64,000 bases of DNA from Alteromonas sp. CI.11.F.A3 (GTDB lineage Bacteria; Pseudomonadota; Gammaproteobacteria; Enterobacterales; Alteromonadaceae), in assembly GCF_032925565.1 (NCBI RefSeq), contig NZ_CP136708.1:3906001-3970000 (forward strand), read 5' to 3'. Below, piece by piece: positions 1 to 64,000 of the stretch. The number at the start of each line of letters is the position of its first letter. Position 1 is the first letter of the stretch. The translations under genes and the position numbers were made by a program. The notes beneath the pieces are model-generated. The model saw nothing but the letters and a program-made list of their open reading frames with translations. It made no database searches and was not told where the DNA came from.

Positions 1-1172
1 CGCCCTAGCGTGGTGCCCCCTAAGCCTTTAGCAACAGATTTAACCTTGCCAGATAGCGTAACAATATCAACCTGAGCAAGGCCGCGTACCGATTGCTGAA
101 AGTAGATACTCTTGTTGCCTTTCCATTGAAAGTTAGACACCGAATTATCGATATCAGCGGTAAGGTTTTTGTGATCAGTACCATCTGCATTCATGATGTA
201 TAAATAGCGGTTTTTATACATCACTTTATCGTCACTACGACGTGAGTACGCCACATACTTTCCATTCGGTGATACTACCGGAGCGGACTCCGTGCCTTTA
301 AAGTCGGTAAGCTGCTCAATATCACCTTGCATATTTACCGTAAAGATATCGGATTCCACCGGCTCATATTCCCAGTTATCACTGCGATTGGCCGAGAAGT
401 ATATTTTTTGCGAATCAGGAGAGAAGCTTACACCTCCCCTATGATGATAATTACCAGAGGTTAGTTGCCTAGCCGTGCCACCATCAGTTGAAACTATAAA
501 TATATGCGTATAAGCAGGTTCTAAAATGCCTTTACCGTCAGCTTGATAACGGGCTTTGGTAATGTACTCAAATTTAGGTGCCCACTTCGCGTCTTTCGGC
601 TTCTTAGGCAAATTGACTTTAAGGGGCTTTTCTTCAACATTCACACTCATGGTAAATGCGATATGTTTACCGTTAGGAGACCAGGTGATATTGCCAAGGG
701 ATGAAGTTACATTGGTGATTAGGGCTGTTTGCCCCGTATCCATCCAACGCACGTAAAGCTGAGGCTTGCCTTCTTCATTAGACAAATAGGCGAGTCGCTT
801 ACCATCTGGCGACCACCTTGGAGAATAGTAACTTTTCTTAGATGATAATAATGGCCGATGAGACTTTCCATCCACTGATGCCAGCCAGATGTTCGAGCGT
901 GTGCTGTCCGACATAATGTCATTGGAGCGGCGAACGTAGGCGACTTGTTTACCATTGGGCGATACCCGTATATCACTCACGTACTCTAAATCAAATATAT
1001 CTTCAGATTGAAAAAACATATCATTATCAGTGTCTTCTTTCTCATCCTCGGCGTATGAGAATGATGAAAGGCCTGTAAAGATGCATAGCAAGAATACGGT
1101 TATACGCGTTGTAACACGAAAACCTCGTCTACCTTGCCTGAGCTGGCAATTAACAATTTGAGTTGAAAACAT
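1..1172 (-). CDS. S9-family (acylaminoacyl-peptidase-like) secreted peptidase, N-terminal part
   Basis: About 390 codons are visible from an ATG at 1172; the gene runs off the left edge. The N-terminus has a basic stretch and a hydrophobic core, with a likely signal-peptidase site after Ser-Tyr-Ala (about residue 41), so export is expected. What follows is a series of TolB/WD40-like beta-propeller blades with recurring motifs such as RVSPNGKQVAYVRR, SPRWSPDGKRLAYLS, ITWSPNGKHIAF and VSFSPDSQKIYF. This is the propeller that precedes the alpha/beta-hydrolase domain in prolyl-oligopeptidase (S9C) enzymes. The catalytic Ser-Asp-His domain lies outside the window, so activity cannot be confirmed; a TolB/DPP-type protein without peptidase activity is the alternative. 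An AGGGG Shine-Dalgarno sequence lies just upstream of the ATG. Confidence 0.8.
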   Translation of the reverse strand, partial: MFSTQIVNCQLRQGRRGFRVTTRITVFLLCIFTGLSSFSYAEDEKEDTDNDMFFQSEDIFDLEYVSDIRVSPNGKQVAYVRRSNDIMSDSTRSNIWLASVDGKSHRPLLSSKKSYYSPRWSPDGKRLAYLSNEEGKPQLYVRWMDTGQTALITNVTSSLGNITWSPNGKHIAFTMSVNVEEKPLKVNLPKKPKDAKWAPKFEYITKARYQADGKGILEPAYTHIFIVSTDGGTARQLTSGNYHHRGGVSFSPDSQKIYFSANRSDNWEYEPVESDIFTVNMQGDIEQLTDFKGTESAPVVSPNGKYVAYSRRSDDKVMYKNRYLYIMNADGTDHKNLTADIDNSVSNFQWKGNKSIYFQQSVRGLAQVDIVTLSGKVKSVAKGLGGTTLG

Positions 1173-1370
1173 GGAACCCCTGATATTTTTATTGGTGTTT
1201 CTTTATCTTACGGAATAAATCATCTGTTTTAAAAATAAACGGTGAGTAAACGTGGTTGTAAGATGAATTTGGGGCCGATTTGGTAAGATTTTTGACCTAA
1301 ACAGGGGGAATGAGTACAAGGGAATCGGAACAGCTAGTAAAAAAGATAGGGGAATGGGTGTAGCTAATAA

Positions 1371-1396
1371 AAAAGGGGCGCTTTTAGCGCCCCTTT
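1371..1396 (-). terminator. Rho-independent terminator of fba
   Basis: Read on the minus strand, a GC-rich hairpin (AAAGGGGCGC, five-base loop, GCGCCCCTTTT) starts 14 bases after the fba stop codon and runs into a T-rich tract. It closes the tkt-epd-pgk-fba unit and separates it from the S9 peptidase gene. Confidence 0.85.
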
Positions 1397-1409
1397 CAAT
1401 AAAAAAAAC

Positions 1410-2309
1410 TTATGCTTTTGAAGCTTGGTAAATACCTTCAATTGCACCATCTAGTGTAGCTGCAAACTCGTCATCAGATTGTTTGTCAGAAACACCTTCT
1501 GTTAGCGCTCTAGAGAAACTTGCGATAATGCCTTGGTTTTCTGAAAGCTTCGCATTGGCTTCTTCACGGTTGTAACCGCCAGACAACGCTACCACTTTAA
1601 GTACACGAGGGTGATCAACAAGCTCTTTATAGAAGTTAGCTTCATTAGGCAGTGTTAGCTTTAACATCACTTCTTGGCCTTCGCTCAACAAATTAAGCTG
1701 AGTAAGAATTTCAAGTTTAAGCAGTGCTTCTGCTTCAGCTTTTTGAGGGCTATGAATATCCACCTCAGGCTCAATGATAGGCACTAAACCTGCTGCGATA
1801 ATTTGCTTACCTACTTCAAACTGCTGCTCTACCACATCTTTGATACCTTGATGATTTGCCAGTTTTACCACTGAACGCATCTTAGTACCAAAAACATCTT
1901 GGGCAACGGCTTTAGCCAGTAACGCATCTAGACCAACAATCGGCTTCATCACCTGTACACCGTTGCTCTCTTCAACAAGCCCTTTATCCACTTTCAAGAA
2001 AGGAATAACGCGCTTCTTCTGCCACAGATAGTGCGCAGTAGACATGCCTTCAATTTCACGGTCTAGGGTATTTTCAAATAAAATAGCGCCTAAAACCCGC
2101 TCGCCACTGAAAGGGGTGCTGGTGATAATACGTGTACGCATTTGGTGAACAAGGTTAAACATTTCTTCGTCAGAACTGTATTCTGACTCTTCAATGCCAT
2201 ATAAACGTAGCGCTTTTGGTGTACTTCCGCCGCTTTGATCCAAAGCTGCAATAAAACCAACCTGCGTTTTAAGTTTATCTAGCATGGCCTGCTGTGCTTG
2301 TGATGCCAT
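1410..2309 (-). CDS. fba: Fructose-bisphosphate aldolase, class I
   Basis: 299 residues, usual for bacterial class I FBP aldolases of the Staphylococcus Fda type. It cleaves fructose-1,6-bisphosphate to DHAP and glyceraldehyde-3-phosphate through a Schiff base. The N-terminal [13 protein letters not shown] motif, the PFLKVDKG strand and the VMLKLTLP strand carrying the probable Schiff-base lysine (about Lys217) are all present. The metal-binding histidines of class II enzymes are absent. A clear AGGAG precedes the ATG. It is the last gene of the minus-strand tkt-epd-pgk-fba unit, 122 bp after pgk, and is followed by a strong terminator. In E. coli the equivalent position behind pgk holds the class II gene fbaA, so the enzyme class here differs while the operon logic is the same. 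Confidence 0.93.
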
Positions 2310-2431
2310 TGCAACACTCCTTTTTTATAATACTGCTCTAAGAACAGGTGTAGGGTTTATCGTTATATGCCGACGTACTTCAATGTATCGCCGGCGAAAA
2401 TCGGAATCGATTTTTTAGTAGTCTGCTAATT

Positions 2432-3607
2432 TTATTTGTTTTTTTCTTCTAGCATGGCTACTGCAGGTAATGTTTTGCCTTCTAGAAACTCTAGAAATGC
2501 ACCACCACCTGTAGAGATATAAGATATCTTATCAGCGATTTCATATTTATCTACTGCTGCCAGTGTATCACCACCACCTGCAATTGAGAACGCATCGCTA
2601 TCAGCAATAGCCTCGGCTAACGCCTTTGTACCTGCACTGAACTGTTCAAATTCAAATACACCTACTGGGCCATTCCATACAATCGTACCCGCATTTTTAA
2701 TAATGCTTTCAAGGGCTTTTGATGAATCAGGGCCGATATCAAAAATCATATCATCGTCAGCGACATCACTAACGGCTTTAAGTGTTGCTTCTGTATTTTC
2801 ATCGAAAGCTTTACCCACTACTACATCGGTAGGTACTGGAATATTCCCGCCATTGGCGACTGCATCGCTCATTAACTGCTTCGCTTGCTCAGTTAAATCC
2901 ATTTCTACCAAAGACTTACCTACGTTATGACCTTGCGCGGCAATAAACGTATTGGCAATACCGCCGCCAACAATAAGTTGGTCAACTTTTTCAGCTAAGG
3001 TTTTAAGTACGGTAAGTTTCGTCGAAACTTTAGAACCGCCTACAATGGCTACCATTGGACGTTTAGGGTTGTCTAATGCTTTGCCTAGTGCATCTAGCTC
3101 TGCCGCAAGAAGTGGGCCTGCACACGCTTTAGTGGCAAATTTTGCCACACCGTGGGTAGACGCTTGTGCGCGGTGGGCGGTGCCAAATGCGTCCATTACG
3201 AAGATATCGCAAAGGGCTGCATATTGCTTTGATAGGGTTTCGTCGTCGCTTTTCTCGCCTTCATTAAAGCGTACGTTTTCTAGAATAACCAAAGAACCTG
3301 GTGCTACATCAACACCGTCTAAATAGTCTTTTTCTAGGGTAACCGGTACGTCTAACGCGTCGTTCAAATAATTCACAACAGGCTGAAGTGAGAATTCTTC
3401 CGCTGGCTCGCCTTCTGTAGGGCGGCCTAAATGTGACATTACCATTACCGCAGCACCAGCATCTAGCGCCGCTTTAATAGTTGGGATGGAAGCTTTAATA
3501 CGCGCATCAGAGGTCACTACGCCATCTTTTACTGGCACGTTTAAGTCTTGTCTAATTAATACGCGCTGACCGTTTAAGGCCAAATCACTCATACTTGGAA
3601 TTGCCAT
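2432..3607 (-). CDS. pgk: Phosphoglycerate kinase
   Basis: 391 residues, full length for bacterial Pgk. It transfers phosphate between 1,3-bisphosphoglycerate and ADP in the cytoplasm. The N-terminal [15 protein letters not shown] substrate-binding segment, SHLGRPTEG, the [13 protein letters not shown] nucleotide-domain start, WNGPVGVFE and the C-terminal [10 protein letters not shown] and [14 protein letters not shown] motifs are all intact. The start is an ATG behind an AAGGGAAAG ribosome site. It lies 77 bp downstream of epd and 122 bp upstream of fba on the same strand, so co-transcription is likely. Confidence 0.97.
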
Positions 3608-3684
3608 TGTCTTTCCCTTGTTAATCGAATAACTGTGAAAGCTGCCAAGGCTGGCGCTACCAACCTTGGCAGCAAAATTCTTAA

Positions 3685-4695
3685 TTAGCTTGCGTCATAC
3701 ATTGCTTGCGCGGTGTCGAGCATTCTGTTTGCAAAACCCCATTCGTTGTCACACCACACCAGTGTTTTTACCAGTTGCTTATGACTAACGCGGGTTTGCG
3801 TACCATCCACAATACAAGAATGAGGATCGTGATTGAAATCAACAGAAACTAGCGGCTCTTCTGTATAATCTAAAATACCCTGCAATCGCCCTGCTTTCAC
3901 TCGCTTCAATGCCTGATTAACGTCAGCAATGGTTACTTGCGTACTTAAGGTTACACTTAAATCCATTGCAGTAACATTAATGGTTGGCACCCGTACCGCA
4001 ATAGCTTCAAATTTACCTGCAAATTTAGGCAAAATACGTTCTATTCCCGCGGCTAACCGTGTGTCTACTGGAATAATAGACTGACTGGCTGCGCGAGTAC
4101 GACGTAAATCGGGGTGGTAAGCATCGATAACTTGCTGATCGTGCATAGATGCGTGAATAGTGGTAATCGTTCCGCTTTCAACCCCAAAGGCTGCGTCTAG
4201 CGCTTGAATAACCGGCACAATGCAGTTGGTTGTACACGACCCATTAGACACCAACTTATGCTCGGCTTTTAGCGTGTCATCGTTGGTACCAAAAATCACG
4301 GTATTGTCTAAATCGGGGGAACCCGGAGAAGAGAAGAGCACTTTACCTGCCCCCGCATTAATATGCGATTGACCTGACACCCTATCATCAAACTTACCTG
4401 TACATTCCAGTACAATATCCACCCCAATTTCTCGCCAAGGCAGTAAGTTAATATCAGGTTGTGCTAACAAGCGAATAGCATCGCCTGCTACGTTTAGTGT
4501 GTTGTTATCTAGTGCCACATCAAAACCGAACCGCCCATGGGCGGTATCGTATTTTAATAAGTGAGCAATACCTTCTGGCTTAGCGACATCATTAATCGCA
4601 ACCACGTTGAAGTGGCTATTGCGTCCGCTTTCATAAAGCGCACGCAATACATTGCGACCAATACGACCAAACCCGTTTATGGCAATGTTTACCAT
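3685..4695 (-). CDS. epd: D-erythrose-4-phosphate dehydrogenase
   Basis: 336 residues with the GAPDH fold: Rossmann motif [11 protein letters not shown] at the N-terminus and catalytic cysteine in SNGSCTTNC (Cys154). It is assigned to Epd rather than GapA because of Epd-type signatures: the LRALYESGR segment, [13 protein letters not shown], and [22 protein letters not shown] where GapA has a different active-site strand. Epd oxidises erythrose-4-phosphate to 4-phosphoerythronate, the first step of the DXP-dependent pyridoxal phosphate route. It sits 17 bp after tkt, whose reaction makes erythrose-4-phosphate, and before pgk, the same order as in enterobacteria. Residual GAPDH activity is possible. 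Confidence 0.93.
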
Positions 4696-4712
4696 AGACT
4701 GCGGCGACCTCG

Positions 4713-6707
4713 TTAGCTAAGAGACAATGCTGCCTCTACCACTGCATCAGTAGTAATATTAAAGTGTTTGAACAAGTCACCTGCAGGTGCTGATTCACCA
4801 AACGTATCCATACCAATGATGGCGCCGTTGAAACCTACATATTTGTACCAGCTTTCTTTCGATAGTGCTTCAACTGCAACACGCTTAGTTACGCTAGAAG
4901 GCAATACGCTTTCACGATAATCTGCCGATTGGCGGTCGAAAACGTCGGTAGAAGGCATAGAAACTACGCGAACTGCTTTACCATCTGCACTTAGTTTATC
5001 TGCTGCTTCAACGGCAAGTTGAACTTCAGAACCAGTGGCAATAAAGATGTATTCAGGCGTACCTGCACAATCTTTAAGCACATAACCACCTTTAGTAACA
5101 TCGGCTAATTGCTGTTCGTCGCGAGGTTGCTGCGGCAAACCTTGGCGAGTGAAAATCAATGTTGAAGGGCCATCGTTACGCTCAATCGCGAACTTCCATG
5201 CAATAGCTGATTCAACTTGGTCACATGGACGCCAGTTATCTAGGTTTGGTGTAGCACGTAGTGCTACTACTTGTTCTACTGGCTGATGCGTTGGGCCATC
5301 TTCACCCAAACCGATTGAATCGTGAGTGTATACGAAAATAGCAGGTTGCTTCATTAGTGCCGCCATACGTACCGCATTACGAGCGTATTCCATAAACATT
5401 AGGAAAGTTGCGCCGTAGGCTTTAAAACCACCATGAAGGGTAATACCGTTCATCATGGCTGACATACCGAATTCACGTACACCGTAGTAAATGTAGTTAC
5501 CTGAAGCATCAGTGGCTTCAACGCCTTTACTGCCATCCCAAATGGTAAGGTTTGAACCCGCTAAGTCGGCAGAACCGCCTAGCAGCTCTGGTAGTAATGG
5601 GCCAAATGCATTTAATGCATTTTGTGATGCTTTACGTGACGCAATGTTTTGCGGGTTAGCTTGCAAATCAGCAATGATTTTGTCGGCTTTATCGCTGAAG
5701 TCTGCTGGCAAGTCGCCATTGACACGACGCTTGAATTCAGCCGCTAATTCAGGGTAAGCACTTTCGTATGCTGCGAAGGCATCGTTCCACGCACTTTCAG
5801 CGTCGCCGCCTTTGCCTTTCGCATCCCAACCGGCATAAATGTCGTCTGGAATGTCAAATGCACCGTGTTTCCACCCAAGCTTTTCACGAGTAGCAATAAT
5901 TTCGTCATCACCTAATGGTGCACCGTGACAAGACTCAGTGCCTTCTTTGTTTGGCGAACCAAAACCAATCACGGTTTTACAGCAAATAAGCGTAGGCTGA
6001 GCGCTGTTCGATTTAGCTTGCTCAATGGCTGCTTTAATTTGCTCTGGATCATGACCGTCAACACCTTCAATCACTTCCCAGCCGTAGCTTTTAAAGCGTG
6101 CTGGCGTGTCGTCGGTAAACCAACCTTCAACTTCACCGTCAATTGAAATGCCGTTGTCATCCCAGAAACCGATAAGTTTACCAAGGCCTAATGTGCCAGC
6201 AAGGGAACAAGTTTCATGAGAAATACCTTCCATAAGGCAACCATCGCCCATGAAAGTGTATGTGTAGTGATCGACAATATCGTGACCGTCACGGTTAAAC
6301 TGCGCCGCTAATACTTTCTCGGCTAGCGCCATACCCACGGCGTTACTTACGCCTTGACCTAACGGGCCAGTAGTTGTTTCAACACCAGGGGCGTACCCAT
6401 ATTCTGGATGCCCTGGCGTTTTAGAATGTAGCTGACGGAAGTTCTTAAGCTCTTCAATAGGCAGTTCATAGCCTGAAAGATGAAGCAAAGAGTACAACAG
6501 CATAGAGCCGTGACCGTTTGAAAGCACGAAGCGGTCTCTGTTTGCCCAAGACGGATTTGCAGGGTTGTGTGATAGAAAATCACCCCACAGTACCTCGGCA
6601 ATATCAGCCATCCCCATAGGGGCGCCTGGGTGACCAGATTTGGCCTGTTGAACAGCGTCCATGCTTAAAGCACGGATGGCATTGGCAAGTTCACGACGAG
6701 AGGGCAT
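4713..6707 (-). CDS. tkt: Transketolase
   Basis: 664 residues, matching E. coli TktA. The thiamine-diphosphate enzyme moves two-carbon units between sugar phosphates. Visible signatures are the N-terminal [20 protein letters not shown], the TPP-binding [13 protein letters not shown] with the downstream DDNGISIDG loop, the pyrimidine-domain [20 protein letters not shown] and the C-terminal transketolase domain. A consensus AGGAG lies before the ATG. It is the first gene of the minus-strand operon; the promoter must lie in the 388 bp shared with the divergent metK. Confidence 0.97.
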
Positions 6708-7095
6708 GTTGTCTCCTGATTTATTTTGTAGCTGAATTTCGCTAAGGGAACACTGTGGGCAAAATCCCTTTGTTCAACCTTAAAGCGCTGCATTGCTGTA
6801 TATCTTAATGTGGGCGTTATTCTTACCCATGCCACCATTCAGTTCAATGGCTTTTCATTGCCATTACCGAAAGTTGGCTAAAATAGTGAATATTCACATC
6901 ATTCCTTTGCTAACCATTATCGCTTCTTTGGGCAAGCGTGGCTAAATTTACTCAATTATCTGTAAAAGTGATCCGCCACTGTCAACAAATCGTAACGAAA
7001 GGACTTTTAGACGTCTAGAAGTAAAGACTGGTATTTATACCTTGTTTTAGTACAATACTCACCTATTTTGAACAATAAACGCTTATGGAGCATGT
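6708..7095. other. Divergent tkt/metK intergenic region
   Basis: 388 bp without a gene, separating tkt (minus) and metK (plus). The metK-proximal third holds the MetJ boxes and a candidate promoter described separately. The tkt-proximal part is ordinary AT-rich DNA in which I recognise no riboswitch, no attenuator hairpin and no leader ORF. Confidence 0.7.
7009..7056 (+). promoter_or_regulatory. Tandem MetJ boxes and metK promoter
   Basis: A perfect met box AGACGTCT (7009-7016) is followed in 8-bp register by AGAAGTAA and AGACTGGT (to 7032), the tandem array that MetJ dimers bind cooperatively. A plausible -10 element TACAAT lies at 7051-7056; its -35 region would overlap the third box, so repressor and polymerase would compete. 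Metbox consensus and MetJ control of metK are established in gammaproteobacteria; control here is inferred from the sequence. Confidence 0.8.
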
Positions 7096-8241
7096 ATGGC
7101 CACGCATTTATTCACCTCCGAGTCTGTGTCTGAAGGACACCCGGACAAAATCGCCGATCAAATTTCAGATGCGGTTCTAGATGCTATTCTAGAGCAAGAT
7201 CCTCGTGCCCGCGTGGCCTGTGAGACCTACGTTAAAACCGGAATGGTATTAGTAGGTGGTGAAGTCACTACCTCAGCGTGGGTTGATATTGAAGAAATCA
7301 CACGTAAAACCGTAAGAGACATAGGCTACGTTCATTCTGATATGGGTTTCGATGCTGACTCTTGTGCAGTATTAAACGCCATTGGTAAACAGTCGCCAGA
7401 TATCAACCAAGGTGTTGACCGCGAAAGTCTAGAAGAACAAGGTGCGGGCGACCAAGGCCTTATGTTCGGTTACGCCAGTGACGAAACTGACGTACTGATG
7501 CCAGCGCCAATTACTTACTCTCACCGCTTGGTTCAAAAACAAGCTGAAGTAAGAAAATCTGGCAAGCTAGACTTTTTACGCCCAGATGCAAAAAGCCAAA
7601 TTACGTTTAAATACGAAAACGACAAGCCTGTAGGCATTGATGCGGTAGTACTTTCTACGCAGCATTGTGACTCTGTTTCTACTGCACAAGTACGTGAAGC
7701 AGTAATGGAAGAAATTATTAAACCGGTGCTTCCTAGCGAATGGCTTAATAGCAACACTCAATTTCACATTAACCCTACCGGTCGCTTTGTTATAGGTGGT
7801 CCAGTTGGTGACTGTGGTTTAACTGGCCGTAAAATCATTGTAGATACCTACGGTGGTATGGCCCGTCACGGTGGTGGTGCTTTCTCTGGTAAAGATCCAT
7901 CGAAAGTTGACAGAAGCGCGGCATACGCGGGTCGTTATGTGGCTAAGAATATTGTTGCCGCTGGCTTAGCTAAGCGTTGCGAAATACAGGTTTCTTACGC
8001 CATTGGTGTTGCCGAACCAACGTCTATCAGCATTGATACTTTCGGTACTGGTGTGGTTGATGAGAAAACCTTAGTGGCGTTGGTGCGCGAACACTTCGAC
8101 TTACGCCCTTACGGTTTAATCAAAATGCTTGATTTAGAACGTGCTATCTACTTACCAACGGCTGCCTATGGTCACTTCGGCCGTGAAGCATTCCCGTGGG
8201 AAGCGACTGATAAAGCTGAAGCACTCCGTTCAGCAGTATAA
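7096..8241 (+). CDS. metK: S-adenosylmethionine synthetase
   Basis: 381 residues, full length. It makes S-adenosylmethionine from methionine and ATP. The N-terminal [21 protein letters not shown] segment is hallmark MetK, as are [12 protein letters not shown], the phosphate-loop [19 protein letters not shown] and the C-terminal YGHFGRE. The ATG follows GGAG. It is a single-gene unit with MetJ boxes upstream and a near-perfect terminator downstream. Confidence 0.98.
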
Positions 8242-8307
8242 TTTACTCAGCGGTATAACCGCTCAAGGCTGCTTACATAGCTCAAGGCTGTTGAAAGCTA
8301 AAGGCAG

Positions 8308-8347
8308 AAAAAGGGGCGCTTTACTATATAGTAAAGCGCCCCTTTTT
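8308..8347. terminator. Bidirectional terminator between metK and the CYTH gene
   Basis: A 40-bp perfect palindrome: five A, then GGGGCGCTTTACTAT, its inverse complement, then five T. It ends metK on the plus strand. Because it is symmetrical it can also stop the convergent CYTH gene, whose stop codon lies 86 bp away. Confidence 0.9.
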
Positions 8348-8432
8348 AATTTCAGATATTTATCTATTTGGCCTTGGCTATCTCTATGTCCTATCTAGGC
8401 AGTTTCTATGCTGCATAGTAGCTATATAATGG

Positions 8433-8963
8433 CTATATAGACCCTGCAAACATAGAAGCACTACTCGTACTACCGCTCGCAATAACCATATCAGGCAAAC
8501 CAAATCGCGCTAACGCGACATTTTGAAATTCTTTCTTATGGGTCACCTCGGTTTCAGCGAAATCAGGTGGTAAAAATTGTCGACTACTCATTTCACTGTC
8601 AAATTCTACTTCCACCACTTTCAAAGGTGCTAAATTACCGGTGAAAATGTCTACCACCAGCTGAGCACCAAAAAAGTCGATACGATATCGCTGCTTTTCC
8701 ACCCGCATGTTTTGGGTTAACGGCCATAAATCAGCAAATTGCTCAGAGTCCAACGCAATTCGCGTATCTCTGCGTTTAAGGCCAACACCTTGTTTAACGG
8801 CCATGGTGTAGTTACCACCTTCGTCCCTAATTCGAATATGCTTATCCGGCTCGGTGGCCAAATAACCCTGTCTTATTGCCACAGGTTTTCGTGTATCTAA
8901 CAAACCTTCTGGCACATAACTTACTAAAAACTTTCGTTCAAATTCCCATTCCGTTTGCATCAC
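8433..8963 (-). CDS. CYTH-domain inorganic triphosphatase-like protein
   Basis: 176 residues, the size of a single-domain CYTH / triphosphate-tunnel metalloenzyme (YgiF N-domain and NeuTTM type). The defining ExExK motif is at residues 7-11 (E-F-E-R-K). The further basic and acidic tunnel strands are visible: HIRIRDEGG, YTMAVKQG, EKQRYRIDF, LVVDIF and VVEVEFDSE. Such proteins usually hydrolyse inorganic triphosphate, and some bind other triphosphorylated ligands or act as adenylate cyclases (class IV CyaB). The C-terminal low-complexity Ser/Ala tail has no assigned role. It stands alone, convergent with metK. Confidence 0.85.
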   Translation of the reverse strand: MMQTEWEFERKFLVSYVPEGLLDTRKPVAIRQGYLATEPDKHIRIRDEGGNYTMAVKQGVGLKRRDTRIALDSEQFADLWPLTQNMRVEKQRYRIDFFGAQLVVDIFTGNLAPLKVVEVEFDSEMSSRQFLPPDFAETEVTHKKEFQNVALARFGLPDMVIASGSTSSASMFAGSI

Positions 8964-9277
8964 TCACCTCCGGCCATGTTCCCTATTTGAAAGTACTGCT
9001 TTGCCCACTAAATTGAAGTAAGTCTTACTACTACCCTTTAAAAGTTAGTTCACAATGGAAATATCTAACAAGTTTATTTTTCACCTTTTAGATAAAAGAC
9101 TACACTTACTATTCAGCACCTATTTTTTGTTTCAGTTTTGTGTCATTTTTTAAGATAGAGATAGGCACTTAGGGCGAACAAAACACCTTTGTGACTTTGA
9201 AGCTACCACTTAAATTTATAATAATCGGTAGTCATAAGAACACGTTTACGCTGTCTCACTCGACTAGGAATTTATTC
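8964..9277. other. Divergent intergenic region, no gene seen
   Basis: 314 bp between the CYTH gene (minus) and the small exported protein (plus). It is AT-rich and should hold both promoters. A GTG at 9191 is in frame with the downstream gene, but the resulting 29-residue extension is unlikely. I see no RNA gene. Confidence 0.5.
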
Positions 9278-9763
9278 ATGAAAACTTACCCAACTTGCGT
9301 GGTTTGTTTAATATTGCTTGCCCCTTTGAGTGCCACTTACAGCAAGGCCGCTGATTGGAAAGCTGCTGATTGGGATGGCTACTACGGCCCCATCGTGTTC
9401 AAAAGCGAAAAAATAGCAAAATGGAAAATTAAAAGTCGCTTTAATGAAACGCGCCTTGAATCCGTACCTGGCTATGATAATCATTTTAACGCCAGCAAAA
9501 ACAGTCAACTCTCTATTCGCGCCCAGCGTGCATTAACACTACTTTTTAAACAGCAAATATATGCGTCGTTTAATACGACTCACTCACCTTTACAATACTA
9601 TCCAGAATGGCGCTACATACCCGAAGACTTAGGCACGTTTACTCGATTAGGTTGGCTAGTTGGTGACGAAAGCGGTTTGAATATGGCGTTAGAATTTGAA
9701 CATCGTGAGGTGGGAGACAAAGAAAACAATGCGCTTACGTTAGGTGTTCAATACTTTTTCTAA
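9278..9763 (+). CDS. Small exported protein, possible outer-membrane beta-barrel
   Basis: 161 residues from the ATG at 9278, chosen over the upstream in-frame GTG (9191) because it follows AGGAA and begins an ideal signal peptide (Lys-Thr start, hydrophobic core, cleavage near YSKA). The mature part has alternating polar and aromatic strands and ends in ALTLGVQYFF. A terminal Phe with alternating hydrophobic residues is typical of the last strand of an outer-membrane barrel recognised by BamA. There is a short repeat ADWKAADWDGYY at the mature N-terminus. I recognise no family; a small porin-like or surface protein is the best guess. The stop lies 16 bp from the convergent exonuclease gene. 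Confidence 0.65.
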   Translation: MKTYPTCVVCLILLAPLSATYSKAADWKAADWDGYYGPIVFKSEKIAKWKIKSRFNETRLESVPGYDNHFNASKNSQLSIRAQRALTLLFKQQIYASFNTTHSPLQYYPEWRYIPEDLGTFTRLGWLVGDESGLNMALEFEHREVGDKENNALTLGVQYFF

Positions 9764-9779
9764 TTTAAAAAAGCTGGTG

Positions 9780-10424
9780 CTAATTTTGGTGCTTTGCCGC
9801 TTCAACTTTATTACGCGTTTCCACATACGTGCTTTGAATAACCTTCGCATCGGTACTTGCTCGATGGCGACGATCGTCGCTTTGCGATTCAATATTAGTT
9901 TTTACATCATGCCAAAGCGCCATTTGAGGTTCGCTCAAGACATACTCCAACGCACGACATGAAAAAGACATTTGAACCGAGGCTGCTGCAAAAAGTTTAA
10001 TAAGCCAAGGGTTATCTACCACCCATCCGTCGCTATACACAATGGTATTGCTTAAAAAGGCATTAAGCTCGTGGCACACTTTAATCGGACAAACGCCGTA
10101 AGTGTTTAACATGGCTCTGGTGATACCATGCAACGATTCTGCTTCTTGATCCCAATGAACCCAACTATCAAAGGGACGAATGAGTTTGCACCATTTTGCA
10201 CCATCATAGCGCACTATCCCTATTTCAATAGGATAACTACGGGCACCAAACCCACTGGCTTCCACATCAATAATGGAAGGGGGATAATTTCTTTGCAAGC
10301 TAACTCCCATCTGCGCTGGCGTGATATACGCCTTGCCTTCTTTAAACCTAATAAACGAACTCAGAAAGCGCAAACGGAATTGAAAATCATACTTTGGTTG
10401 TATAATTAAAAAACAAACCGACAC
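9780..10424 (-). CDS. DnaQ/RNase T-fold 3'-5' exonuclease-like protein
   Basis: About 214 residues from a GTG at 10424 preceded by AAGGAAG; a TTG at 10475 and an ATG at 10310 are alternative starts. The DEDDh exonuclease motifs are in order: Exo I IIDVEASGFG, Exo II in VYSDGWVVDNPWL, and Exo III with HRASTDAKV supplying the late His and Asp. It is therefore probably an active two-metal 3'-5' exonuclease or exoribonuclease. Nothing shows the substrate. The ATG at 10310 would leave only nine residues before Exo I, so a short N-terminal extension is uncertain. It is separated from yqhD by a hairpin. Confidence 0.7.
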   Translation of the reverse strand: MSVCFLIIQPKYDFQFRLRFLSSFIRFKEGKAYITPAQMGVSLQRNYPPSIIDVEASGFGARSYPIEIGIVRYDGAKWCKLIRPFDSWVHWDQEAESLHGITRAMLNTYGVCPIKVCHELNAFLSNTIVYSDGWVVDNPWLIKLFAAASVQMSFSCRALEYVLSEPQMALWHDVKTNIESQSDDRRHRASTDAKVIQSTYVETRNKVEAAKHQN

Positions 10425-10482
10425 TTTATCTTCCTTGTTAATAGTAGAATCGTGCCAGTTTGTATCAATATACAATCAGAAG

Positions 10483-10510
10483 GCGGGCTGAACATAAAGT
10501 GACAGCCCGC
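10483..10510 (-). terminator. Hairpin after the yqhD-like gene
   Basis: Eight-base-pair GC stem (GCGGGCTG / CAGCCCGC) with a 12-base loop, 14 bases past the stop at 10524. On the minus strand the tail is only weakly T-rich (CTTCTG); the T4 run is on the other side. It probably separates yqhD from the exonuclease gene. Confidence 0.5.
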
Positions 10511-10523
10511 TTTTAGGTAGGTA

Positions 10524-11672
10524 TTACTCAGCCACTGCCAAGTTAAGAATTTGCTCACTGACCTCTGGGGTAATAGCCCCCGTTTCGCCAAGAGAAAGCA
10601 TTTTGTTTCCTTTTAAGTTTTCTAGTACGGCATTCACTGCACTTTGCTTGTCGCCTGCATGCTCGGTAAGCTGGGTAGCCACTTCAAGGCTTTGATAGAA
10701 CGCTTCGATAGCATCGATAGTGCGAAGGGCAATATCATCGCTTTGTGCTAAACCAAACACGTTTTGGCCCATCTGCGTTAACTTCGCTGATTTGGTCTCA
10801 AGTTGAACCCGTAGTAGTGACGGCTGAACAATCGCCAATGAACGAGCATGATCTACGCCATAAAGTGCCGTGAGTTCGTGGCCTATCATATGCGTAGCCC
10901 AATCTTGCGCAACACCTGAACCAATAAGGCCGTTCAGTGCTTGGTTTGCTGACCACATAAGGTTAGCGCGCCATGCGTCATCTTTGTTATCAATTTTTCC
11001 GCCAAGTTGAATTAGGGTTTTCAGCAAGGTTTCAGCGTAACCATCTTGAACCGGTGCATTTTGCGGAAAGGTTAAGTACTGCTCGCAAACATGAACAAAA
11101 GCATCCACTAAGCCGTTAACTACCTGGCGATGCGGAAGGCTTTTTATTACATCTGGATCTAATACAGCAAACTGCGGATAAACTAACGGAGACATAAACG
11201 CCAATTTTTGCTTTGTCGCTTTCTTACTAATAACAGAGCCGCCATTAGATTCAGAACCTGTTGCCGGCAAGGTTAAAATAGCGCCAATAGGCAGTGCCTT
11301 ATCAACCTTGTGCTCACCAGTTAGAATGTCCCATCCGTCGCCATCGTATACTGCGCTAGCGGCCACATACTTGGCACCATCAATCACGCTACCACCGCCT
11401 ACCGCGAGAATATAGTCAACGCCGGTTTCTTTAATTAGGGCAACAGCTTTGTCTAGGGTTTCAATGGTTGGGTTAGGTTCAACGCCGCCGAAAGATTCCC
11501 AGTTATAGCCTTCCAATGCTTTTTCTACTTGGTCGTAAACGCCGTTCTTTTTAATCGAACCGCCGCCAAACAACACGAGAACGTGGCTGTCTTTTGGAAT
11601 AAGGGTGTTGATTGAGCCAATTTGTCCTTGGCCAAATTGAATGCGAGTTGGGTTACTGAATGAAAATTTCAT
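10524..11672 (-). CDS. yqhD: NADPH-dependent iron/zinc alcohol dehydrogenase (YqhD type)
   Basis: 382 residues; group III metal-dependent alcohol dehydrogenase that reduces short and reactive aldehydes such as butyraldehyde, acrolein and methylglyoxal with NADPH. YqhD-like features are TRIQFGQGQI, LVLFGGGSIKKNGVYDQV, FGGVEPNP and the cofactor loop AVGGGSVIDGAK. The metal ligands align at about Asp190, His194, His261 and His275, with the same 14-residue spacing between the last two as in E. coli YqhD. It is divergent from an AraC regulator of YqhC type 42 bp away, reproducing the E. coli yqhC-yqhD arrangement, so aldehyde-inducible activation by the neighbour is likely. Confidence 0.9.
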   Translation of the reverse strand: MKFSFSNPTRIQFGQGQIGSINTLIPKDSHVLVLFGGGSIKKNGVYDQVEKALEGYNWESFGGVEPNPTIETLDKAVALIKETGVDYILAVGGGSVIDGAKYVAASAVYDGDGWDILTGEHKVDKALPIGAILTLPATGSESNGGSVISKKATKQKLAFMSPLVYPQFAVLDPDVIKSLPHRQVVNGLVDAFVHVCEQYLTFPQNAPVQDGYAETLLKTLIQLGGKIDNKDDAWRANLMWSANQALNGLIGSGVAQDWATHMIGHELTALYGVDHARSLAIVQPSLLRVQLETKSAKLTQMGQNVFGLAQSDDIALRTIDAIEAFYQSLEVATQLTEHAGDKQSAVNAVLENLKGNKMLSLGETGAITPEVSEQILNLAVAE

Positions 11673-11714
11673 GGTCTTTCCTCTATCATTACATGCCTGT
11701 GTTAATGCATAATA

Positions 11715-12671
11715 GTGCCATTATGTGTAAACAAACCGTCTATTTCTGGAAAAAATTTGCCTATTTCTACAAAAAATCCAGTTTCCACTTCTGATCTGGC
11801 TTTTTTAAGTCAAATTCTAAAACAGTTTTTAAACGCTAAAGGTAAATCGGCACTGAATGGCGTGAGCAAAACGGATATAGAAGGAGTGCGAGTTTTTCGC
11901 GATCCTCACGGAAGTCCTAAGCAGCCTCTACTTTATCAGTCGGGCATCATTATCATGTTACAAGGCACTAAACGCTTGTATGTTGATAATCGTGAAATTG
12001 AATACAAGAAAGGTGATTACATTGTTTTCGGTGTGCCTTTGCCTGCGCAGTGTGCAGCCACCTTAGACGATGACGATTGCATATTAGGTTTGGTCATTGA
12101 TATTCCCGCATCGTTACTGGTAGAGCTTTCCCAATGGCGGGACGACAGGGCAAAAAACAGCCCTGCCCCTACGTTTACAGTAAGTCAGCAGTCATTAGAT
12201 GAAAATATTACCGATGCTACACGCAGGCTACTACAAGCGTTAACACACGGTAATTGTGCACAGGCACTGGGAGCAGGTTTTGTGCGAGAAATTGTATACT
12301 ATATCCTCAATGGCCCAGCTGGTCATGTATTATGTGGATTAACAGATAACGGCCACTATGCGAGAGTCGCACAAGCATTACGAACGATTCACGATGGCTA
12401 TGCATCGATGTTAAATGTAGATTCACTTGCTGCAAGTGTGAACATGAGTGTATCTGGTTTCCACCGCGCATTTCGCGATGTCGTGCTGGATTCACCCGTT
12501 CAATATATAAAGAAATGTAGATTGTCTAAAGCCAGAGAGTTAATCGCGCGAGGTCATCGAGTGGGAGACGCTGCCGAAGCGGTGGGTTACAACAGCCTAT
12601 CTCAATTCTCTAGAGAGTTTAAGCGCTACTACCAATTCACGCCAGTCCAAGATCGTCAATCTGCGAATTAA
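11715..12671 (+). CDS. yqhC: AraC-family regulator, YqhC type
   Basis: 318 residues from a GTG; a TTG about 14 codons on is an alternative start. The N-terminal cupin-like AraC_N domain (about 45-190: YQSGIIIMLQGTKRLY, YKKGDYIVFGVPLP) is followed by two AraC helix-turn-helix units (about 215-310: VDSLAASVNMSVSGFHRAFRD and VGDAAEAVGYNSLSQFSREFKRYY). The divergent partner is the YqhD-like reductase, so I infer that it activates that gene in response to reactive aldehydes, as known for E. coli YqhC. The 42-bp spacer must hold its operator and both promoters unless the start is further in. Confidence 0.85.
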   Translation: MPLCVNKPSISGKNLPISTKNPVSTSDLAFLSQILKQFLNAKGKSALNGVSKTDIEGVRVFRDPHGSPKQPLLYQSGIIIMLQGTKRLYVDNREIEYKKGDYIVFGVPLPAQCAATLDDDDCILGLVIDIPASLLVELSQWRDDRAKNSPAPTFTVSQQSLDENITDATRRLLQALTHGNCAQALGAGFVREIVYYILNGPAGHVLCGLTDNGHYARVAQALRTIHDGYASMLNVDSLAASVNMSVSGFHRAFRDVVLDSPVQYIKKCRLSKARELIARGHRVGDAAEAVGYNSLSQFSREFKRYYQFTPVQDRQSAN

Positions 12672-12846
12672 TTGCAGCAATACAAATCACTTAACGCTGT
12701 TTTTCACCTAACAAAACCTTGCTAAAAGTGCAGTTTATGCATGACTAATAATTAAACAAAAATAGACGAAAGAATAAGGTTTGGAAGGTAAAACTAACCA
12801 ATTAATGCTATACAATTACTAGCCTTATCCTCAACTTCAAGATTTT

Positions 12847-14022
12847 ATGCGCTTACGTTTCACATTTTGGCTGTTAACGTTATTGACGTTAAGTCTTCAC
12901 TCCAACGGCAGTGAGGCGTCTACACCACTTTATATTGGTATAGATGCTGACTTTTCGGCTGTCGCCGTGGACGGTGGTGTAGCCATTAAACGAGGCGTTG
13001 AACTTGCGGTAGATGAAATTAATAAAAAAGGGGGCTTGCTAGGCCGTCCAGTTGATATCCTCTTAAAAGATCACCGGGGCAACCCTGCCCGCGGTATTCA
13101 CAATATTAAACAGCTCGCCACCAACAGCGATTTAATCGCGGTAATAGGAGGCGTACATACCCCTGTGGCATTAGCCGAACTTGAGACTATTCATCAACTT
13201 AACTTGCTTTATCTTGTTCCTTGGGCGGCGGGTACGCAAGTGGTAGACAACCAATATACTCCTAATAATGTATTTCGCGTGTCAGTCCGTGACGCCGAGG
13301 CGGGAAAAGTACTAATCCAGCATGCTGCTGCTCGCGGTATTAAACGCGTTGCACTCGTTTTAGAGCGTACTGGGTGGGGGCGCTCTAATGAGGCATCGCT
13401 AACCTTAGCTGCGGCCGAAGTGGGGCTCACTATAACCACTACCCGCTGGATTAACTGGCAACAGAAGAAATTTGAAGAAGATATATCTGCTATCAAGTCA
13501 GACAAAGCAGAAGCCATCATTTTAGTTGCAAATGCACCTGAAGGTGCGGTGGTAGTGAACGAATTAGCCGCCCAAAACCTCACAGCTTTACCTGTTATTT
13601 CCCATTGGGGCATTGCTTCAGGCAACTTTATAGAGCGTTTACATGTAGAGCCCGACTTACTGAATTTATCGGTCTTGCAAACCTTTCACTTTGATTATCA
13701 AAAGCACATAAAAGCCCAGCAGTTGTTAGAGGCTTATCACAGCAAATATGGCTTAGTCGATCCTGAAGCTATTCACGCGGTTACAGGCATTGCGCACGCG
13801 TATGACCTTGTCAATATGCTAGCATTAGCGGTAACAAAAGCAGGTACCACTGATGTAGATGCGCTACGAAACACTTTAGAAGACTTAGGTACTTTCGACG
13901 GTGTATTGAAAACTTATGACCCTGCATTTACCCCCACACAGCATGACGCATTAATGGCTAAGGACTATTTTATGGCTTCATTTGATAAAAAAGGTAACTT
14001 GGTCGTTCTGGAAAATCAGTAA
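12847..14022 (+). CDS. Periplasmic substrate-binding protein (Peripla_BP_6, branched-chain amino acid type)
   Basis: 391 residues with a signal peptide (RLRF start, Leu/Thr core, cut near NGSEA). The mature protein is a type I periplasmic binding fold like LivJ/UrtA: YIGIDADFS, AIKRGVELAVDEINKKGGLLGRPV, the KDHRGNPARG loop, DLIAVIGGVHTPVALAE and LNLLYLVPWAAGTQ. No permease or ATPase gene is nearby. Its stop overlaps the start of the hybrid histidine kinase by one base (TAATG), so the two are translationally coupled. The simplest reading is a ligand-binding accessory protein that presents its ligand to the kinase sensor domain. The ligand is unknown; amino acids, urea or amides are family precedents. 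Confidence 0.85.
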   Translation: MRLRFTFWLLTLLTLSLHSNGSEASTPLYIGIDADFSAVAVDGGVAIKRGVELAVDEINKKGGLLGRPVDILLKDHRGNPARGIHNIKQLATNSDLIAVIGGVHTPVALAELETIHQLNLLYLVPWAAGTQVVDNQYTPNNVFRVSVRDAEAGKVLIQHAAARGIKRVALVLERTGWGRSNEASLTLAAAEVGLTITTTRWINWQQKKFEEDISAIKSDKAEAIILVANAPEGAVVVNELAAQNLTALPVISHWGIASGNFIERLHVEPDLLNLSVLQTFHFDYQKHIKAQQLLEAYHSKYGLVDPEAIHAVTGIAHAYDLVNMLALAVTKAGTTDVDALRNTLEDLGTFDGVLKTYDPAFTPTQHDALMAKDYFMASFDKKGNLVVLENQ

Positions 14023-16892
14023 TGCAATTCCAGCCACCACCGCTTAGAAAGCGCTTATTAACCAGTATGTTACCCCGCTTGTTCGGGTTAATATTAATTG
14101 TAGCGTTAATGCTTTTTGCGTTTACCTTCTTTTTTGCCAAGCAGCAAATTGAGAGCGTTCAAAAACAGTCTATTGAAGGCTTAAAACATGATCTTTCTTT
14201 CATCGTTAACGATACCACTCGGCAGTTATCTGACCTTGCATCTAACGATATTATTATCAATTCACTGGTGGATTTAGAACAGCGGGATAATTACCTCCCT
14301 ATGTTCTTTAGATCGTTAAAGTTAACCCAAACCCGCAATGTAGAATTTGCGTTATACGACTTTTCCGGCGAAATGGTTATTCAGAAAAATTGGAGTCATT
14401 CTATTTCTGAAAAACTAGATACTGCATGGCAGCAAAAGACCCTTGGCGCGTCGCTATCATTTTCTTCAATCACCCAAAATGGGGTGCTTTTTTCAGTTCC
14501 TGTTTTGCTAGGCGGTGCAGCAGAAGGTGCGTTAGTCATGTATGTGGAAAGCCTTCAAGCCTTACTAGCTCCCTACCCTAGACTAACCAACCAAATCGTT
14601 ACTGAAGAAAATGGATTAGTACTTTTCAGCAGTGATCCTGAATTTATCATTCCCGGCACCCCGTTTAGTGATGTGGATACCATGGGCTATGTATTGCAGG
14701 ACTCTCGCTATCAGAACTTAACTCTGTATAGCATTAAACCTATCGGCAACGCCCTTAAAGGTTTGTATTGGTTAGCACTACTCATGTTGGCCATTATTGT
14801 CGGTATTATCTTAGTTAACTTTCACATGATTCGTACCACGGCGCTGCTTGCTGAGAACACCCTGTCAGCCCTTTATAAAGACATTGTAAATCGTATTAAA
14901 GATACCGATATTCAAGAGCCAGTGGTTGTAGAAGAGGCCCGAGAATTAGCCAATATTCGCAGTGCATTTGATACGTTAATATCAGACCTTGCAGAGATGT
15001 CGTTATCAAATGAACAATTTTCTAATGTTATTGATTCGATGGGAGATATGCTCTTAGTGGTAGATGAAAACCATCGCGTGATGTTAAGCAACAAACGGTT
15101 CGATGCTTTTTGTGAAGATCAGTACGGAGAGCGTGAGGGTACGGTTAAGTACATACTCAACAAGCTCATTAATAAATCTTCTGGAGAGTTAAAACATTTC
15201 TCGGTAGAAGACGGACTAGAAAAGCATATTAAATGGACCAATACGCCACTTGAAGATGCTAACCATAACATTAAAGGCGCTATTTTCGTTGGAGTTGATT
15301 TCAGCACTCAGCGTTCCCTTGAAAGTCATGTGCAAATTCTTAATCACGCCATGGATGAAGCTACCGTTTCTATTATCATCGCTGATATCAAGCGCACTGG
15401 TCAGCCCATTATATACGTGAACAATGCATTCAGCCGTCTTACAGGGCACAATAAAGAAGATATTATTGGTAGAAATTGCAGGCTGATGCAGGGTGATGGT
15501 ACTGATAGCCATGCAACAACACTGATCCGCAAAGCGATTGCAAACCGTGAACCCGTTGAAACCACAATACTTAACTACCGTAAAGACGGTACGTCTTTCT
15601 ACAACAGGCTTATACTTACTCCTGTAAAGTCTGGAGGCGAAGTCACCCACTATATTGGTTTCCAACAAGACGTGACACAACAGCGTCAAGCCGAGCGTTA
15701 TTTACAAGATGCGAAGCAAAAGGCGGAAGAGTCAGCGCATATGAAGTCTGGTTTCCTTGCCAGTATGAGCCATGAAATACGTACTCCTATTCACGGTATT
15801 TCTGGGGTACTGCAGTTGCTATCGAACTCCCCATTGAACGACGAGCAAAAGCACTACCTCTCGCTTGCTAATTTTAGTATTCAAGGCCTGCTACACATCG
15901 TTAATGACATTCTTGATTTCTCTAAAATTGAAGCTGGGCAACTTCAAATAGATGCTCAACCTTTCGATTTATTAGAAACCCTTGAAAGCTTGCAGTCGCA
16001 ATACGCCATTTTGTGTCAAGAAAAAGGGCTTCGCCTTCATTTTCATTTTAACCTTCAAGGTTTTCATGTGGTCATTGGAGACTCGGTTCGCTTCCGGCAG
16101 ATCCTCTCTAATTTGATTGGCAACGCAGTTAAATTCACCGAGAAGGGTGAAATTGACGTCACTACCACCATTGAACATACCAGCGATGATGAGCTTCGCT
16201 TAACCTGCGCAGTCAAAGATTCAGGGATAGGTATCGCAAAAGAAAAACAAGCAGGGATTTTTGAGGTCTTTACCCAAGAAGACTTGTCTACAACTCGCAA
16301 ATTTGGTGGCACGGGGCTTGGCCTTTCTATTAGTAAACAGTTGTGTGAGCTTATGGATGGTGAAATTCGTTTAGAAAGTGAAAAAGGCGAAGGGAGTACT
16401 TTCACTTTCAACATTATGCTAAAAGAGGGTGACGATAGCTTAGTAGCGCCCCAGCGAAGTGCGGCTCATAGCCACAATACCGCAACACAAAAACGTAAAA
16501 TTCTTATTGTTGAAGATAATGATATCAACCAAGTCATTGTGAAACAGCATTTAAGCGGCCACAAAACCTTGAGTGCGAAATCAGGTGTTGAAGCATTAGA
16601 AGCCTTAAAGAAAATGAAAGTGACTTTTGATTTAATATTGATGGACTGCCAAATGCCTGACATGGATGGCTTTGAAGCAACCCGTCGAATACGTCGCGGT
16701 GAAGCTGGCGAGCGGTATGTGAATGCCCCCATCATTGCACTAACAGCGAATGCCATGAAAGGTGACAGAGAAGACTGTTTTAACGCCGGCATGAACGACT
16801 ATTTAAGTAAGCCCTTCGACATTCAAGACCTACTAGAAAAAGTAAACTACTGGGCTGAAAAGAGCACCGAAGCCAAATTACAGCTTAGCTGA
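14022..16892 (+). CDS. Membrane hybrid histidine kinase with PAS and LOV-type photosensory domains
   Basis: 956 residues. Order: TM1 (about 18-39), periplasmic sensor (40-245), TM2 (247-270), coiled linker, PAS (about 335-435), LOV-like PAS (about 445-555), HisKA with phospho-His584 in SMSHEIRTP, HATPase_c (N-box near Asn697, GGTGLGLSI), receiver (about 826-940, phospho-Asp875 in LMDCQMPDMDG). The LOV call rests on GRNCRLMQGDGTD (Cys486), which matches the flavin-adduct motif GxNCRFLQ, together with PIIYVNNAF, the NYRKDGTSFYNRL strand and the Gln in YIGFQQDVT. All polar FMN contacts known from phototropin LOV2 and YtvA have counterparts. It is coupled to the periplasmic binding protein and lies upstream of a GGDEF-EAL gene. 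No dedicated response regulator gene is adjacent, so output is through the internal receiver or c-di-GMP (inference). Confidence 0.9.
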   Translation: MQFQPPPLRKRLLTSMLPRLFGLILIVALMLFAFTFFFAKQQIESVQKQSIEGLKHDLSFIVNDTTRQLSDLASNDIIINSLVDLEQRDNYLPMFFRSLKLTQTRNVEFALYDFSGEMVIQKNWSHSISEKLDTAWQQKTLGASLSFSSITQNGVLFSVPVLLGGAAEGALVMYVESLQALLAPYPRLTNQIVTEENGLVLFSSDPEFIIPGTPFSDVDTMGYVLQDSRYQNLTLYSIKPIGNALKGLYWLALLMLAIIVGIILVNFHMIRTTALLAENTLSALYKDIVNRIKDTDIQEPVVVEEARELANIRSAFDTLISDLAEMSLSNEQFSNVIDSMGDMLLVVDENHRVMLSNKRFDAFCEDQYGEREGTVKYILNKLINKSSGELKHFSVEDGLEKHIKWTNTPLEDANHNIKGAIFVGVDFSTQRSLESHVQILNHAMDEATVSIIIADIKRTGQPIIYVNNAFSRLTGHNKEDIIGRNCRLMQGDGTDSHATTLIRKAIANREPVETTILNYRKDGTSFYNRLILTPVKSGGEVTHYIGFQQDVTQQRQAERYLQDAKQKAEESAHMKSGFLASMSHEIRTPIHGISGVLQLLSNSPLNDEQKHYLSLANFSIQGLLHIVNDILDFSKIEAGQLQIDAQPFDLLETLESLQSQYAILCQEKGLRLHFHFNLQGFHVVIGDSVRFRQILSNLIGNAVKFTEKGEIDVTTTIEHTSDDELRLTCAVKDSGIGIAKEKQAGIFEVFTQEDLSTTRKFGGTGLGLSISKQLCELMDGEIRLESEKGEGSTFTFNIMLKEGDDSLVAPQRSAAHSHNTATQKRKILIVEDNDINQVIVKQHLSGHKTLSAKSGVEALEALKKMKVTFDLILMDCQMPDMDGFEATRRIRRGEAGERYVNAPIIALTANAMKGDREDCFNAGMNDYLSKPFDIQDLLEKVNYWAEKSTEAKLQLS

Positions 16893-16931
16893 TTCAGCCC
16901 CTTCTTATCCTCTAAAATAATATGCACTTTG

Positions 16932-16960
16932 AATAGGGTAGATTTGTCGTCTATCCTATT
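16932..16960 (+). terminator. Inverted repeat after the kinase gene
   Basis: AATAGGGTAGA, seven-base loop, TCTATCCTATT (one G-T wobble), 40 bases past the kinase stop. No T-run follows, so it may be a weak terminator or a processing hairpin. Confidence 0.35.
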
Positions 16961-17048
16961 TACACACATCAAAAAATTAACTTATTGATAGTAAATACCG
17001 TTAAGCAGCAATAGCTTAATATCAATACTTAATGAACCCTTGGTAAAC

Positions 17049-18938
17049 ATGACTCACACCGGTGAAATTAAAGCAGGTCAACAAGAAATGTTGGCAGTAC
17101 GATACCGACGGCGCTATAGGCTCTGTCAAGTTTTAACCATATTAGGCGTTATTTTCTTATTTGCCTTAGGGAGTTTTAGCCTAGTCGACGGCGCCGAAGT
17201 CCTGGGTACTATATTAATCGTCAACGCCTTGGTCGGCTTACTCAATATTTATCTATTAAAACGTACCGGCAATGTTGAGCGTGCAGCCTCTATTCTAAGT
17301 GGCATTCTTTTCTTCTTATCAATGAGCTTAATCATTACAGGCGGTAAAAATAATACAGGGATGCTGTGGGTTTACCCTATTGTTGCCATCAATCTTTTTA
17401 TCAATCGCTTTTGGCCTGCTGTATTTTGGTTTGTGATTTTCAGTGTGGCCAGTATTCTACTGCTATTTACGCCTGCTTCTATTTTGTTGATGACTAACTA
17501 CTCATTCGTAGAAGCAATTCGGTTCATTCTAACGATGTTGGCGCTAAACGCTATTTGCCTAGCCGCCTTGCGGTCAGAGGAGCTAGCTTATAAAACGATT
17601 ATGCAACTGCATGATGATGATATTCGCAAGATGGCCTATTACGATACGCTAACAGGCCTTCCTAATCGGTGGAGCTTTAAAACTAATTTAGAGCGCCTCT
17701 TGTCCCGAGCAGAGAAAGATAAACAACGCGTTGGCTTATTGTATATTGACCTAGACAATTTTAAGCAGGTGAATGACCAATACGGCCATGAAGCAGGCGA
17801 TAGACTATTACTTGAGTTCAGTGAACGACTTTGGGAAGAAATCCGCCCTACTGATCAGCTGCTAAAGCCGCAGACAGAAAGCCTAGCAAGGCTAGCAGGT
17901 GATGAATTTGTTGTGCTATTGCGCAATATTAAAGCCCCTCTTGACGCCAGCGTCGTTGCAACACGTATCTTGAATATCTTCGACGGTGGTTTTAAAGTTG
18001 ATGATGTAACCCATATGATTTACGCAAGCATTGGTATTGCTGTTTACCCTGATGATGCCACCGATCCCTCTACATTGCTGCATCACGCAGATGCCGCAAT
18101 GTACGACGCAAAACATAACGGTCGTAATTGTTTTAAGTTTTTCACTCAGGAAATCGCCGATACGCTACGTCAACGCCAACGGATTGAAAAAGGCTTAAGA
18201 CAGGCTTTAAATGAGGCACATTTCTCATTGGTTTATATGCCGATATTTGACTGTAACGACAATACCATCGTAGCGGTTGAAGTACTGCTACGCTGCCAAA
18301 GCCCTGAATTAGAAGGTGTTGGCCCTGACCACTTTATTCCAGTTGCTGAAACTACCGGCCTTATCAAAGAAATCGATTTATGGGTGATAGACAATGCTTT
18401 TCAAGCACTAGCAACTTTGCAAAAAGAACATCTATTTAAGGGACAGATTTGCATAAACATTTCAGGGGTGGAGTTGCATAACGACGCATTTCCCGCACAG
18501 GTAAAAAACCTATTAGAGCGTTATAACATTGCCCCAGAAAGTGTAGAGCTTGAGGTTACAGAGACCGCATTTGTAGCCGATGATGTAAGTGCCCTGAACA
18601 CGTTAAAAGCACTGGATGAACTCGGGGTGTCTTTAGCGCTCGATGATTTTGGTACCGGCTACACTGCATTCAGTCAGTTAATACATTACCCTGCAGATTG
18701 TTTGAAAATCGACCGTTCTTTTGTGAACGATCTTTTTTCAGAACGTGAAGCGCGCAACAAGATGGTGATGATTATTCAAAATTTGGCAAAGCTTTACGAT
18801 CTTCGCGTTATTGCCGAAGGCGTTGAAACTGAAGCGCAGATGACATATCTACGAGAAAATGGCTGTGACTGGGCACAAGGATATTATTTATCGCGCCCGT
18901 TACCTTGGGATAACTTACTCAAATTATTGAGCGCTTAA
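17049..18938 (+). CDS. Membrane GGDEF-EAL cyclic-di-GMP protein
   Basis: 629 residues from the ATG at 17049; a TTG nine bases earlier is less likely. The N-terminal six or so hydrophobic segments (about 25-190, no periplasmic domain of note) form an MHYT/MASE-like membrane sensor that I cannot name. GGDEF domain: DTLTGLPNRWSF, YIDLDNFKQVND, and LARLAGDEFVVLL, where AGDEF (283-287) replaces GGDEF and is a tolerated variant. EAL domain: EVLLR at 411-415 instead of EALLR, with NIS, ELEVTETAF, LDDFGTGY, LKIDRSFV and IAEGVET intact, so metal-binding residues are retained. It could make, degrade or only sense c-di-GMP. It lies 156 bp after the LOV kinase on the same strand. Confidence 0.93.
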   Translation: MTHTGEIKAGQQEMLAVRYRRRYRLCQVLTILGVIFLFALGSFSLVDGAEVLGTILIVNALVGLLNIYLLKRTGNVERAASILSGILFFLSMSLIITGGKNNTGMLWVYPIVAINLFINRFWPAVFWFVIFSVASILLLFTPASILLMTNYSFVEAIRFILTMLALNAICLAALRSEELAYKTIMQLHDDDIRKMAYYDTLTGLPNRWSFKTNLERLLSRAEKDKQRVGLLYIDLDNFKQVNDQYGHEAGDRLLLEFSERLWEEIRPTDQLLKPQTESLARLAGDEFVVLLRNIKAPLDASVVATRILNIFDGGFKVDDVTHMIYASIGIAVYPDDATDPSTLLHHADAAMYDAKHNGRNCFKFFTQEIADTLRQRQRIEKGLRQALNEAHFSLVYMPIFDCNDNTIVAVEVLLRCQSPELEGVGPDHFIPVAETTGLIKEIDLWVIDNAFQALATLQKEHLFKGQICINISGVELHNDAFPAQVKNLLERYNIAPESVELEVTETAFVADDVSALNTLKALDELGVSLALDDFGTGYTAFSQLIHYPADCLKIDRSFVNDLFSEREARNKMVMIIQNLAKLYDLRVIAEGVETEAQMTYLRENGCDWAQGYYLSRPLPWDNLLKLLSA

Positions 18939-18945
18939 GGGAATG

Positions 18946-18971
18946 GTAAGTGAAGCAGACGCTTCACTTAC
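18946..18971. repeat. Perfect 11-bp inverted repeat between the GGDEF-EAL gene and rnpB
   Basis: GTAAGTGAAGC, loop AGAC, GCTTCACTTAC. It lies 7 bases past the GGDEF-EAL stop and 10 bases beyond the rnpB 3' end, with an A7 run (T7 on the minus strand) between the hairpin and rnpB. For the plus-strand gene it lacks a following T-run. For rnpB the T-run comes before the hairpin. It may act as a 3'-protecting or processing hairpin for either transcript. Confidence 0.55.
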
Positions 18972-18980
18972 GAAAAAAAG

Positions 18981-19330
18981 GTGGAGTTGGCCGATAAGCC
19001 GGGTTCTGTCGTGGGCAACCATTCCTCTAGATCAGCAATTACTCACTGATTCAAGCAACCTACCCGATCCCCATGCGGGCCACACGTTAAGGGATCCTAT
19101 TTGGTCTTGCTCCGGGTGGAGTTTACCTTGCCACAACCTGTTACCAGGTGTGCGGTGCGCTCTTACCGCACCCTTTCAGCCTTACCGGCCATTGCTGGCT
19201 TAGGCGGTCTTCTCTCTGCTGCACTTGTCGTCGGCTCGCGCCGCCCAGACGTTATCTGGCACCCTGCCCTTTGGAGCCCGGACTTTCCTCCCCTTTCTTA
19301 CGAAAGCGGCGATTGCCTGGCCAACTCCGC
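18981..19330 (-). ncRNA. rnpB: RNase P RNA (class A)
   Basis: Read on the minus strand, the about 350-base RNA begins with GGAGTTGGCC and ends with GGCCAACTCCACC, which pair to form helix P1. Conserved landmarks include GAGGAAAGTCCGGGCTCC near the 5' end, AGGGCAGGGTGCCAG, GGGTGAAAGGGTGCGGTAAGAGC-type J/P9-P11 sequence, GGTAAACTCCACCCGGAGCAAG, and the 3' GACAGAACCCGGCTTATCGGCC. It is the catalytic component that removes tRNA 5' leaders. A TAGAAT -10 element (19336-19341) sits about 7 bases upstream of the predicted 5' end. The 3' side runs into T7. Ends are estimated from P1. Confidence 0.97.
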
Positions 19331-19335
19331 GGCGC

Positions 19336-19341
19336 ATTCTA
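19336..19341 (-). promoter_or_regulatory. rnpB -10 element
   Basis: On the minus strand TAGAAT lies about 7 bases upstream of the first P1 nucleotide. A TTGTCG about 20 bases further up is a loose -35. The promoter fits within the 51-bp gap behind the antiporter gene. Confidence 0.5.
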
Positions 19342-19381
19342 CATGAAGATGGCCTATTTAGCGACAATCACTTGGCAGCTT

Positions 19382-20842
19382 TTAAGTATCGCCGTAAAAG
19401 CAGGTCTCTACGATGTTTTTATCCAGCAGTTTTGTGATGACAAAAACCTGATCTTCTGCCTGTAATACCGTGCTTCCTTTGGGAATAAGCGTACTTTCAC
19501 CACGGGCGACTAACGCCACAACAGTATCTTCGGGTAACCCCAACTCTGAAATACTTTTGCCTGTTGAGGCAGACATAGAGTGAAGCACTATTTCAATGAG
19601 CTCCCGTTTATCTTTTGCCACTTTAACGATTTCTAGCGTATTCGACTCCCCCCGAGGATTATCGAGTACTAAGCCTAATTTACGTGCGGCAAAGGGTAAA
19701 CTTGACCCTTGTAGCAAGGCTGAAATCATCACAATGAAAAATACCACATTAAAAATAAGCTCAGCGCTGGGTAATTCAAAAATTAGCGGAAAAATAGCCA
19801 AGATTATAGGCACAGAACCACGAAGCCCTACCCAAGAAATAAGCACCGAGGCTTTAAATGAAAACCGGCTTAATAATAACAATGGCATTGCCACCAGCGG
19901 CCGAGCCACAAAAATAAGCACTACCGCAATTAACAAGCCTTCTTTCCATGTGTGTAAAAGTTCAGAAGGCGTTACCAGCAAGCCTAAAATAACGAACATT
20001 GCAATTTGACTTAGCCACGCTAGGCCATCAATGAATACAAAGGTATTTCGTTGATAGGAAAATCGGCTATTACCTACGATTACGCCGGTAATAAACGTCG
20101 CCAAAAAGCCGCTGCCATTTAAGTTCGCCGCTAAACCAAAGGCCAACACCCCAAACAACATAACGAATACGGGATATAAACCTATTGCCATAAGGGTTAC
20201 GCGCCTAAATAGCGCCACCGCTAAGCCCCCTACCACGGCACCTGTAATTGCACCCACCCCCATTTGGCTGGCAAACAACAGGGCTAATTCTGACGCCTTT
20301 GTACTGCTATCTTGAATAAGGGTGATAAGACCAATCGTGAGGAATATGGCCATTGGATCGTTTGATGCACTTTCCAGCTCTAGGGTTGCTTTTAGTCTTG
20401 ATGGAATAGAAATACCCGCATTACGAAGTACAGAGAATACGGCCGCCGCATCGGTAGAACCGACAATGGCACCAAGCAATAATCCCAGATAAAGGGGCAA
20501 GTCGAGAATATACATGGCCGCTACACCCGTTATTGCCGCGGTACCAACCACGCCAAAAGAGGCGAGTAATGCAGCAGGCTTCCACGCCCGCCTAATAGAC
20601 TTCTTTGAAGTTTGAAGCCCACCGTCAAATAGAATGAGGATAAGTGCGAAGGTTCCTATGGAATGCGCGGCATCGGCATTGTCAAAAGAAATTCGACCGA
20701 TACCATCTTCACCAGCAAGCATACCCACCCCCAAAAAAAGAACGAGTACAGGTACACCAAAACGAGGAGACAGTTTGCTGACCAACACGCCGAAAATGGC
20801 TAATAAAGCACTGAGTAGAATGATGTGGTCTACGGCAAACAC
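19382..20842 (-). CDS. K+/H+ antiporter of the CPA1 family (CvrA/NhaP2 type) with C-terminal RCK_C domain
   Basis: 486 residues from a GTG preceded by AAGGAGA. About 12-13 transmembrane helices occupy 1-385, with the CPA1 core motifs ILFDGGLQTS, GAIVGSTDAAAVFSVL and LELESASNDPMAIF (the Asp-bearing ion-binding helix) and GLRGSVPIILAIFP. A cytoplasmic TrkA_C/RCK_C module follows (about 405-480: SISELGLPEDTVVALVARGE, GSTVLQAEDQVFVI). E. coli CvrA is longer by a C-terminal CorC-like part that is missing here. It should exchange cytoplasmic K+ (or Na+) for protons. It is 92 bp downstream of the SecDF gene on the same strand; a GC hairpin in the gap may make it only partly co-transcribed. Confidence 0.88.
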   Translation of the reverse strand: MFAVDHIILLSALLAIFGVLVSKLSPRFGVPVLVLFLGVGMLAGEDGIGRISFDNADAAHSIGTFALILILFDGGLQTSKKSIRRAWKPAALLASFGVVGTAAITGVAAMYILDLPLYLGLLLGAIVGSTDAAAVFSVLRNAGISIPSRLKATLELESASNDPMAIFLTIGLITLIQDSSTKASELALLFASQMGVGAITGAVVGGLAVALFRRVTLMAIGLYPVFVMLFGVLAFGLAANLNGSGFLATFITGVIVGNSRFSYQRNTFVFIDGLAWLSQIAMFVILGLLVTPSELLHTWKEGLLIAVVLIFVARPLVAMPLLLLSRFSFKASVLISWVGLRGSVPIILAIFPLIFELPSAELIFNVVFFIVMISALLQGSSLPFAARKLGLVLDNPRGESNTLEIVKVAKDKRELIEIVLHSMSASTGKSISELGLPEDTVVALVARGESTLIPKGSTVLQAEDQVFVITKLLDKNIVETCFYGDT

Positions 20843-20934
20843 AAGTTATCTCCTTCTAACATAATAGTATTGAAGTATATAGATGAAATGGGCAAAGCGG
20901 TATTTTACCGCCCTACCTATTTCGATTTAAGCAC

Positions 20935-23574
20935 TTAAGGTATATGTGCCAGCGACGCTTTTACCTCCTCGGCTGTTGGCCGAAGCTGTGCTTTCCCCTT
21001 TTGCTCTCTGCGTTTACCCAACATATGGAGTAACGATGAAGTAATAAACAAAGTAGATGAGGTACCTATAACAACGGCAAAGACCATGGGTACGGCAAAA
21101 CTATTAACGGCGTCTCCCCCAACTAGCGCCATAGGTAACAACGCGAGCAACGTGGTTAACGAGGTAAATACCGTTCTGCTAAGCGTGCTATTTACCGCTT
21201 CATTAATAATATCAGCCAGCGAGCGCTCTGGGCTAATTCGCAGTAACTCTCTAACGCGGTCTAACACTACCACTTTATCGTTAATTGAATACCCGATTAA
21301 GGCCAACAGTGCGGCTACCGCGGTAAGATTAAACTCAATTCCGGTTAAGGCAATAAAACCAATGGTTTTGGTTAAATCAAGCAGCACGGTAAGTAATGCC
21401 GCGGTAGCAAAATGCGCTTCGAACTGAAACCATAAATAGGCTAACATTCCCCCGCCCGCAATCAGCAAAGCCAAAATGGAAAGATCGGCAAAACCATCAC
21501 TTACTTTAGGCCCTACAACATCAACCTTGTTAAATACCACCGTGCTGTCAGCGTCTTGTATCTCCTGTTTTAGCGCTTCAATATTGCTGCCTTGCGTAGC
21601 AACTGTATTAGCGTCGGTATTTGTACCGGTATTAGCTCCTGTATTTGCTCCTTTATTAGATAAAGCGTTCGATTGTTCCGATACTGGTGCACGTAATAAG
21701 TACTGATTCTTTGCGCCATACTCTTGAATAGTAATATCTTCAAAGTGGTGCTCTTTTAACACTGTGCGCAACTGCTCCGTAGAAAGCTGCGGCGCAGAAA
21801 TTTCCATCATAGTGCCGCCAGTAAAGTCTACGCCATATTGCAGGCCAGGCTTAACGAAGAGCGCCATTGAGCACAGGGTTAATATCAGTGACACGCTCAA
21901 CGCTAATTTTTTAGACTTTAAAAAGTTAAACGGCCCCAATTTATCGGCCATGACTAACAATGGAGAAGATAAATTAATCGGCTCTCTTTGGTGCTTGCGA
22001 ATTGCCCGTTGCATTAGCAACTTAGTGAGCGCTACCGAGGTAAATAGTGAGGTTATCAAACCTATCGCAATGGTTACCGCAAAGCCTTTCACCGGTCCGC
22101 TGCCAAAAACAAAAAGCAAGCTAACTGCTATTAGCGTGGTGAAATTTGAATCAACAATGGTGCCAAACGCTTTATCAAACCCGATTTTAAGTGCACCACC
22201 TGCTGGCCGCCCTTTTTTGGTTTCTTCACGAATACGTTCATTGATTAAGATATTGGCATCTACCGCCATGCCCATGGTGAGTATTAGCCCAGCAATACCA
22301 GGAAGAGTAAGTGTGGCACCAAAGAGGGTAAGCACGCCAAATACCAGTGCCATATTCACCGTAAGCGCTACACTCGCAATCGCGCCCCAACGGCCGTAAA
22401 TAGCCAGCATAAAGACTAAAACACCCAGTGCCCCTGCAATGCCGCTTTTCACTCCGGTTTCAATAGCATCGCTTCCTAAATCAGGCCCAACGGTACGCTC
22501 TTCAATAATATGCAGTGGAACGGGCAACGCCCCTGTGCGCAGCATTAATGCCACATCTTGTGCTTCGCTCATGGTAAAGCTACCGGTAATTTCACCTCTG
22601 CCACCGGGAATAACACTATTGATAACCGGTGCAGTGACTACCGTGTCATCTAATACAACTGCCAGCACGCGGCCTATATTGTTTTTAGTCATGGTGGCGA
22701 ATTGCCGCGCACCGTCATTATCTAAACGAAACGTCACCACGGGTTGACTGGTTTCAGGGCTAAACACCGCTGCCGCATCGGTAATATGCTCACCTTCTAG
22801 TGCCACATGCTTTTCAAGCAAATACTGCCTGTCGTTAATGTCGGCGCGAATAAAGCTCTCACTATTGTTCACCTGAGTTTGCCAATGAAAACGCATTTGC
22901 GCCGTTGTACCTAGTAAGGCTTTCACATTGGCAGGGTCTGAAATGCCGGGCATTTGCACTAAAATAGCATCGCTACCTTGGCGGGTAACACTGGGTTCTG
23001 TGAGACCGGTTTCGTCAAGCCGTTTACGCACAACTTCGAGGCTGCGATTGATGGCATCTTTTACTACTGCTGCTTGATATTCCTCAGTCAGCTCAAGGAC
23101 AATCACATTCCCTTTTTGACTAATACCTTTTGGAGCAATACCTTTTGGAGCAGTGCTTTGCTGGATAACGCTTTGCTGTGTAAGAAGAAGCGCGCTACTA
23201 CCGTCAGATTGTACCGACACTTCACTTGCCCGTTGTTTAACTTTGTAAAGGTCGTCGGGGTTCGAAAGTGTAAATTGAACACTTAGCCCTTGTTTAGAAG
23301 CATGTTTAACGTAGCGAATATTTTGTTCTCTTAAGTCACTAAAAAGCGCTGAAGAATAGGTGTCTAACTGCCGAGCAAATAACGCATCGGTATCCGCTTC
23401 TAACAATAAGTGAGAACCACCTTGTAAATCCAAACCAAGGGAAAGCGTGTGTTGGCTGTACCACTGAGGTACATGCTGGCGAAGCGAATCGGGTAAAATA
23501 TTGGGGGCGGCGCTAAGTAGGCCTAGTAATATAACTAGCGCATACACTAGGCCACGAAATGAAAATCGTGTCAT
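20935..23574 (-). CDS. secDF: Protein translocase subunit SecDF (fused SecD and SecF)
   Basis: 879 residues. The SecD half (about 1-530) has TM1, the SLGLDLQGGSHLLLE motif, a P1 periplasmic domain and five TM helices with the proton-relay Asp439 in GMAVDANILINERIREE. The SecF half (about 545-870) has GVDFTGGTMMEIS and Asp766 in IGYSINDKVVVLDRVRE. SecDF uses the proton or sodium gradient to pull exported proteins from SecYEG. Gammaproteobacteria usually carry separate secD and secF behind yajC; none of that context is here, so this is probably an accessory copy. Two low-complexity inserts are present: APKGIAPKG (142-150) and an Asn-Thr-Gly-Ala repeat (642-657) in the SecF periplasmic domain. 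It begins 70 bp after the arrest-peptide candidate, with GCAGGA as ribosome site. Confidence 0.93.
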   Translation of the reverse strand: MTRFSFRGLVYALVILLGLLSAAPNILPDSLRQHVPQWYSQHTLSLGLDLQGGSHLLLEADTDALFARQLDTYSSALFSDLREQNIRYVKHASKQGLSVQFTLSNPDDLYKVKQRASEVSVQSDGSSALLLTQQSVIQQSTAPKGIAPKGISQKGNVIVLELTEEYQAAVVKDAINRSLEVVRKRLDETGLTEPSVTRQGSDAILVQMPGISDPANVKALLGTTAQMRFHWQTQVNNSESFIRADINDRQYLLEKHVALEGEHITDAAAVFSPETSQPVVTFRLDNDGARQFATMTKNNIGRVLAVVLDDTVVTAPVINSVIPGGRGEITGSFTMSEAQDVALMLRTGALPVPLHIIEERTVGPDLGSDAIETGVKSGIAGALGVLVFMLAIYGRWGAIASVALTVNMALVFGVLTLFGATLTLPGIAGLILTMGMAVDANILINERIREETKKGRPAGGALKIGFDKAFGTIVDSNFTTLIAVSLLFVFGSGPVKGFAVTIAIGLITSLFTSVALTKLLMQRAIRKHQREPINLSSPLLVMADKLGPFNFLKSKKLALSVSLILTLCSMALFVKPGLQYGVDFTGGTMMEISAPQLSTEQLRTVLKEHHFEDITIQEYGAKNQYLLRAPVSEQSNALSNKGANTGANTGTNTDANTVATQGSNIEALKQEIQDADSTVVFNKVDVVGPKVSDGFADLSILALLIAGGGMLAYLWFQFEAHFATAALLTVLLDLTKTIGFIALTGIEFNLTAVAALLALIGYSINDKVVVLDRVRELLRISPERSLADIINEAVNSTLSRTVFTSLTTLLALLPMALVGGDAVNSFAVPMVFAVVIGTSSTLFITSSLLHMLGKRREQKGKAQLRPTAEEVKASLAHIP
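21604..21651 (-). repeat. Asn-Thr repeat in the SecF part of SecDF
   Basis: The coding strand encodes GANTGANTGTNTDANT from imperfect 9-15 bp units. It lies in the SecF periplasmic domain just before the segment that resumes family similarity, so it is a flexible insert rather than a frameshift. Confidence 0.75.
23123..23152. repeat. Perfect 15-bp tandem duplication in secDF
   Basis: ATACCTTTTGGAGCA occurs twice head to tail and encodes the repeated Ala-Pro-Lys-Gly-Ile. Perfect copies suggest a recent slippage event in a tolerant periplasmic loop. Confidence 0.9.
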
Positions 23575-23580
23575 AAAAAG

Positions 23581-23628
23581 TCCTGCAATAAACCTTTAAA
23601 AAATGAGAAGCACTGCAAGTGCAGCGCG
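23581..23628 (-). promoter_or_regulatory. secDF ribosome site with possible sequestering pairing
   Basis: On the minus strand the secDF Shine-Dalgarno region TGCAGGA (23581-23587) can pair its TGCAG with an upstream CTGCA (23620-23624), which itself lies in a small GCACT/AGTGC hairpin (23610-23622). A ribosome stalled at the RGPP motif, about 20-35 bases upstream, could disturb these structures. The pairing is short and weak, so this is only suggestive. Confidence 0.3.
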
Positions 23629-23644
23629 TGATATCAGTAAGGTA

Positions 23645-24052
23645 TTACAGAGAAGAAGGTGGGCCGCGACTCGATATGCCCCTCCAGTGAAAGGCAATAT
23701 ATTCAAAGGGCTTGCTAAAAGTAGCACCCGAGAAATCGGCGAGTACTATATTGAGTCGATACCCGCCGGGCAGTAGATGTTGATCAGAATTGTCTACATC
23801 AGCGTCTTGCTGTTGACTATGCTGGGCAAATCCAAAGCGCGTAGCAACAGAAAGTCCAAAATCGGAAAAGGATATCTGCGGAGTTTGTTCGTTAAACGAA
23901 GCCGAATCATTCGTGGAATAAGCTGAAAATGGCGCGCTGAATACAAGTACCGACACCACAATAGAAAACACCCACGCATAAACTGAAGACGCGTAGTTTT
24001 TCTGAAATGATGAGTGATCGTCATTGAGACGTTCAGGCTTGAAACGATGCAT
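23645..24052 (-). CDS. Candidate SecM/RAPP-like translation-arrest peptide upstream of secDF
   Basis: 135 residues with a charged, unusually long n-region (1-23), a hydrophobic core (about 24-45, VYAWVFSIVVSVLVFSAPFSA) and a polar passenger. It ends in FEYIAFHWRGISSRGPPSSL and the stop. Arg129-Gly-Pro-Pro132 resembles SecM RAGP and the RAPP motifs of ApdA/ApdP. Phe116 and Phe121 stand 13 and 8 residues before the Arg, exactly where SecM has Phe150 and Trp155. Pro132 occupies the SecM Pro166 position. The stop is 70 bp before secDF on the same strand. Known analogues (SecM, VemP, MifM, ApdA/ApdP) are exported or inserted proteins encoded directly before secA, secDF or yidC, and stall near their C-terminus until pulled. 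I recognise no overall homologue. No strong Shine-Dalgarno is seen before the ATG. Gene reality is likely; arrest function is inference. Confidence 0.75.
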   Translation of the reverse strand: MHRFKPERLNDDHSSFQKNYASSVYAWVFSIVVSVLVFSAPFSAYSTNDSASFNEQTPQISFSDFGLSVATRFGFAQHSQQQDADVDNSDQHLLPGGYRLNIVLADFSGATFSKPFEYIAFHWRGISSRGPPSSL

Positions 24053-24427
24053 GGAGCGGTAGTGATAACTTTTTATTATTCCGTTGCGCTGTATATGGGT
24101 ATGAAATGGTAAAAAGCAAATCAGAGAGTTGCTTTTAATGCCTTTTCAATTGTAACTTCGGGCTCTTCCGCTACCATTGCTTTAACTTTCAAGCCTATCG
24201 ATATTTGCACTACTGAAATGGTGATATTGACTAATATTAAGATGAGCTCGGCTCCACAATCACTCACTTGCAGCTCAATATCACTGTCGGATTTATTTAC
24301 ATAAAATTAACTCAAGTTAAACAATTAAGATTGGTTAAAATGTAAGCATCTGAATTAAAATGCATTTAAATCATTGGCTCGATTAATGCCTATTAATCCA
24401 TCAATTATTAAATTTTTGGAAAACATT
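24053..24427. other. Divergent intergenic region upstream of the arrest-peptide candidate
   Basis: 375 bp between the arrest-peptide gene (minus) and the PEP-CTERM-like gene (plus). It contains a possible 48-codon small ORF (listed separately) and a 14-bp palindrome TTAACTCAAGTTAA at 24307-24320, placed where a divergent promoter or operator would be. No other structure was recognised. Confidence 0.5.
24121..24267 (-). CDS. Possible 48-residue small membrane peptide
   Basis: A GTG at 24267 opens a frame of 48 residues. A hydrophobic segment (AELILILVNITISVVQISIG) is followed by a charged, helical tail (KVKAMVAEEPEVTIEKALKA). The composition looks like a single-pass or amphipathic peptide rather than random sequence, and it stops 68 bp before the arrest-peptide gene on the same strand. 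No ATG and no clear ribosome site support it, and the frame stays open upstream to 24310, so it could be the relic of a longer gene. Confidence 0.3.
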   Translation of the reverse strand: MSDCGAELILILVNITISVVQISIGLKVKAMVAEEPEVTIEKALKATL

Positions 24428-25258
24428 ATGAAGTTACGTTTCAGACTTTACACTCTTATTGCTGCTTCATTACTTCCCCTTCAAGCAAGCGCGGCCGTTA
24501 TCCCAACGGGCTTGGACATCAGTGGTTTTTTACTAACCGATATAATTGAAGGTGATGGAAACATTACTGCTTCTTTAGATAAAGTCGAAAATGGTATTAC
24601 TGTGCCATCGACCACAATTTCGGGCCCACTTGATACCACAACTACCACTGGTGACAATCCGTTAGAGATAGACCGGCTTACCAACACCAATTCTGGGTTT
24701 AAATTCGACAGCAATTTTAATGGTGTAGCAGGTGCTTTGGGGGAATCCTACTTTGACGGCCAGTTCCTCTTTGTTACTGAGAACCAAACTTCTGATGACT
24801 TTTCGCTTTCATGGTCACTTAACTTTAGCTTAACCGCAGATGCTGGCGGAGATGCTGCCGGTGACTTTGTGAATACCTACCTACTTTTAGATGATGTTTT
24901 TAGTACCTTGTTCGAACGAGATTTATATTCTGATACTTTATTAGGCGATCTCCTAGTTACCGACGGCGTAGAGTCTGAACCCGGTACGCGAGGAGCTGCA
25001 ATTAATACCTCGGGCGTGTTCTCTTTTATGCAAACCGTAAGTGCCGGTAGCACCAATGGATTTAGCGGAATTTTCGGACTCCAATCCTTTCTTGATAACA
25101 CACTGGGGGCTCACAACAGCTTAATAAGTTTTGATATCACATTGTCTGGTATTGAGAACTTATCCACTCCCCCCCCACCAACCAATGTCAATGGACCTGC
25201 GTCACTTGCGCTTATATTCCTGAGTCTTGGTCTTATGCGTTTATGTCGTCGCAAGTAG
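24428..25258 (+). CDS. Secreted protein with PEP-CTERM-like C-terminal anchor
   Basis: 276 residues from the ATG at 24428, chosen because it starts a clean signal peptide (KLRFRLYTL..., cut after QASA) and follows GGAAA; an in-frame upstream ATG at 24374 would bury the signal. The mature part is acidic, Thr/Ser/Asp-rich and beta-predicted (ISGFLLTDIIEGDGN, FDGQFLFVTENQTSDDFSLSWSLNF). The C-terminus is a Pro-rich spacer (STPPPP), then GPASLALIFLSLGLMRLCRRK. That has the small-residue motif, hydrophobic helix and basic tail of PEP-CTERM sorting signals, though the PEP triplet has become NGP. PEP-CTERM proteins are processed by exosortase and linked to exopolysaccharide; no exosortase gene is in this window. 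Confidence 0.7.
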   Translation: MKLRFRLYTLIAASLLPLQASAAVIPTGLDISGFLLTDIIEGDGNITASLDKVENGITVPSTTISGPLDTTTTTGDNPLEIDRLTNTNSGFKFDSNFNGVAGALGESYFDGQFLFVTENQTSDDFSLSWSLNFSLTADAGGDAAGDFVNTYLLLDDVFSTLFERDLYSDTLLGDLLVTDGVESEPGTRGAAINTSGVFSFMQTVSAGSTNGFSGIFGLQSFLDNTLGAHNSLISFDITLSGIENLSTPPPPTNVNGPASLALIFLSLGLMRLCRRK

Positions 25259-25386
25259 ACAACGAACAAGCTCAACTAAATTAGGTTGTCGCTTACATTT
25301 AGCATTCAAATTTTAATTTATTAGTTATAAACACGACTTCCTTGAAAGTTTGCAGTTGGGAAGCGCGATAGAATAGGACGTTTTTT

Positions 25387-26115
25387 ATGAAAAAACTCAG
25401 ATGTATCACGCCGCTTGCCACTGTAAGCCTGCTGATAGCCAGTATCCCACTAACCGCACAAGCAAACTGTGGCTCATACGCCTATATTGCCAGTATGTGT
25501 CCATTTGCTGGTAACTTTGCTCCGCGCGATACAGCCTTTGCGCATGGTCAGTTATTACCTATTTCGAACAATACTGCACTATTTTCATTGGTTGGCACTA
25601 CTTATGGCGGTGATGGACGCACCACCTTTGGCTTGCCCGATATGCGAGGCAGAGTTGCCATTCACCAAGGACGAGGGCCTGGTTTGTCAAACTACTCCAT
25701 TGGCAGTAAAGGGGGGCTTGAACAAGTCACATTAACTTCTAACCAGCTTCCTTCGCATACGCATACCGCTACAACAGTAGCCACGGTAACCGTCAACAAT
25801 ACAACGTTAAATGCTGAAAGCACGGTAATGTTAATGGGAAGTGATTCTGTAGCTAATATCGCCTCACCAGCAGGTAATTCATTGGCGCAGTTGGGGGGGC
25901 GAAGAGCTCGAATGTACGCCAATACCACTCCCGACGTGGTGATGAGTAACGACGCTGCCACGCTCAATGTGAGCGTTGATGAAGCTTCGCTTAGCACTGG
26001 CGTCAAAACTACGGTAGGGAATAGCGGAAATGGCCTATCCCATGAAAATCGACAGCCCTACCTCGCCGTTAATTGGATCATTACCTTATATGGTACTTAC
26101 CCTTCACGCGGATAA
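25387..26115 (+). CDS. Secreted phage-tail-collar-domain protein, paralogue 1
   Basis: 242 residues with a signal peptide (cut after AQA). The mature N-terminus carries two conserved cysteines (CGSYAYIASMC). The tail-collar core follows: FAPRDTAFAHGQLLPISNNTALFSLVGTTYGGDGRTTFGLPDMRGR, cited here only by its key parts (GTTYGGDGR, LPDMRGR), then SHTHTA and the C-terminal ENRQPYLAVNWIITLYG. This is the microcystin-dependent-protein (MdpB) family, related to short-tail-fibre collar domains. Family function is not settled. It is the first of three tandem copies, 18 bp before the second. It is the most divergent copy in lacking the RGWA motif. Confidence 0.85.
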   Translation: MKKLRCITPLATVSLLIASIPLTAQANCGSYAYIASMCPFAGNFAPRDTAFAHGQLLPISNNTALFSLVGTTYGGDGRTTFGLPDMRGRVAIHQGRGPGLSNYSIGSKGGLEQVTLTSNQLPSHTHTATTVATVTVNNTTLNAESTVMLMGSDSVANIASPAGNSLAQLGGRRARMYANTTPDVVMSNDAATLNVSVDEASLSTGVKTTVGNSGNGLSHENRQPYLAVNWIITLYGTYPSRG

Positions 26116-26133
26116 CACAAGAGAACACGTAAA

Positions 26134-26844
26134 ATGAAAACATTACTTCAACCTGTGTTACTTACCTCGGTAGTACTAGCTGGAATTTACACCTCCCCAG
26201 TAAGAGCTTGCGAAACCGAGCCAATGCTAGGCAGCTTGTGCACTTTTGCCTTCAACTTTGCGCCACGAGGCTGGGCAATGGCGGATGGGCAAATTTTATC
26301 AATCAGCCAGAATACAGCGGTGTTTGCACTTTTTGGAACGACTTACGGAGGTGATGGTCGTACAAGTTTTGCCCTTCCGGATTTACGCGGTCGGGGGGTT
26401 ATTGCTCCAGGCCAAGGCCCGGGGCTTACTAATTATAGTTGGGGTCAAAGCGTTGGCGCCGAGACGGTGGCGTTAACCGCCGCCCAAATACCGGTTCACA
26501 CCCACACAGCATCAACAACCATCGAGGTCAATATTGCAGATGATAGTGACAGTGTTACGACCGCCGCTATACTAAAAAGCGCAACATCTTTAGGCGATTC
26601 AGCGACACCTTCCGCAACTGTTTTTGCTCAAAATGTTGCCAGTGCTAACGCCTATTCGACCGCTGCGCCTGATGTTGCGTTATCCCCCGACAGCATCGCA
26701 GTGTCGCTATCAGGCAGCTCTAACGCAACAGTGACGACGGCAATTACCCCAACAGGAGCAGGACAGCCACATTTAAACCGAATGCCGTATCAAACCCTCA
26801 CTTGGGCCATCGCGCTTCAAGGCCTATTCCCCAGTCGCTCATAA
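26134..26844 (+). CDS. Secreted phage-tail-collar-domain protein, paralogue 2
   Basis: 236 residues; signal peptide ending near PVRA, then Cys-x11-Cys at the mature start. Collar motifs are NFAPRGWAMADGQILSISQN, GTTYGGDGRTSFALPDLRGRG, the HTHTAS histidines and a C-terminal NRMPYQTLTWAIALQGLFPSR. The middle, where the paralogues differ most, is a Ser/Thr/Ala-rich beta region (about 125-205), the probable variable or receptor-binding part by analogy with tail fibres. It starts 18 bp after copy 1 and ends 19 bp before copy 3, so the three should be co-transcribed. Confidence 0.87.
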   Translation: MKTLLQPVLLTSVVLAGIYTSPVRACETEPMLGSLCTFAFNFAPRGWAMADGQILSISQNTAVFALFGTTYGGDGRTSFALPDLRGRGVIAPGQGPGLTNYSWGQSVGAETVALTAAQIPVHTHTASTTIEVNIADDSDSVTTAAILKSATSLGDSATPSATVFAQNVASANAYSTAAPDVALSPDSIAVSLSGSSNATVTTAITPTGAGQPHLNRMPYQTLTWAIALQGLFPSRS

Positions 26845-26863
26845 TATAAAAAGGAAATTAATC

Positions 26864-27571
26864 ATGAATAAATTAACGTGTTGGATTATTGGTGCGACAG
26901 CAGTAACTGGGTCTATGTTCACTCCTCATGCCATAGCGTGCCCATCGAATCCAACCATTGCGCAAATGTGTGTGGTAGGTTTTAACTTTGCACCCCGAGG
27001 GTGGGCGTTTGCAAACGGCCAGTTATTACCTATTTCTCAAAATACTACTCTGTTTTCACTGATTGGCACTACCTATGGTGGTGATGGCCGAACAACTATG
27101 CAGTTACCCGATGCCAGAGGGCGTGTTTTAATTGGCGCAGGTCAAGGGCCTGGCTTATCTAACTACAGGCTGGGGCAGACTGGCGGTGTTGAGTCAGTAA
27201 CACTATCAATTCAAGATATGGCTATTCATAACCACAGTGCCACATCCACCGCTAATATCACTGTTGAAATTACCGGTACACTGCAACTAACGGGCGCTAG
27301 CGGCAGAGCAAATCAAGCTTCTCTAAATGCAAATACCATGGCCAGAACGAGTGGCTCTACGCGAGTCTATGCGGTGGCAAATGGTGATGTTCCTGTTGTT
27401 GATATGCATGCGGATAGTATTGTAGTTACTTTGCCAACAATTGATGTTAATGGCACAGGCGAGACAACACTTGGAGATGCCGGTGGCAGCCAAGCACATG
27501 AAAATCGCGCTCCCTCATTAGCGATGCATTGGATAATTGCGTTGGAAGGAATATACCCATCAAGAAGCTAG
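26864..27571 (+). CDS. Secreted phage-tail-collar-domain protein, paralogue 3
   Basis: 235 residues; signal peptide ending near AIA, then Cys-x10-Cys. Motifs are FNFAPRGWAFANGQLLPISQN, GTTYGGDGRTTMQLPDARGRV, IHNHSA and HENRAPSLAMHWIIALEGIYPSR. A good AAGGAAA lies before the ATG. Its 3' end overlaps the 5' end of the Sel1-repeat gene, which implies one operon. No phage structural, lysis or integrase genes are nearby, so these are domesticated exported proteins, not prophage remains. Confidence 0.88.
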   Translation: MNKLTCWIIGATAVTGSMFTPHAIACPSNPTIAQMCVVGFNFAPRGWAFANGQLLPISQNTTLFSLIGTTYGGDGRTTMQLPDARGRVLIGAGQGPGLSNYRLGQTGGVESVTLSIQDMAIHNHSATSTANITVEITGTLQLTGASGRANQASLNANTMARTSGSTRVYAVANGDVPVVDMHADSIVVTLPTIDVNGTGETTLGDAGGSQAHENRAPSLAMHWIIALEGIYPSRS

Positions 27572-28524
27572 CACATTCATATATTGCATTGCTTTGTCTG
27601 CTGTCAGCAGGAAAGGCTATTGCTGATTCACAGAAAACTGTTGATTCGTCGCAGTGGACAGAGCAAGTAAATCAAGCGCAAGCATTAGAACAGCAAGGTC
27701 AACGTGTTCAAAGTGTGGCTTTGCTTAAGAAGTTTGCTGATGCTGGCAATGGGTTAGCGCAATTTAGTTATGCATGGCGCATTAAATTAGGTTCCAGTGA
27801 AATAGCGGCCAATCGCTCGCTTGCGTGTGAGTACTTCGTTAAATCTGCGCAACTAAATATTCCTGTGGGCGCACAAGAGGCTGGTCATTGTTATCGCGAC
27901 AATATAATAACTCGTTCACAAAGCAAACATACACAGCTAGCGAAGCGGTACTACCAAATTGCTATCGACAATGGTTTAGTTGCTAGTTATTGCGATATAG
28001 CTGCGTTACAACGAAGTAAGCCAACAATAGAACTTAATCAATTGGTTGCTCAGTGCGAACAAGTCGCTGTGCAAGGCGCTGTTTATGCTCAAGAAATCCT
28101 TGTAGATATATACGCAAATACCAAAGGTATTAATAATAATGATAAAGCGATTTATTGGTTAAAAATTGCCGCTGAAAAATCGGCGAAGTCGGCATATCGC
28201 TACGCGCTAACCCTACATCAATCTGGGCAGATCAAATCTGAACTCATTCGTTATTACTTTGAGTCAGCAGCATCCAAAGGGTATATTCCTGCCTACTTAG
28301 AGACAGCGGCTTTGTATTATAATGCAGCTGCTGAAGAAGTGTCTGATGACAACGCTGGAGCACTCATTGCAAAAGCCTATTTGTGGTCTAAAGCCTGGCA
28401 AGTCAGGAACCCTCAGAGTGAAGCCCCAAAATGGGTAATTCAAATAGAACAGCAAATACCGCCACAATGGAAAGAAGAACTCAATCTGAAAGTGTCGGAG
28501 CACGTCAGTCAGCATGGGACTTAG
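27529..28524 (+). CDS. Exported Sel1-like repeat protein
   Basis: About 320-331 residues. Sel1/TPR helices recur: NGLAQFSYAWRIKLG, CEYFVKSAQLNIPVGAQEAGHCY, AKRYYQIAIDNGLVASYCDIA, AIYWLKIAAEKSAKSAYRYAL, YYFESAASKGYIPAYLETAALYY. The N-terminus from the Lys-Lys after residue 10 forms a signal peptide (KKLAHSYIALLCLLSAGKAIA). No ATG precedes it. A TTG at 27529 gives a longer n-region; GGAAGGA at 27544-27550 would suit a start at an ATC (27559), which would be exceptional. The reading frame overlaps the end of tail-collar paralogue 3. Sel1 proteins are scaffolds; a role in handling the co-encoded collar proteins is a guess. Confidence 0.8.
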   Translation: MDNCVGRNIPIKKLAHSYIALLCLLSAGKAIADSQKTVDSSQWTEQVNQAQALEQQGQRVQSVALLKKFADAGNGLAQFSYAWRIKLGSSEIAANRSLACEYFVKSAQLNIPVGAQEAGHCYRDNIITRSQSKHTQLAKRYYQIAIDNGLVASYCDIAALQRSKPTIELNQLVAQCEQVAVQGAVYAQEILVDIYANTKGINNNDKAIYWLKIAAEKSAKSAYRYALTLHQSGQIKSELIRYYFESAASKGYIPAYLETAALYYNAAAEEVSDDNAGALIAKAYLWSKAWQVRNPQSEAPKWVIQIEQQIPPQWKEELNLKVSEHVSQHGT

Positions 28525-28618
28525 AGGCTATAAATTAAATAATAATTTGTAAACGATTAATCTCTTTCGCGATTAGCATGGTACAAGTTATGTTAATCAC
28601 CATGTTGAGGAGAACATC

Positions 28619-29143
28619 ATGTTTAGCGCCGTACCTACTCTGGATATACTGCTTAAAGGCTTACTGCTAACCACCATGAGCATGTTTTGGGTGGTGTTGC
28701 TGGTACGAGTGAATGGACTACGTTCTTTTTCAAAAATGACCAATTTTGATTTCGTGATGACAGTGGCAGTAGGTTCGTTACTAGCAAGTGCGTCTCAAAC
28801 CAATAGTTGGAGCGCGTTCTTTCAGGCCATGATTGCTATGGCGGCACTGTTCTTAGTGCAGTTCGTAACAGCGCGATTACGCAGACGCTCCGATAAAATT
28901 GAAGCACTGATGCAAAATACCCCTGTTATATTAATGCGCGACGGTGAAATTATTGATTCCGCGCTAGCTGAAACCCGGGTGGCTCGTAGCGATCTTATGG
29001 CAAAGCTTCGAGAAGCAAACGTACTAGACATGCAACAGGTTAGAGCGGTAGTGCTGGAAACCACAGGCGACATTTCAGTGCTTCATGGCAACCATTGTGC
29101 AGATGAAGTGCTAGAAGGGACGAGAACAATTCAAAAAGAGTAA
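28619..29143 (+). CDS. DUF421 (YetF-like) membrane protein
   Basis: 174 residues. Two to three N-terminal transmembrane helices (about 8-28, 40-60, 65-85) contain the signature VRVNGLRSFSKMTNFDFVMTVAVGS-type segment (key residues G-L-R-S-F-S, N-F-D-F and T-V-A-V-G-S). A cytoplasmic alpha/beta domain follows (NTPVILMRDGEIID...ARSDLMAKLREANVLDMQQVRAVVLETTGDISV), typical of DUF421/YetF proteins. Function is not established. A strong GAGGAG precedes the ATG. It appears to be a single-gene unit. Confidence 0.85.
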   Translation: MFSAVPTLDILLKGLLLTTMSMFWVVLLVRVNGLRSFSKMTNFDFVMTVAVGSLLASASQTNSWSAFFQAMIAMAALFLVQFVTARLRRRSDKIEALMQNTPVILMRDGEIIDSALAETRVARSDLMAKLREANVLDMQQVRAVVLETTGDISVLHGNHCADEVLEGTRTIQKE

Positions 29144-29170
29144 GGCTCTGTTTAATCTGCGTTGATTGTT

Positions 29171-30370
29171 TTATAGGTTCGGCACACTATAAGTCATCGT
29201 ACTCCCCTGTTTCCTATATTCATTCGGCATTTGCCCTGAGATAGCTTTAAACACCCGATTGAATGTTGCTAAGGATGAAAACCCACTCTCTAATGCTATT
29301 ACTAAAATACTCCATTGCTGGCATTCGTTATCTCGTAATAGTTGCTTAGCGTGCTTTACCCTAAACTGATTCACAAACAAGTTAAAGTTGGCCGCAGCAA
29401 AGTAGCCTCTTATGGCTTTACTGACTTTATATTCCGAGGTATCTAACGCTTGCGCTAAATGAGCTATTTTTAAATTTGGTTGCAAAAATATTTTTTCTTG
29501 ATGAATTAACGTATTTATTCCTTTCACGATAGCCATATCAATTGCTTCATCTTGTTGTATTGCGTCGCGCTCACTGCTAGTGCTAGTAAGACAAGAAGAA
29601 TCAGAGATGACGACATTTAATGACTGACTAGGTGTGCCAGCGTTCACTTGGTTTCGTGGTTCATTCTGTTGGTGGTTTTTTATTCGTCCACGTAGCTGAA
29701 CACTCATTTTTTGCGAGCGAACCACGTACTGAATGGCGCCAAGAATTAGCATTGCTGAAGAACATATTAACCAAGGTGCATAATATTCAATCTCTGTAGG
29801 CGTGAATAGAAATTTAGGTAATATTGATGAGTTAAATAGGCCAAGAAAAAAGGCTGTGGCAAAGACTATCGACTGGCGCTTTTGGATGCTATTTTTGTTC
29901 TCGAACCCGCGCAACGCTTCCCAAAACGACAACGCTAAAATGCTTGATGAAAGCAAGGTCGTAATTTCATTCATTCCCTGTTTAAGTTTAAGCATTTGTG
30001 CTTGGGTTAGCAGATTAGGAATATCGCTCGATACTACTAAGTGCCACGTTTGATTAAATATCACTAACCCTGCTACTACAAATGCTACCGCAATATGCCT
30101 GCGGCTTAAGGGGTTATGTTTTCGAAATAGCGTTCTTGCAATTAACCAAACCACATTGCATGTCGCACAGGTTGCTAGCCCAATAACATACTGATACACG
30201 CCAAGAGTATCAGCACTTAATTTCTGCGTGGCCACCATACAAAGCGATGCACTAAATATGGCGACTAAATAGTTAACTGTCTGCTTATCATTTTTGAATG
30301 CATGAATAAGCATTATGCTAAAACTACAGCACACCAAAAGGTAATAAGGTAACTCGCTTTGCCACGCCAC
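29171..30370 (-). CDS. AraC-family regulator with N-terminal membrane domain
   Basis: 399 residues. About seven hydrophobic helices span 8-215 (YYLLVCCSFSIMLIHAF, TVNYLVAIFSASL, HIAVAFVVAGLVIFN, LICSSAMLILGAIQYV). A polar linker follows, then a C-terminal AraC HTH pair (about 290-390: LKIAHLAQALDTSEYKVSKAIRGYF and WSILVIALESGFSSLATFNRVFKAISGQMPNEYRK). This is the 7TM-AraC design common in Alteromonadales and Bacteroidetes, probably sensing a membrane or extracellular signal. It is divergent from the DUF2306 gene (199 bp gap), its likely target. Confidence 0.88.
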   Translation of the reverse strand: MAWQSELPYYLLVCCSFSIMLIHAFKNDKQTVNYLVAIFSASLCMVATQKLSADTLGVYQYVIGLATCATCNVVWLIARTLFRKHNPLSRRHIAVAFVVAGLVIFNQTWHLVVSSDIPNLLTQAQMLKLKQGMNEITTLLSSSILALSFWEALRGFENKNSIQKRQSIVFATAFFLGLFNSSILPKFLFTPTEIEYYAPWLICSSAMLILGAIQYVVRSQKMSVQLRGRIKNHQQNEPRNQVNAGTPSQSLNVVISDSSCLTSTSSERDAIQQDEAIDMAIVKGINTLIHQEKIFLQPNLKIAHLAQALDTSEYKVSKAIRGYFAAANFNLFVNQFRVKHAKQLLRDNECQQWSILVIALESGFSSLATFNRVFKAISGQMPNEYRKQGSTMTYSVPNL

Positions 30371-30569
30371 AGGGGTTCTACGCCTTAATATATATCTCTG
30401 TCCTCAGTGTAAGAAGAATCGCCGCTAAGCACAAAAGAACTTTGTTAAGGAGTATGTCAAAAGCCCCAACTAAAGGTATTCATTTTTCGAATTTGAGAAG
30501 AATGAGCCCTTATTTTCTTTACGATAGAGAGACATTAGAGGGCAAAGCATTTATTCAAGAGGCAAAGAC

Positions 30570-31469
30570 ATGTTGGCGAAAAGTACCTTAGCACCCAATT
30601 CTATAAACCCTGAAACCCAAGCATCTGATCCACTAACACCTACTACCTTATCGGCCGCATCGAAGCTGTACGATACCAGTCAGAAAATAGGATTTTCTTG
30701 CTTGCTTATCACACAAGCTTTCTTTGTTAGTTACCTGATTGCAGGTTATGGCTTTACAGGTATAACCCAAGGGGTGTCTCAATGGAATCGCTTTAACAGC
30801 ACGGCCTTTGTTGCGGGAGATTCACTTGGCAATGCCATGTATGGCGCACATGTTTTATTGGCGATAGTGATGATCATTGGCGGAAGCTTGCAACTTATTC
30901 CAGTCATTAGGCGTAAATATAAAACCTTTCATAAATATAATGGCCGGCTTTTTGTCACTCTTGCATGCAGTATTTCATTAGCAGGTATGTATCTTCTTCT
31001 ATCCAGGGGCACCGTAGGCAACCCTTTGCTACATGGGTTAACGGCTTTTTCGGGCGGAATGGTGATTGTAAGTAGTTTCTTTGCGATTCGCGCGATAAGA
31101 AACGCCAATGTGGCACTACATCAACGATGGGCGCTACATTTATTTTTAGCCGCCAATGGCGTGCTCTTTTTTAGGCTGTTCATTTTCGCTTGGATGACAT
31201 TATTTGGCACTCTTGGCATTAACACCGCAAACTTTACTGGCCCTGCAGTAATAAGTGTAAGTGTGCTGTCCTACGTAGCACCTCATATTATTGCGCAGCT
31301 AATATGGATGGTTAACGTTAATGCTACCGACAGTGCTACTGGCAATAGCAATCGAACTTCCCTACTAAAACACCTCATAAGCGTAACGCTGTTGGTTGTC
31401 TCTGCTATCTTTCTTATTGGTCTTTTTGGCTTAACATTGGGGAGCTGGTATCCGGCAGTTATCGCCTAG
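30570..31469 (+). CDS. DUF2306-family membrane protein
   Basis: 299 residues. The soluble N-terminal 35 residues precede about eight hydrophobic helices. The family pattern is a half-repeat with GAHVLLAIVMIIGGSLQLIPVIRRKYKTFHKYNGRLF, cited by its parts (GSLQLIP, HKYNGRLF), and a conserved HQRWALHLFLAANGVLFFRLF segment (H-Q-R-W, N-G-V-L-F-F-R). The conserved His residues suggest a haem- or quinone-linked role seen in related cytochrome-b561-like DUFs, but this is unproven. AGAGG lies before the ATG. It is divergently placed with the membrane AraC regulator. Confidence 0.8.
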   Translation: MLAKSTLAPNSINPETQASDPLTPTTLSAASKLYDTSQKIGFSCLLITQAFFVSYLIAGYGFTGITQGVSQWNRFNSTAFVAGDSLGNAMYGAHVLLAIVMIIGGSLQLIPVIRRKYKTFHKYNGRLFVTLACSISLAGMYLLLSRGTVGNPLLHGLTAFSGGMVIVSSFFAIRAIRNANVALHQRWALHLFLAANGVLFFRLFIFAWMTLFGTLGINTANFTGPAVISVSVLSYVAPHIIAQLIWMVNVNATDSATGNSNRTSLLKHLISVTLLVVSAIFLIGLFGLTLGSWYPAVIA

Positions 31470-31528
31470 GGTTTGCTATAATATTTCTGGCTAGGCATTT
31501 GTACATTTCCCCTTTTTTTACACAAACA

Positions 31529-31555
31529 AAAAAGCCCTCAAAACAGAGGGCTTTT
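31529..31555. terminator. Bidirectional terminator between DUF2306 gene and the yebC-family gene
   Basis: AAAAAGCCCTC, loop AAAACA, GAGGGCTTTT, between two converging genes. Both strands have a following T-run (six T on the minus strand). Confidence 0.88.
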
Positions 31556-31580
31556 AAATAACGTAGCGTACTAAAAGCGT

Positions 31581-32303
31581 TTAGTTCGGTGTTATACCAT
31601 TATGGTAAACGTCTTGTACGTCGTCGCAGTCGTTCAGCATGTCCATGAATTTTTCGAACATAGGCATGTCTTCTTCGCTGATCTCTGATTCCGTTTGCGG
31701 GATCCAGCTCATCTCTTCTGCGTCGAAGCTAATATCTGGGTAGGCTTGGGTAAGTGCAGTTTTAACTTGGAAGTACTCAGTATGCGGCGCATAAACGGTA
31801 ATTTTGCCGTCTTCGCCTTCCACTTCAGTCACATCAACATCCGCTTCCATCAAAACTTCTAAAATAGCGTCTTCGTCGTCGCCATCAAATTGGAATACGG
31901 CTTGGTGATCGAACATGTGCGACACCGCGCCTTGTGCGCCAAGCTTTGCATTAGTTTTAGTAAAGCAGTTACGTACTTCAGTAATGGTACGGTTAGCGTT
32001 GTCAGAAAGACAATCCACAATAACCATGCAGTTGCCTGGGCCGAAACCTTCATAACGCATAGGTTGAAAGTCTTCACCCGCGCCACCAGCGGCTTTATCA
32101 ATAGCTTTATCGATAACATGACCTGGTACTTGGTCTTTTTTCGCTTTTTCCATTAAACGGCGAAGTGATAAGTTAGTATCTGGATCGGCGCCGCCGTTTT
32201 TAGCGCACACGTAAATTTCTTTTCCGTACTTAGAATACACTTTAGTTTTCGCGCCAGCGGTCTTGGCCATGGCGGCTTTTCTTACTTCGAATGCTCTTCC
32301 CAT
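31581..32303 (-). CDS. YebC/PmpR-family protein, YeeN-like
   Basis: 240 residues. Signatures are the [15 protein letters not shown] start, [74 protein letters not shown] and a C-terminal DDVQDVYHN. The N-terminus and DxxTN loop are closer to E. coli YeeN than YebC. The family was long annotated as a transcription regulator; newer work ties members to translation of proline-rich motifs. The gene is followed by a bidirectional terminator and preceded by zapE. Confidence 0.92.
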
Positions 32304-32423
32304 CTTAAGATTCTCTTTTTTACAAATGGAGTTCTGCCATCAGTAGCAGAAAAAATTGGGCAAATTCTACCGATTTTATGCCCAACAATACAGTGCCACG
32401 GGCACTCTCGCTGTTTTTATTCG

Positions 32424-33521
32424 TTAAGGTAAGTGCTCAGTGGCTAAGTATTCGTGCGATTGCATTTCGCTCAAACGGCTTAAACAGCGTCTAAATTCAA
32501 AGTTTAGCAACCCCTCGCCGTACAAATTGTCCATCGCGACTTCGGCAGAAATAATCAGCTTTACATGGCGTTCGTAAAATTCATCTACCATGGCAATAAA
32601 GCGGCGTGCAACATCGTCATTATGTTGACCCATCTCTTTTACGTTAGCCAATAACACTGAGTGGTAACAACGACTTAGCTCGATATAATCGCTTTGACTT
32701 CGCGGGCCACCGCACAGCGCATTAAATTCTATCATTAACACACCATCAGCATCTCTAAGGGTGTCTATTTGCCTGTTATTCACTTCTATTGTTTGGTTTT
32801 CTGAACCCGCTTCAGGTGCTAACTGCGTAAAGTAACTATGTAAATTCTTAATCGCATCGCCATCAAGGGGGTAATGATAAATTTCTGCTTGTTCAAGAGT
32901 ACGAAGCCGATAGTCCACACCACTATCTACATTTATAACACGTGTATTTTGATTGATTAAATCGATAGCCGGTAAAAAGCGTGCACGCTGAAGGCCATTT
33001 TTGTACAAATCATCTGGAACAATGTTTGATGTTGCCACCAGCACAATGCCATAGCCGAAAAGCTCTTCCATTAGCGTGCCTAAGATCATGGCATCGGTAA
33101 TGTCGGATACAAAAAACTCATCAAAACAAATTACCTTGGTTTCTTTGGCTAACTTGGCCGCAATGGTTTTTAACGGGTCTTGTGCGTTGGTAAGCTGCTT
33201 AAGCTCGTCATGAATTCGGTGCATAAACCGGTGAAAGTGCACACGCATTTTATTTTCAAACGGCAGGCAATCGTAAAAGGTATCTACCAAATAGGTTTTT
33301 CCTCTACCTACACCGCCATAAAAGTAAATGCCTTGAATGCCAGCGTTCTTTTGGCCTTTACCAAATGCCGACTTAAGCTTTACCCGCCACGTATGTTTTT
33401 TCTCTGGCTGAGTTAACTCCTCAAATAAACGCTGTAATTCTTTAACCGCATTTTCTTGTGCTGCATCGTACTGAAATTCAGGCGACGTCAAATCTGCTTG
33501 ATATTTTTCCCATGGCGTCAT
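32424..33521 (-). CDS. zapE: Cell division protein ZapE (AFG1-like ATPase)
   Basis: 365 residues. Walker A GGVGRGKT at 69-76, Walker B VICFDEFFVSD, the ATSN sensor segment and LPAIDLINQNT are intact. The AFG1-like AAA ATPase associates with the Z-ring in E. coli under stress. The location beside zapG (yhcB) and degQ/degS, divergent on the other strand, is the conserved gammaproteobacterial neighbourhood. Confidence 0.94.
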   Translation of the reverse strand: MTPWEKYQADLTSPEFQYDAAQENAVKELQRLFEELTQPEKKHTWRVKLKSAFGKGQKNAGIQGIYFYGGVGRGKTYLVDTFYDCLPFENKMRVHFHRFMHRIHDELKQLTNAQDPLKTIAAKLAKETKVICFDEFFVSDITDAMILGTLMEELFGYGIVLVATSNIVPDDLYKNGLQRARFLPAIDLINQNTRVINVDSGVDYRLRTLEQAEIYHYPLDGDAIKNLHSYFTQLAPEAGSENQTIEVNNRQIDTLRDADGVLMIEFNALCGGPRSQSDYIELSRCYHSVLLANVKEMGQHNDDVARRFIAMVDEFYERHVKLIISAEVAMDNLYGEGLLNFEFRRCLSRLSEMQSHEYLATEHLP

Positions 33522-33784
33522 CGCCTATTCCACTCCCGCAAAATGTCAATAGTGGCCGTGGCTGCACCGACCTGCTTGAAATTATCAATTATGACCTTAA
33601 TTTTAATGGAAATCACGGTAGAATCGTACCTAGTTAATTTGCATAGCTCGTATAAACACAATTAATGCGATCTCTATGCGCTTTTCATACTGGCTCTTGC
33701 TATATTCAAGTAATGGTCGAATGCATTAGGTAGCACGTATCAAGGTGTACTTAATGTGAGTAGTACGTTAATTCGGAGAATAGA

Positions 33785-34222
33785 ATGGAACTGTTAGTGT
33801 CTCTTGCTTTACTAGTGGTGGGTTTAATCATTGGCTTTTTTATAGGTCGTTTTGTACAAACCAAAACGGGCGGGAATAACGCGGCTCAAACAGAGCAGCA
33901 AGTGAAAGAGATATTAGCTCAGCAAGCTCAACATCACATTCATCAAACCCGTCAAAGCCTTGAAGGTATTGAAGGTCAGTGCGAAACACTGAAGCAACAA
34001 ATTGAAGAATACGAAGCATTGCTTACGCAAAGCAGTGACGATGAAGACGCCAAAGTGCCCTTTTATGGCGAACAAGCGACGTCTTACCTTCGCAACAATT
34101 TAAAAAGTTCTGAAAAGTCTAAAGTGAATAAAGTATCCGACACCCAACCAAAAGATTTTGCGAATTCAGGGTCGGGTCTATTCGTCGGCGGTTCTGAGCA
34201 ATCTACCGCAGACAAGTCATAA
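33785..34222 (+). CDS. zapG: ZapG/YhcB (DUF1043) envelope and division protein
   Basis: 145 residues. One N-terminal transmembrane helix (LLVSLALLVVGLIIGFFIGRFV) is followed by a cytoplasmic coiled coil (about 30-85, EQQVKEILAQQAQHHIHQTRQ) and a disordered Ser/Lys tail. This is the YhcB pattern: an inner-membrane protein that links peptidoglycan and membrane synthesis and the divisome. It is divergent from zapE. The sigma-E-like promoter of degQ begins 5 bp after its stop. Confidence 0.88.
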   Translation: MELLVSLALLVVGLIIGFFIGRFVQTKTGGNNAAQTEQQVKEILAQQAQHHIHQTRQSLEGIEGQCETLKQQIEEYEALLTQSSDDEDAKVPFYGEQATSYLRNNLKSSEKSKVNKVSDTQPKDFANSGSGLFVGGSEQSTADKS

Positions 34223-34226
34223 TTTA

Positions 34227-34256
34227 GGAACTTTTTCAGTTATTTCAGAGTCTTTA
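34227..34256 (+). promoter_or_regulatory. Candidate sigma-E (RpoE) promoter of degQ
   Basis: GGAACTT (34227-34233), 16-bp spacer, GTCTTTA (34250-34256). The -35 is a perfect extracytoplasmic-stress sigma-E element and the -10 matches the GTC core. It ends 47 bp before the degQ ATG, placing the start point near 34262. Confidence 0.65.
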
Positions 34257-34302
34257 GTAAAATGATTCAATATCGCAATAACCTGAAGGAGTATAAGCGA
34301 GC

Positions 34303-35670
34303 ATGAAAGTGTCTTTTCGTCAGTATGTCGTGGCGTCTGCAGTATTAGTAAGTTCTCTTGGCTTTAGCGTGAACTCTTATGCGGCATTGCCGTTCTTTTC
34401 AGATAAAAAGGATGAGGTGCCCTCTCTAGCCCCAATGCTAGAAGAAGCAACTCCCGCAGTGGTAAGTATTGCCGTTGAGGGAACGCAAACCTCTCGTCAA
34501 CAAGTGCCGGAGATGTTCAGGTATTTCTTTGGCGCTCCGCAAGAGCAAGTACAAGAACGACCATTTAAAGGTCTTGGCTCGGGTGTAATTATTGATGCAG
34601 ATAAAGGCTATGTGGTTACCAATAACCATGTTGTAGACAATGCTGATGAAATTACGGTGAAGCTTACCGATGGCCGTGAATTTACCGCAAAAAAACTTGG
34701 TTCTGATGAACAAAGTGATATTGCGTTGTTAAAAATCGACTCAGATAACCTTACTGCATTGCCGTTAGCAGATTCAGATGCATTAAGAGTGGGTGATTTT
34801 GTGGTAGCTATTGGTAATCCTTTTGGTTTATCACAAACGGTTACCTCGGGTATTGTTAGTGCGCTTGGCCGTTCTGGTTTAAATATTGGTGGTTATGAAG
34901 ATTTTATTCAAACCGACGCTGCGATTAACCGTGGAAACTCGGGCGGAGCGTTAGTCAGTTTGCGCGGTGAACTCGTCGGCATCAATACGGCTATCTTCGG
35001 GCCTAATGGCGGTAACGTGGGGATCGGTTTCGCTATTCCTAGCAATATGATGAAAAGCTTAGTTGATCAAATTGCGGAATATGGTGAAGTTCGTCGCGGC
35101 CTTTTAGGTATTTTAGGTAGCGATATAGATGCAGGTCTTGCGGAAGCCATGAACGCCGATGTGAATATTGGCGCGTTTGTTAGCGAAGTAACACCTGAGT
35201 CTGCAGCAGATAAAGCAGGTATCCAAGCGGGTGATATTATTACCGGCATTAATGGCAGAAACTTGCATAGCTTCCAAGAACTAAGAGCCAAAATCTCTAG
35301 TATGGGTGCGGGTGCTGAAGTTGAACTTACCGTGATGCGCAAAGGTAAGAAGATGGATTTGGATGTGGTACTTGGTGACGCAACACAGTCAACGGTAACG
35401 GCAGCCCAAATACATCCGGCACTTGAAGGCGCTACGCTAACCAATGGTACTGATGAAGCAGGTAATGCGGGCGTGGTAATTTCTGAACTGGCTAATGGCA
35501 GCCCTGCTGCACGTATTGGCTTGAAGCCTGATGATATTGTGATGGGTGTGAACCGCCTACGCACTCCATCTGTGGCTGAATTTAGAGATGCGTTAGATAA
35601 AGCAAAAGGGGTTATTGCCCTAAATGTTAAACGTGGAAACTCTACGCTTTACTTATTGATTCGTCAGTAG
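34303..35670 (+). CDS. degQ: Periplasmic serine protease/chaperone DegQ (DegP/HtrA family)
   Basis: 455 residues. Signal peptide is cut after SYA. Trypsin-like domain has catalytic triad His109 (TNNHVV), Asp139 (SDIALLKID) and Ser213 (GNSGGALV). Two PDZ domains follow (about 255-345 and 365-450: SAADKAGIQAGDIITGING and SPAARIGLKPDDIVMGVN). Length and the short Q-linker fit DegQ better than DegP. It degrades or refolds damaged envelope proteins. AAGGAG precedes the ATG. A sigma-E-like promoter lies upstream, a terminator follows, then degS. Confidence 0.93.
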   Translation: MKVSFRQYVVASAVLVSSLGFSVNSYAALPFFSDKKDEVPSLAPMLEEATPAVVSIAVEGTQTSRQQVPEMFRYFFGAPQEQVQERPFKGLGSGVIIDADKGYVVTNNHVVDNADEITVKLTDGREFTAKKLGSDEQSDIALLKIDSDNLTALPLADSDALRVGDFVVAIGNPFGLSQTVTSGIVSALGRSGLNIGGYEDFIQTDAAINRGNSGGALVSLRGELVGINTAIFGPNGGNVGIGFAIPSNMMKSLVDQIAEYGEVRRGLLGILGSDIDAGLAEAMNADVNIGAFVSEVTPESAADKAGIQAGDIITGINGRNLHSFQELRAKISSMGAGAEVELTVMRKGKKMDLDVVLGDATQSTVTAAQIHPALEGATLTNGTDEAGNAGVVISELANGSPAARIGLKPDDIVMGVNRLRTPSVAEFRDALDKAKGVIALNVKRGNSTLYLLIRQ

Positions 35671-35692
35671 TTGTCTCGAACTTATGCATTAA

Positions 35693-35719
35693 AACAGCGC
35701 CCAAAGGCGCTGTTTTTTT
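35693..35719 (+). terminator. Terminator of degQ
   Basis: AACAGCGCC, loop CAAA, GGCGCTGTT, then T run; 22 bases after the stop. Confidence 0.9.
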
Positions 35720-35914
35720 ATGTATAATTCACCGAAAATGTAGGTTTGCCGTAAAATGCTTATGCCCAATCGGATTAAAGACGACAGATTGACGGATAAG
35801 GTGATATCCTTTACTTTAATTAAATAAAAATACCATCAACACTAAGCCTTATTTTGCCAACTAACTTGGCTCAAATTTGTGGGCTGACGTGCTTTGGCAT
35901 TAAAAACAATGTAA

Positions 35915-36994
35915 GTGTGGCTTGTGACTGGCAGCTCAATAGTTAATTTCATTATAAAATCAATATTCCTTGGGACAATAGTAGCCTTGCTTCTGTTGTT
36001 TTTGTTGCCGGATTTACGTCAAGGTAGTGGCCTCACTCAAGGGCTTTTCACAGAACCCTCAGTAAGTGCTAGCCGTGAAAGCTATTTTGCCCCTTTAAGT
36101 CGCTCTGCCCCTGCTGTAGTGAATATTTATAGCGTTAGTATCGAGAACGACACCGGCTTGTTTCGCAATCAGCCTAGAGAGCGCGCCAGTTTAGGTTCTG
36201 GCGTGATCATGACCGAAAACGGCTATATTCTTACTTGCCACCACGTAGTAGAAAATGCTGATAGTATTTATGTGGCGGTACAAGACGGCAGAATTCTGGA
36301 AGCACAAATAGTGGGTAACGATCCACTTACCGATTTAGCCGTTTTGAAAGTAACTGCAGACAACTTACACATTATTCCTCAAGTTTCTGAGCCCGATATA
36401 CATGTCGGTGACGTGGTGATGGCTATCGGTAACCCTTTCGATTTAGGTCAAACCATTACCCAAGGTATTGTAAGTCGCGCTGGCCGCAACGGGCTATCTA
36501 ACTATGTTGATTTCATTCAAACCGATGCTGTATTGAACCAAGGCAATTCAGGCGGGGCATTGGTCGATAGCAACGGCATCTTGTTAGGTATTACCAATGC
36601 CAATTTCCAGGTTCGTGATTCGCGTAATCGTGTCAGAAATGTAGATGGTATTAATTTCGCGGTACCTTACGAACTCGCCAAACGAGTGATGGACAAAATT
36701 ATCAATAATGGTCGCGTTATTCGTGGTCAGCTTGGATTTATTGGTGGTGAGTATCGCAATCGCCCGGGTATAGAAGTAACGGCGGTGGCTAACGGTAGCG
36801 CAGCAGACGAAGCCGGCTTGCAACCAGGTGATATCATATTGGCCATTGACGGCATTCGTTTAGAAAGCGCGTCGAAAACCTTAGACATGATTGCAGAAAC
36901 TGCACCTGGTACTACCTTAGAACTTGAAATTAGCCGTGGTGGTAACCCGCTTACTATTAATGCATTAGTGGCTGAGCTTAGAGCACAAGAATAG
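35915..36994 (+). CDS. degS: Site-1 protease DegS
   Basis: 359 residues from a GTG at 35915 (a GTG three codons later is equally possible). An uncleaved N-terminal anchor (about 9-32) places the trypsin-like domain in the periplasm: His110 (CHHVVENAD), Asp140 (TDLAVLKV), Ser212 (GNSGGALV). A single C-terminal PDZ domain (about 260-350) is the DegS hallmark. DegS cuts RseA when the PDZ senses unfolded porin C-termini and so releases sigma-E. That couples logically to the sigma-E-like promoter before degQ. Confidence 0.93.
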   Translation: MWLVTGSSIVNFIIKSIFLGTIVALLLLFLLPDLRQGSGLTQGLFTEPSVSASRESYFAPLSRSAPAVVNIYSVSIENDTGLFRNQPRERASLGSGVIMTENGYILTCHHVVENADSIYVAVQDGRILEAQIVGNDPLTDLAVLKVTADNLHIIPQVSEPDIHVGDVVMAIGNPFDLGQTITQGIVSRAGRNGLSNYVDFIQTDAVLNQGNSGGALVDSNGILLGITNANFQVRDSRNRVRNVDGINFAVPYELAKRVMDKIINNGRVIRGQLGFIGGEYRNRPGIEVTAVANGSAADEAGLQPGDIILAIDGIRLESASKTLDMIAETAPGTTLELEISRGGNPLTINALVAELRAQE

Positions 36995-37058
36995 AGCGCA
37001 AGAATAAAGCGCTTTCAACACAGCCTATGCTGGCAAATAAAAGCATTATCAAAAACAC

Positions 37059-37100
37059 AAAAAAGGCGCCTTATGATAAACCATCATAGGCGCCTTTTTT
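37059..37100. terminator. Bidirectional terminator between degS and murA
   Basis: A-run, GGCGCCTTATGAT, loop AAACC, ATCATAGGCGCC, then six T. One bulged T. It separates two converging genes and works in both directions. Confidence 0.88.
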
Positions 37101-37156
37101 ATAAGCCGCGGATAAGCAATTAACTCACATTGCTCGTGGCCCTTTATTCTTAATTT

Positions 37157-38691
<1,535 letters not shown>

Positions 38692-38735
38692 AACTTACTT
38701 CTTTACCTGCTTGTTCTTTACCTAGCTAATTAAGA

Positions 38736-39044
38736 TCATTCTACTGGTAAAAAGCCATCAACGTCGCTTATTTTAGCCAGTTTACGTAATTTTTCTGGGG
38801 GTTCACGCAAGCTAACATTAATCCCCTCACGCTTTCCATCTCTAATTGCGTTTAATATCCAAGCTAATCCAGCGCTGTCTACTCGCTCAACATCGCCTAA
38901 GTCTATACAACACGTACCTGCTTTAGCCAATATAGCGCTTTGCGAAGAGGTTAAACTTTCCCAAAAGTTTTTAGACAGCGTGTCACGGTCTAAATGACCA
39001 TGCACACTGACTTGGGCGTTATCGTTAACCTGGAAAAGGCTCAC
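38736..39044 (-). CDS. mlaB: STAS-domain protein MlaB
   Basis: 102 residues; single STAS domain (VSVHGHLDRDTL, CCIDLGDVERVDSAGLAWILNAI). The conserved Ser in VDSAG is the regulatory position. It is the cytoplasmic partner of the MlaF ATPase in the lipid-asymmetry transporter. The start overlaps the mlaC stop by four bases (ATGA), so translation is coupled. Confidence 0.9.
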   Translation of the reverse strand: MSLFQVNDNAQVSVHGHLDRDTLSKNFWESLTSSQSAILAKAGTCCIDLGDVERVDSAGLAWILNAIRDGKREGINVSLREPPEKLRKLAKISDVDGFLPVE

Positions 39045-39706
39045 GCAGTCTCTCCGTCAAAATCGATAGGCTCATCTTGGTTTAGCTCAACAGGCTTACC
39101 AATTTTTTCTCTCATTAGCGCAATCACGGCATCTATTCCATCTTGGCGAAGGATAGATTCAAACTCGCTACGCTTACTATTTAGCATGCTGATACCTTCA
39201 GCAACCATGTCGTACGCTTTCCACTCATTGGTTTTAGAGTCTTTACGTACTTTAAATGCAATTTTAATCTCAGGACGCTTAGGGTCTTGAACTACGGCAC
39301 GAACCGTCACTGATTTTTTATCACTGAACGATGACTCAGGTTCAAACTGAACCGTTTGGTTATCGTAGTAGCCCATCGCAACCGCGTAAGACGTTATAAG
39401 GTATTGTCTGAATACGGTAATGTATTCACCCATTTTTTCTTGCGGAACTGATTTAAAGTGTTTGCCCAATACCATGAAAGCAGCAAATTTATAGTCGATA
39501 TGAGGTACTAGCTCTTCTTCCATAATGGTGCGCAACATTTCAGGATCAGCTTTAACCGCTTCTTGATTCGCTTTAATTCTATCGAAGGTTTTAGAAGCAA
39601 CGCCTTTAACCAACTCATACGGGTTTTGCTCGTTGATTTCTTGAGCTTGTGCCATTCCCACTAAAGAGAACATCCACACACCCATTACCATCATTAACTT
39701 TTTCAA
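39041..39706 (-). CDS. mlaC: Periplasmic phospholipid carrier MlaC
   Basis: 221 residues. Signal peptide cut near AQA. The mature Tol-Tol/MlaC fold shows NPYELVKGVASKTFDRIK, HIDYKFAAFMVLGKHFKSVP and ITSYAVAMGYYDNQ. It shuttles phospholipids between MlaA in the outer membrane and MlaFEDB. It is 98 bp after mlaD. The ATG follows AGGAGA. Confidence 0.94.
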   Translation of the reverse strand: MKKLMMVMGVWMFSLVGMAQAQEINEQNPYELVKGVASKTFDRIKANQEAVKADPEMLRTIMEEELVPHIDYKFAAFMVLGKHFKSVPQEKMGEYITVFRQYLITSYAVAMGYYDNQTVQFEPESSFSDKKSVTVRAVVQDPKRPEIKIAFKVRKDSKTNEWKAYDMVAEGISMLNSKRSEFESILRQDGIDAVIALMREKIGKPVELNQDEPIDFDGETA

Positions 39707-39804
39707 TGTTTATCTCCTGAAACTAAATGCTTACTACAACAGACCTGAAAAGTCCCTTTTTGGTTTCATCAGGTCTTTATTAATTCTAATTAACCTTTGA
39801 GCTC

Positions 39805-40278
39805 TTACTCTTCGTCACTTCCGCGACTAAATAAGAATTGCCCTATCAAATCTTCTAATACCAACGCCGATTTTGTGTCTTGTAAGTAATCGCCGTCTTT
39901 AAGGTTTGCTACCCCGTCAAACGAAAACCCTGGCTGGAAGCCAACGTATTGCTCACCTAGTAGGCCAGAGGTCAGTATGGAAACTGAGCTAGTTTCTGGA
40001 AAACCGTCGTAACTTTTCAAAATTGATAACTCTACTACGGGCGTGAAGTCTTCTTGATCAAGTGTAATAGAAGAAACACGACCAACGTTCACACCACCCA
40101 CCTTTACCGATGAGCGTGCTTTTAAGCCACCAATGTTGTCGAATTTAGCGTACAGGGTGTAGGTATCACCATCGCCACCTACCGATTGATTAGCCACTTT
40201 AAGTGCCAGTAACATTACCGCACCAATGGTTAATACAACGAACATGCCAACCAATACTTCAGATTTATATTTATTCAT
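39805..40278 (-). CDS. mlaD: MCE-domain protein MlaD
   Basis: 157 residues. One N-terminal TM helix (VLVGMFVVLTIGAVMLLALKV) is followed by one MCE domain (YTLYAKFDNIGGLKARSSVKVGGVNVGRV, ILTSGLLGEQYVGFQPG). It forms the periplasmic hexamer that conducts lipids to or from MlaE. Nine bases after mlaE. Confidence 0.94.
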   Translation of the reverse strand: MNKYKSEVLVGMFVVLTIGAVMLLALKVANQSVGGDGDTYTLYAKFDNIGGLKARSSVKVGGVNVGRVSSITLDQEDFTPVVELSILKSYDGFPETSSVSILTSGLLGEQYVGFQPGFSFDGVANLKDGDYLQDTKSALVLEDLIGQFLFSRGSDEE

Positions 40279-40287
40279 GACTCAACC

Positions 40288-41064
40288 CTACTCAATGCCA
40301 AACATAAGGGCGGTAAGCACGAAGTCCAGCCCTAATACTGCTAATGAAGAATACACTACAGTTTCTGTAGTAGCTTTGCTGATCCCTTCCGACGTAGGAA
40401 TAGAATCGTAACCCTTAAATATGGCTATCCAAGTGACAACCAAGGCAAAAACAAGGCTTTTAATGATACCGTTTACCACATCTTCGCCCCATTCCACCGT
40501 AGACTGCATAATTGACCAATAGCTGCCAACATCTACACCTAACCAATCAACGCCCACTAGGTGACCGCCTAAAATACCTACCGCACTGAATATCAGCGCC
40601 AGCATTGGCATAGAAATCATGCCCGCCCAAAAGCGAGGTGCGACAATACGTCTTAGCGGGTCAACCGCCATCATTTCTAAACTACTAATTTGCTCAGTGG
40701 CCTTCATTAGACCAATTTCAGCGGTGAGTGCAGAACCGGCTCTACCTGCAAATAACAGCGCGGTAACGACGGGTCCAAGCTCACGAAGCAGTGATAACGC
40801 CACCATAGGGCCTAAGCTACCTTCAGCGCCGTAATCAACTAAAATAGTATAGCCTTGCAGCGCCATCACCATGCCGATAAACAATCCTGACACGATAATA
40901 ATTAACAAAGACTGAACGCCCACCACATGAACCTGCTTGATGGTAAGCGGAATATTTTTTAATCTAGGAACGGCAAACAGCGCTCCCATTAACATGTACG
41001 TAGCGCGGCCAATGGCGGTTAACTTGCCAATGGTCTTAGCACCTATTGATTGGAAGAACTTCAT
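40288..41064 (-). CDS. mlaE: ABC permease MlaE
   Basis: 258 residues; polytopic permease with [70 protein letters not shown] (key parts RELGPV, AGRAG, AEIG) and [19 protein letters not shown]. The start overlaps the mlaF stop by four bases. Confidence 0.94.
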
Positions 41065-41861
41065 TTATCCCCTCCGAAAAAGGTATTTTCTATATCCGGA
41101 GCAGGGTAATGAAATGGCACAGGCCCATCAGCTTTACCTTTTAGGAACTGCTGAACTAACTCTGAGTCGCTTTCTCTAATTTGCTGCGCGGTTCCTTCAC
41201 CAATCACCCGTTTGTCTGCCAAAATATAAATATAATCGGCAATAGTGAGCACTTCGGTCACATCGTGGGTTACCACAACGCTCGTTAAGTTAAGTGCGTC
41301 GTTAAGCCCTCTGATTAATTTAACCAGTACGCCCATAGAAATAGGGTCTTGGCCAGCAAAAGGTTCATCGTACATGATAAGGTCAGGGTCTAACGCGATA
41401 GCTCTGGCTAATGCTGCTCGACGTGCCATGCCACCAGAAAGTTCGCTTGGCATGAGTTGCGCTGCGCCTCTTAGCCCAACAGCCTGTAGCTTTAATGCGA
41501 CAGTTGTAGCGATAAGATCTTCCGATAACTTGGTATGTTCACGCAGCGGAAACGCCACATTGTCAAAAACCGTCATGTCAGTGAACAAAGCACCGCTTTG
41601 AAAAAGCATGCTCATTCGACGACGTGCTTGATAAAGCTCTTTACGGCTCATGGCGACAATAGAATCACCATCAAACTGTATATCACCTTCATCTGGAGTT
41701 AATTGCCCGCCTATAAGGCGCAGTAAGGTGGTCTTCCCTATACCACTGGGGCCCATGACGGCCGTAATTTTGCCTTTCGGAATGCTCAGCGTAATACCGT
41801 CGTAAATAACACGGCCTGCGCGTCGAAAGGTTAGGTTGTCTATCTCGACTAAATGGTCCAT
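41061..41861 (-). CDS. mlaF: ABC ATPase MlaF
   Basis: 266 residues from the ATG at 41861. A GTG at 41921 would add 20 hydrophobic residues that E. coli MlaF lacks. Walker [10 protein letters not shown] at 37-45, ABC signature [17 protein letters not shown], Walker [15 protein letters not shown]. The C-terminal tail [10 protein letters not shown], which contacts the neighbouring subunit and MlaB, is conserved. First gene of mlaFEDCB-ibaG-murA. Confidence 0.93.
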
Positions 41862-42268
41862 AGCGATTTTATTTATCGACCCTTGAATAATTAGTGATAC
41901 CAGCAAAGCAAGTAATGACACACATCACTCACTTCCTATAGATGTAAGGTTTAAGCTACTTAAGTCGCCTTTAACGTTATTAGTTTTGTATAACTGCTTT
42001 AGATAACAGCTAATGCAAAGGCAAGTTCTATGCCTTTGAGTACGTTAAATCGATAAAGTTTACTGAGCAGTGTAATTTAGTGTCATTGTACGCTTTTTCA
42101 AGCGCGGCACAAAAGCAAAACGTTACAAGTTATGTTCGATTTATTCGAATTTAGAAAATTCGAATAATTTTCAATCAGTAAGCTCGTTCTAAGGGGCACT
42201 TAATACCACCTTTGCTAAAATAAGCGATAGTTCCCATAGGCAAATGGCATTGTTTTTGCGACAATCTT
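41862..42268. other. Divergent mlaF/yrbG intergenic region
   Basis: 407 bp without a convincing gene, holding both promoters. The one clear structure is a perfect 27-bp inverted repeat listed separately. Confidence 0.6.
42141..42167. repeat. Perfect AT-rich inverted repeat (operator-like)
   Basis: TTATTCGAATTT, spacer AGA, AAATTCGAATAA. Twelve perfectly paired bases each side. It lies 102 bp upstream of yrbG and 280 bp upstream of mlaF. A regulator operator or a hairpin are both possible; it is followed by T4 on the plus strand, but no plus-strand gene ends nearby. Confidence 0.6.
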
Positions 42269-43252
42269 GTGAAATTCCTAACTATGCTGGTTGTTGTGCT
42301 TTTAAACGTAGTCATTTTTTTAGTTGGACTGATTGTACTTAGCTGGAGTGCAGACCGTTTTGTTTACGGTGCATCAGCGTTTGCCAAGAATATTGGTATG
42401 GCGCCCATGATGATAGGCTTAACCATTGTCGCAATGGGTTCGTCTGCGCCTGAAATTGTGGTGTCAGCCGCAGCATCTATTAACGGTAATATGAATACCG
42501 CCGTAGGTAATGCATTAGGCTCAAACATTACCAACATTGCCCTTGTGCTTGGTATTACTGCGCTAGTTAAACCGCTTCTTGTTGCCTCCTCTACGTTAAA
42601 GCGTGAACTCCCTGCCCTGCTTGTTATTACCGTCATAGCGGTTGCTTTTCTTTTCGATGGCGAACTTACTCACCTGGAAGGCATCATTCTTATCAGCCTC
42701 TTCGTCATTGTTTTGGGCTTAATGGGCTGGTTATCTATGAAAGTGGATAAAGAAGACCCGTTAGTGAGCGAGACAACCGATGAAATTCCTAACGATGTGC
42801 CCACCTCTTCCGCTATTTTCTGGATTGTTGTTGGCTTAATATTGCTACCGTTAAGTGCACACTTCTTGGTAGGTTCAGCAGTAGAAATAGCTCAGTACTT
42901 AGGTATGTCGGATTTAGTTATCGGTTTGACCATTATTGCTCTAGGTACCAGCCTGCCCGAATTGGCTGCCAGTATTGCTGGTGTGCTTAAAGGGGAAGAT
43001 GACTTAGCGTTAGGAAATATTATTGGCTCTAATATTTTTAACTTACTTGCCGTACTTGGCATGCCGGGCTTAATCTCCCCAGGCGCGTTAGACCCTGACG
43101 TTTATAACCGCGATATGTTCGTTGTGCTTGGTCTAACCTTATTACTGTTCTTATTTAGTTTCACCTTGATGGGTAATCGTCGAATAAGTCGAAGAAATGG
43201 CGGCTTATTGATTGCTTGCTTTATTGGTTATCAATTTTGGCTTTTTGCGTAA
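42269..43252 (+). CDS. yrbG: Calcium/sodium antiporter YrbG
   Basis: 327 residues from a GTG; an ATG five codons later is a possible start. Ten hydrophobic helices in two inverted halves carry the CaCA alpha-repeat motifs: MGSSAPEIVVSAAA...GNALGSNITNIALVLG and LGTSLPELAASIAG...GNIIGSNIFNLLAVLG. It exchanges cations across the inner membrane. Translationally coupled to kdsD (TAATG), the conserved first gene of the kds-lpt cluster. Confidence 0.93.
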   Translation: MKFLTMLVVVLLNVVIFLVGLIVLSWSADRFVYGASAFAKNIGMAPMMIGLTIVAMGSSAPEIVVSAAASINGNMNTAVGNALGSNITNIALVLGITALVKPLLVASSTLKRELPALLVITVIAVAFLFDGELTHLEGIILISLFVIVLGLMGWLSMKVDKEDPLVSETTDEIPNDVPTSSAIFWIVVGLILLPLSAHFLVGSAVEIAQYLGMSDLVIGLTIIALGTSLPELAASIAGVLKGEDDLALGNIIGSNIFNLLAVLGMPGLISPGALDPDVYNRDMFVVLGLTLLLFLFSFTLMGNRRISRRNGGLLIACFIGYQFWLFA

Positions 43253-44226
43253 TGTCACAAGAAAATAGCTTCATCACTTCAGCCAAGCGCGTCATAGAGA
43301 TAGAAGCGCAGGCAATATCAGCGCTTTCAACTCGCATGAACGATGACTTTGTTACTGCGTGCACCTTACTGCAAAATTGCGCGGGCAAAGTGGTGGTATG
43401 CGGCATGGGTAAATCAGGGCATATCGGGCACAAGATTGCAGCAACACTTGCCAGTACCGGAACCCCGTCGTTTTTCATGCACCCAGGCGAAGCTAACCAT
43501 GGCGACTTAGGCATGTTAAGCAAAGGTGATGTGCTACTCGCTATTTCTAATTCTGGTGAAACCGCAGAGCTTGTTAATTTATTACCCATTGTAAAGCGCT
43601 TAAACGTGCCGGTTATTGCAATGACTAACAGCGTAACCAGTTCTTTAGGCCAGCACGCAGACGTGGTATTGAATATCAGTGTAGAAAAAGAGGCGTGCTC
43701 GTTAGGCTTAGCACCTACCTCTAGCACTACCGCGACGCTGGTAATGGGTGATGCCCTTGCCGTCGCGCTACTTGATCGCAAAGGTTTTACCTCTGACGAT
43801 TTTGCGCTTTCCCACCCTGGTGGCAGTTTAGGCAGAAAACTACTACTTAAAGTAAGTGATATTATGCTGACAGGCGGCGAATTACCCTTGGTAGACGAAA
43901 ACGCCCTCGTTGCAGAAGCGCTATTGGAAATTTCCAATAAGGGCTTGGGTATGACAGGGGTTATCGATAACCAAGGCTTATTGATTGGAATTTTCACCGA
44001 TGGTGACTTACGCCGTATTTTAGATGCCCGCATAGACTTGCATACTGCAACGGTTACACAAGTGATGACCAAAGGCGGTAAAACAACCATGCCAGAGCAA
44101 CTCGCCGTAGAAGCGCTAAACTTAATGGAAACCCATAAGATAAGCGCGCTTATGGTAACGGATGAAGCCCGCAAACCTGTGGGCGCGTTTAACATGCATA
44201 TGCTACTTAAAGCGGGAGTTTTATAA
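43252..44226 (+). CDS. kdsD: D-arabinose-5-phosphate isomerase KdsD
   Basis: 324 residues from the ATG at 43252. The frame extends 12 codons upstream inside yrbG, but the coupled TAATG start matches family length. SIS domain (about 35-170: VVCGMGKSGHIGHKIAATLASTGTP by its key parts GKSGHIG, ISNSGET, ALAPTSST-type loop) and two CBS domains (205-324). It converts ribulose-5-phosphate to arabinose-5-phosphate for Kdo. Confidence 0.95.
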   Translation: MSQENSFITSAKRVIEIEAQAISALSTRMNDDFVTACTLLQNCAGKVVVCGMGKSGHIGHKIAATLASTGTPSFFMHPGEANHGDLGMLSKGDVLLAISNSGETAELVNLLPIVKRLNVPVIAMTNSVTSSLGQHADVVLNISVEKEACSLGLAPTSSTTATLVMGDALAVALLDRKGFTSDDFALSHPGGSLGRKLLLKVSDIMLTGGELPLVDENALVAEALLEISNKGLGMTGVIDNQGLLIGIFTDGDLRRILDARIDLHTATVTQVMTKGGKTTMPEQLAVEALNLMETHKISALMVTDEARKPVGAFNMHMLLKAGVL

Positions 44227-44792
44227 TGAGCAACACCCAAACAACCGTAAATACACTTTATACCGCTATGCCTGAGGCTTTGTATTCCTCGTTAAAGCAT
44301 GTTCGATTATTAGTGTGTGATGTAGATGGTGTGTTTTCAGATGGCCGTATTTACCTTGGTAACGCGGGCGAAGAATTAAAAGCATTTCATACCCGAGATG
44401 GCTACGGCGTAAAAGCGCTCGTAAATTCTGGGGTAGCAGTAGCAGTCATTACGGGCAGGCGCTCTGCCATTGTCGAAAATAGAATGAAAGCGCTGAATGT
44501 TGCACACATCGTGCAAGGTGAAGAAAATAAATCTGACGCACTTGCCGAACTTATGACTCGCTTATCACTTAAGCCCGAGCATGTGGCGGTGGTAGGTGAC
44601 GATATGCCAGATACCGGCATGTACCCTCACGCTAGTGTAAAAATTGCGGTAAAAGACGCCCATCCTGCGGTTGCACAACAAGCAAACTGGATCACCACGT
44701 TACCAGGTGGCTTCGGTGCGGTACGTGAAATATGTGACACTCTACTTCAAGCAAACGACAAGCTGCACGGTATTCAAGGTGCTAGCGTATGA
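44226..44792 (+). CDS. kdsC: Kdo-8-phosphate phosphatase KdsC
   Basis: 188 residues; C0-type HAD phosphatase with nucleophile motif LVCDVDGVFSDGRIY, motif II AVITGRRSAIV, and motif IV VVGDDMPDTGMY. No cap domain, as expected for a tetrameric KdsC. Overlaps kdsD by one base and lptC by four bases. Confidence 0.95.
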   Translation: MSNTQTTVNTLYTAMPEALYSSLKHVRLLVCDVDGVFSDGRIYLGNAGEELKAFHTRDGYGVKALVNSGVAVAVITGRRSAIVENRMKALNVAHIVQGEENKSDALAELMTRLSLKPEHVAVVGDDMPDTGMYPHASVKIAVKDAHPAVAQQANWITTLPGGFGAVREICDTLLQANDKLHGIQGASV

Positions 44793-45367
44793 AGGTATTA
44801 GGGTTTGACCGATTAGGCTTAAGTATTTCGGTGTTATTTATATTGGCATCCGCCATGTATATTCCGATTTGGATGGAAGAAGATCCTACCCAGCAGACTA
44901 ATCAGGGGTTAGATGCATTAAAGCCCGCTTACAAAGCCAAAAACTTAACGACCACCTTGTATAATCAAGAAGGCCAGTTAAATCACAAAGTATTTGCGGC
45001 GTCGATGGAACATTACGACCAATTGGGCTTTGTTTTATTCCAAAAGCCCAGATATACATTGTATACCGACGATGCACAGTCTCCGTGGGAAGTGACCGCG
45101 ACAGAAGGTACTTTGTACAATAACGAATTGATACAGCTAGAAAATAATGTCGTTATTGAAAACCAAAGTGTCGATGACTTTGTAAGAACAATACGCACAG
45201 CGTTTATAGAGATAAACCTGTACACTAAGCAAATGACATCTGATCAGCCCGTGGAAATACGTGGCTTACAATATGTGATTAACAGCAATGGGTTTAACGC
45301 CAATTTGCGTACCCAGGAATACGAGTTAATAGACCATGTACAAACCATTTATTCGCCTAGCCTCTAA
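44789..45367 (+). CDS. lptC: LPS export protein LptC
   Basis: 192 residues; one N-terminal TM anchor (LGLSISVLFILASAMYIPIW) and a periplasmic beta-jellyroll (LTTTLYNQEGQLNHKVFAASMEHYDQ, DVVIENQ-type strands). It links LptBFG to LptA. The start overlaps the kdsC stop, and the 3' end overlaps lptA by 32 bases. Confidence 0.93.
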   Translation: MKVLGFDRLGLSISVLFILASAMYIPIWMEEDPTQQTNQGLDALKPAYKAKNLTTTLYNQEGQLNHKVFAASMEHYDQLGFVLFQKPRYTLYTDDAQSPWEVTATEGTLYNNELIQLENNVVIENQSVDDFVRTIRTAFIEINLYTKQMTSDQPVEIRGLQYVINSNGFNANLRTQEYELIDHVQTIYSPSL

Positions 45368-45899
45368 AGCATTAGCGACCAGCCTAGCTGTTAGCCTATT
45401 CGCTACTGTGGCTATAGCGGCTGAAAGCGACTTTAACAAACCCATTAAAGTCGACTCGAAATCGCAATTTGTTGACGGCAAAAACAAAACGTCATTGTTT
45501 AAAGATGATGTACGAATTACCCAAGGTTCTTTGGTAATAAATGCCGATGAAGTTGAAGTTATTGCCAGCGAAGGTGATGGACGAGAGATATTCGTTGCTC
45601 GCGGCAAACCAGCTAGCTACTCGCAAGAACTTGAAGACGGTGCCACCGTCACAGCGAAAGCCAATGAAATTCGCTATGAAGTGGTAAACCGAACTATTTC
45701 TTTACAAGGTAGTGCCGAGCTACAGCAAGACACCAGTAAAGTACAAGGCGACAAGATTACCTTCGACATGGTCACAGAACAATTGCTTGCAACAGGCGGC
45801 GAAGATGGTGAAGGTGGCAGAGTAACTACCGTATTTACGCCTGAGGCAATACGTAAAGCGTCATCGAATAACGAAGGCGATAAGGCGGACGACAACTAA
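45336..45899 (+). CDS. lptA: Periplasmic LPS transport protein LptA
   Basis: 187 residues. Signal peptide cut after AIA. OstA/LptA beta-jellyroll with [38 protein letters not shown] (parts) and [12 protein letters not shown]. An acidic, Gly-rich C-terminal tail. It bridges the inner and outer membrane. Two bases before lptB. Confidence 0.94.
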
Positions 45900-45901
45900 T
45901 C

Positions 45902-46627
45902 ATGGCAACGTTGAGCGCACAGAGCCTTGCAAAGGCGTATAAAGCACGTCAAGTGGTTCGCGATGTAAGCTTATCAGTATCGACTGGGCAAATCGTTGGA
46001 TTACTCGGCCCAAATGGTGCCGGTAAAACCACTACCTTCTACATGATTGTTGGCCTAGTACCCCTTGATAAGGGCAAAATCAGCATTGATGACAGCGAAT
46101 TAACCCACGAACCCATGCACGAACGAGCACGTCGCGGAATTGGATATTTGCCGCAAGAAGCCTCGATTTTTAGAAAATTGACGGTGTTTGAAAACATCAT
46201 GGCTATCTTACAAACCCGTAAAGGGTTAAGTTCAGCAGAACAAGAACAAGAAGCCGATGCGCTACTTGATGAATTTAATATCAACCATATACGTAATAGT
46301 ACGGGTATGAGTTTATCCGGTGGTGAACGTCGCCGAGTAGAAATCGCACGAGCATTAGCAGCCAATCCGCAATTTATTTTGCTAGATGAGCCATTTGCAG
46401 GTGTTGATCCTATATCGGTTAATGATATAAAGAAGATCATTCAACATCTTCGTGACAGAGGAATTGGAATCCTTATCACCGATCACAACGTAAGAGAAAC
46501 ACTGGATGTGTGTGAGAAAGCGTATATTGTGAGCCAAGGCGAACTCATCGCGCAAGGGACGGCAGAACAAGTTTTAAGTAATCAGAAAGTAAGGGATGTA
46601 TACCTAGGAGAACAATTCAGGCTATAG
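45902..46627 (+). CDS. lptB: LPS export ATPase LptB
   Basis: 241 residues. Walker [10 protein letters not shown] at 36-44, signature [17 protein letters not shown], Walker [14 protein letters not shown], and the [19 protein letters not shown]-loop typical of LptB. It powers LPS extraction with LptFG. Confidence 0.97.
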
Positions 46628-46702
46628 TTACTGTAACCGAATTGTCACTTTCAGTTTTAAACACGGGTATATTCACAACAAGAGTTTAAAAATAAGACGT
46701 AG

Positions 46703-48187
46703 ATGAAACCATCTTTACAGCTAAAGTTCAGTCAACAACTTACCATGACACCGCAGTTGCAGCAGGCAATCAAGCTGCTGCAGTTGTCTACGCTCGACCT
46801 GCAGCAAGAGATTCAGGAAGCACTAGACTCAAACCCACTTTTAGAAGTTGAAGAAGGCGGCGATGACCACCCTGTTGAGAAAAACAACATGGATGGAGAC
46901 GACCCTTCTGTAGAAGCGGCTCCAACTGCATCTAGCGATTCGTTAGAAGCTGGAGATGCGCTTGAAAAGAATGACCTTCCCGACGAGTTGCCAATTGACA
47001 GCACATGGGATGAGTATTACTCGGCCTCATCTGCACCCGCTCCAGGTCCATCTAATAATGATGACGACCAACTGTTTCAGGGAGAAACTACCGACAATAT
47101 TCAAGACCATTTGCTTTGGCAGATGCGTTTAACGCCGTTTTCGGATACCGACCGCGCAATTGCTACCGCCATTATCGACTCAATTGATGAATCTGGTTAC
47201 CTCAACGTACCCATTGAACAGATTTTAGAGTCAGTGAATTCCGACGATGTTGAAGAATTGGTGGAAATGGACGAAGTTGAATGTGTACTAAAACGTATTC
47301 AAATGTTCGACCCTATCGGTTCAGGTTCACGTACTCCGCAAGAATGTTTGCTTGTGCAGCTTCGCCAGTTCTCAGACGATACGCCATGGCTTACTGAAGC
47401 AAGACAGCTTATCAACGAGTATTCAGATCTACTTAGCAGCAAAGACTACCGTACGTTAATGCGTAAGAGCCGTTTGAAAGAAGATCAACTTCGCGAAGCC
47501 ATGCGCTTATTGCAAACGTTGAATCCTCGTCCAGGTAGTGCATTAATTACCAAAGAGCCGGAATACGTTATTCCTGATGTTTCGGTAAACAAAAAGAATG
47601 GCCGTTGGGTGGTAGAACTTAACCCCGATAGCCTGCCTAAATTAAGCGTAAATCAGCAATATGCTGCCATGAGCAGACGCTCTAAAAACAGCAGCGATTC
47701 GCAATTTATTCGCTCGCATATGCAAGAAGCCAAATGGTTTATAAAAAGCCTTGAGTCAAGAAACGACACCTTGATGAAAGTCGCGAACTGTATTGTGCAG
47801 CAACAAATGGGCTTTTTCGAGCACGGCCCAGAAATGATGAAACCAATGGTGCTTAATGATGTCGCAGAAATGGTAGATATGCATGAATCCACCATTTCAC
47901 GTGTCACCACGCAAAAGTATATGCATACTCCACGTGGCATTTTCGAATTGAAGTATTTCTTTTCTAGTCACGTGGCAACGGAATCTGGTGGTGAGTGTTC
48001 ATCTACCGCTATTCGCGCACTAATCAAAAAGCTTGTGGCAGCGGAAACGCCCAGCAAGCCATTAAGCGATAGCAAGATTGCTCAATTGTTGGCCGAACAA
48101 GGCATTAAAGTTGCCCGGCGAACAATAGCAAAATACCGGGAATCGTTATCGATTCCGCCGTCAAACCAACGCAAAAGCCTTATCTAA
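46703..48187 (+). CDS. rpoN: RNA polymerase sigma-54 factor
   Basis: 494 residues. Region I is Gln-rich ([23 protein letters not shown]), region II acidic (about 45-125), then the core-binding part, an HTH ([35 protein letters not shown] by key parts) and the RpoN box [10 protein letters not shown] at 471-480. It directs nitrogen, motility and other enhancer-dependent promoters. Head of the rpoN-hpf-ptsN-rapZ-ptsO cluster. Confidence 0.97.
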
Positions 48188-48216
48188 AGGCCTTGATAAT
48201 TTAAGGAAGACGAAAT

Positions 48217-48504
48217 ATGCAAATCAACCTTACCGGTCATCATGTCGAAATTACTGACTCTTTGCGTAGCTATGTCGATACTAAGTTCAGCAAACTAGAG
48301 CGTCACTTTGATCACATATCTAATGTGCATGTCATCCTGAACGTCGAAAAACTCAATCAAAAAGCCGAAGCCACCATGCACCTTAGCGGCGCAGAAGTGT
48401 TTGCTTCATCTCATAATACAGATATGTATGCGGCGATAGACAGCATGATCGACAAGCTCGACAGGCAAGTTATCAAGCATAAGGAAAAGCTGAAAAAGCA
48501 CTAA
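48217..48504 (+). CDS. hpf: Short ribosome hibernation promoting factor
   Basis: 95 residues, short-type HPF: MQINLTGHHVEITDSLRSYV, KFSKLERHFDHISNVHVILNVEKLNQKAEATMH and a basic C-terminus. It binds the 30S decoding region and helps form 100S dimers. AAGGAAG precedes the ATG. Confidence 0.95.
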   Translation: MQINLTGHHVEITDSLRSYVDTKFSKLERHFDHISNVHVILNVEKLNQKAEATMHLSGAEVFASSHNTDMYAAIDSMIDKLDRQVIKHKEKLKKH

Positions 48505-48512
48505 ATATTAGT

Positions 48513-48956
48513 ATGGAAATTCAAGCCATAGTAAGTTTGGACCGCACCGAGTGTGCGGTTCAATGTAATAGTAAAAAACGTATTCTAGAGATTATTAGCG
48601 ACATTGCCGCTAAAAATAATCCCGACATCGATCAGGCCACAGTTTTAGCTAGCCTACTTGGCCGCGAACGAATGGGAAGTACGGGTATTGGCAATGGCAT
48701 TGCATTGCCTCACGGTCGATTGCCGGGTTTAGAACACGTTATCGCCATTATTGTAACCAGTAACCCTGCCATCGATTTTGATGCGCTTGACGATCAACCC
48801 GTAGATATATTCTTTGCCTTGTTAGTACCTGAAGAAAAAACAGAGGGTCACTTACAAACACTTGCTACCGTTGCCGGTAAACTAAGTGATAAAGAAACGG
48901 TGAAAGCCATTAGGCGGGCCTCCACCAGTGACGACATTATTACGGCTTTAAGCTAA
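48513..48956 (+). CDS. ptsN: Nitrogen PTS EIIA component PtsN
   Basis: 147 residues; EIIA-fructose/Ntr domain with phospho-His67 in NGIALPHGRLPG. It receives phosphate from NPr and regulates potassium transport and sigma-54-linked functions. Eight bases after hpf. Confidence 0.95.
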   Translation: MEIQAIVSLDRTECAVQCNSKKRILEIISDIAAKNNPDIDQATVLASLLGRERMGSTGIGNGIALPHGRLPGLEHVIAIIVTSNPAIDFDALDDQPVDIFFALLVPEEKTEGHLQTLATVAGKLSDKETVKAIRRASTSDDIITALS

Positions 48957-48987
48957 TAAAGCACAGCACCATATTTTAAAGGGAGAA

Positions 48988-49839
48988 ATGCAGGTGAAAC
49001 TGATTATTATCAGTGGTCGATCCGGTTCAGGAAAATCAGTTGCGCTACGTGCCCTTGAAGACTTAGGCTACTATTGCGTAGATAATATTCCGGTTAACCT
49101 TCTCCCTACCCTTACCCATACTGTGGTTGATGAATATGACCAAGTCGCGGTAAGTATCGACGTAAGAAACCTGCCCAAAAATCCAGCTGACTTGGTAGAA
49201 ATCTTAGATTACCTACCCTCGTCTTGGTCTATGACCATTGTGTATATCGACGCCAGCGACGATGTGCTGGTGAAGCGTTTCAGTGAAACACGCCGACTTC
49301 ACCCGTTAGCCAAGCTCAACAAATCCTTATCTGAGTCGATAAAAGCCGAATCAGATTTGCTTGCGCCTATTGTTGAGCGCGCCGATTTGTATATTGATAC
49401 AGATAAGCTCACCATCCATCAACTCGCAGAACTTATCCGCGAGCGAATTCTAGGTAAGAAAAGCTCTCGATTAGTATTGGTGTTCGAATCGTTTGGCTTC
49501 AAGCACGGCATACCTAAAGACGCCGACTATGTATTTGACGCCCGCTTTCTACCCAACCCCCATTGGGAACCAGATTTAAAGCACTTAACTGGCTTAGACG
49601 CGCCTGTGGAAGTGTTTTTGGGCTCTCAACCGGTGGTAACTAAATTCATTTGGCAAATTCAAAATTTAATAACGACCTGGTTGCCTCACTTAGAACGTAA
49701 TAACCGTAGTTATGTCACCATTGCGATTGGGTGTACTGGCGGTCAGCACCGCTCAGTATTTATTGCTCAATCGTTAGCGAAAACCTTTGGCGAAATGCAC
49801 CCTGATGTACAAATTCGCCACCGCGAGTTAAACCAGTAA
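48988..49839 (+). CDS. rapZ: RNase adapter protein RapZ
   Basis: 283 residues. N-terminal kinase-like domain with Walker A GRSGSGKS (10-17), Walker B-like VDNIPVNLLP; C-terminal domain with SFGFKHGIP, FDARFLPNPHW, IGCTGGQHRSVF. It senses glucosamine-6-phosphate and guides RNase E to GlmZ in E. coli. Stop overlaps the start of the NPr gene by one base. Confidence 0.95.
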   Translation: MQVKLIIISGRSGSGKSVALRALEDLGYYCVDNIPVNLLPTLTHTVVDEYDQVAVSIDVRNLPKNPADLVEILDYLPSSWSMTIVYIDASDDVLVKRFSETRRLHPLAKLNKSLSESIKAESDLLAPIVERADLYIDTDKLTIHQLAELIRERILGKKSSRLVLVFESFGFKHGIPKDADYVFDARFLPNPHWEPDLKHLTGLDAPVEVFLGSQPVVTKFIWQIQNLITTWLPHLERNNRSYVTIAIGCTGGQHRSVFIAQSLAKTFGEMHPDVQIRHRELNQ

Positions 49840-50111
49840 TGACCATTGAAAAAACACTGACTATCGTCAATAAACTGGGCTTACATGCCCGTGCCGCCAC
49901 CCAGTTGGTTCAATTAGCCAATCAATTTGACGCTAAAATCGTGCTGGTTAAAGGCGATAAGAAAGCCGATGCAAACAGTGTGTTGGGCTTAATGATGCTA
50001 GAAAGCCACCAAGGTGAACAGGTGAACGTTGTGGTTGAAGGTAATGATGCTGAAGCAGCATTAAACGCCATTGAAACCTTAATTGAAGGCCGTTTTAACG
50101 AAGACGAGTAA
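49839..50111 (+). CDS. ptsO: Nitrogen PTS phosphocarrier NPr
   Basis: 90 residues; HPr fold with phospho-His16 in KLGLHARAATQLV and the KKADANSVLGLMML helix. The regulatory Ser-46 region of Gram-positive HPr reads NSVLG, as in NPr. Last gene of the cluster. Confidence 0.95.
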   Translation: MTIEKTLTIVNKLGLHARAATQLVQLANQFDAKIVLVKGDKKADANSVLGLMMLESHQGEQVNVVVEGNDAEAALNAIETLIEGRFNEDE

Positions 50112-50269
50112 TACTGCGCCTGCCCGTGTTACGATTTTCAGTATAAAGCCGCTTATAATTTCATCATATAAGCTGTAATTGTCTGTCCCCGCTGCGCTTT
50201 TGTCATGACAGCGTCATGGCAAGTGCGATATCCTATCGTTATAAAGAATTCCATTTTTAGGCAAAAGCA

Positions 50270-51628
50270 GTGGCAGAAGCGCTGGTCTCAAAATACGTAC
50301 AAAGCCAACTCAGGGCACTTAATGGCGCGTTAATTAACGGCCAATTTGTTTCTGTACGTAAGCTTCTGCTGGAATTACCCCCTTCTGATGTTGCACATAT
50401 TCTCGAATCTAGCCCAAGCCGCACCCGTGACGAACTATGGGAGCTTATTGATGGTGATTTCCACGGTGATATTCTAGAAGAACTCTCTGACGACGTACGT
50501 AACGGTATCATCACCAAGATGCTGCCTGCCAACGTCGTAGACGCGTTAGAAGAAATGGATACCGATGACTTAGCGGTTACCCTTAGCAGCCTTCCAGAAC
50601 CAGTGCTGCAAGACATTCTTGATTCAATGGATGCACAAGACAGAGTCAGAGCTGAGCAAGCGCTGTCTTACGGTGAAGAGACCGCCGGGTTCATCATGAA
50701 CACCGATACCATCACTCTTCGCCCTGACGTGACCATTGATGTTGTACTTCGTTATATTCGCCTTAAAGGTGAATTACCTGAAAACACCGATACCTTTTAT
50801 GTAGTGAATCGAACTGACAATTTAGTCGGTATCGTTCCGGTTACGCGATTACTTACCGCAGAAACCGAAGCCAAGGTATCGGATGTGATGGATGAAGAGT
50901 CTGAAGCTATTCCTGTTCATATGCCAGATGATGAAGTAGCCAGCTTGTTCGAACGTTATAACTGGTTATCGGCACCGGTGGTTGATGAAAAACACCGTTT
51001 AGTCGGCCGAATTACTATTGATGACGTGGTTGATATTATTCGTGAAGATGCCGAGCACTCCATGATGAGTATGGCGGGTTTAGACGATGACGAAGATACC
51101 TTTGCCCCCGTACTTCAAAGTACCAAGCGACGCTCAGTATGGCTGGCTGTAAACCTGGTTACCGCGCTAATGGCAGCCATGGTAAGCGATTTATTTGAAG
51201 CCACATTAAGCCAATTAGCTGTACTAGCCATACTCAATACCATAGTACCTAGTATGGGCGGCGTAGCGGGTAACCAAACACTCACCCTCGTTATTCGTGG
51301 TATGGCACTTGGGCACGTTAATGCCAATAACTCCCGCTGGTTAATTAGCAAAGAAATATCTATCGGTTTCTTAAACGGTGCGATTTGGGCAATCTTAATT
51401 GCTTCGGTAATAGCACTTTGGAAACAAGACTACATGCTAGGCATCATTATCGCCTTTGCCATGTTGGTTAATATGATAGCCGCGGCAATGGCAGGCGCTA
51501 CCTTGCCACTCATTATGAAACGTTTGAAAATAGACCCTGCACTAGCCGGAAGCGTAATACTCACTACCATCACTGATGTAGTGGGTATATTTGCATTCCT
51601 TGGCACTGCGACCCTGTTTTTAATGTAA
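50270..51628 (+). CDS. mgtE: Magnesium transporter MgtE
   Basis: 452 residues from a GTG with AGG upstream. N-domain (1-130, acidic superhelix), a CBS pair (about 137-265: DTFYVVNRTDNLVGIVP, LSAPVVDEKHRLVGRITIDD), then five TM helices with PSMGGVAGNQTLTLVIRGMALG, the conserved pore segment, and the terminal LPLIMKRLKIDPALAGSVILTTITDV by key parts. Gated by cytoplasmic Mg2+. Confidence 0.94.
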   Translation: MAEALVSKYVQSQLRALNGALINGQFVSVRKLLLELPPSDVAHILESSPSRTRDELWELIDGDFHGDILEELSDDVRNGIITKMLPANVVDALEEMDTDDLAVTLSSLPEPVLQDILDSMDAQDRVRAEQALSYGEETAGFIMNTDTITLRPDVTIDVVLRYIRLKGELPENTDTFYVVNRTDNLVGIVPVTRLLTAETEAKVSDVMDEESEAIPVHMPDDEVASLFERYNWLSAPVVDEKHRLVGRITIDDVVDIIREDAEHSMMSMAGLDDDEDTFAPVLQSTKRRSVWLAVNLVTALMAAMVSDLFEATLSQLAVLAILNTIVPSMGGVAGNQTLTLVIRGMALGHVNANNSRWLISKEISIGFLNGAIWAILIASVIALWKQDYMLGIIIAFAMLVNMIAAAMAGATLPLIMKRLKIDPALAGSVILTTITDVVGIFAFLGTATLFLM

Positions 51629-51665
51629 AGCCGCGACAATCGCTTACAGGTTGCTTTAAGGTTAT

Positions 51666-53684
51666 TTAGCTTGGCATCATGATGAAGGCCACCACATCAT
51701 TTTGATAATCACCCGTTGTCTTATATTCTCTATACCCTTTAGACGCAGCAATACCTATTGCGTATTTCTTCCCTTGGTAATTTATAATACGCGAGTCTTT
51801 CTCACCATTAGCTAAGCCTAAAAGAGATGATTCTATCTCAATAACCTCCCCAACGTGTTGAGGGCAACCTTCTGTAGAAGAAATGATCATGCCGTCACGC
51901 TGACAAAACATGCCAAAACAGCCCATCAAAGTATGCCCGCTTTCATCTTTTGGTAACGAATCGTTTAACATTTCACTAAATTGTGGGGCGCTATCAAACA
52001 CAATGCCTATCCCGCCCACAACATTATTTTGTTTTAAGCTGGTAATTGACGCGTTGTAGATGTAAGTGGGCTTGTTATTGTACTGCGGGCTCGGAACGAA
52101 TCTCGACACCGAATATTTTTGTGAATCTGTACAACTTAACGCATCTATAGCGCCACTATGCGCATCAACTTTGTCTCCAACCACTGACGCATGTTCTTTG
52201 TTAGATACCGCGACAATAATGCCATTTTTATCGTAAACGTATAAATTGGTGTAAACCGTGTAGAGGTCATTAATGTAACGAAGAATGTCTGATATTTCCT
52301 GTTGGGCATCAGGCGTAACAGTGGGAAGTTGCAAATGCTCTCGAAACGCAGTGGTGAGTGCCCACCAACGACAATCGTTCGCTCTTTCGTATAAGTTTCG
52401 ATCCATAATATCGACCGCTAAACTTGCGCAAAATCTTACATCACCAAGCCGTGCGCTTATCACGGTAGATTGTAGGTTATCGATAGAATTAGAAAAAATT
52501 AACGCTATGCTCTCGCCGGTCGATTTGATCTCAGAAAGTACCGGCATGAATTCAACAGCATTGTTGCGCGCGGCAGCAATAATACCATTCAATACCACTA
52601 AACTCAGATCGTCATTGATTAACATCGATGTTTTGAATATTTGCTTCAATTCATCGGAAAAGAGTTTTGAATTAAGTAACTGACAAGAGTCTGTTTGAAG
52701 TTGCACGGTATCATTTGAATGCTTGAAAGCGTTAGTTAATGGCGTCATAGCTACGCCCTGCCATGATAAGCCTCTAAAGCCTTGGTATCCCTTGGTTGCC
52801 GACGTTGTGGATATAAAGCTATTTTGTTTTATAGTGACTAAGTCAGGGGAACCACACTTAGGTATTTTTTCACCAATTTTGAATTTTTGTGAATGGCTAG
52901 TCGCCATGACTTCTCTGTTTTCAGACACAATCATAATGCTGCTAGCGGCACGTTCAGATTGCAAGTTCCTAAAAATAGACTGCATTTCATCGTCGAATTT
53001 AAAACATAAACAAAGAACACCTAGGGTTCTTGCATCTTTCTCGTTACTTTCCCTAATCGCGCATGAATAAATTAATGCATTGCGCTTGTGAGGTTGAAGA
53101 TCTGAATAACGAAAGGTTTCTGTATAGTCATCTTTAGACGATAAGGTTTTCGAAATTAGCGGGTCTTCGCTAAATTCAACCGGATTATCACTGTCCAAAT
53201 TAGCCTTTACCCGACCCTGCGTATCGAGAAGAAGAATTTCATCATATATACTGTATTTATTTACGTATTCTTCTAGACGATAGCGAATATTGTTAATGTC
53301 TTCAGATTGCAAGTCGGTGTTGAGCAAGAAAGCTCGGATATCATCATCAGTAGCCAGAAAGCCTACATCCGCAGTACGTTCAAACAAATTTCTAATAAGA
53401 ATATCGATAGCGACTTGGGATTTATTATGATCATCAGCCAAACGTTTCAACAAGTGCTCTTTCATCAGGTTTTGAATGAGCTGCCCCTGTAACTCAGAGA
53501 ATTTCTCTTTGGTACTAAGCATCTCTTGTAAGATGCTATCCGATACATTATGGCTGTTAATTTTACCTATAAGCGAGATTTTGCCCCACCAATGGTTCAA
53601 ATCATCAAACCTATCGTTGTAGCTGTTAATGAGAGGAATAGCCGCTTGTAATTTTTGTCGGTTGTTTAAAAGTAATTGTTCCAC
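51666..53684 (-). CDS. Large soluble protein with two cache-like ligand-binding domains
   Basis: 672 residues, no signal peptide and no transmembrane helix. An N-terminal helical part (1-110) leads to a cache-like domain (about 120-330: YSIYDEILLLDTQGRVKANLDSDNP, YSCAIRESNEKDARTLGVLCLCFKFD, MIVSENREVMATSH). A helical middle (about 345-450, ending YERANDCRWWALTTAF) follows, then a second cache-like domain (about 460-670: VYTNLYVYDKNGIIVAVSN, YIYNASITSLKQNNVVGGIGIVFDS, IINYQGKKYAIGIAASKGYREY). Cache domains are normally extracytoplasmic, so a cytosolic double-cache protein is unusual. No kinase, GGDEF or methyl-accepting domain was recognised. Convergent with mgtE. Confidence 0.75.
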   Translation of the reverse strand: MEQLLLNNRQKLQAAIPLINSYNDRFDDLNHWWGKISLIGKINSHNVSDSILQEMLSTKEKFSELQGQLIQNLMKEHLLKRLADDHNKSQVAIDILIRNLFERTADVGFLATDDDIRAFLLNTDLQSEDINNIRYRLEEYVNKYSIYDEILLLDTQGRVKANLDSDNPVEFSEDPLISKTLSSKDDYTETFRYSDLQPHKRNALIYSCAIRESNEKDARTLGVLCLCFKFDDEMQSIFRNLQSERAASSIMIVSENREVMATSHSQKFKIGEKIPKCGSPDLVTIKQNSFISTTSATKGYQGFRGLSWQGVAMTPLTNAFKHSNDTVQLQTDSCQLLNSKLFSDELKQIFKTSMLINDDLSLVVLNGIIAAARNNAVEFMPVLSEIKSTGESIALIFSNSIDNLQSTVISARLGDVRFCASLAVDIMDRNLYERANDCRWWALTTAFREHLQLPTVTPDAQQEISDILRYINDLYTVYTNLYVYDKNGIIVAVSNKEHASVVGDKVDAHSGAIDALSCTDSQKYSVSRFVPSPQYNNKPTYIYNASITSLKQNNVVGGIGIVFDSAPQFSEMLNDSLPKDESGHTLMGCFGMFCQRDGMIISSTEGCPQHVGEVIEIESSLLGLANGEKDSRIINYQGKKYAIGIAASKGYREYKTTGDYQNDVVAFIMMPS

Positions 53685-53865
53685 TACTGCACTGCCTATT
53701 ATTTTTATTTTATGACCAATAGTTTTTGTGCTTGAAGAACGAAATTTCTTTTACAATCTTGTGGTTAGTCGTAAATATACTGTTTGATTTTACAAGGTGT
53801 AATGCACTTATTTACCATCCCAATATATTTACGACAATGCAATACAATCGGCTTACACCTTTAGT

Positions 53866-54765
53866 TTAATATTCAAGCAAACCTGCGGGTATTTGCCTAT
53901 CGCGGCTCCATTGCTTGGGTGATTGTCCATACATACGTTTGAACTCTCGGCTAAATTGAGATGAGCTTACGTAACCCACATCCATCGCGGCTTCATTCAC
54001 GTTCATACCACCTACAATTTTCATAGCTGCTGTATTCAACCGCATAGACTTTATAAATTGAATTGGCGACATGCTTGTCGCTTGTTTGAACTTGCGATGG
54101 AATACCGCCCTACTCATGCCTACTTGTGATGCCATATCCTCGATGGTGACCGTTTCATCTAAACGCGTTGATAAATAGTCGATGGCGCGAGCAATTTCAT
54201 TGCCAATCCCAAATGCGCGTCTTGCCGATTCGCCAGCCCCCCCTTTCAATATAGCGTAATAGACTTCGCGAAGGCGACTGTCGCCAAGTACAGCGGTATC
54301 CGCCGTATTTTGGCTTAACTGCAATAATCGTATTAGCGCTTCAGCAAAGTCATTGTCCCAATCAGACAATGCAATACTTGGCGGAAACTTAGCCCCTTTT
54401 GATTGTCTTTGCATGCCGCAAGCCCGCTCTACTTCCATGGTAAGCTCGGTCATCACACGAGTATCAAGGGAAATGAATACCCCCAACAGTGGATTGTCGG
54501 GTGACGCACTAGGCGTGCCCGCCTCTACAGGCATAGACATGCTGCAGCACATGTATTGGTCAGTGCCATAGACATAAGACTTCCCATCTAGTATCGCCTC
54601 TTTGGTACCACTGACAATCGCCACTACCGTAGGCTCGTACACCGCAGGTGCACAACGAACCCCTTCGGTCACTCTGAATAGCTGTACACCTTTAACACCG
54701 GTTTCAAATAAGCCATCTTCGGTAAGCTTATTCTCGATGAGCGTTTTAATTTCTTGTTTGAACAT
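53866..54765 (-). CDS. AraC-family regulator (AraC_N domain)
   Basis: 299 residues from an ATG at 54765. An in-frame upstream ATG would add 17 hydrophobic residues and is unlikely. AraC_N cupin part (LFRVTEGVRCAPAVYEPTVVAIVSGTKEAIL by key parts) and a C-terminal HTH pair (VTIEDMASQVGMSRAVFHRKFKQAT, VNEAAMDVGYVSSSQFSREFKRMYG). It is a paralogue of the YqhC-type regulator at 11.7 kb. No divergent target gene is adjacent, so its regulon is unknown. Confidence 0.87.
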   Translation of the reverse strand: MFKQEIKTLIENKLTEDGLFETGVKGVQLFRVTEGVRCAPAVYEPTVVAIVSGTKEAILDGKSYVYGTDQYMCCSMSMPVEAGTPSASPDNPLLGVFISLDTRVMTELTMEVERACGMQRQSKGAKFPPSIALSDWDNDFAEALIRLLQLSQNTADTAVLGDSRLREVYYAILKGGAGESARRAFGIGNEIARAIDYLSTRLDETVTIEDMASQVGMSRAVFHRKFKQATSMSPIQFIKSMRLNTAAMKIVGGMNVNEAAMDVGYVSSSQFSREFKRMYGQSPKQWSRDRQIPAGLLEY

Positions 54766-54923
54766 GATGACGGCACCAAAAGACAGACACAAAACAATAA
54801 CGATACAAATAGGCATATTTTGACAAATTAAAGTGCCATAAATTAGGCCATTTGATACTTGGTGTATATTTTAGCACAAAGAGCTTCGATCCTGATACGG
54901 GCAAAGATACCGAGTTATTCTAA

Positions 54924-55277
54924 CTAACCGGCTCTACTACCATTTGGCATTGGTGTTTCAGGTATGGCCAAACGAGGCGTTAACTTATCGGCGTAGCCAA
55001 TATCAAACAACATACCTTGGGATACTTCGCCCGCCATCTTTTGCTCGGGTAAATTAACGACAAACAACGCTTGTTTGCCCTTAATTTCGAAAGGGTTTTC
55101 ACGCTCTTGTTTAATACCCGCAAGAATTGAGCGTTGATGAGCACCAAAATCTACTGTGAGCTTCATCAGCTTTTTAGACTTTTCCACCTCGGCAACCTCG
55201 ATAATTGTACCTACACGAATATCCAGCTTTTCAAAATCACTGATCTCAATAAGATCTTTAACGGGGGCGTTTTGCAT
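54924..55277 (-). CDS. tRNA-binding (EMAP/CsaA-like) domain protein
   Basis: 117 residues; a single OB-fold tRNA-binding domain (FEKLDIRVGTIIEVAEVEKSKKLMKLTVDFG, ILAGIKQ, VVNLPEQKMAGEVSQGMLF). It is like E. coli YgjH and Bacillus CsaA, and the isolated C-domain of MetG. Role uncertain; CsaA has been linked to secretion chaperoning. Confidence 0.88.
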   Translation of the reverse strand: MQNAPVKDLIEISDFEKLDIRVGTIIEVAEVEKSKKLMKLTVDFGAHQRSILAGIKQERENPFEIKGKQALFVVNLPEQKMAGEVSQGMLFDIGYADKLTPRLAIPETPMPNGSRAG

Positions 55278-55377
55278 CAGTTCACCTTCAAACTAGTCAA
55301 TGTTAATAACTATATTAGTAAACTGGGAAAGTAACAGAAAGCGTAGCTAGCTACATATTTGAATGGTAAAGAATAAG

Positions 55378-55408
55378 CTGACTTCCTGCTAAGGCAGCAG
55401 GAAGTCAG
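55378..55408 (-). terminator. Terminator of sspAB
   Basis: CTGACTTCCTGCT, loop AAGGC (plus-strand reading), AGCAGGAAGTCAG: 13 perfect pairs, beginning 5 bases past the sspB stop. On the minus strand CTTATTCTTT follows, a broken T-tract. Confidence 0.7.
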
Positions 55409-55413
55409 AATGC

Positions 55414-55869
55414 TTATTTAATAACTTTTAAGGTAGGCTTTCCCTTTTTAGGGGGAACGGGTGCATCTGTATTATCAGACGCGTCGACGTCCTCAATAGA
55501 TGCAGGCCCAGTGGCTTGAGGTTCAGATAGCTTACTTGTTTTGGCCATCTCCTCTTCGGTAGCAAATACAGTACCGGCGCCATTTTCACGCGCATAAATC
55601 GCCATAATGGCTTCGCTAGGCATGCTTAATCTTCTTGGTTGGCCACCAAAACGAGCTTGAAAAGAAAGCCCGGTTAGGTCCAATGAGAAGTTCACACATG
55701 CACTAGGCGACACGTTTAAAACGATTTGCCCGTCCTTAACAAACTCTAAAGGCACTTCCACCATTTCATTAGTTGCATCAACAACAATGTATGGGGTGAG
55801 ATCGTTGTCCACTATCCATTCGTAAAAGGCCCTTAATAGGTAGGGCTGATTAGACGTCATAGATGTCAT
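55414..55869 (-). CDS. sspB: ClpXP protease specificity-enhancing factor SspB
   Basis: 151 residues; SspB substrate-binding domain (YLLRAFYEWIVDNDLTPYIVVDA, VPLEFVKDGQIVLNVSPSA, LSFQARFGGQPRRLSMPSEAIMAIYARENG by parts). A flexible tail follows and ends in the ClpX-docking GKPTLKVIK motif (like E. coli LRVVK). It delivers ssrA-tagged proteins to ClpXP. The start overlaps the sspA stop. Confidence 0.95.
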   Translation of the reverse strand: MTSMTSNQPYLLRAFYEWIVDNDLTPYIVVDATNEMVEVPLEFVKDGQIVLNVSPSACVNFSLDLTGLSFQARFGGQPRRLSMPSEAIMAIYARENGAGTVFATEEEMAKTSKLSEPQATGPASIEDVDASDNTDAPVPPKKGKPTLKVIK

Positions 55870-56498
55870 AGTGGGTTGTGGATCTCGCGCTCTTGATCGG
55901 TAAGCGATGCTTTAAATGAACTGCGAGAGAAAATACGGTTCATGTATGCATTAATTTCTTTGCTACCTGCGCCATTTAGCTCAATACCTAATGCAGGTAA
56001 GCGCCATAATAACGGAGCAAGATAACAATCAACTAAGCTGAATTCTTCGCTCATGAAGTAAGGCAATTCACCAAATACAGGTGCTAGTGCAAGTAGCGCT
56101 TCACGTAAATCGTTACGCGCAGCTTCAACATTACCTTCACCACGGAAGATACGAGCTGCTAACGAATACCAGTCTTGCTCGATGCGGTGCATCATAAGAC
56201 GGCTTTGGCCACGAGATACCGGATAAACAGGCATAAGTGGTGGATGCGGGAAACGCTCATCAAGGTATTCCATGATGATATGCGATTTATAAAGCACCAG
56301 TTCACGATCAACAAGAGTTGGAACGGTTCCGTAAGGGTTTAACTCCAACAGATCTTCTGACAGATTACTAGGATCTGTGTAGCTTATTTCAACACCCACA
56401 CCTTTTTCTGCCAACACAATACGCACCTGATGGCTGTAAATATCAATTGTGTCAGAGAACAACGTCATAATAGAACGTTTATTCGCGGCTACGGCCAT
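55866..56498 (-). CDS. sspA: Stringent starvation protein A
   Basis: 210 residues, beginning MAVAANKRSIMTLFSD as in E. coli SspA. GST fold with DIYSHQVRIVLAEKGVGVEIS, TLVDRELVLYKSHIIMEYLDERFPHPPLMPVYPVSRGQSR (parts) and FSLVDCYLAPLLWRLP. The conserved PHP surface is kept. It binds RNA polymerase and modifies stress transcription. The ATG follows GAGGAAAT. Downstream of petABC, an order conserved in gammaproteobacteria. Confidence 0.95.
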   Translation of the reverse strand: MAVAANKRSIMTLFSDTIDIYSHQVRIVLAEKGVGVEISYTDPSNLSEDLLELNPYGTVPTLVDRELVLYKSHIIMEYLDERFPHPPLMPVYPVSRGQSRLMMHRIEQDWYSLAARIFRGEGNVEAARNDLREALLALAPVFGELPYFMSEEFSLVDCYLAPLLWRLPALGIELNGAGSKEINAYMNRIFSRSSFKASLTDQEREIHNPL

Positions 56499-56556
56499 TC
56501 AATTTCCTCCGTCGAGAAACTAGTTATGCCCGCTAAATCGGGCGAAATTCAAATAC

Positions 56557-56586
56557 TAAAAAAGGGGGCGAGAAGCCCCCTTTTGC
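56557..56586 (-). terminator. Terminator of petABC
   Basis: Minus-strand AAGGGGGC, loop TTCTC, GCCCCCTT then TTTT; 23 bases after the petC stop. Confidence 0.9.
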
Positions 56587-56608
56587 TATTATACATAATT
56601 CTGTGCGA

Positions 56609-57343
56609 TTAGTGCACTTCTCGCCAGTATTCTTTCTTCAGCAAGTAAACAAATACAAACAGTACGGCAATGAAGATTAGTACCCATTTACCAATACGGT
56701 GTGAATCTAGCTTAGCTGGCTCACCGGTGTACTCTAAGAAGTTAACAATGTCAGCAACAGCTTGGTCGTACTCATCTGGAGACATTGAACCTGTACCATC
56801 AGATTTGATGCCCACATATTGTTCAACCATTTCGCCGTCAACCATAACTTCTTCGTGCATTTCAGTTGGTGTACCTTGCAAAGGCTGAAGCACATGCGGC
56901 ATCCCCACTTCTGGGAATACTTTATTGTTCACACCAAATGGACGGCTCTCATCTACGTAGAAAGAACGCAGGTAAGTATAAATCCAATCTTCACCACGAA
57001 CACGAGCTACAAGGGTCAAGTCTGGTGGCGCAGCACCAAACCAACCAGCCGCTGCATCTTCAGGCATAGCACGAGTAATATAATCAGCAACCTTCTCGCC
57101 AGTGAACTGAAGGTTTTCAGTTCCTAGTTCGTCAGGAATACCTAAATCGGCAAACGTACGCTGATAGCGCTGATACTTCATTGAGTGACAGCCTAAGCAG
57201 TAGTTCATGAACAATTGCGCACCACGTTGCAACGAGGCCTTGTCGGTTAGGTCGATAGGTGCCTTATCAAGATGCACACTACCACCAGCGGCTAACGCTA
57301 CACCCGGTAGAAAAAATGCTAAAAAGCACATCAATTTTTTCAT
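56609..57343 (-). CDS. petC: Ubiquinol-cytochrome c reductase, cytochrome c1
   Basis: 244 residues. Signal peptide MKKLMCFLAFFLPGVALA; haem c motif Cys49-Leu-Gly-Cys52-His53; axial-Met region; C-terminal anchor (VLIFIAVLFVFVYLLKKEYW). It passes electrons from the Rieske centre to soluble cytochrome c. Overlaps petB by one base (TAATG). Confidence 0.95.
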   Translation of the reverse strand: MKKLMCFLAFFLPGVALAAGGSVHLDKAPIDLTDKASLQRGAQLFMNYCLGCHSMKYQRYQRTFADLGIPDELGTENLQFTGEKVADYITRAMPEDAAAGWFGAAPPDLTLVARVRGEDWIYTYLRSFYVDESRPFGVNNKVFPEVGMPHVLQPLQGTPTEMHEEVMVDGEMVEQYVGIKSDGTGSMSPDEYDQAVADIVNFLEYTGEPAKLDSHRIGKWVLIFIAVLFVFVYLLKKEYWREVH

Positions 57344-58605
57344 TAGGCAATCCTCTCTGGTACAGGCTTAGTTTTCTCGTTACGGCTGTATAGGAACAAC
57401 AACACGAAGAAACCAAAGTACATAACAGTCGCGATTTGCGACGCAACAATCTTCCAGTTTTCTTGAGGTGTCGCACCTAAGTAACCTAAGAAAACGAACA
57501 CAATTGCGAACACAATAAGGTTTACTGTGTGTAAACCACAACGATAGCGCCAAGATTTAACACGACCGCGATCTATCCATGGTAAAGCGAACAGGGCTGC
57601 AATAGCACCAAACATAGCAAGTACACCAATTAGCTTATCAGGTACGGCCTTAAGAATGGCGTAGAACGGCGTGAAGTACCAAACAGGGAAGATATGTTCA
57701 GGTGTTTTCAACGGGTTCGCAATTTCAAAGTTAGGATGCTCAAGGAACTTGCCGCCCATTTCAGGTGCGAAGAACAAGATATACGTGAACAAGGCTAAGA
57801 AAATACAGAATGCTACCAAGTCTTTCAGCACCATGTGCGGGAAGAATGGCAAGATGTCATCAGCGATATCATACTTGCTAGTGTAGTACTCATGAATTTG
57901 GAACTTAGTCTTTTCTGACTCAGGTAACGAGCCTTTCTTATGCTTAATGGCAATACCGTCTGGGTTGTTTGAACCCACTTCGTGTAGCGCAATAATGTGT
58001 AGGAACACTAAAATAACAATAACCAATGGCAATGCAATAACGTGCAGTGCAAAGAATCGGTTTAGCGTAGCACCCGAGATAACATAGTCACCTTGTAGCC
58101 AGATAACTAAGTCTGGACCTACAACTGGAATCGCACCAAATAGCGATACAATTACCTGTGCACCCCAGTAAGACATTTGTCCCCAAGGCAATACATAGCC
58201 CATGAAGGCTTCAGCCATTAGCGCAAGGTAGATAAACATACCAAACACCCAAAGCAATTCACGCGGCTTTTGGTAAGAACCGTAAATCATGCCGCGGAAC
58301 ATATGCAGATATACCACAATGAAGAACGCCGAAGCGCCAGTACTGTGCATATAGCGAATGATCCATCCGTAATCGATTTCACGCATGATGTATTCAACAG
58401 ACGCGAACGCACCTTCAGAAGTCGGTACGAAATTCATTGTTAACCAGATTCCAGTAATAATTTGGTTAACTAAAACGATGGTAGCCAAGAATCCAAACAC
58501 GTACCAAAAGTTCATGTTTTTAGGGGCTGGGTATTGGATGGCGTGCATATTCGCCACACGCATAATTGGAATACGCGCTTCAATCCACTCTAAAAAAGCA
58601 TTCAT
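57343..58605 (-). CDS. petB: Ubiquinol-cytochrome c reductase, cytochrome b
   Basis: 420 residues from the ATG at 58605; the longer in-frame start would extend into petA. Eight or nine TM helices with four haem histidines, the Qo motif (PVVGPDL and a PEWY-related PVWYFTPFYAIL, where Glu is replaced by Val), and GYVLPWGQMSYWGAQV. Mitochondrial-type undivided cytochrome b. The PEWY glutamate appears as PVWY here, a known variant in some proteobacteria. Confidence 0.94.
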   Translation of the reverse strand: MNAFLEWIEARIPIMRVANMHAIQYPAPKNMNFWYVFGFLATIVLVNQIITGIWLTMNFVPTSEGAFASVEYIMREIDYGWIIRYMHSTGASAFFIVVYLHMFRGMIYGSYQKPRELLWVFGMFIYLALMAEAFMGYVLPWGQMSYWGAQVIVSLFGAIPVVGPDLVIWLQGDYVISGATLNRFFALHVIALPLVIVILVFLHIIALHEVGSNNPDGIAIKHKKGSLPESEKTKFQIHEYYTSKYDIADDILPFFPHMVLKDLVAFCIFLALFTYILFFAPEMGGKFLEHPNFEIANPLKTPEHIFPVWYFTPFYAILKAVPDKLIGVLAMFGAIAALFALPWIDRGRVKSWRYRCGLHTVNLIVFAIVFVFLGYLGATPQENWKIVASQIATVMYFGFFVLLFLYSRNEKTKPVPERIA

Positions 58606-58606
58606 A

Positions 58607-59239
58607 TTACACAGCCTCCGCTTCTGAGCCGAGGATGATATTTGTATCATCAACGAACTGATAAGGCGGTACAACAAGGTTCAATGGCGCAGGTACGTTT
58701 TGGAATACACGACCAGCCATATCAAACTTAGAACCGTGACATGGGCAGAAGAAACCATCTGGAACCCCTTCAACCACTTCTTCGAAAGCACCATCTTTAA
58801 GGTGCTGCGGTGAGCAACCTAGATGCGTACAAATACCGACTAAGATAAGGTACTCTTCTTTCATAGAACGGAAACGGTTCTGGGCAAACGTAGGTTGTTG
58901 CTCTGCTTCAGAGTTAGGATCTTTCAGTTTATCTTCGTGAGTGCTCAATTCTTCCAGAATTTCAGGGGTACGACGAACAATCCATACAGGCTTGCTTCGC
59001 CACATCACACGCACTAGCTGTCCAGGTTCAATCCCGCTGATATCTACTTCAACGTCAGCACCGGCCGCTTTCGCTTTGGCACTTGGATTCCAGGACGCAA
59101 TAAAAGGCACTGCCGCTCCAACAACACCTACACCACCAACTACCGACGTGGCAACGGTCAAGAACCGACGACGGGTGTTGTTTTCTGGCTGGTTGTCATT
59201 GTGTGCAGACTCTGTTGCATCTACAGATACATTGCTCAT
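58607..59239 (-). CDS. petA: Ubiquinol-cytochrome c reductase, Rieske iron-sulfur subunit
   Basis: 210 residues from the ATG at 59239, eight bases after GGAG; the ATG two codons earlier overlaps the ribosome site. The Tat-type N-terminus NNTRRRFLTVATS is followed by a TM helix. The [2Fe-2S] ligands are in ICTHLGCSPQ and CPCHGSKFD. First gene of petABC. Confidence 0.95.
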   Translation of the reverse strand: MSNVSVDATESAHNDNQPENNTRRRFLTVATSVVGGVGVVGAAVPFIASWNPSAKAKAAGADVEVDISGIEPGQLVRVMWRSKPVWIVRRTPEILEELSTHEDKLKDPNSEAEQQPTFAQNRFRSMKEEYLILVGICTHLGCSPQHLKDGAFEEVVEGVPDGFFCPCHGSKFDMAGRVFQNVPAPLNLVVPPYQFVDDTNIILGSEAEAV

Positions 59240-59589
59240 CCACATTTCTCCAGGTTCGGATAATTATGATGTATAACCCTAACTTTTACTGGTTTTATCA
59301 CGTTAGGATCGCCCATCATATGGCTTGTCATGAAGTTAACTCGAAGGCACTTATGTGCTCTTTCGAGAATTCACTAAAGTTTCGTCAAATTTCGACCGCA
59401 AATGATAAAAGAAAAGCCCTTATAAACACAAGGTTTTACTGGTATTTAAGCAATAAATTAATCTGGGGTCATTGTTAAGAATTAGTGAGTGATTGGAATA
59501 AAATCAAGAATTTGACCGAAATTCGGCCAAATCTCTTAGTTATATTACAAGATTGTTATAAACCTTTGACGCTATAGTACGAAAATATT
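59240..59589. other. petA upstream region
   Basis: 350 bp without a gene, between the M20 amidohydrolase stop and petA. It should hold the pet promoter and contains a 21-bp palindrome at 59511-59531. No terminator hairpin for the M20 gene was recognised. Confidence 0.6.
59511..59531. repeat. 21-bp near-perfect palindrome
   Basis: TTTGACCGAAATTCGGCCAAA: ten-base arms around a central A with one mismatched pair. With no loop it looks like a dimer-binding operator rather than a hairpin. It is 272 bp from the petA start and 59 bp past the M20 stop. Confidence 0.55.
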
Positions 59590-61110
59590 CTACTTACGAT
59601 AATCGAGTGCTGGTGCTCTCTGCCCAAGCATGGATTCATAGTTCAACGTACTTTTTCGTTGCTGAAACTCTAGCTTCGCTTTACTAATATTTTTAGGTTC
59701 AGCAAAAAGCGATATGGCGGTTTGCGTGATGACCTCACTGGCCAAATACATACCTTTGTAACCAATATCAGTACCACTCATTGCTGACGCCTGCCAAGTA
59801 TGAGGCGGAGTTCCTTTTACCCAGGTGGCGCTAGATAGTCCTACCGTAGGCACTTGCCAACTCACATCACCTACATCAGTTGATGCCGACCAAACAGTAA
59901 TCTTTTCATCAAAGGGCTCTGGTGTGCTGTGAGCATTGTGATTAAAGGTCTGCTCGCGGGTACTACTTATTTCGTTAGCAAACTGCTGCTCACTTTTAGT
60001 CAAAATAATTGGCGGTGCGGCGTCAATATGCTTGTGCATTAATTTTGATAAGGTCACATTAGGTAATACATTCCATACCCCACCTGTGACTTCCCAATCA
60101 ACACGGGTTTCAGTGCCAAGTGCTGCACCCTTCGCCGCTTTTTCCAATCTATCCCATAATGATAACACGACAGCAGGCTGTGCTGAGCGCACGTAATAAT
60201 ACACTTCGGCGAAGTCCGGCACTACGTTGGGCGCTGTTCCGCCGTTAGTGATGACATAGTGAATTCTCGTGCCATCCGGCACATGCTCACGCATTAAATT
60301 TACCATTATGTTCATGGCTTCTACGCCATCTAATGCCGAGCGCCCTTTATCTGGCGCCGCGGCAGCATGCGCAGCTACACCGTAAAAACGAAACTTACCG
60401 CTCTTATTGGCCAGCGAAGATGAGGGTGAAGAACTCGTACTATCTGATGGGTGCCAGTGAAGTGCAACATCTACATCTTCAAATACGCCAGCTTTCACCA
60501 AATAAACTTTCCCTGAGCCCCCTTCTTCAGCAGGTGCACCAAAAACCTTCAGAGAACCTTGATTTGGATGGGTATCGAGGTAATCAGCTAAGCTAAGCGC
60601 AGCGCCTATTACCCCTCCGGCAAACAAATTGTGTCCACAAGCATGACCTGCGTGAACATGTCCGTTAGTACTAATCGGCTGTTTGTCAGACGTATTTAAA
60701 ACTCCCATGCTGGGTAGGGCATCCATTTCGGCAAGTAAGCCTATAACAGGCTTATGCTCGCCATCTTCCGTCTGACCTGCTGGACTGTATTGTGCAATGA
60801 ATGCAGTGGGCATACCCGCAACACCAGCACTAATATCAAAGCCACGTTCAATCAGCGTTTGTTGCATTAACGTGCTGCTGTTGTGCTCTAAAAAACCCAG
60901 TTCAGGCTTTTCCCACATGGTTTTTGCAATATGTTTCATTGTGCTTTGATGAGCGAAGGTCACCGCGGCTTTAGAGTCGATACCCGAAACACCTGCCTGC
61001 TCAACGCTTTGAGCCTTAACAGCGCCAACAACACTAATAGAGGACATGAGCACTGCGATAGCAAGTTTACGGCGAAGCGCTTTAGGTTTAGTTGTGCATA
61101 AATACATCAT
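59590..61110 (-). CDS. Exported M20 amidohydrolase (AbgB-like)
   Basis: 506 residues with a signal peptide (RRKLAIAVLMSSISVVGAVKA). M20D-type metal-site motifs: GLLAEMDALP, GHVHAGHACGHN (Cys158, His160), APAEEGGSGK (Glu195-Glu196), VAAHAAAAPDKGRSALD and a late PPHTWQ. Its overall form resembles p-aminobenzoyl-glutamate hydrolase subunit B, but the signal peptide places it in the periplasm. It probably hydrolyses an N-acyl or amide bond in peptides. It overlaps the M14 gene by one base. Confidence 0.88.
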   Translation of the reverse strand: MMYLCTTKPKALRRKLAIAVLMSSISVVGAVKAQSVEQAGVSGIDSKAAVTFAHQSTMKHIAKTMWEKPELGFLEHNSSTLMQQTLIERGFDISAGVAGMPTAFIAQYSPAGQTEDGEHKPVIGLLAEMDALPSMGVLNTSDKQPISTNGHVHAGHACGHNLFAGGVIGAALSLADYLDTHPNQGSLKVFGAPAEEGGSGKVYLVKAGVFEDVDVALHWHPSDSTSSSPSSSLANKSGKFRFYGVAAHAAAAPDKGRSALDGVEAMNIMVNLMREHVPDGTRIHYVITNGGTAPNVVPDFAEVYYYVRSAQPAVVLSLWDRLEKAAKGAALGTETRVDWEVTGGVWNVLPNVTLSKLMHKHIDAAPPIILTKSEQQFANEISSTREQTFNHNAHSTPEPFDEKITVWSASTDVGDVSWQVPTVGLSSATWVKGTPPHTWQASAMSGTDIGYKGMYLASEVITQTAISLFAEPKNISKAKLEFQQRKSTLNYESMLGQRAPALDYRK

Positions 61111-62306
61111 TATTGCTCACAACTTGCCGCTTCGTCTGCACACGCTTTAATATAAAATGCCTCAGCAGGGGTGGCCATTAACGTATCGATAAGCGTATTA
61201 GCCGCATGTTTAGCAACGTAGCGCGTTTTCTCATTCGGCTCATTATCACCGACTTCGTAGGTAACCCCATGCACGTGATAAACATCAGCAAAAAACTGTT
61301 TAAATACCCCCTTCCCTGGCGAAGTTCCAGGTTTATCTACGACTTTAAACACGCCTTTTGTTTGCGTTTGCAAGTCGGCTAACCAGCCTACAACCATGTC
61401 GCTTGGGGCGATACTTTCATCTACCGGAATGGTATAAAAAACATTGTTATGAGTAGAGTGGAAGTCCATACCCATTACAATTTTCCCGCCAGCATTCGTT
61501 ATTTTATCCAAATACGTTTTCACTGCTTTGGTCTCTGGTTGAGAGAATACATTCCAATCGCGGTTTAGATCTTTATGCCCAAGGCTATGTCGCCAATGTC
61601 CATTAGCTACACCATCCGGGTTTATATTTGGCACTACTAACACATTAAAACGTGACAAAAACGCACTACTTTTAGATGTAGTCGTTAAAAATGCATTGAG
61701 AAAAGAGAACATGGCTACCGCACCTGTTACTTCAGGAGGATGTTGGCGACCAACGAAAATAACCCACTCTGTGTTTTCTGGCTTTTCTAAAGCAAACGCA
61801 GAAAGCGTGCGGCCTTCGGTAGACTTTCCAATCGTAAATGGCTTAATGGCAAAGTCCTGCTCTGCTTGTTTTAGCCAGTTTGTGTAAACTGAATTTGGAA
61901 TAGGACGCTGGGCTGCCACATAGAGTGGCTTTTTTGATACGGGTAAAGTTAGTGTCATGCCCTGCTCTGTGGTATCAAACGCGGTTATTTTCCAGCTTTT
62001 TTGATCGTAACTCACTTTGGGTAAATACCTTGGTGTATAACCGTCAAAGGTCAGCACTACGTCTACTTTTTCTGCTTGTTTTGACGATGTATCACCTGCT
62101 GCGGTAACACTAAAGTAATACCAAGGGCTAGGATTTATGGGCTTATCTTCTGGTGAGAAGCTCAATACATAGGTGCCGTTTTCGTCGACTTCACAGGAAT
62201 CTAACTTACCGGCTTCAAAATCTGCAGAAAAAGTAACGCCTTCGAATTCACACGCCAATGTAACAGGGGAAGCAAATGCCAGTGCAATGAAAAGTAATCG
62301 GAACAT
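61110..62306 (-). CDS. Exported M14 zinc carboxypeptidase
   Basis: 398 residues; signal peptide cut near TLA. An N-terminal beta domain (20-135) is followed by the M14 catalytic domain: zinc ligands His189 and Glu192 (GRQHPPEVTG) and His283 (MDFHSTHN); substrate residues in NINPDG and DLNRDW; catalytic Glu351 in VTYEVGDN. Overall plan resembles the M14-type cytosolic carboxypeptidase family (N-domain plus peptidase). It lies in the TonB receptor - M14 - M20 unit. Confidence 0.9.
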   Translation of the reverse strand: MFRLLFIALAFASPVTLACEFEGVTFSADFEAGKLDSCEVDENGTYVLSFSPEDKPINPSPWYYFSVTAAGDTSSKQAEKVDVVLTFDGYTPRYLPKVSYDQKSWKITAFDTTEQGMTLTLPVSKKPLYVAAQRPIPNSVYTNWLKQAEQDFAIKPFTIGKSTEGRTLSAFALEKPENTEWVIFVGRQHPPEVTGAVAMFSFLNAFLTTTSKSSAFLSRFNVLVVPNINPDGVANGHWRHSLGHKDLNRDWNVFSQPETKAVKTYLDKITNAGGKIVMGMDFHSTHNNVFYTIPVDESIAPSDMVVGWLADLQTQTKGVFKVVDKPGTSPGKGVFKQFFADVYHVHGVTYEVGDNEPNEKTRYVAKHAANTLIDTLMATPAEAFYIKACADEAASCEQ

Positions 62307-62381
62307 GATATCTCCATGAAATAAGCGCCCCCCTAATGGTAGGCGCCTTTTTATGATGTAAAAGTAGGTTAAGTGTTTAAC

Positions 62382-64000
62382 TTAGAATTTATGATTAAGT
62401 GTTACGTAGGTATAACGGCCAATCGATGAATGGAGGCTGCTGCTGAAACCAAAGGTTTCATCGGCAAACGGCGGTTCTTCGTTAGTGAGGTTACGCATGC
62501 CTACGGTCACTTTCGTTTTTCCGCTAAACAATGCATCTTCACTAAAGCGGTAACTTACGTACGCATCTAACGTTGACCAATCATCAATGACGTAAGTCAC
62601 TAAATCACCTGAATCGTCGGTATAATTTAAGCTAGTGTCTTCAACATCACTAACGTAACGATATTTAAGACCGGCACGCCATGCATCTTGAGAATAGGTT
62701 AGCGATAAATTAGCCCGCCATTCTGGGCGTTCGTTTTGACGAATAAGGTCGCCATCGCTACCAAATATGGCCACTTGCTCCCCTTCGTACAATAACGCTT
62801 CGTTTCCCGCTTCTTGCGCTGCAACCACTAGGTCTGTGATATCGTCAGATCCTTGATCGAACTTTCGTAAGTTGGCGGCACTGAGCTTAATGGAAAAATC
62901 ACCTACTTCAGTTTCAAAACGGTAATCAGCACTGTAATCGATACCAGAAATATCTCTTGGTAGTAAGTTAGTGTAGTCGTTTCGAATATATATAATTTCG
63001 TCATTTTCATCACGAACAACATTTTCATTCGCGCTACCCTGGCTACGCAATAATGCGTCATACAAAATTTGCGTTTGGCTATTTAAAATACCCACCGTGT
63101 TCTCTTGCTTGATTTGCCACCAATCGACTGTAAGGGTTAACGCTTGGGTAGGCGTAAGTACTACACCAAACGAGTAGTTTTCACTTTCTTCGGGGCTTAA
63201 GGTATCACTGCCATTTCGAAGTTCTAGCGTACCGCGATTCGTTTGTGTCAACGGATCGGTTCTGGTATTTGAACGGGCAACATTTACTGCTGTGGTTTGT
63301 GGTAACCCTGGCGCTTTGAAGCCCCCTGAATAAGCACCACGAATTAACGCGTTTTCATTTACTGTCCATGCAAGGGCAAATTTAGGTTTAAATACGCTGC
63401 CTACGTCAGAGAAATCTTCGTAACGACCAGCCACCTGCAAATTCAAACTTTCAATAAAGGGTTTATCGGCCAGCAATGGAATAGCAAATTCCACATACGC
63501 AGATACCACATTGCGACTTCCGCTGGCATCCGGCGTGGGGCTACTTCCTAATACTTGGCTAGCAATTTCAGACGAAGTGCCACCCACTAAGTCACTGAAA
63601 AACAACGTGCCGTTCAAATCATCGGTACGTTTGTCGAAAAAACTTTCATAGCGATATTCAATACCTGCGGCAAAACCTACATCACCGGCGGGTAAACTAA
63701 ATAAATCTGGTCGAGATACTTTGGCATCAATTGAAGCAAGTTCTGTTTCTGACTCCCGCTCAACGTCCACCATAAAACTGTCGATAACACTTTGAGATAC
63801 CGGCGTATCGTCAACCGTATTAGGGTTAGTCACACTGGCGCCGCTAAAAATATTGTAAGCCGTACTTTCATCGGTACTATTAACCGCTTGTTGGAACAAG
63901 GTGGTGTTAATTCGATTTGCGGTATCGATAGTATTGGCTTTTGAATACAACACGGCTGAATCGAAGTCCCAATCCCCGATATAACCCCGAGAGCCTGCCA
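62382..64000 (-). CDS. TonB-dependent receptor, C-terminal part
   Basis: 539 codons are visible; the gene continues past 64000. Strands of a 22-stranded barrel are recognisable: FAAGIEYRYESFF, VVSAYVEFAIPLL, LQVAGRYEDFSDVGSVFKPKFALAWTV (parts), LIRGAYSGGFKAPGLPQ, and the C-terminal STLDAYVSYRFSED, VTVGMRNLTNEEPPF, GRYTYVTLNHKF with final Phe. The GFKAPGLPQ and late NLTNEEPP motifs are typical of TonB receptors for peptides or glycans. Plug and TonB box are outside. It is 75 bp upstream of the M14 gene on the same strand. Confidence 0.93.
   Translation of the reverse strand, partial: AGSRGYIGDWDFDSAVLYSKANTIDTANRINTTLFQQAVNSTDESTAYNIFSGASVTNPNTVDDTPVSQSVIDSFMVDVERESETELASIDAKVSRPDLFSLPAGDVGFAAGIEYRYESFFDKRTDDLNGTLFFSDLVGGTSSEIASQVLGSSPTPDASGSRNVVSAYVEFAIPLLADKPFIESLNLQVAGRYEDFSDVGSVFKPKFALAWTVNENALIRGAYSGGFKAPGLPQTTAVNVARSNTRTDPLTQTNRGTLELRNGSDTLSPEESENYSFGVVLTPTQALTLTVDWWQIKQENTVGILNSQTQILYDALLRSQGSANENVVRDENDEIIYIRNDYTNLLPRDISGIDYSADYRFETEVGDFSIKLSAANLRKFDQGSDDITDLVVAAQEAGNEALLYEGEQVAIFGSDGDLIRQNERPEWRANLSLTYSQDAWRAGLKYRYVSDVEDTSLNYTDDSGDLVTYVIDDWSTLDAYVSYRFSEDALFSGKTKVTVGMRNLTNEEPPFADETFGFSSSLHSSIGRYTYVTLNHKF

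Follow-up and report, generated by a model that had tools for sequence, protein, structure and literature searches.

Introduction

In a survey of more than 30,000 genomes, Fujiwara et al. (2024) assembled upstream open reading frames (uORFs) whose C-termini are RAPP-like into the RQH family, and those found ahead of secDF in Enterobacterales were named uDF_RQH_Enterobacterales (PMC10987492). As given in the published text, such a uORF is short, has no annotated function and lies directly 5' of a sec gene; its RAPP-like motif is common to more than two uORFs within one order; and more than 30 residues separate the signal from the end of the conserved sequence (PMC10987492).

In vitro, a representative of the group carrying R125GPP arrests ribosomes of both E. 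coli and B. subtilis (arrested fraction above 0.9), and on those of B. subtilis the arrest was not eliminated by an R125A change (PMC10987492). In toeprints of RQH peptides, the P-site holds the third residue of the motif (PMC10987492). In a construct from A. naphthalenivorans, which is presumably the in vitro representative because both have R125GPP, the substitution P127A reduced expression of a secDF2'-lacZ reporter ~5.6-fold (PMC10987492). There, stem-loop 2 partly masks the secDF2 Shine-Dalgarno (SD) sequence and arrest opens it, inducing secDF2; stem-loop 2 mutants regained expression, Sm1 partly and Sm2 strongly, and the effect was reproduced in purified translation as well (PMC10987492). 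This was the only study that our literature search on Alteromonas arrest peptides found.

Results

We analyzed a 64,000-nt stretch of the Alteromonas sp. CI.11.F.A3 genome (contig NZ_CP136708.1, positions 3,906,001 to 3,970,000), hereafter the window; the source genome comprises 4.66 Mb in a single contig. On the minus strand, a short uORF with a charged N-terminus ahead of a hydrophobic core ends in R129-G130-P131-P132-S-S-L-stop (23668-23645), 70 nt before the ATG (23574) of a fused secDF gene (Table 1). An N-terminal secretion or membrane signal, as expected for the group, was detected by hydropathy, with 88 residues between the end of its core and P131, and the uORF yielded no Pfam or NCBIfam family matches. 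Two phenylalanines, F116 and F121, precede R129 by 13 and 8 residues, respectively.

An earlier note on this DNA had described a 135-residue ORF with a signal-like core and an R129-G-P-P-S-S-L end, 70 nt before a fused secDF, and coordinates and Pfam confirmed this. The note had also read the ORF as an arrest peptide controlling secDF, a claim that is strongly supported by the comparison made here and by the published experiments on A. naphthalenivorans and on the group (PMC10987492); on that basis, a role in arrest, Sec monitoring and control of secDF is very probable. Its statement that no described family has this sequence fails, as the ORF falls in uDF_RQH_Enterobacterales (PMC10987492).

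This assignment was made through a second genome, G025, whose uORF is 83% identical to that of the window. When read from Met5, the G025 uORF has 131 aa, N124, R125GPP and P127, in agreement with the numbering of PMC10987492, and we infer that G025 is A. naphthalenivorans. Judged by sequence, the window ORF is an orthologue of the A. naphthalenivorans arrest peptide. The peptide group is already described in this genus in the published text, and this exact strain would be included by extension.

The uORF was matched by sequence in 8 of 59 genomes of the genus, its own genome counted. Nine homologues were found among 16 protein-database candidates, and wherever a name was shown it was 'hypothetical protein'. 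By eye, no clear SD precedes the uORF start, and a promoter scan returned 2 sites compared to 3.2 expected from shuffles. We found no near match among plasmid records. An Rfam search over 19000-25500 gave no match at the uORF or in the gap between uORF and secDF2, the only hit being RNase P RNA (RF00010, 300.6 bits, 19000-19328, minus strand), which is clipped at the edge of the searched stretch.

On the opposite strand, a divergent ORF of 294 aa (24374-25258, plus strand) begins with a signal-like sequence and has at its C-terminal end a hydrophobic stretch and then Arg/Lys, reminiscent of a surface-anchoring signal; its start is uncertain, a later ATG looking better. Beyond it, three ORFs of 235-242 aa that are similar to one another follow in a row (25387-27571, plus strand); they have signal-like starts, and we take them to resemble phage tail-collar type proteins.

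Table 1. Features of the uORF-secDF2 region, in window coordinates
Feature	Position	Strand	Basis or comment
uORF, 135 aa, ATG start	23645..24052	-	Assigned as an arrest-peptide orthologue by ORF call and genus-wide sequence match
Signal-sequence hydrophobic core, residues 24-42	23927..23983	-	Top Kyte-Doolittle 19-residue window, mean 2.07
Arrest motif R129-G-P-P132	23657..23668	-	Predicted P-site codon P131 (23662-23660) and A-site codon P132 (23659-23657)
Stem 5' arm	23639..23653	-	MFE fold; overlaps both the uORF stop and the leading edge of a P131-stalled ribosome
Inner hairpin within the stem loop	23610..23627	-	Fold and terminator scan; terminator-like score
Stem 3' arm with the secDF2 SD GCAGGA (23586-23581)	23581..23596	-	MFE fold
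Fused secDF2, regulated gene, 879 aa	20935..23574	-	Pfam SecD_1st, SecDF_P1_head and SecD_SecF_C; NCBIfam NF009583 above cut-off
K+/H+ antiporter gene, downstream of secDF2	19382..20842	-	NCBIfam NF003715

Because the genome also holds separate secD and secF genes, the fused gene is a second copy, secDF2. Its product shares 40% identity, over the best stretch, with the separate proteins. Ahead of the separate secD/secF is a 116-residue ORF that we take to be YajC, and none of the same-strand ORFs of at least 70 aa listed near those genes has a RAPP-like tail.

The fused secDF2 was found in at least 31 of the 59 genus genomes (up to the best 15 candidates scored per genome). Searches of the family and the order, in which absences are weak because few candidates were scored in each, gave at least 13 of 196 genomes, 7 of them Alteromonas (best 4 candidates or fewer), and at least 6 of 295 (best 3 or fewer), respectively. 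All 31 secDF2 genomes of the genus have a uORF with a RAPP-like tail, and the same holds for six secDF2 loci found elsewhere in the family, in two further genera; two of these six have variant tails (QASP and TGPP). Thus, the tail is present at 37 of 37 secDF2 loci, all from one family. Two of the 37 loci are from the same species (G000 and G047). We used 36 in the quantitative analyses; the 37th (L060), whose uORF ends in PRAPPTC, was read for its uORF only.

In all 36 fully analyzed loci, the uORF 5' of secDF2 closes with [R/Q/T][A/G/S][P/S]P, with the qualification that the pattern used to place the uORFs was broadened to [RQT][AGS][PS]P after the loci had been inspected. The tails comprise 18 RGPP, 13 RAPP, 2 RASP and one each of RSPP, QASP and TGPP. 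On the SecDF tree, in which the branch of L048 is very long, the RGPP and RAPP labels require at least four and at least six changes, respectively, on the starred branches. Among 713 distinct ORFs of at least 60 aa from the window and the loci, R[AG]PP within the last 14 residues occurred in these uORFs only, although this background is narrow because the loci repeat the same few genes. Two uORFs (L045 and L046) terminate exactly at R-A-S-P-stop; therefore, a ribosome stalled at the third motif residue would hold the last sense codon in its A-site.

The rest of the peptide varies far more widely. Over the 36 loci the motif type is kept, yet median pairwise identity in the 70 residues ahead of the motif is 0.21. 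The six closest orthologues have invariant residues at 28 of 33 positions in segment 16-48, 23 of 27 in 49-75, 15 of 36 in 76-111 and 16 of 24 in the C tail; among these peptides the C tail is no better conserved than the signal core, and strong variation is confined to residues 76-111. The expectation of a conserved C-terminus with a drifting passenger, raised by the earlier note, was thus borne out by the 37 tails and the 21% median passenger identity but not among the six closest orthologues: the pattern is visible at the wider scale only. The same note had aligned the two phenylalanines with Phe150 and Trp155 of SecM. The offsets of -13 and -8 were right, but only 6 of 36 loci, the closest orthologues, have aromatic residues at both, and each position alone is aromatic in 7 of 36. 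We therefore set aside a SecM-like aromatic register; the parallel is local and probably coincidental.

These comparisons bear on whether the uORF might instead encode a small secreted protein that has a periplasmic function of its own, for which the RGPP tail and the place before secDF would be incidental. The signal sequence and the near-invariant segment 49-75 of the closest orthologues are what such a protein might be expected to have. Nevertheless, the passenger has drifted at the wider scale while the motif type was retained, all 37 uORFs lie directly 5' of secDF2, and the published representative arrests translation (PMC10987492). We consider a separate secreted protein very improbable and favor the arrest peptide.

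RNA folding placed the secDF2 SD of the window in a stem whose 5' arm overlaps the end of the uORF (Table 1), and we took this computed stem to be stem-loop 2 of PMC10987492. The 5' arm starts 9-12 nt past the first P-site nucleotide, and the partners of the SD side are at +12 to +18 nt from that nucleotide. We compared the probability that the SD is unpaired in the free RNA, in 60 shuffles of the intervening sequence per locus, and after removal of a stalled-ribosome footprint, defined as all RNA as far as 16 nt beyond the P-site. For the window, this probability was 0.03 free, 0.22 as the shuffle mean and 0.50 with the footprint removed; 7% of the 60 shuffles matched or undercut the free value.

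Across the 36 loci the corresponding means were 0.10, 0.36 and 0.51. Removal of the footprint raised SD exposure in 34 of 36 loci, and 35 of 36 free values lay under the shuffle mean. Taken one locus at a time the signal is weaker: in 20 of 36, the free value was matched or undercut by no more than 5% of the 60 shuffles. Because the loci share ancestry, none of these counts represents independent tests. Exposure did not increase in L041 and L045; in L045, 95% of shuffles had an SD no more open than that of the free RNA. The SD partner in L053 is the intergenic region rather than the end of the uORF, and in L050 and L051 only four pairs form. The causal weight for control by the stem rests with the published mutants.

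Since the 5' arm overlaps the uORF stop, a terminating ribosome would open the stem too. It is therefore conceivable that ordinary translation and termination of a leader ORF, with no stalling, couples the uORF to secDF2, and the arrest-defective P127A reporter does still express more than an early-stop construct (PMC10987492). However, P127A costs ~5.6-fold in secDF2 expression despite full translation of the ORF (PMC10987492), and the RAPP-like motif is retained at all 37 loci, so that we give scarcely any credence to coupling without a stall.

The inner hairpin (23627-23610) raises another alternative, in which the stalled ribosome controls a terminator in the gap instead of, or besides, the SD. 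The hairpin is terminator-like, the region having 2 such sites compared to 0.9 +/- 0.9 in shuffles, but its tail is not a clean T run and most other loci, their folds read by eye, are without a T run past it. Furthermore, the regulatory effect was reproduced by stem-loop 2 mutations and in purified translation (PMC10987492). Transcription attenuation is accordingly highly unlikely, and we retain unmasking of the SD by arrest as the preferred explanation.

Of the 36 loci, 27 have the antiporter gene downstream of secDF2 in the same orientation, and in the other 9 the 1500-nt flank lacks it. The antiporter gene was found in 38 of the 59 genus genomes, 11 of which had no secDF2 among the scored candidates; in the five of these 11 with the closest antiporter, we found neither secDF2 nor a RAPP-tailed uORF among ORFs of at least 80 aa. 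The gap between secDF2 and the antiporter gene of the window contains a 12-pair hairpin (20917-20891) with a weakly T-rich tail, and 3 terminator-like sites compared to 2.5 expected. We conclude that the antiporter gene is a conserved neighbor of secDF2; co-transcription of the two is putative.

Using hydropathy cores to measure spacer length, we obtained 87.0 +/- 2.3 residues (range 81-91) from the core end to the P-site residue in 36 loci. The noncoding gap between uORF and secDF2 ranges from 35 to 104 nt over the same number of loci, some gaps moving by a few bases with the secDF2 starts re-chosen for stem modeling. Peptides encoded upstream of sec genes generally have long spacers of variable length, the published medians being 131.5 and 71 residues for SecM and 133 for VemP (PMC10987492). 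The near-constant 87-residue spacer is possibly a new finding, and it may already show in the per-group plots of PMC10987492.

Discussion

We are highly confident that the window ORF is a uDF_RQH_Enterobacterales orthologue, in which an export-sensing stall at P131 would unmask the secDF2 SD. The motif, stem and gene order of the window were computed here; arrest, the stall site and induction of secDF2 were published for the orthologue or the group. In the proposed mechanism, the signal sequence would guide the growing polypeptide to the Sec translocon. Slow export would leave the ribosome stalled, P131 occupying the P-site and P132 the A-site, and the ribosome front would cover the 5' arm, leaving the SD free, so that secDF2 would be translated and export capacity would rise. 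Active export would pull on the chain and release the stall, upon which the stem would form and secDF2 would be repressed. We infer both that this very ORF stalls and that export relieves the stall.

Starting from raw sequence, the work independently arrived at an arrest-peptide group that has experimental support. To the published work, the comparison adds 37 of 37 uORF-secDF2 pairs, an SD-pairing arm at the ribosome front in most of them, and the near-constant spacer.

Conceivably, the spacer is a molecular ruler that would make the peptide sensitive, at a single fixed length, to late pulling that depends on SecDF; we regard this as rather unlikely. Under a ruler, selection would fix the timing of the chain at SecYEG/SecDF relative to the stall, not the identity of the chain, and the peptide would possibly be part of an ion-adaptation module with the neighboring K+/H+ antiporter, much as VemP serves adaptation to Na+ in Vibrio. 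The ordinary alternatives are common descent and the general purging of frame-breaking indels in coding sequence. If the ruler idea is true, the family would permit a direct test of the stretch of nascent chain on which SecDF acts.

In Vibrio, SecD1/F1 is Na+-driven and SecD2/F2 is putatively H+-driven, and at low Na+ VemP induces SecD2/F2 (PMC11470409). By analogy, the second SecDF of Alteromonas, with its unrelated arrest peptide and frequent K+/H+ antiporter neighbor, suggests that a similar ion adaptation may operate there.

Among the known systems, SecM resembles the window uORF in having a signal sequence, a C-terminal R-x-x-P arrest motif and a stem over an SD that is opened. SecM carries RAGP and controls secA, whereas the window uORF carries RGPP and precedes secDF, and on these grounds we rejected membership in SecM. 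ApdA and ApdP likewise have a RAPP-type motif near the C-terminus and lie 5' of secDF2; they come from Actinobacteriota and Alphaproteobacteria and are treated as separate groups by the authors of the survey (PMC10987492).

VemP shares the regulatory logic, being an upstream arrest peptide for a second SecDF in marine gammaproteobacteria. Its motif is RxxxWKxxNxxY-like (PMC10987492). By eye, such a motif is absent from the window translation, and membership in VemP was rejected. The Vibrio targets are two genes, secD2 and secF2, whereas SecDF2 of the window is one fused protein, and the published median VemP spacer of 133 residues contrasts with 88 in the window uORF.

The closest relative is the uDF_RQH_Enterobacterales peptide of A. 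naphthalenivorans. Compared to it, the window uORF is four residues longer by its assumed M1, having Lys where G025 has Met5, and the residue before the motif Arg is Ser rather than Asn. The two share their genus, an RGPP motif three residues before the stop, secDF2 as the target and a stem over its SD.
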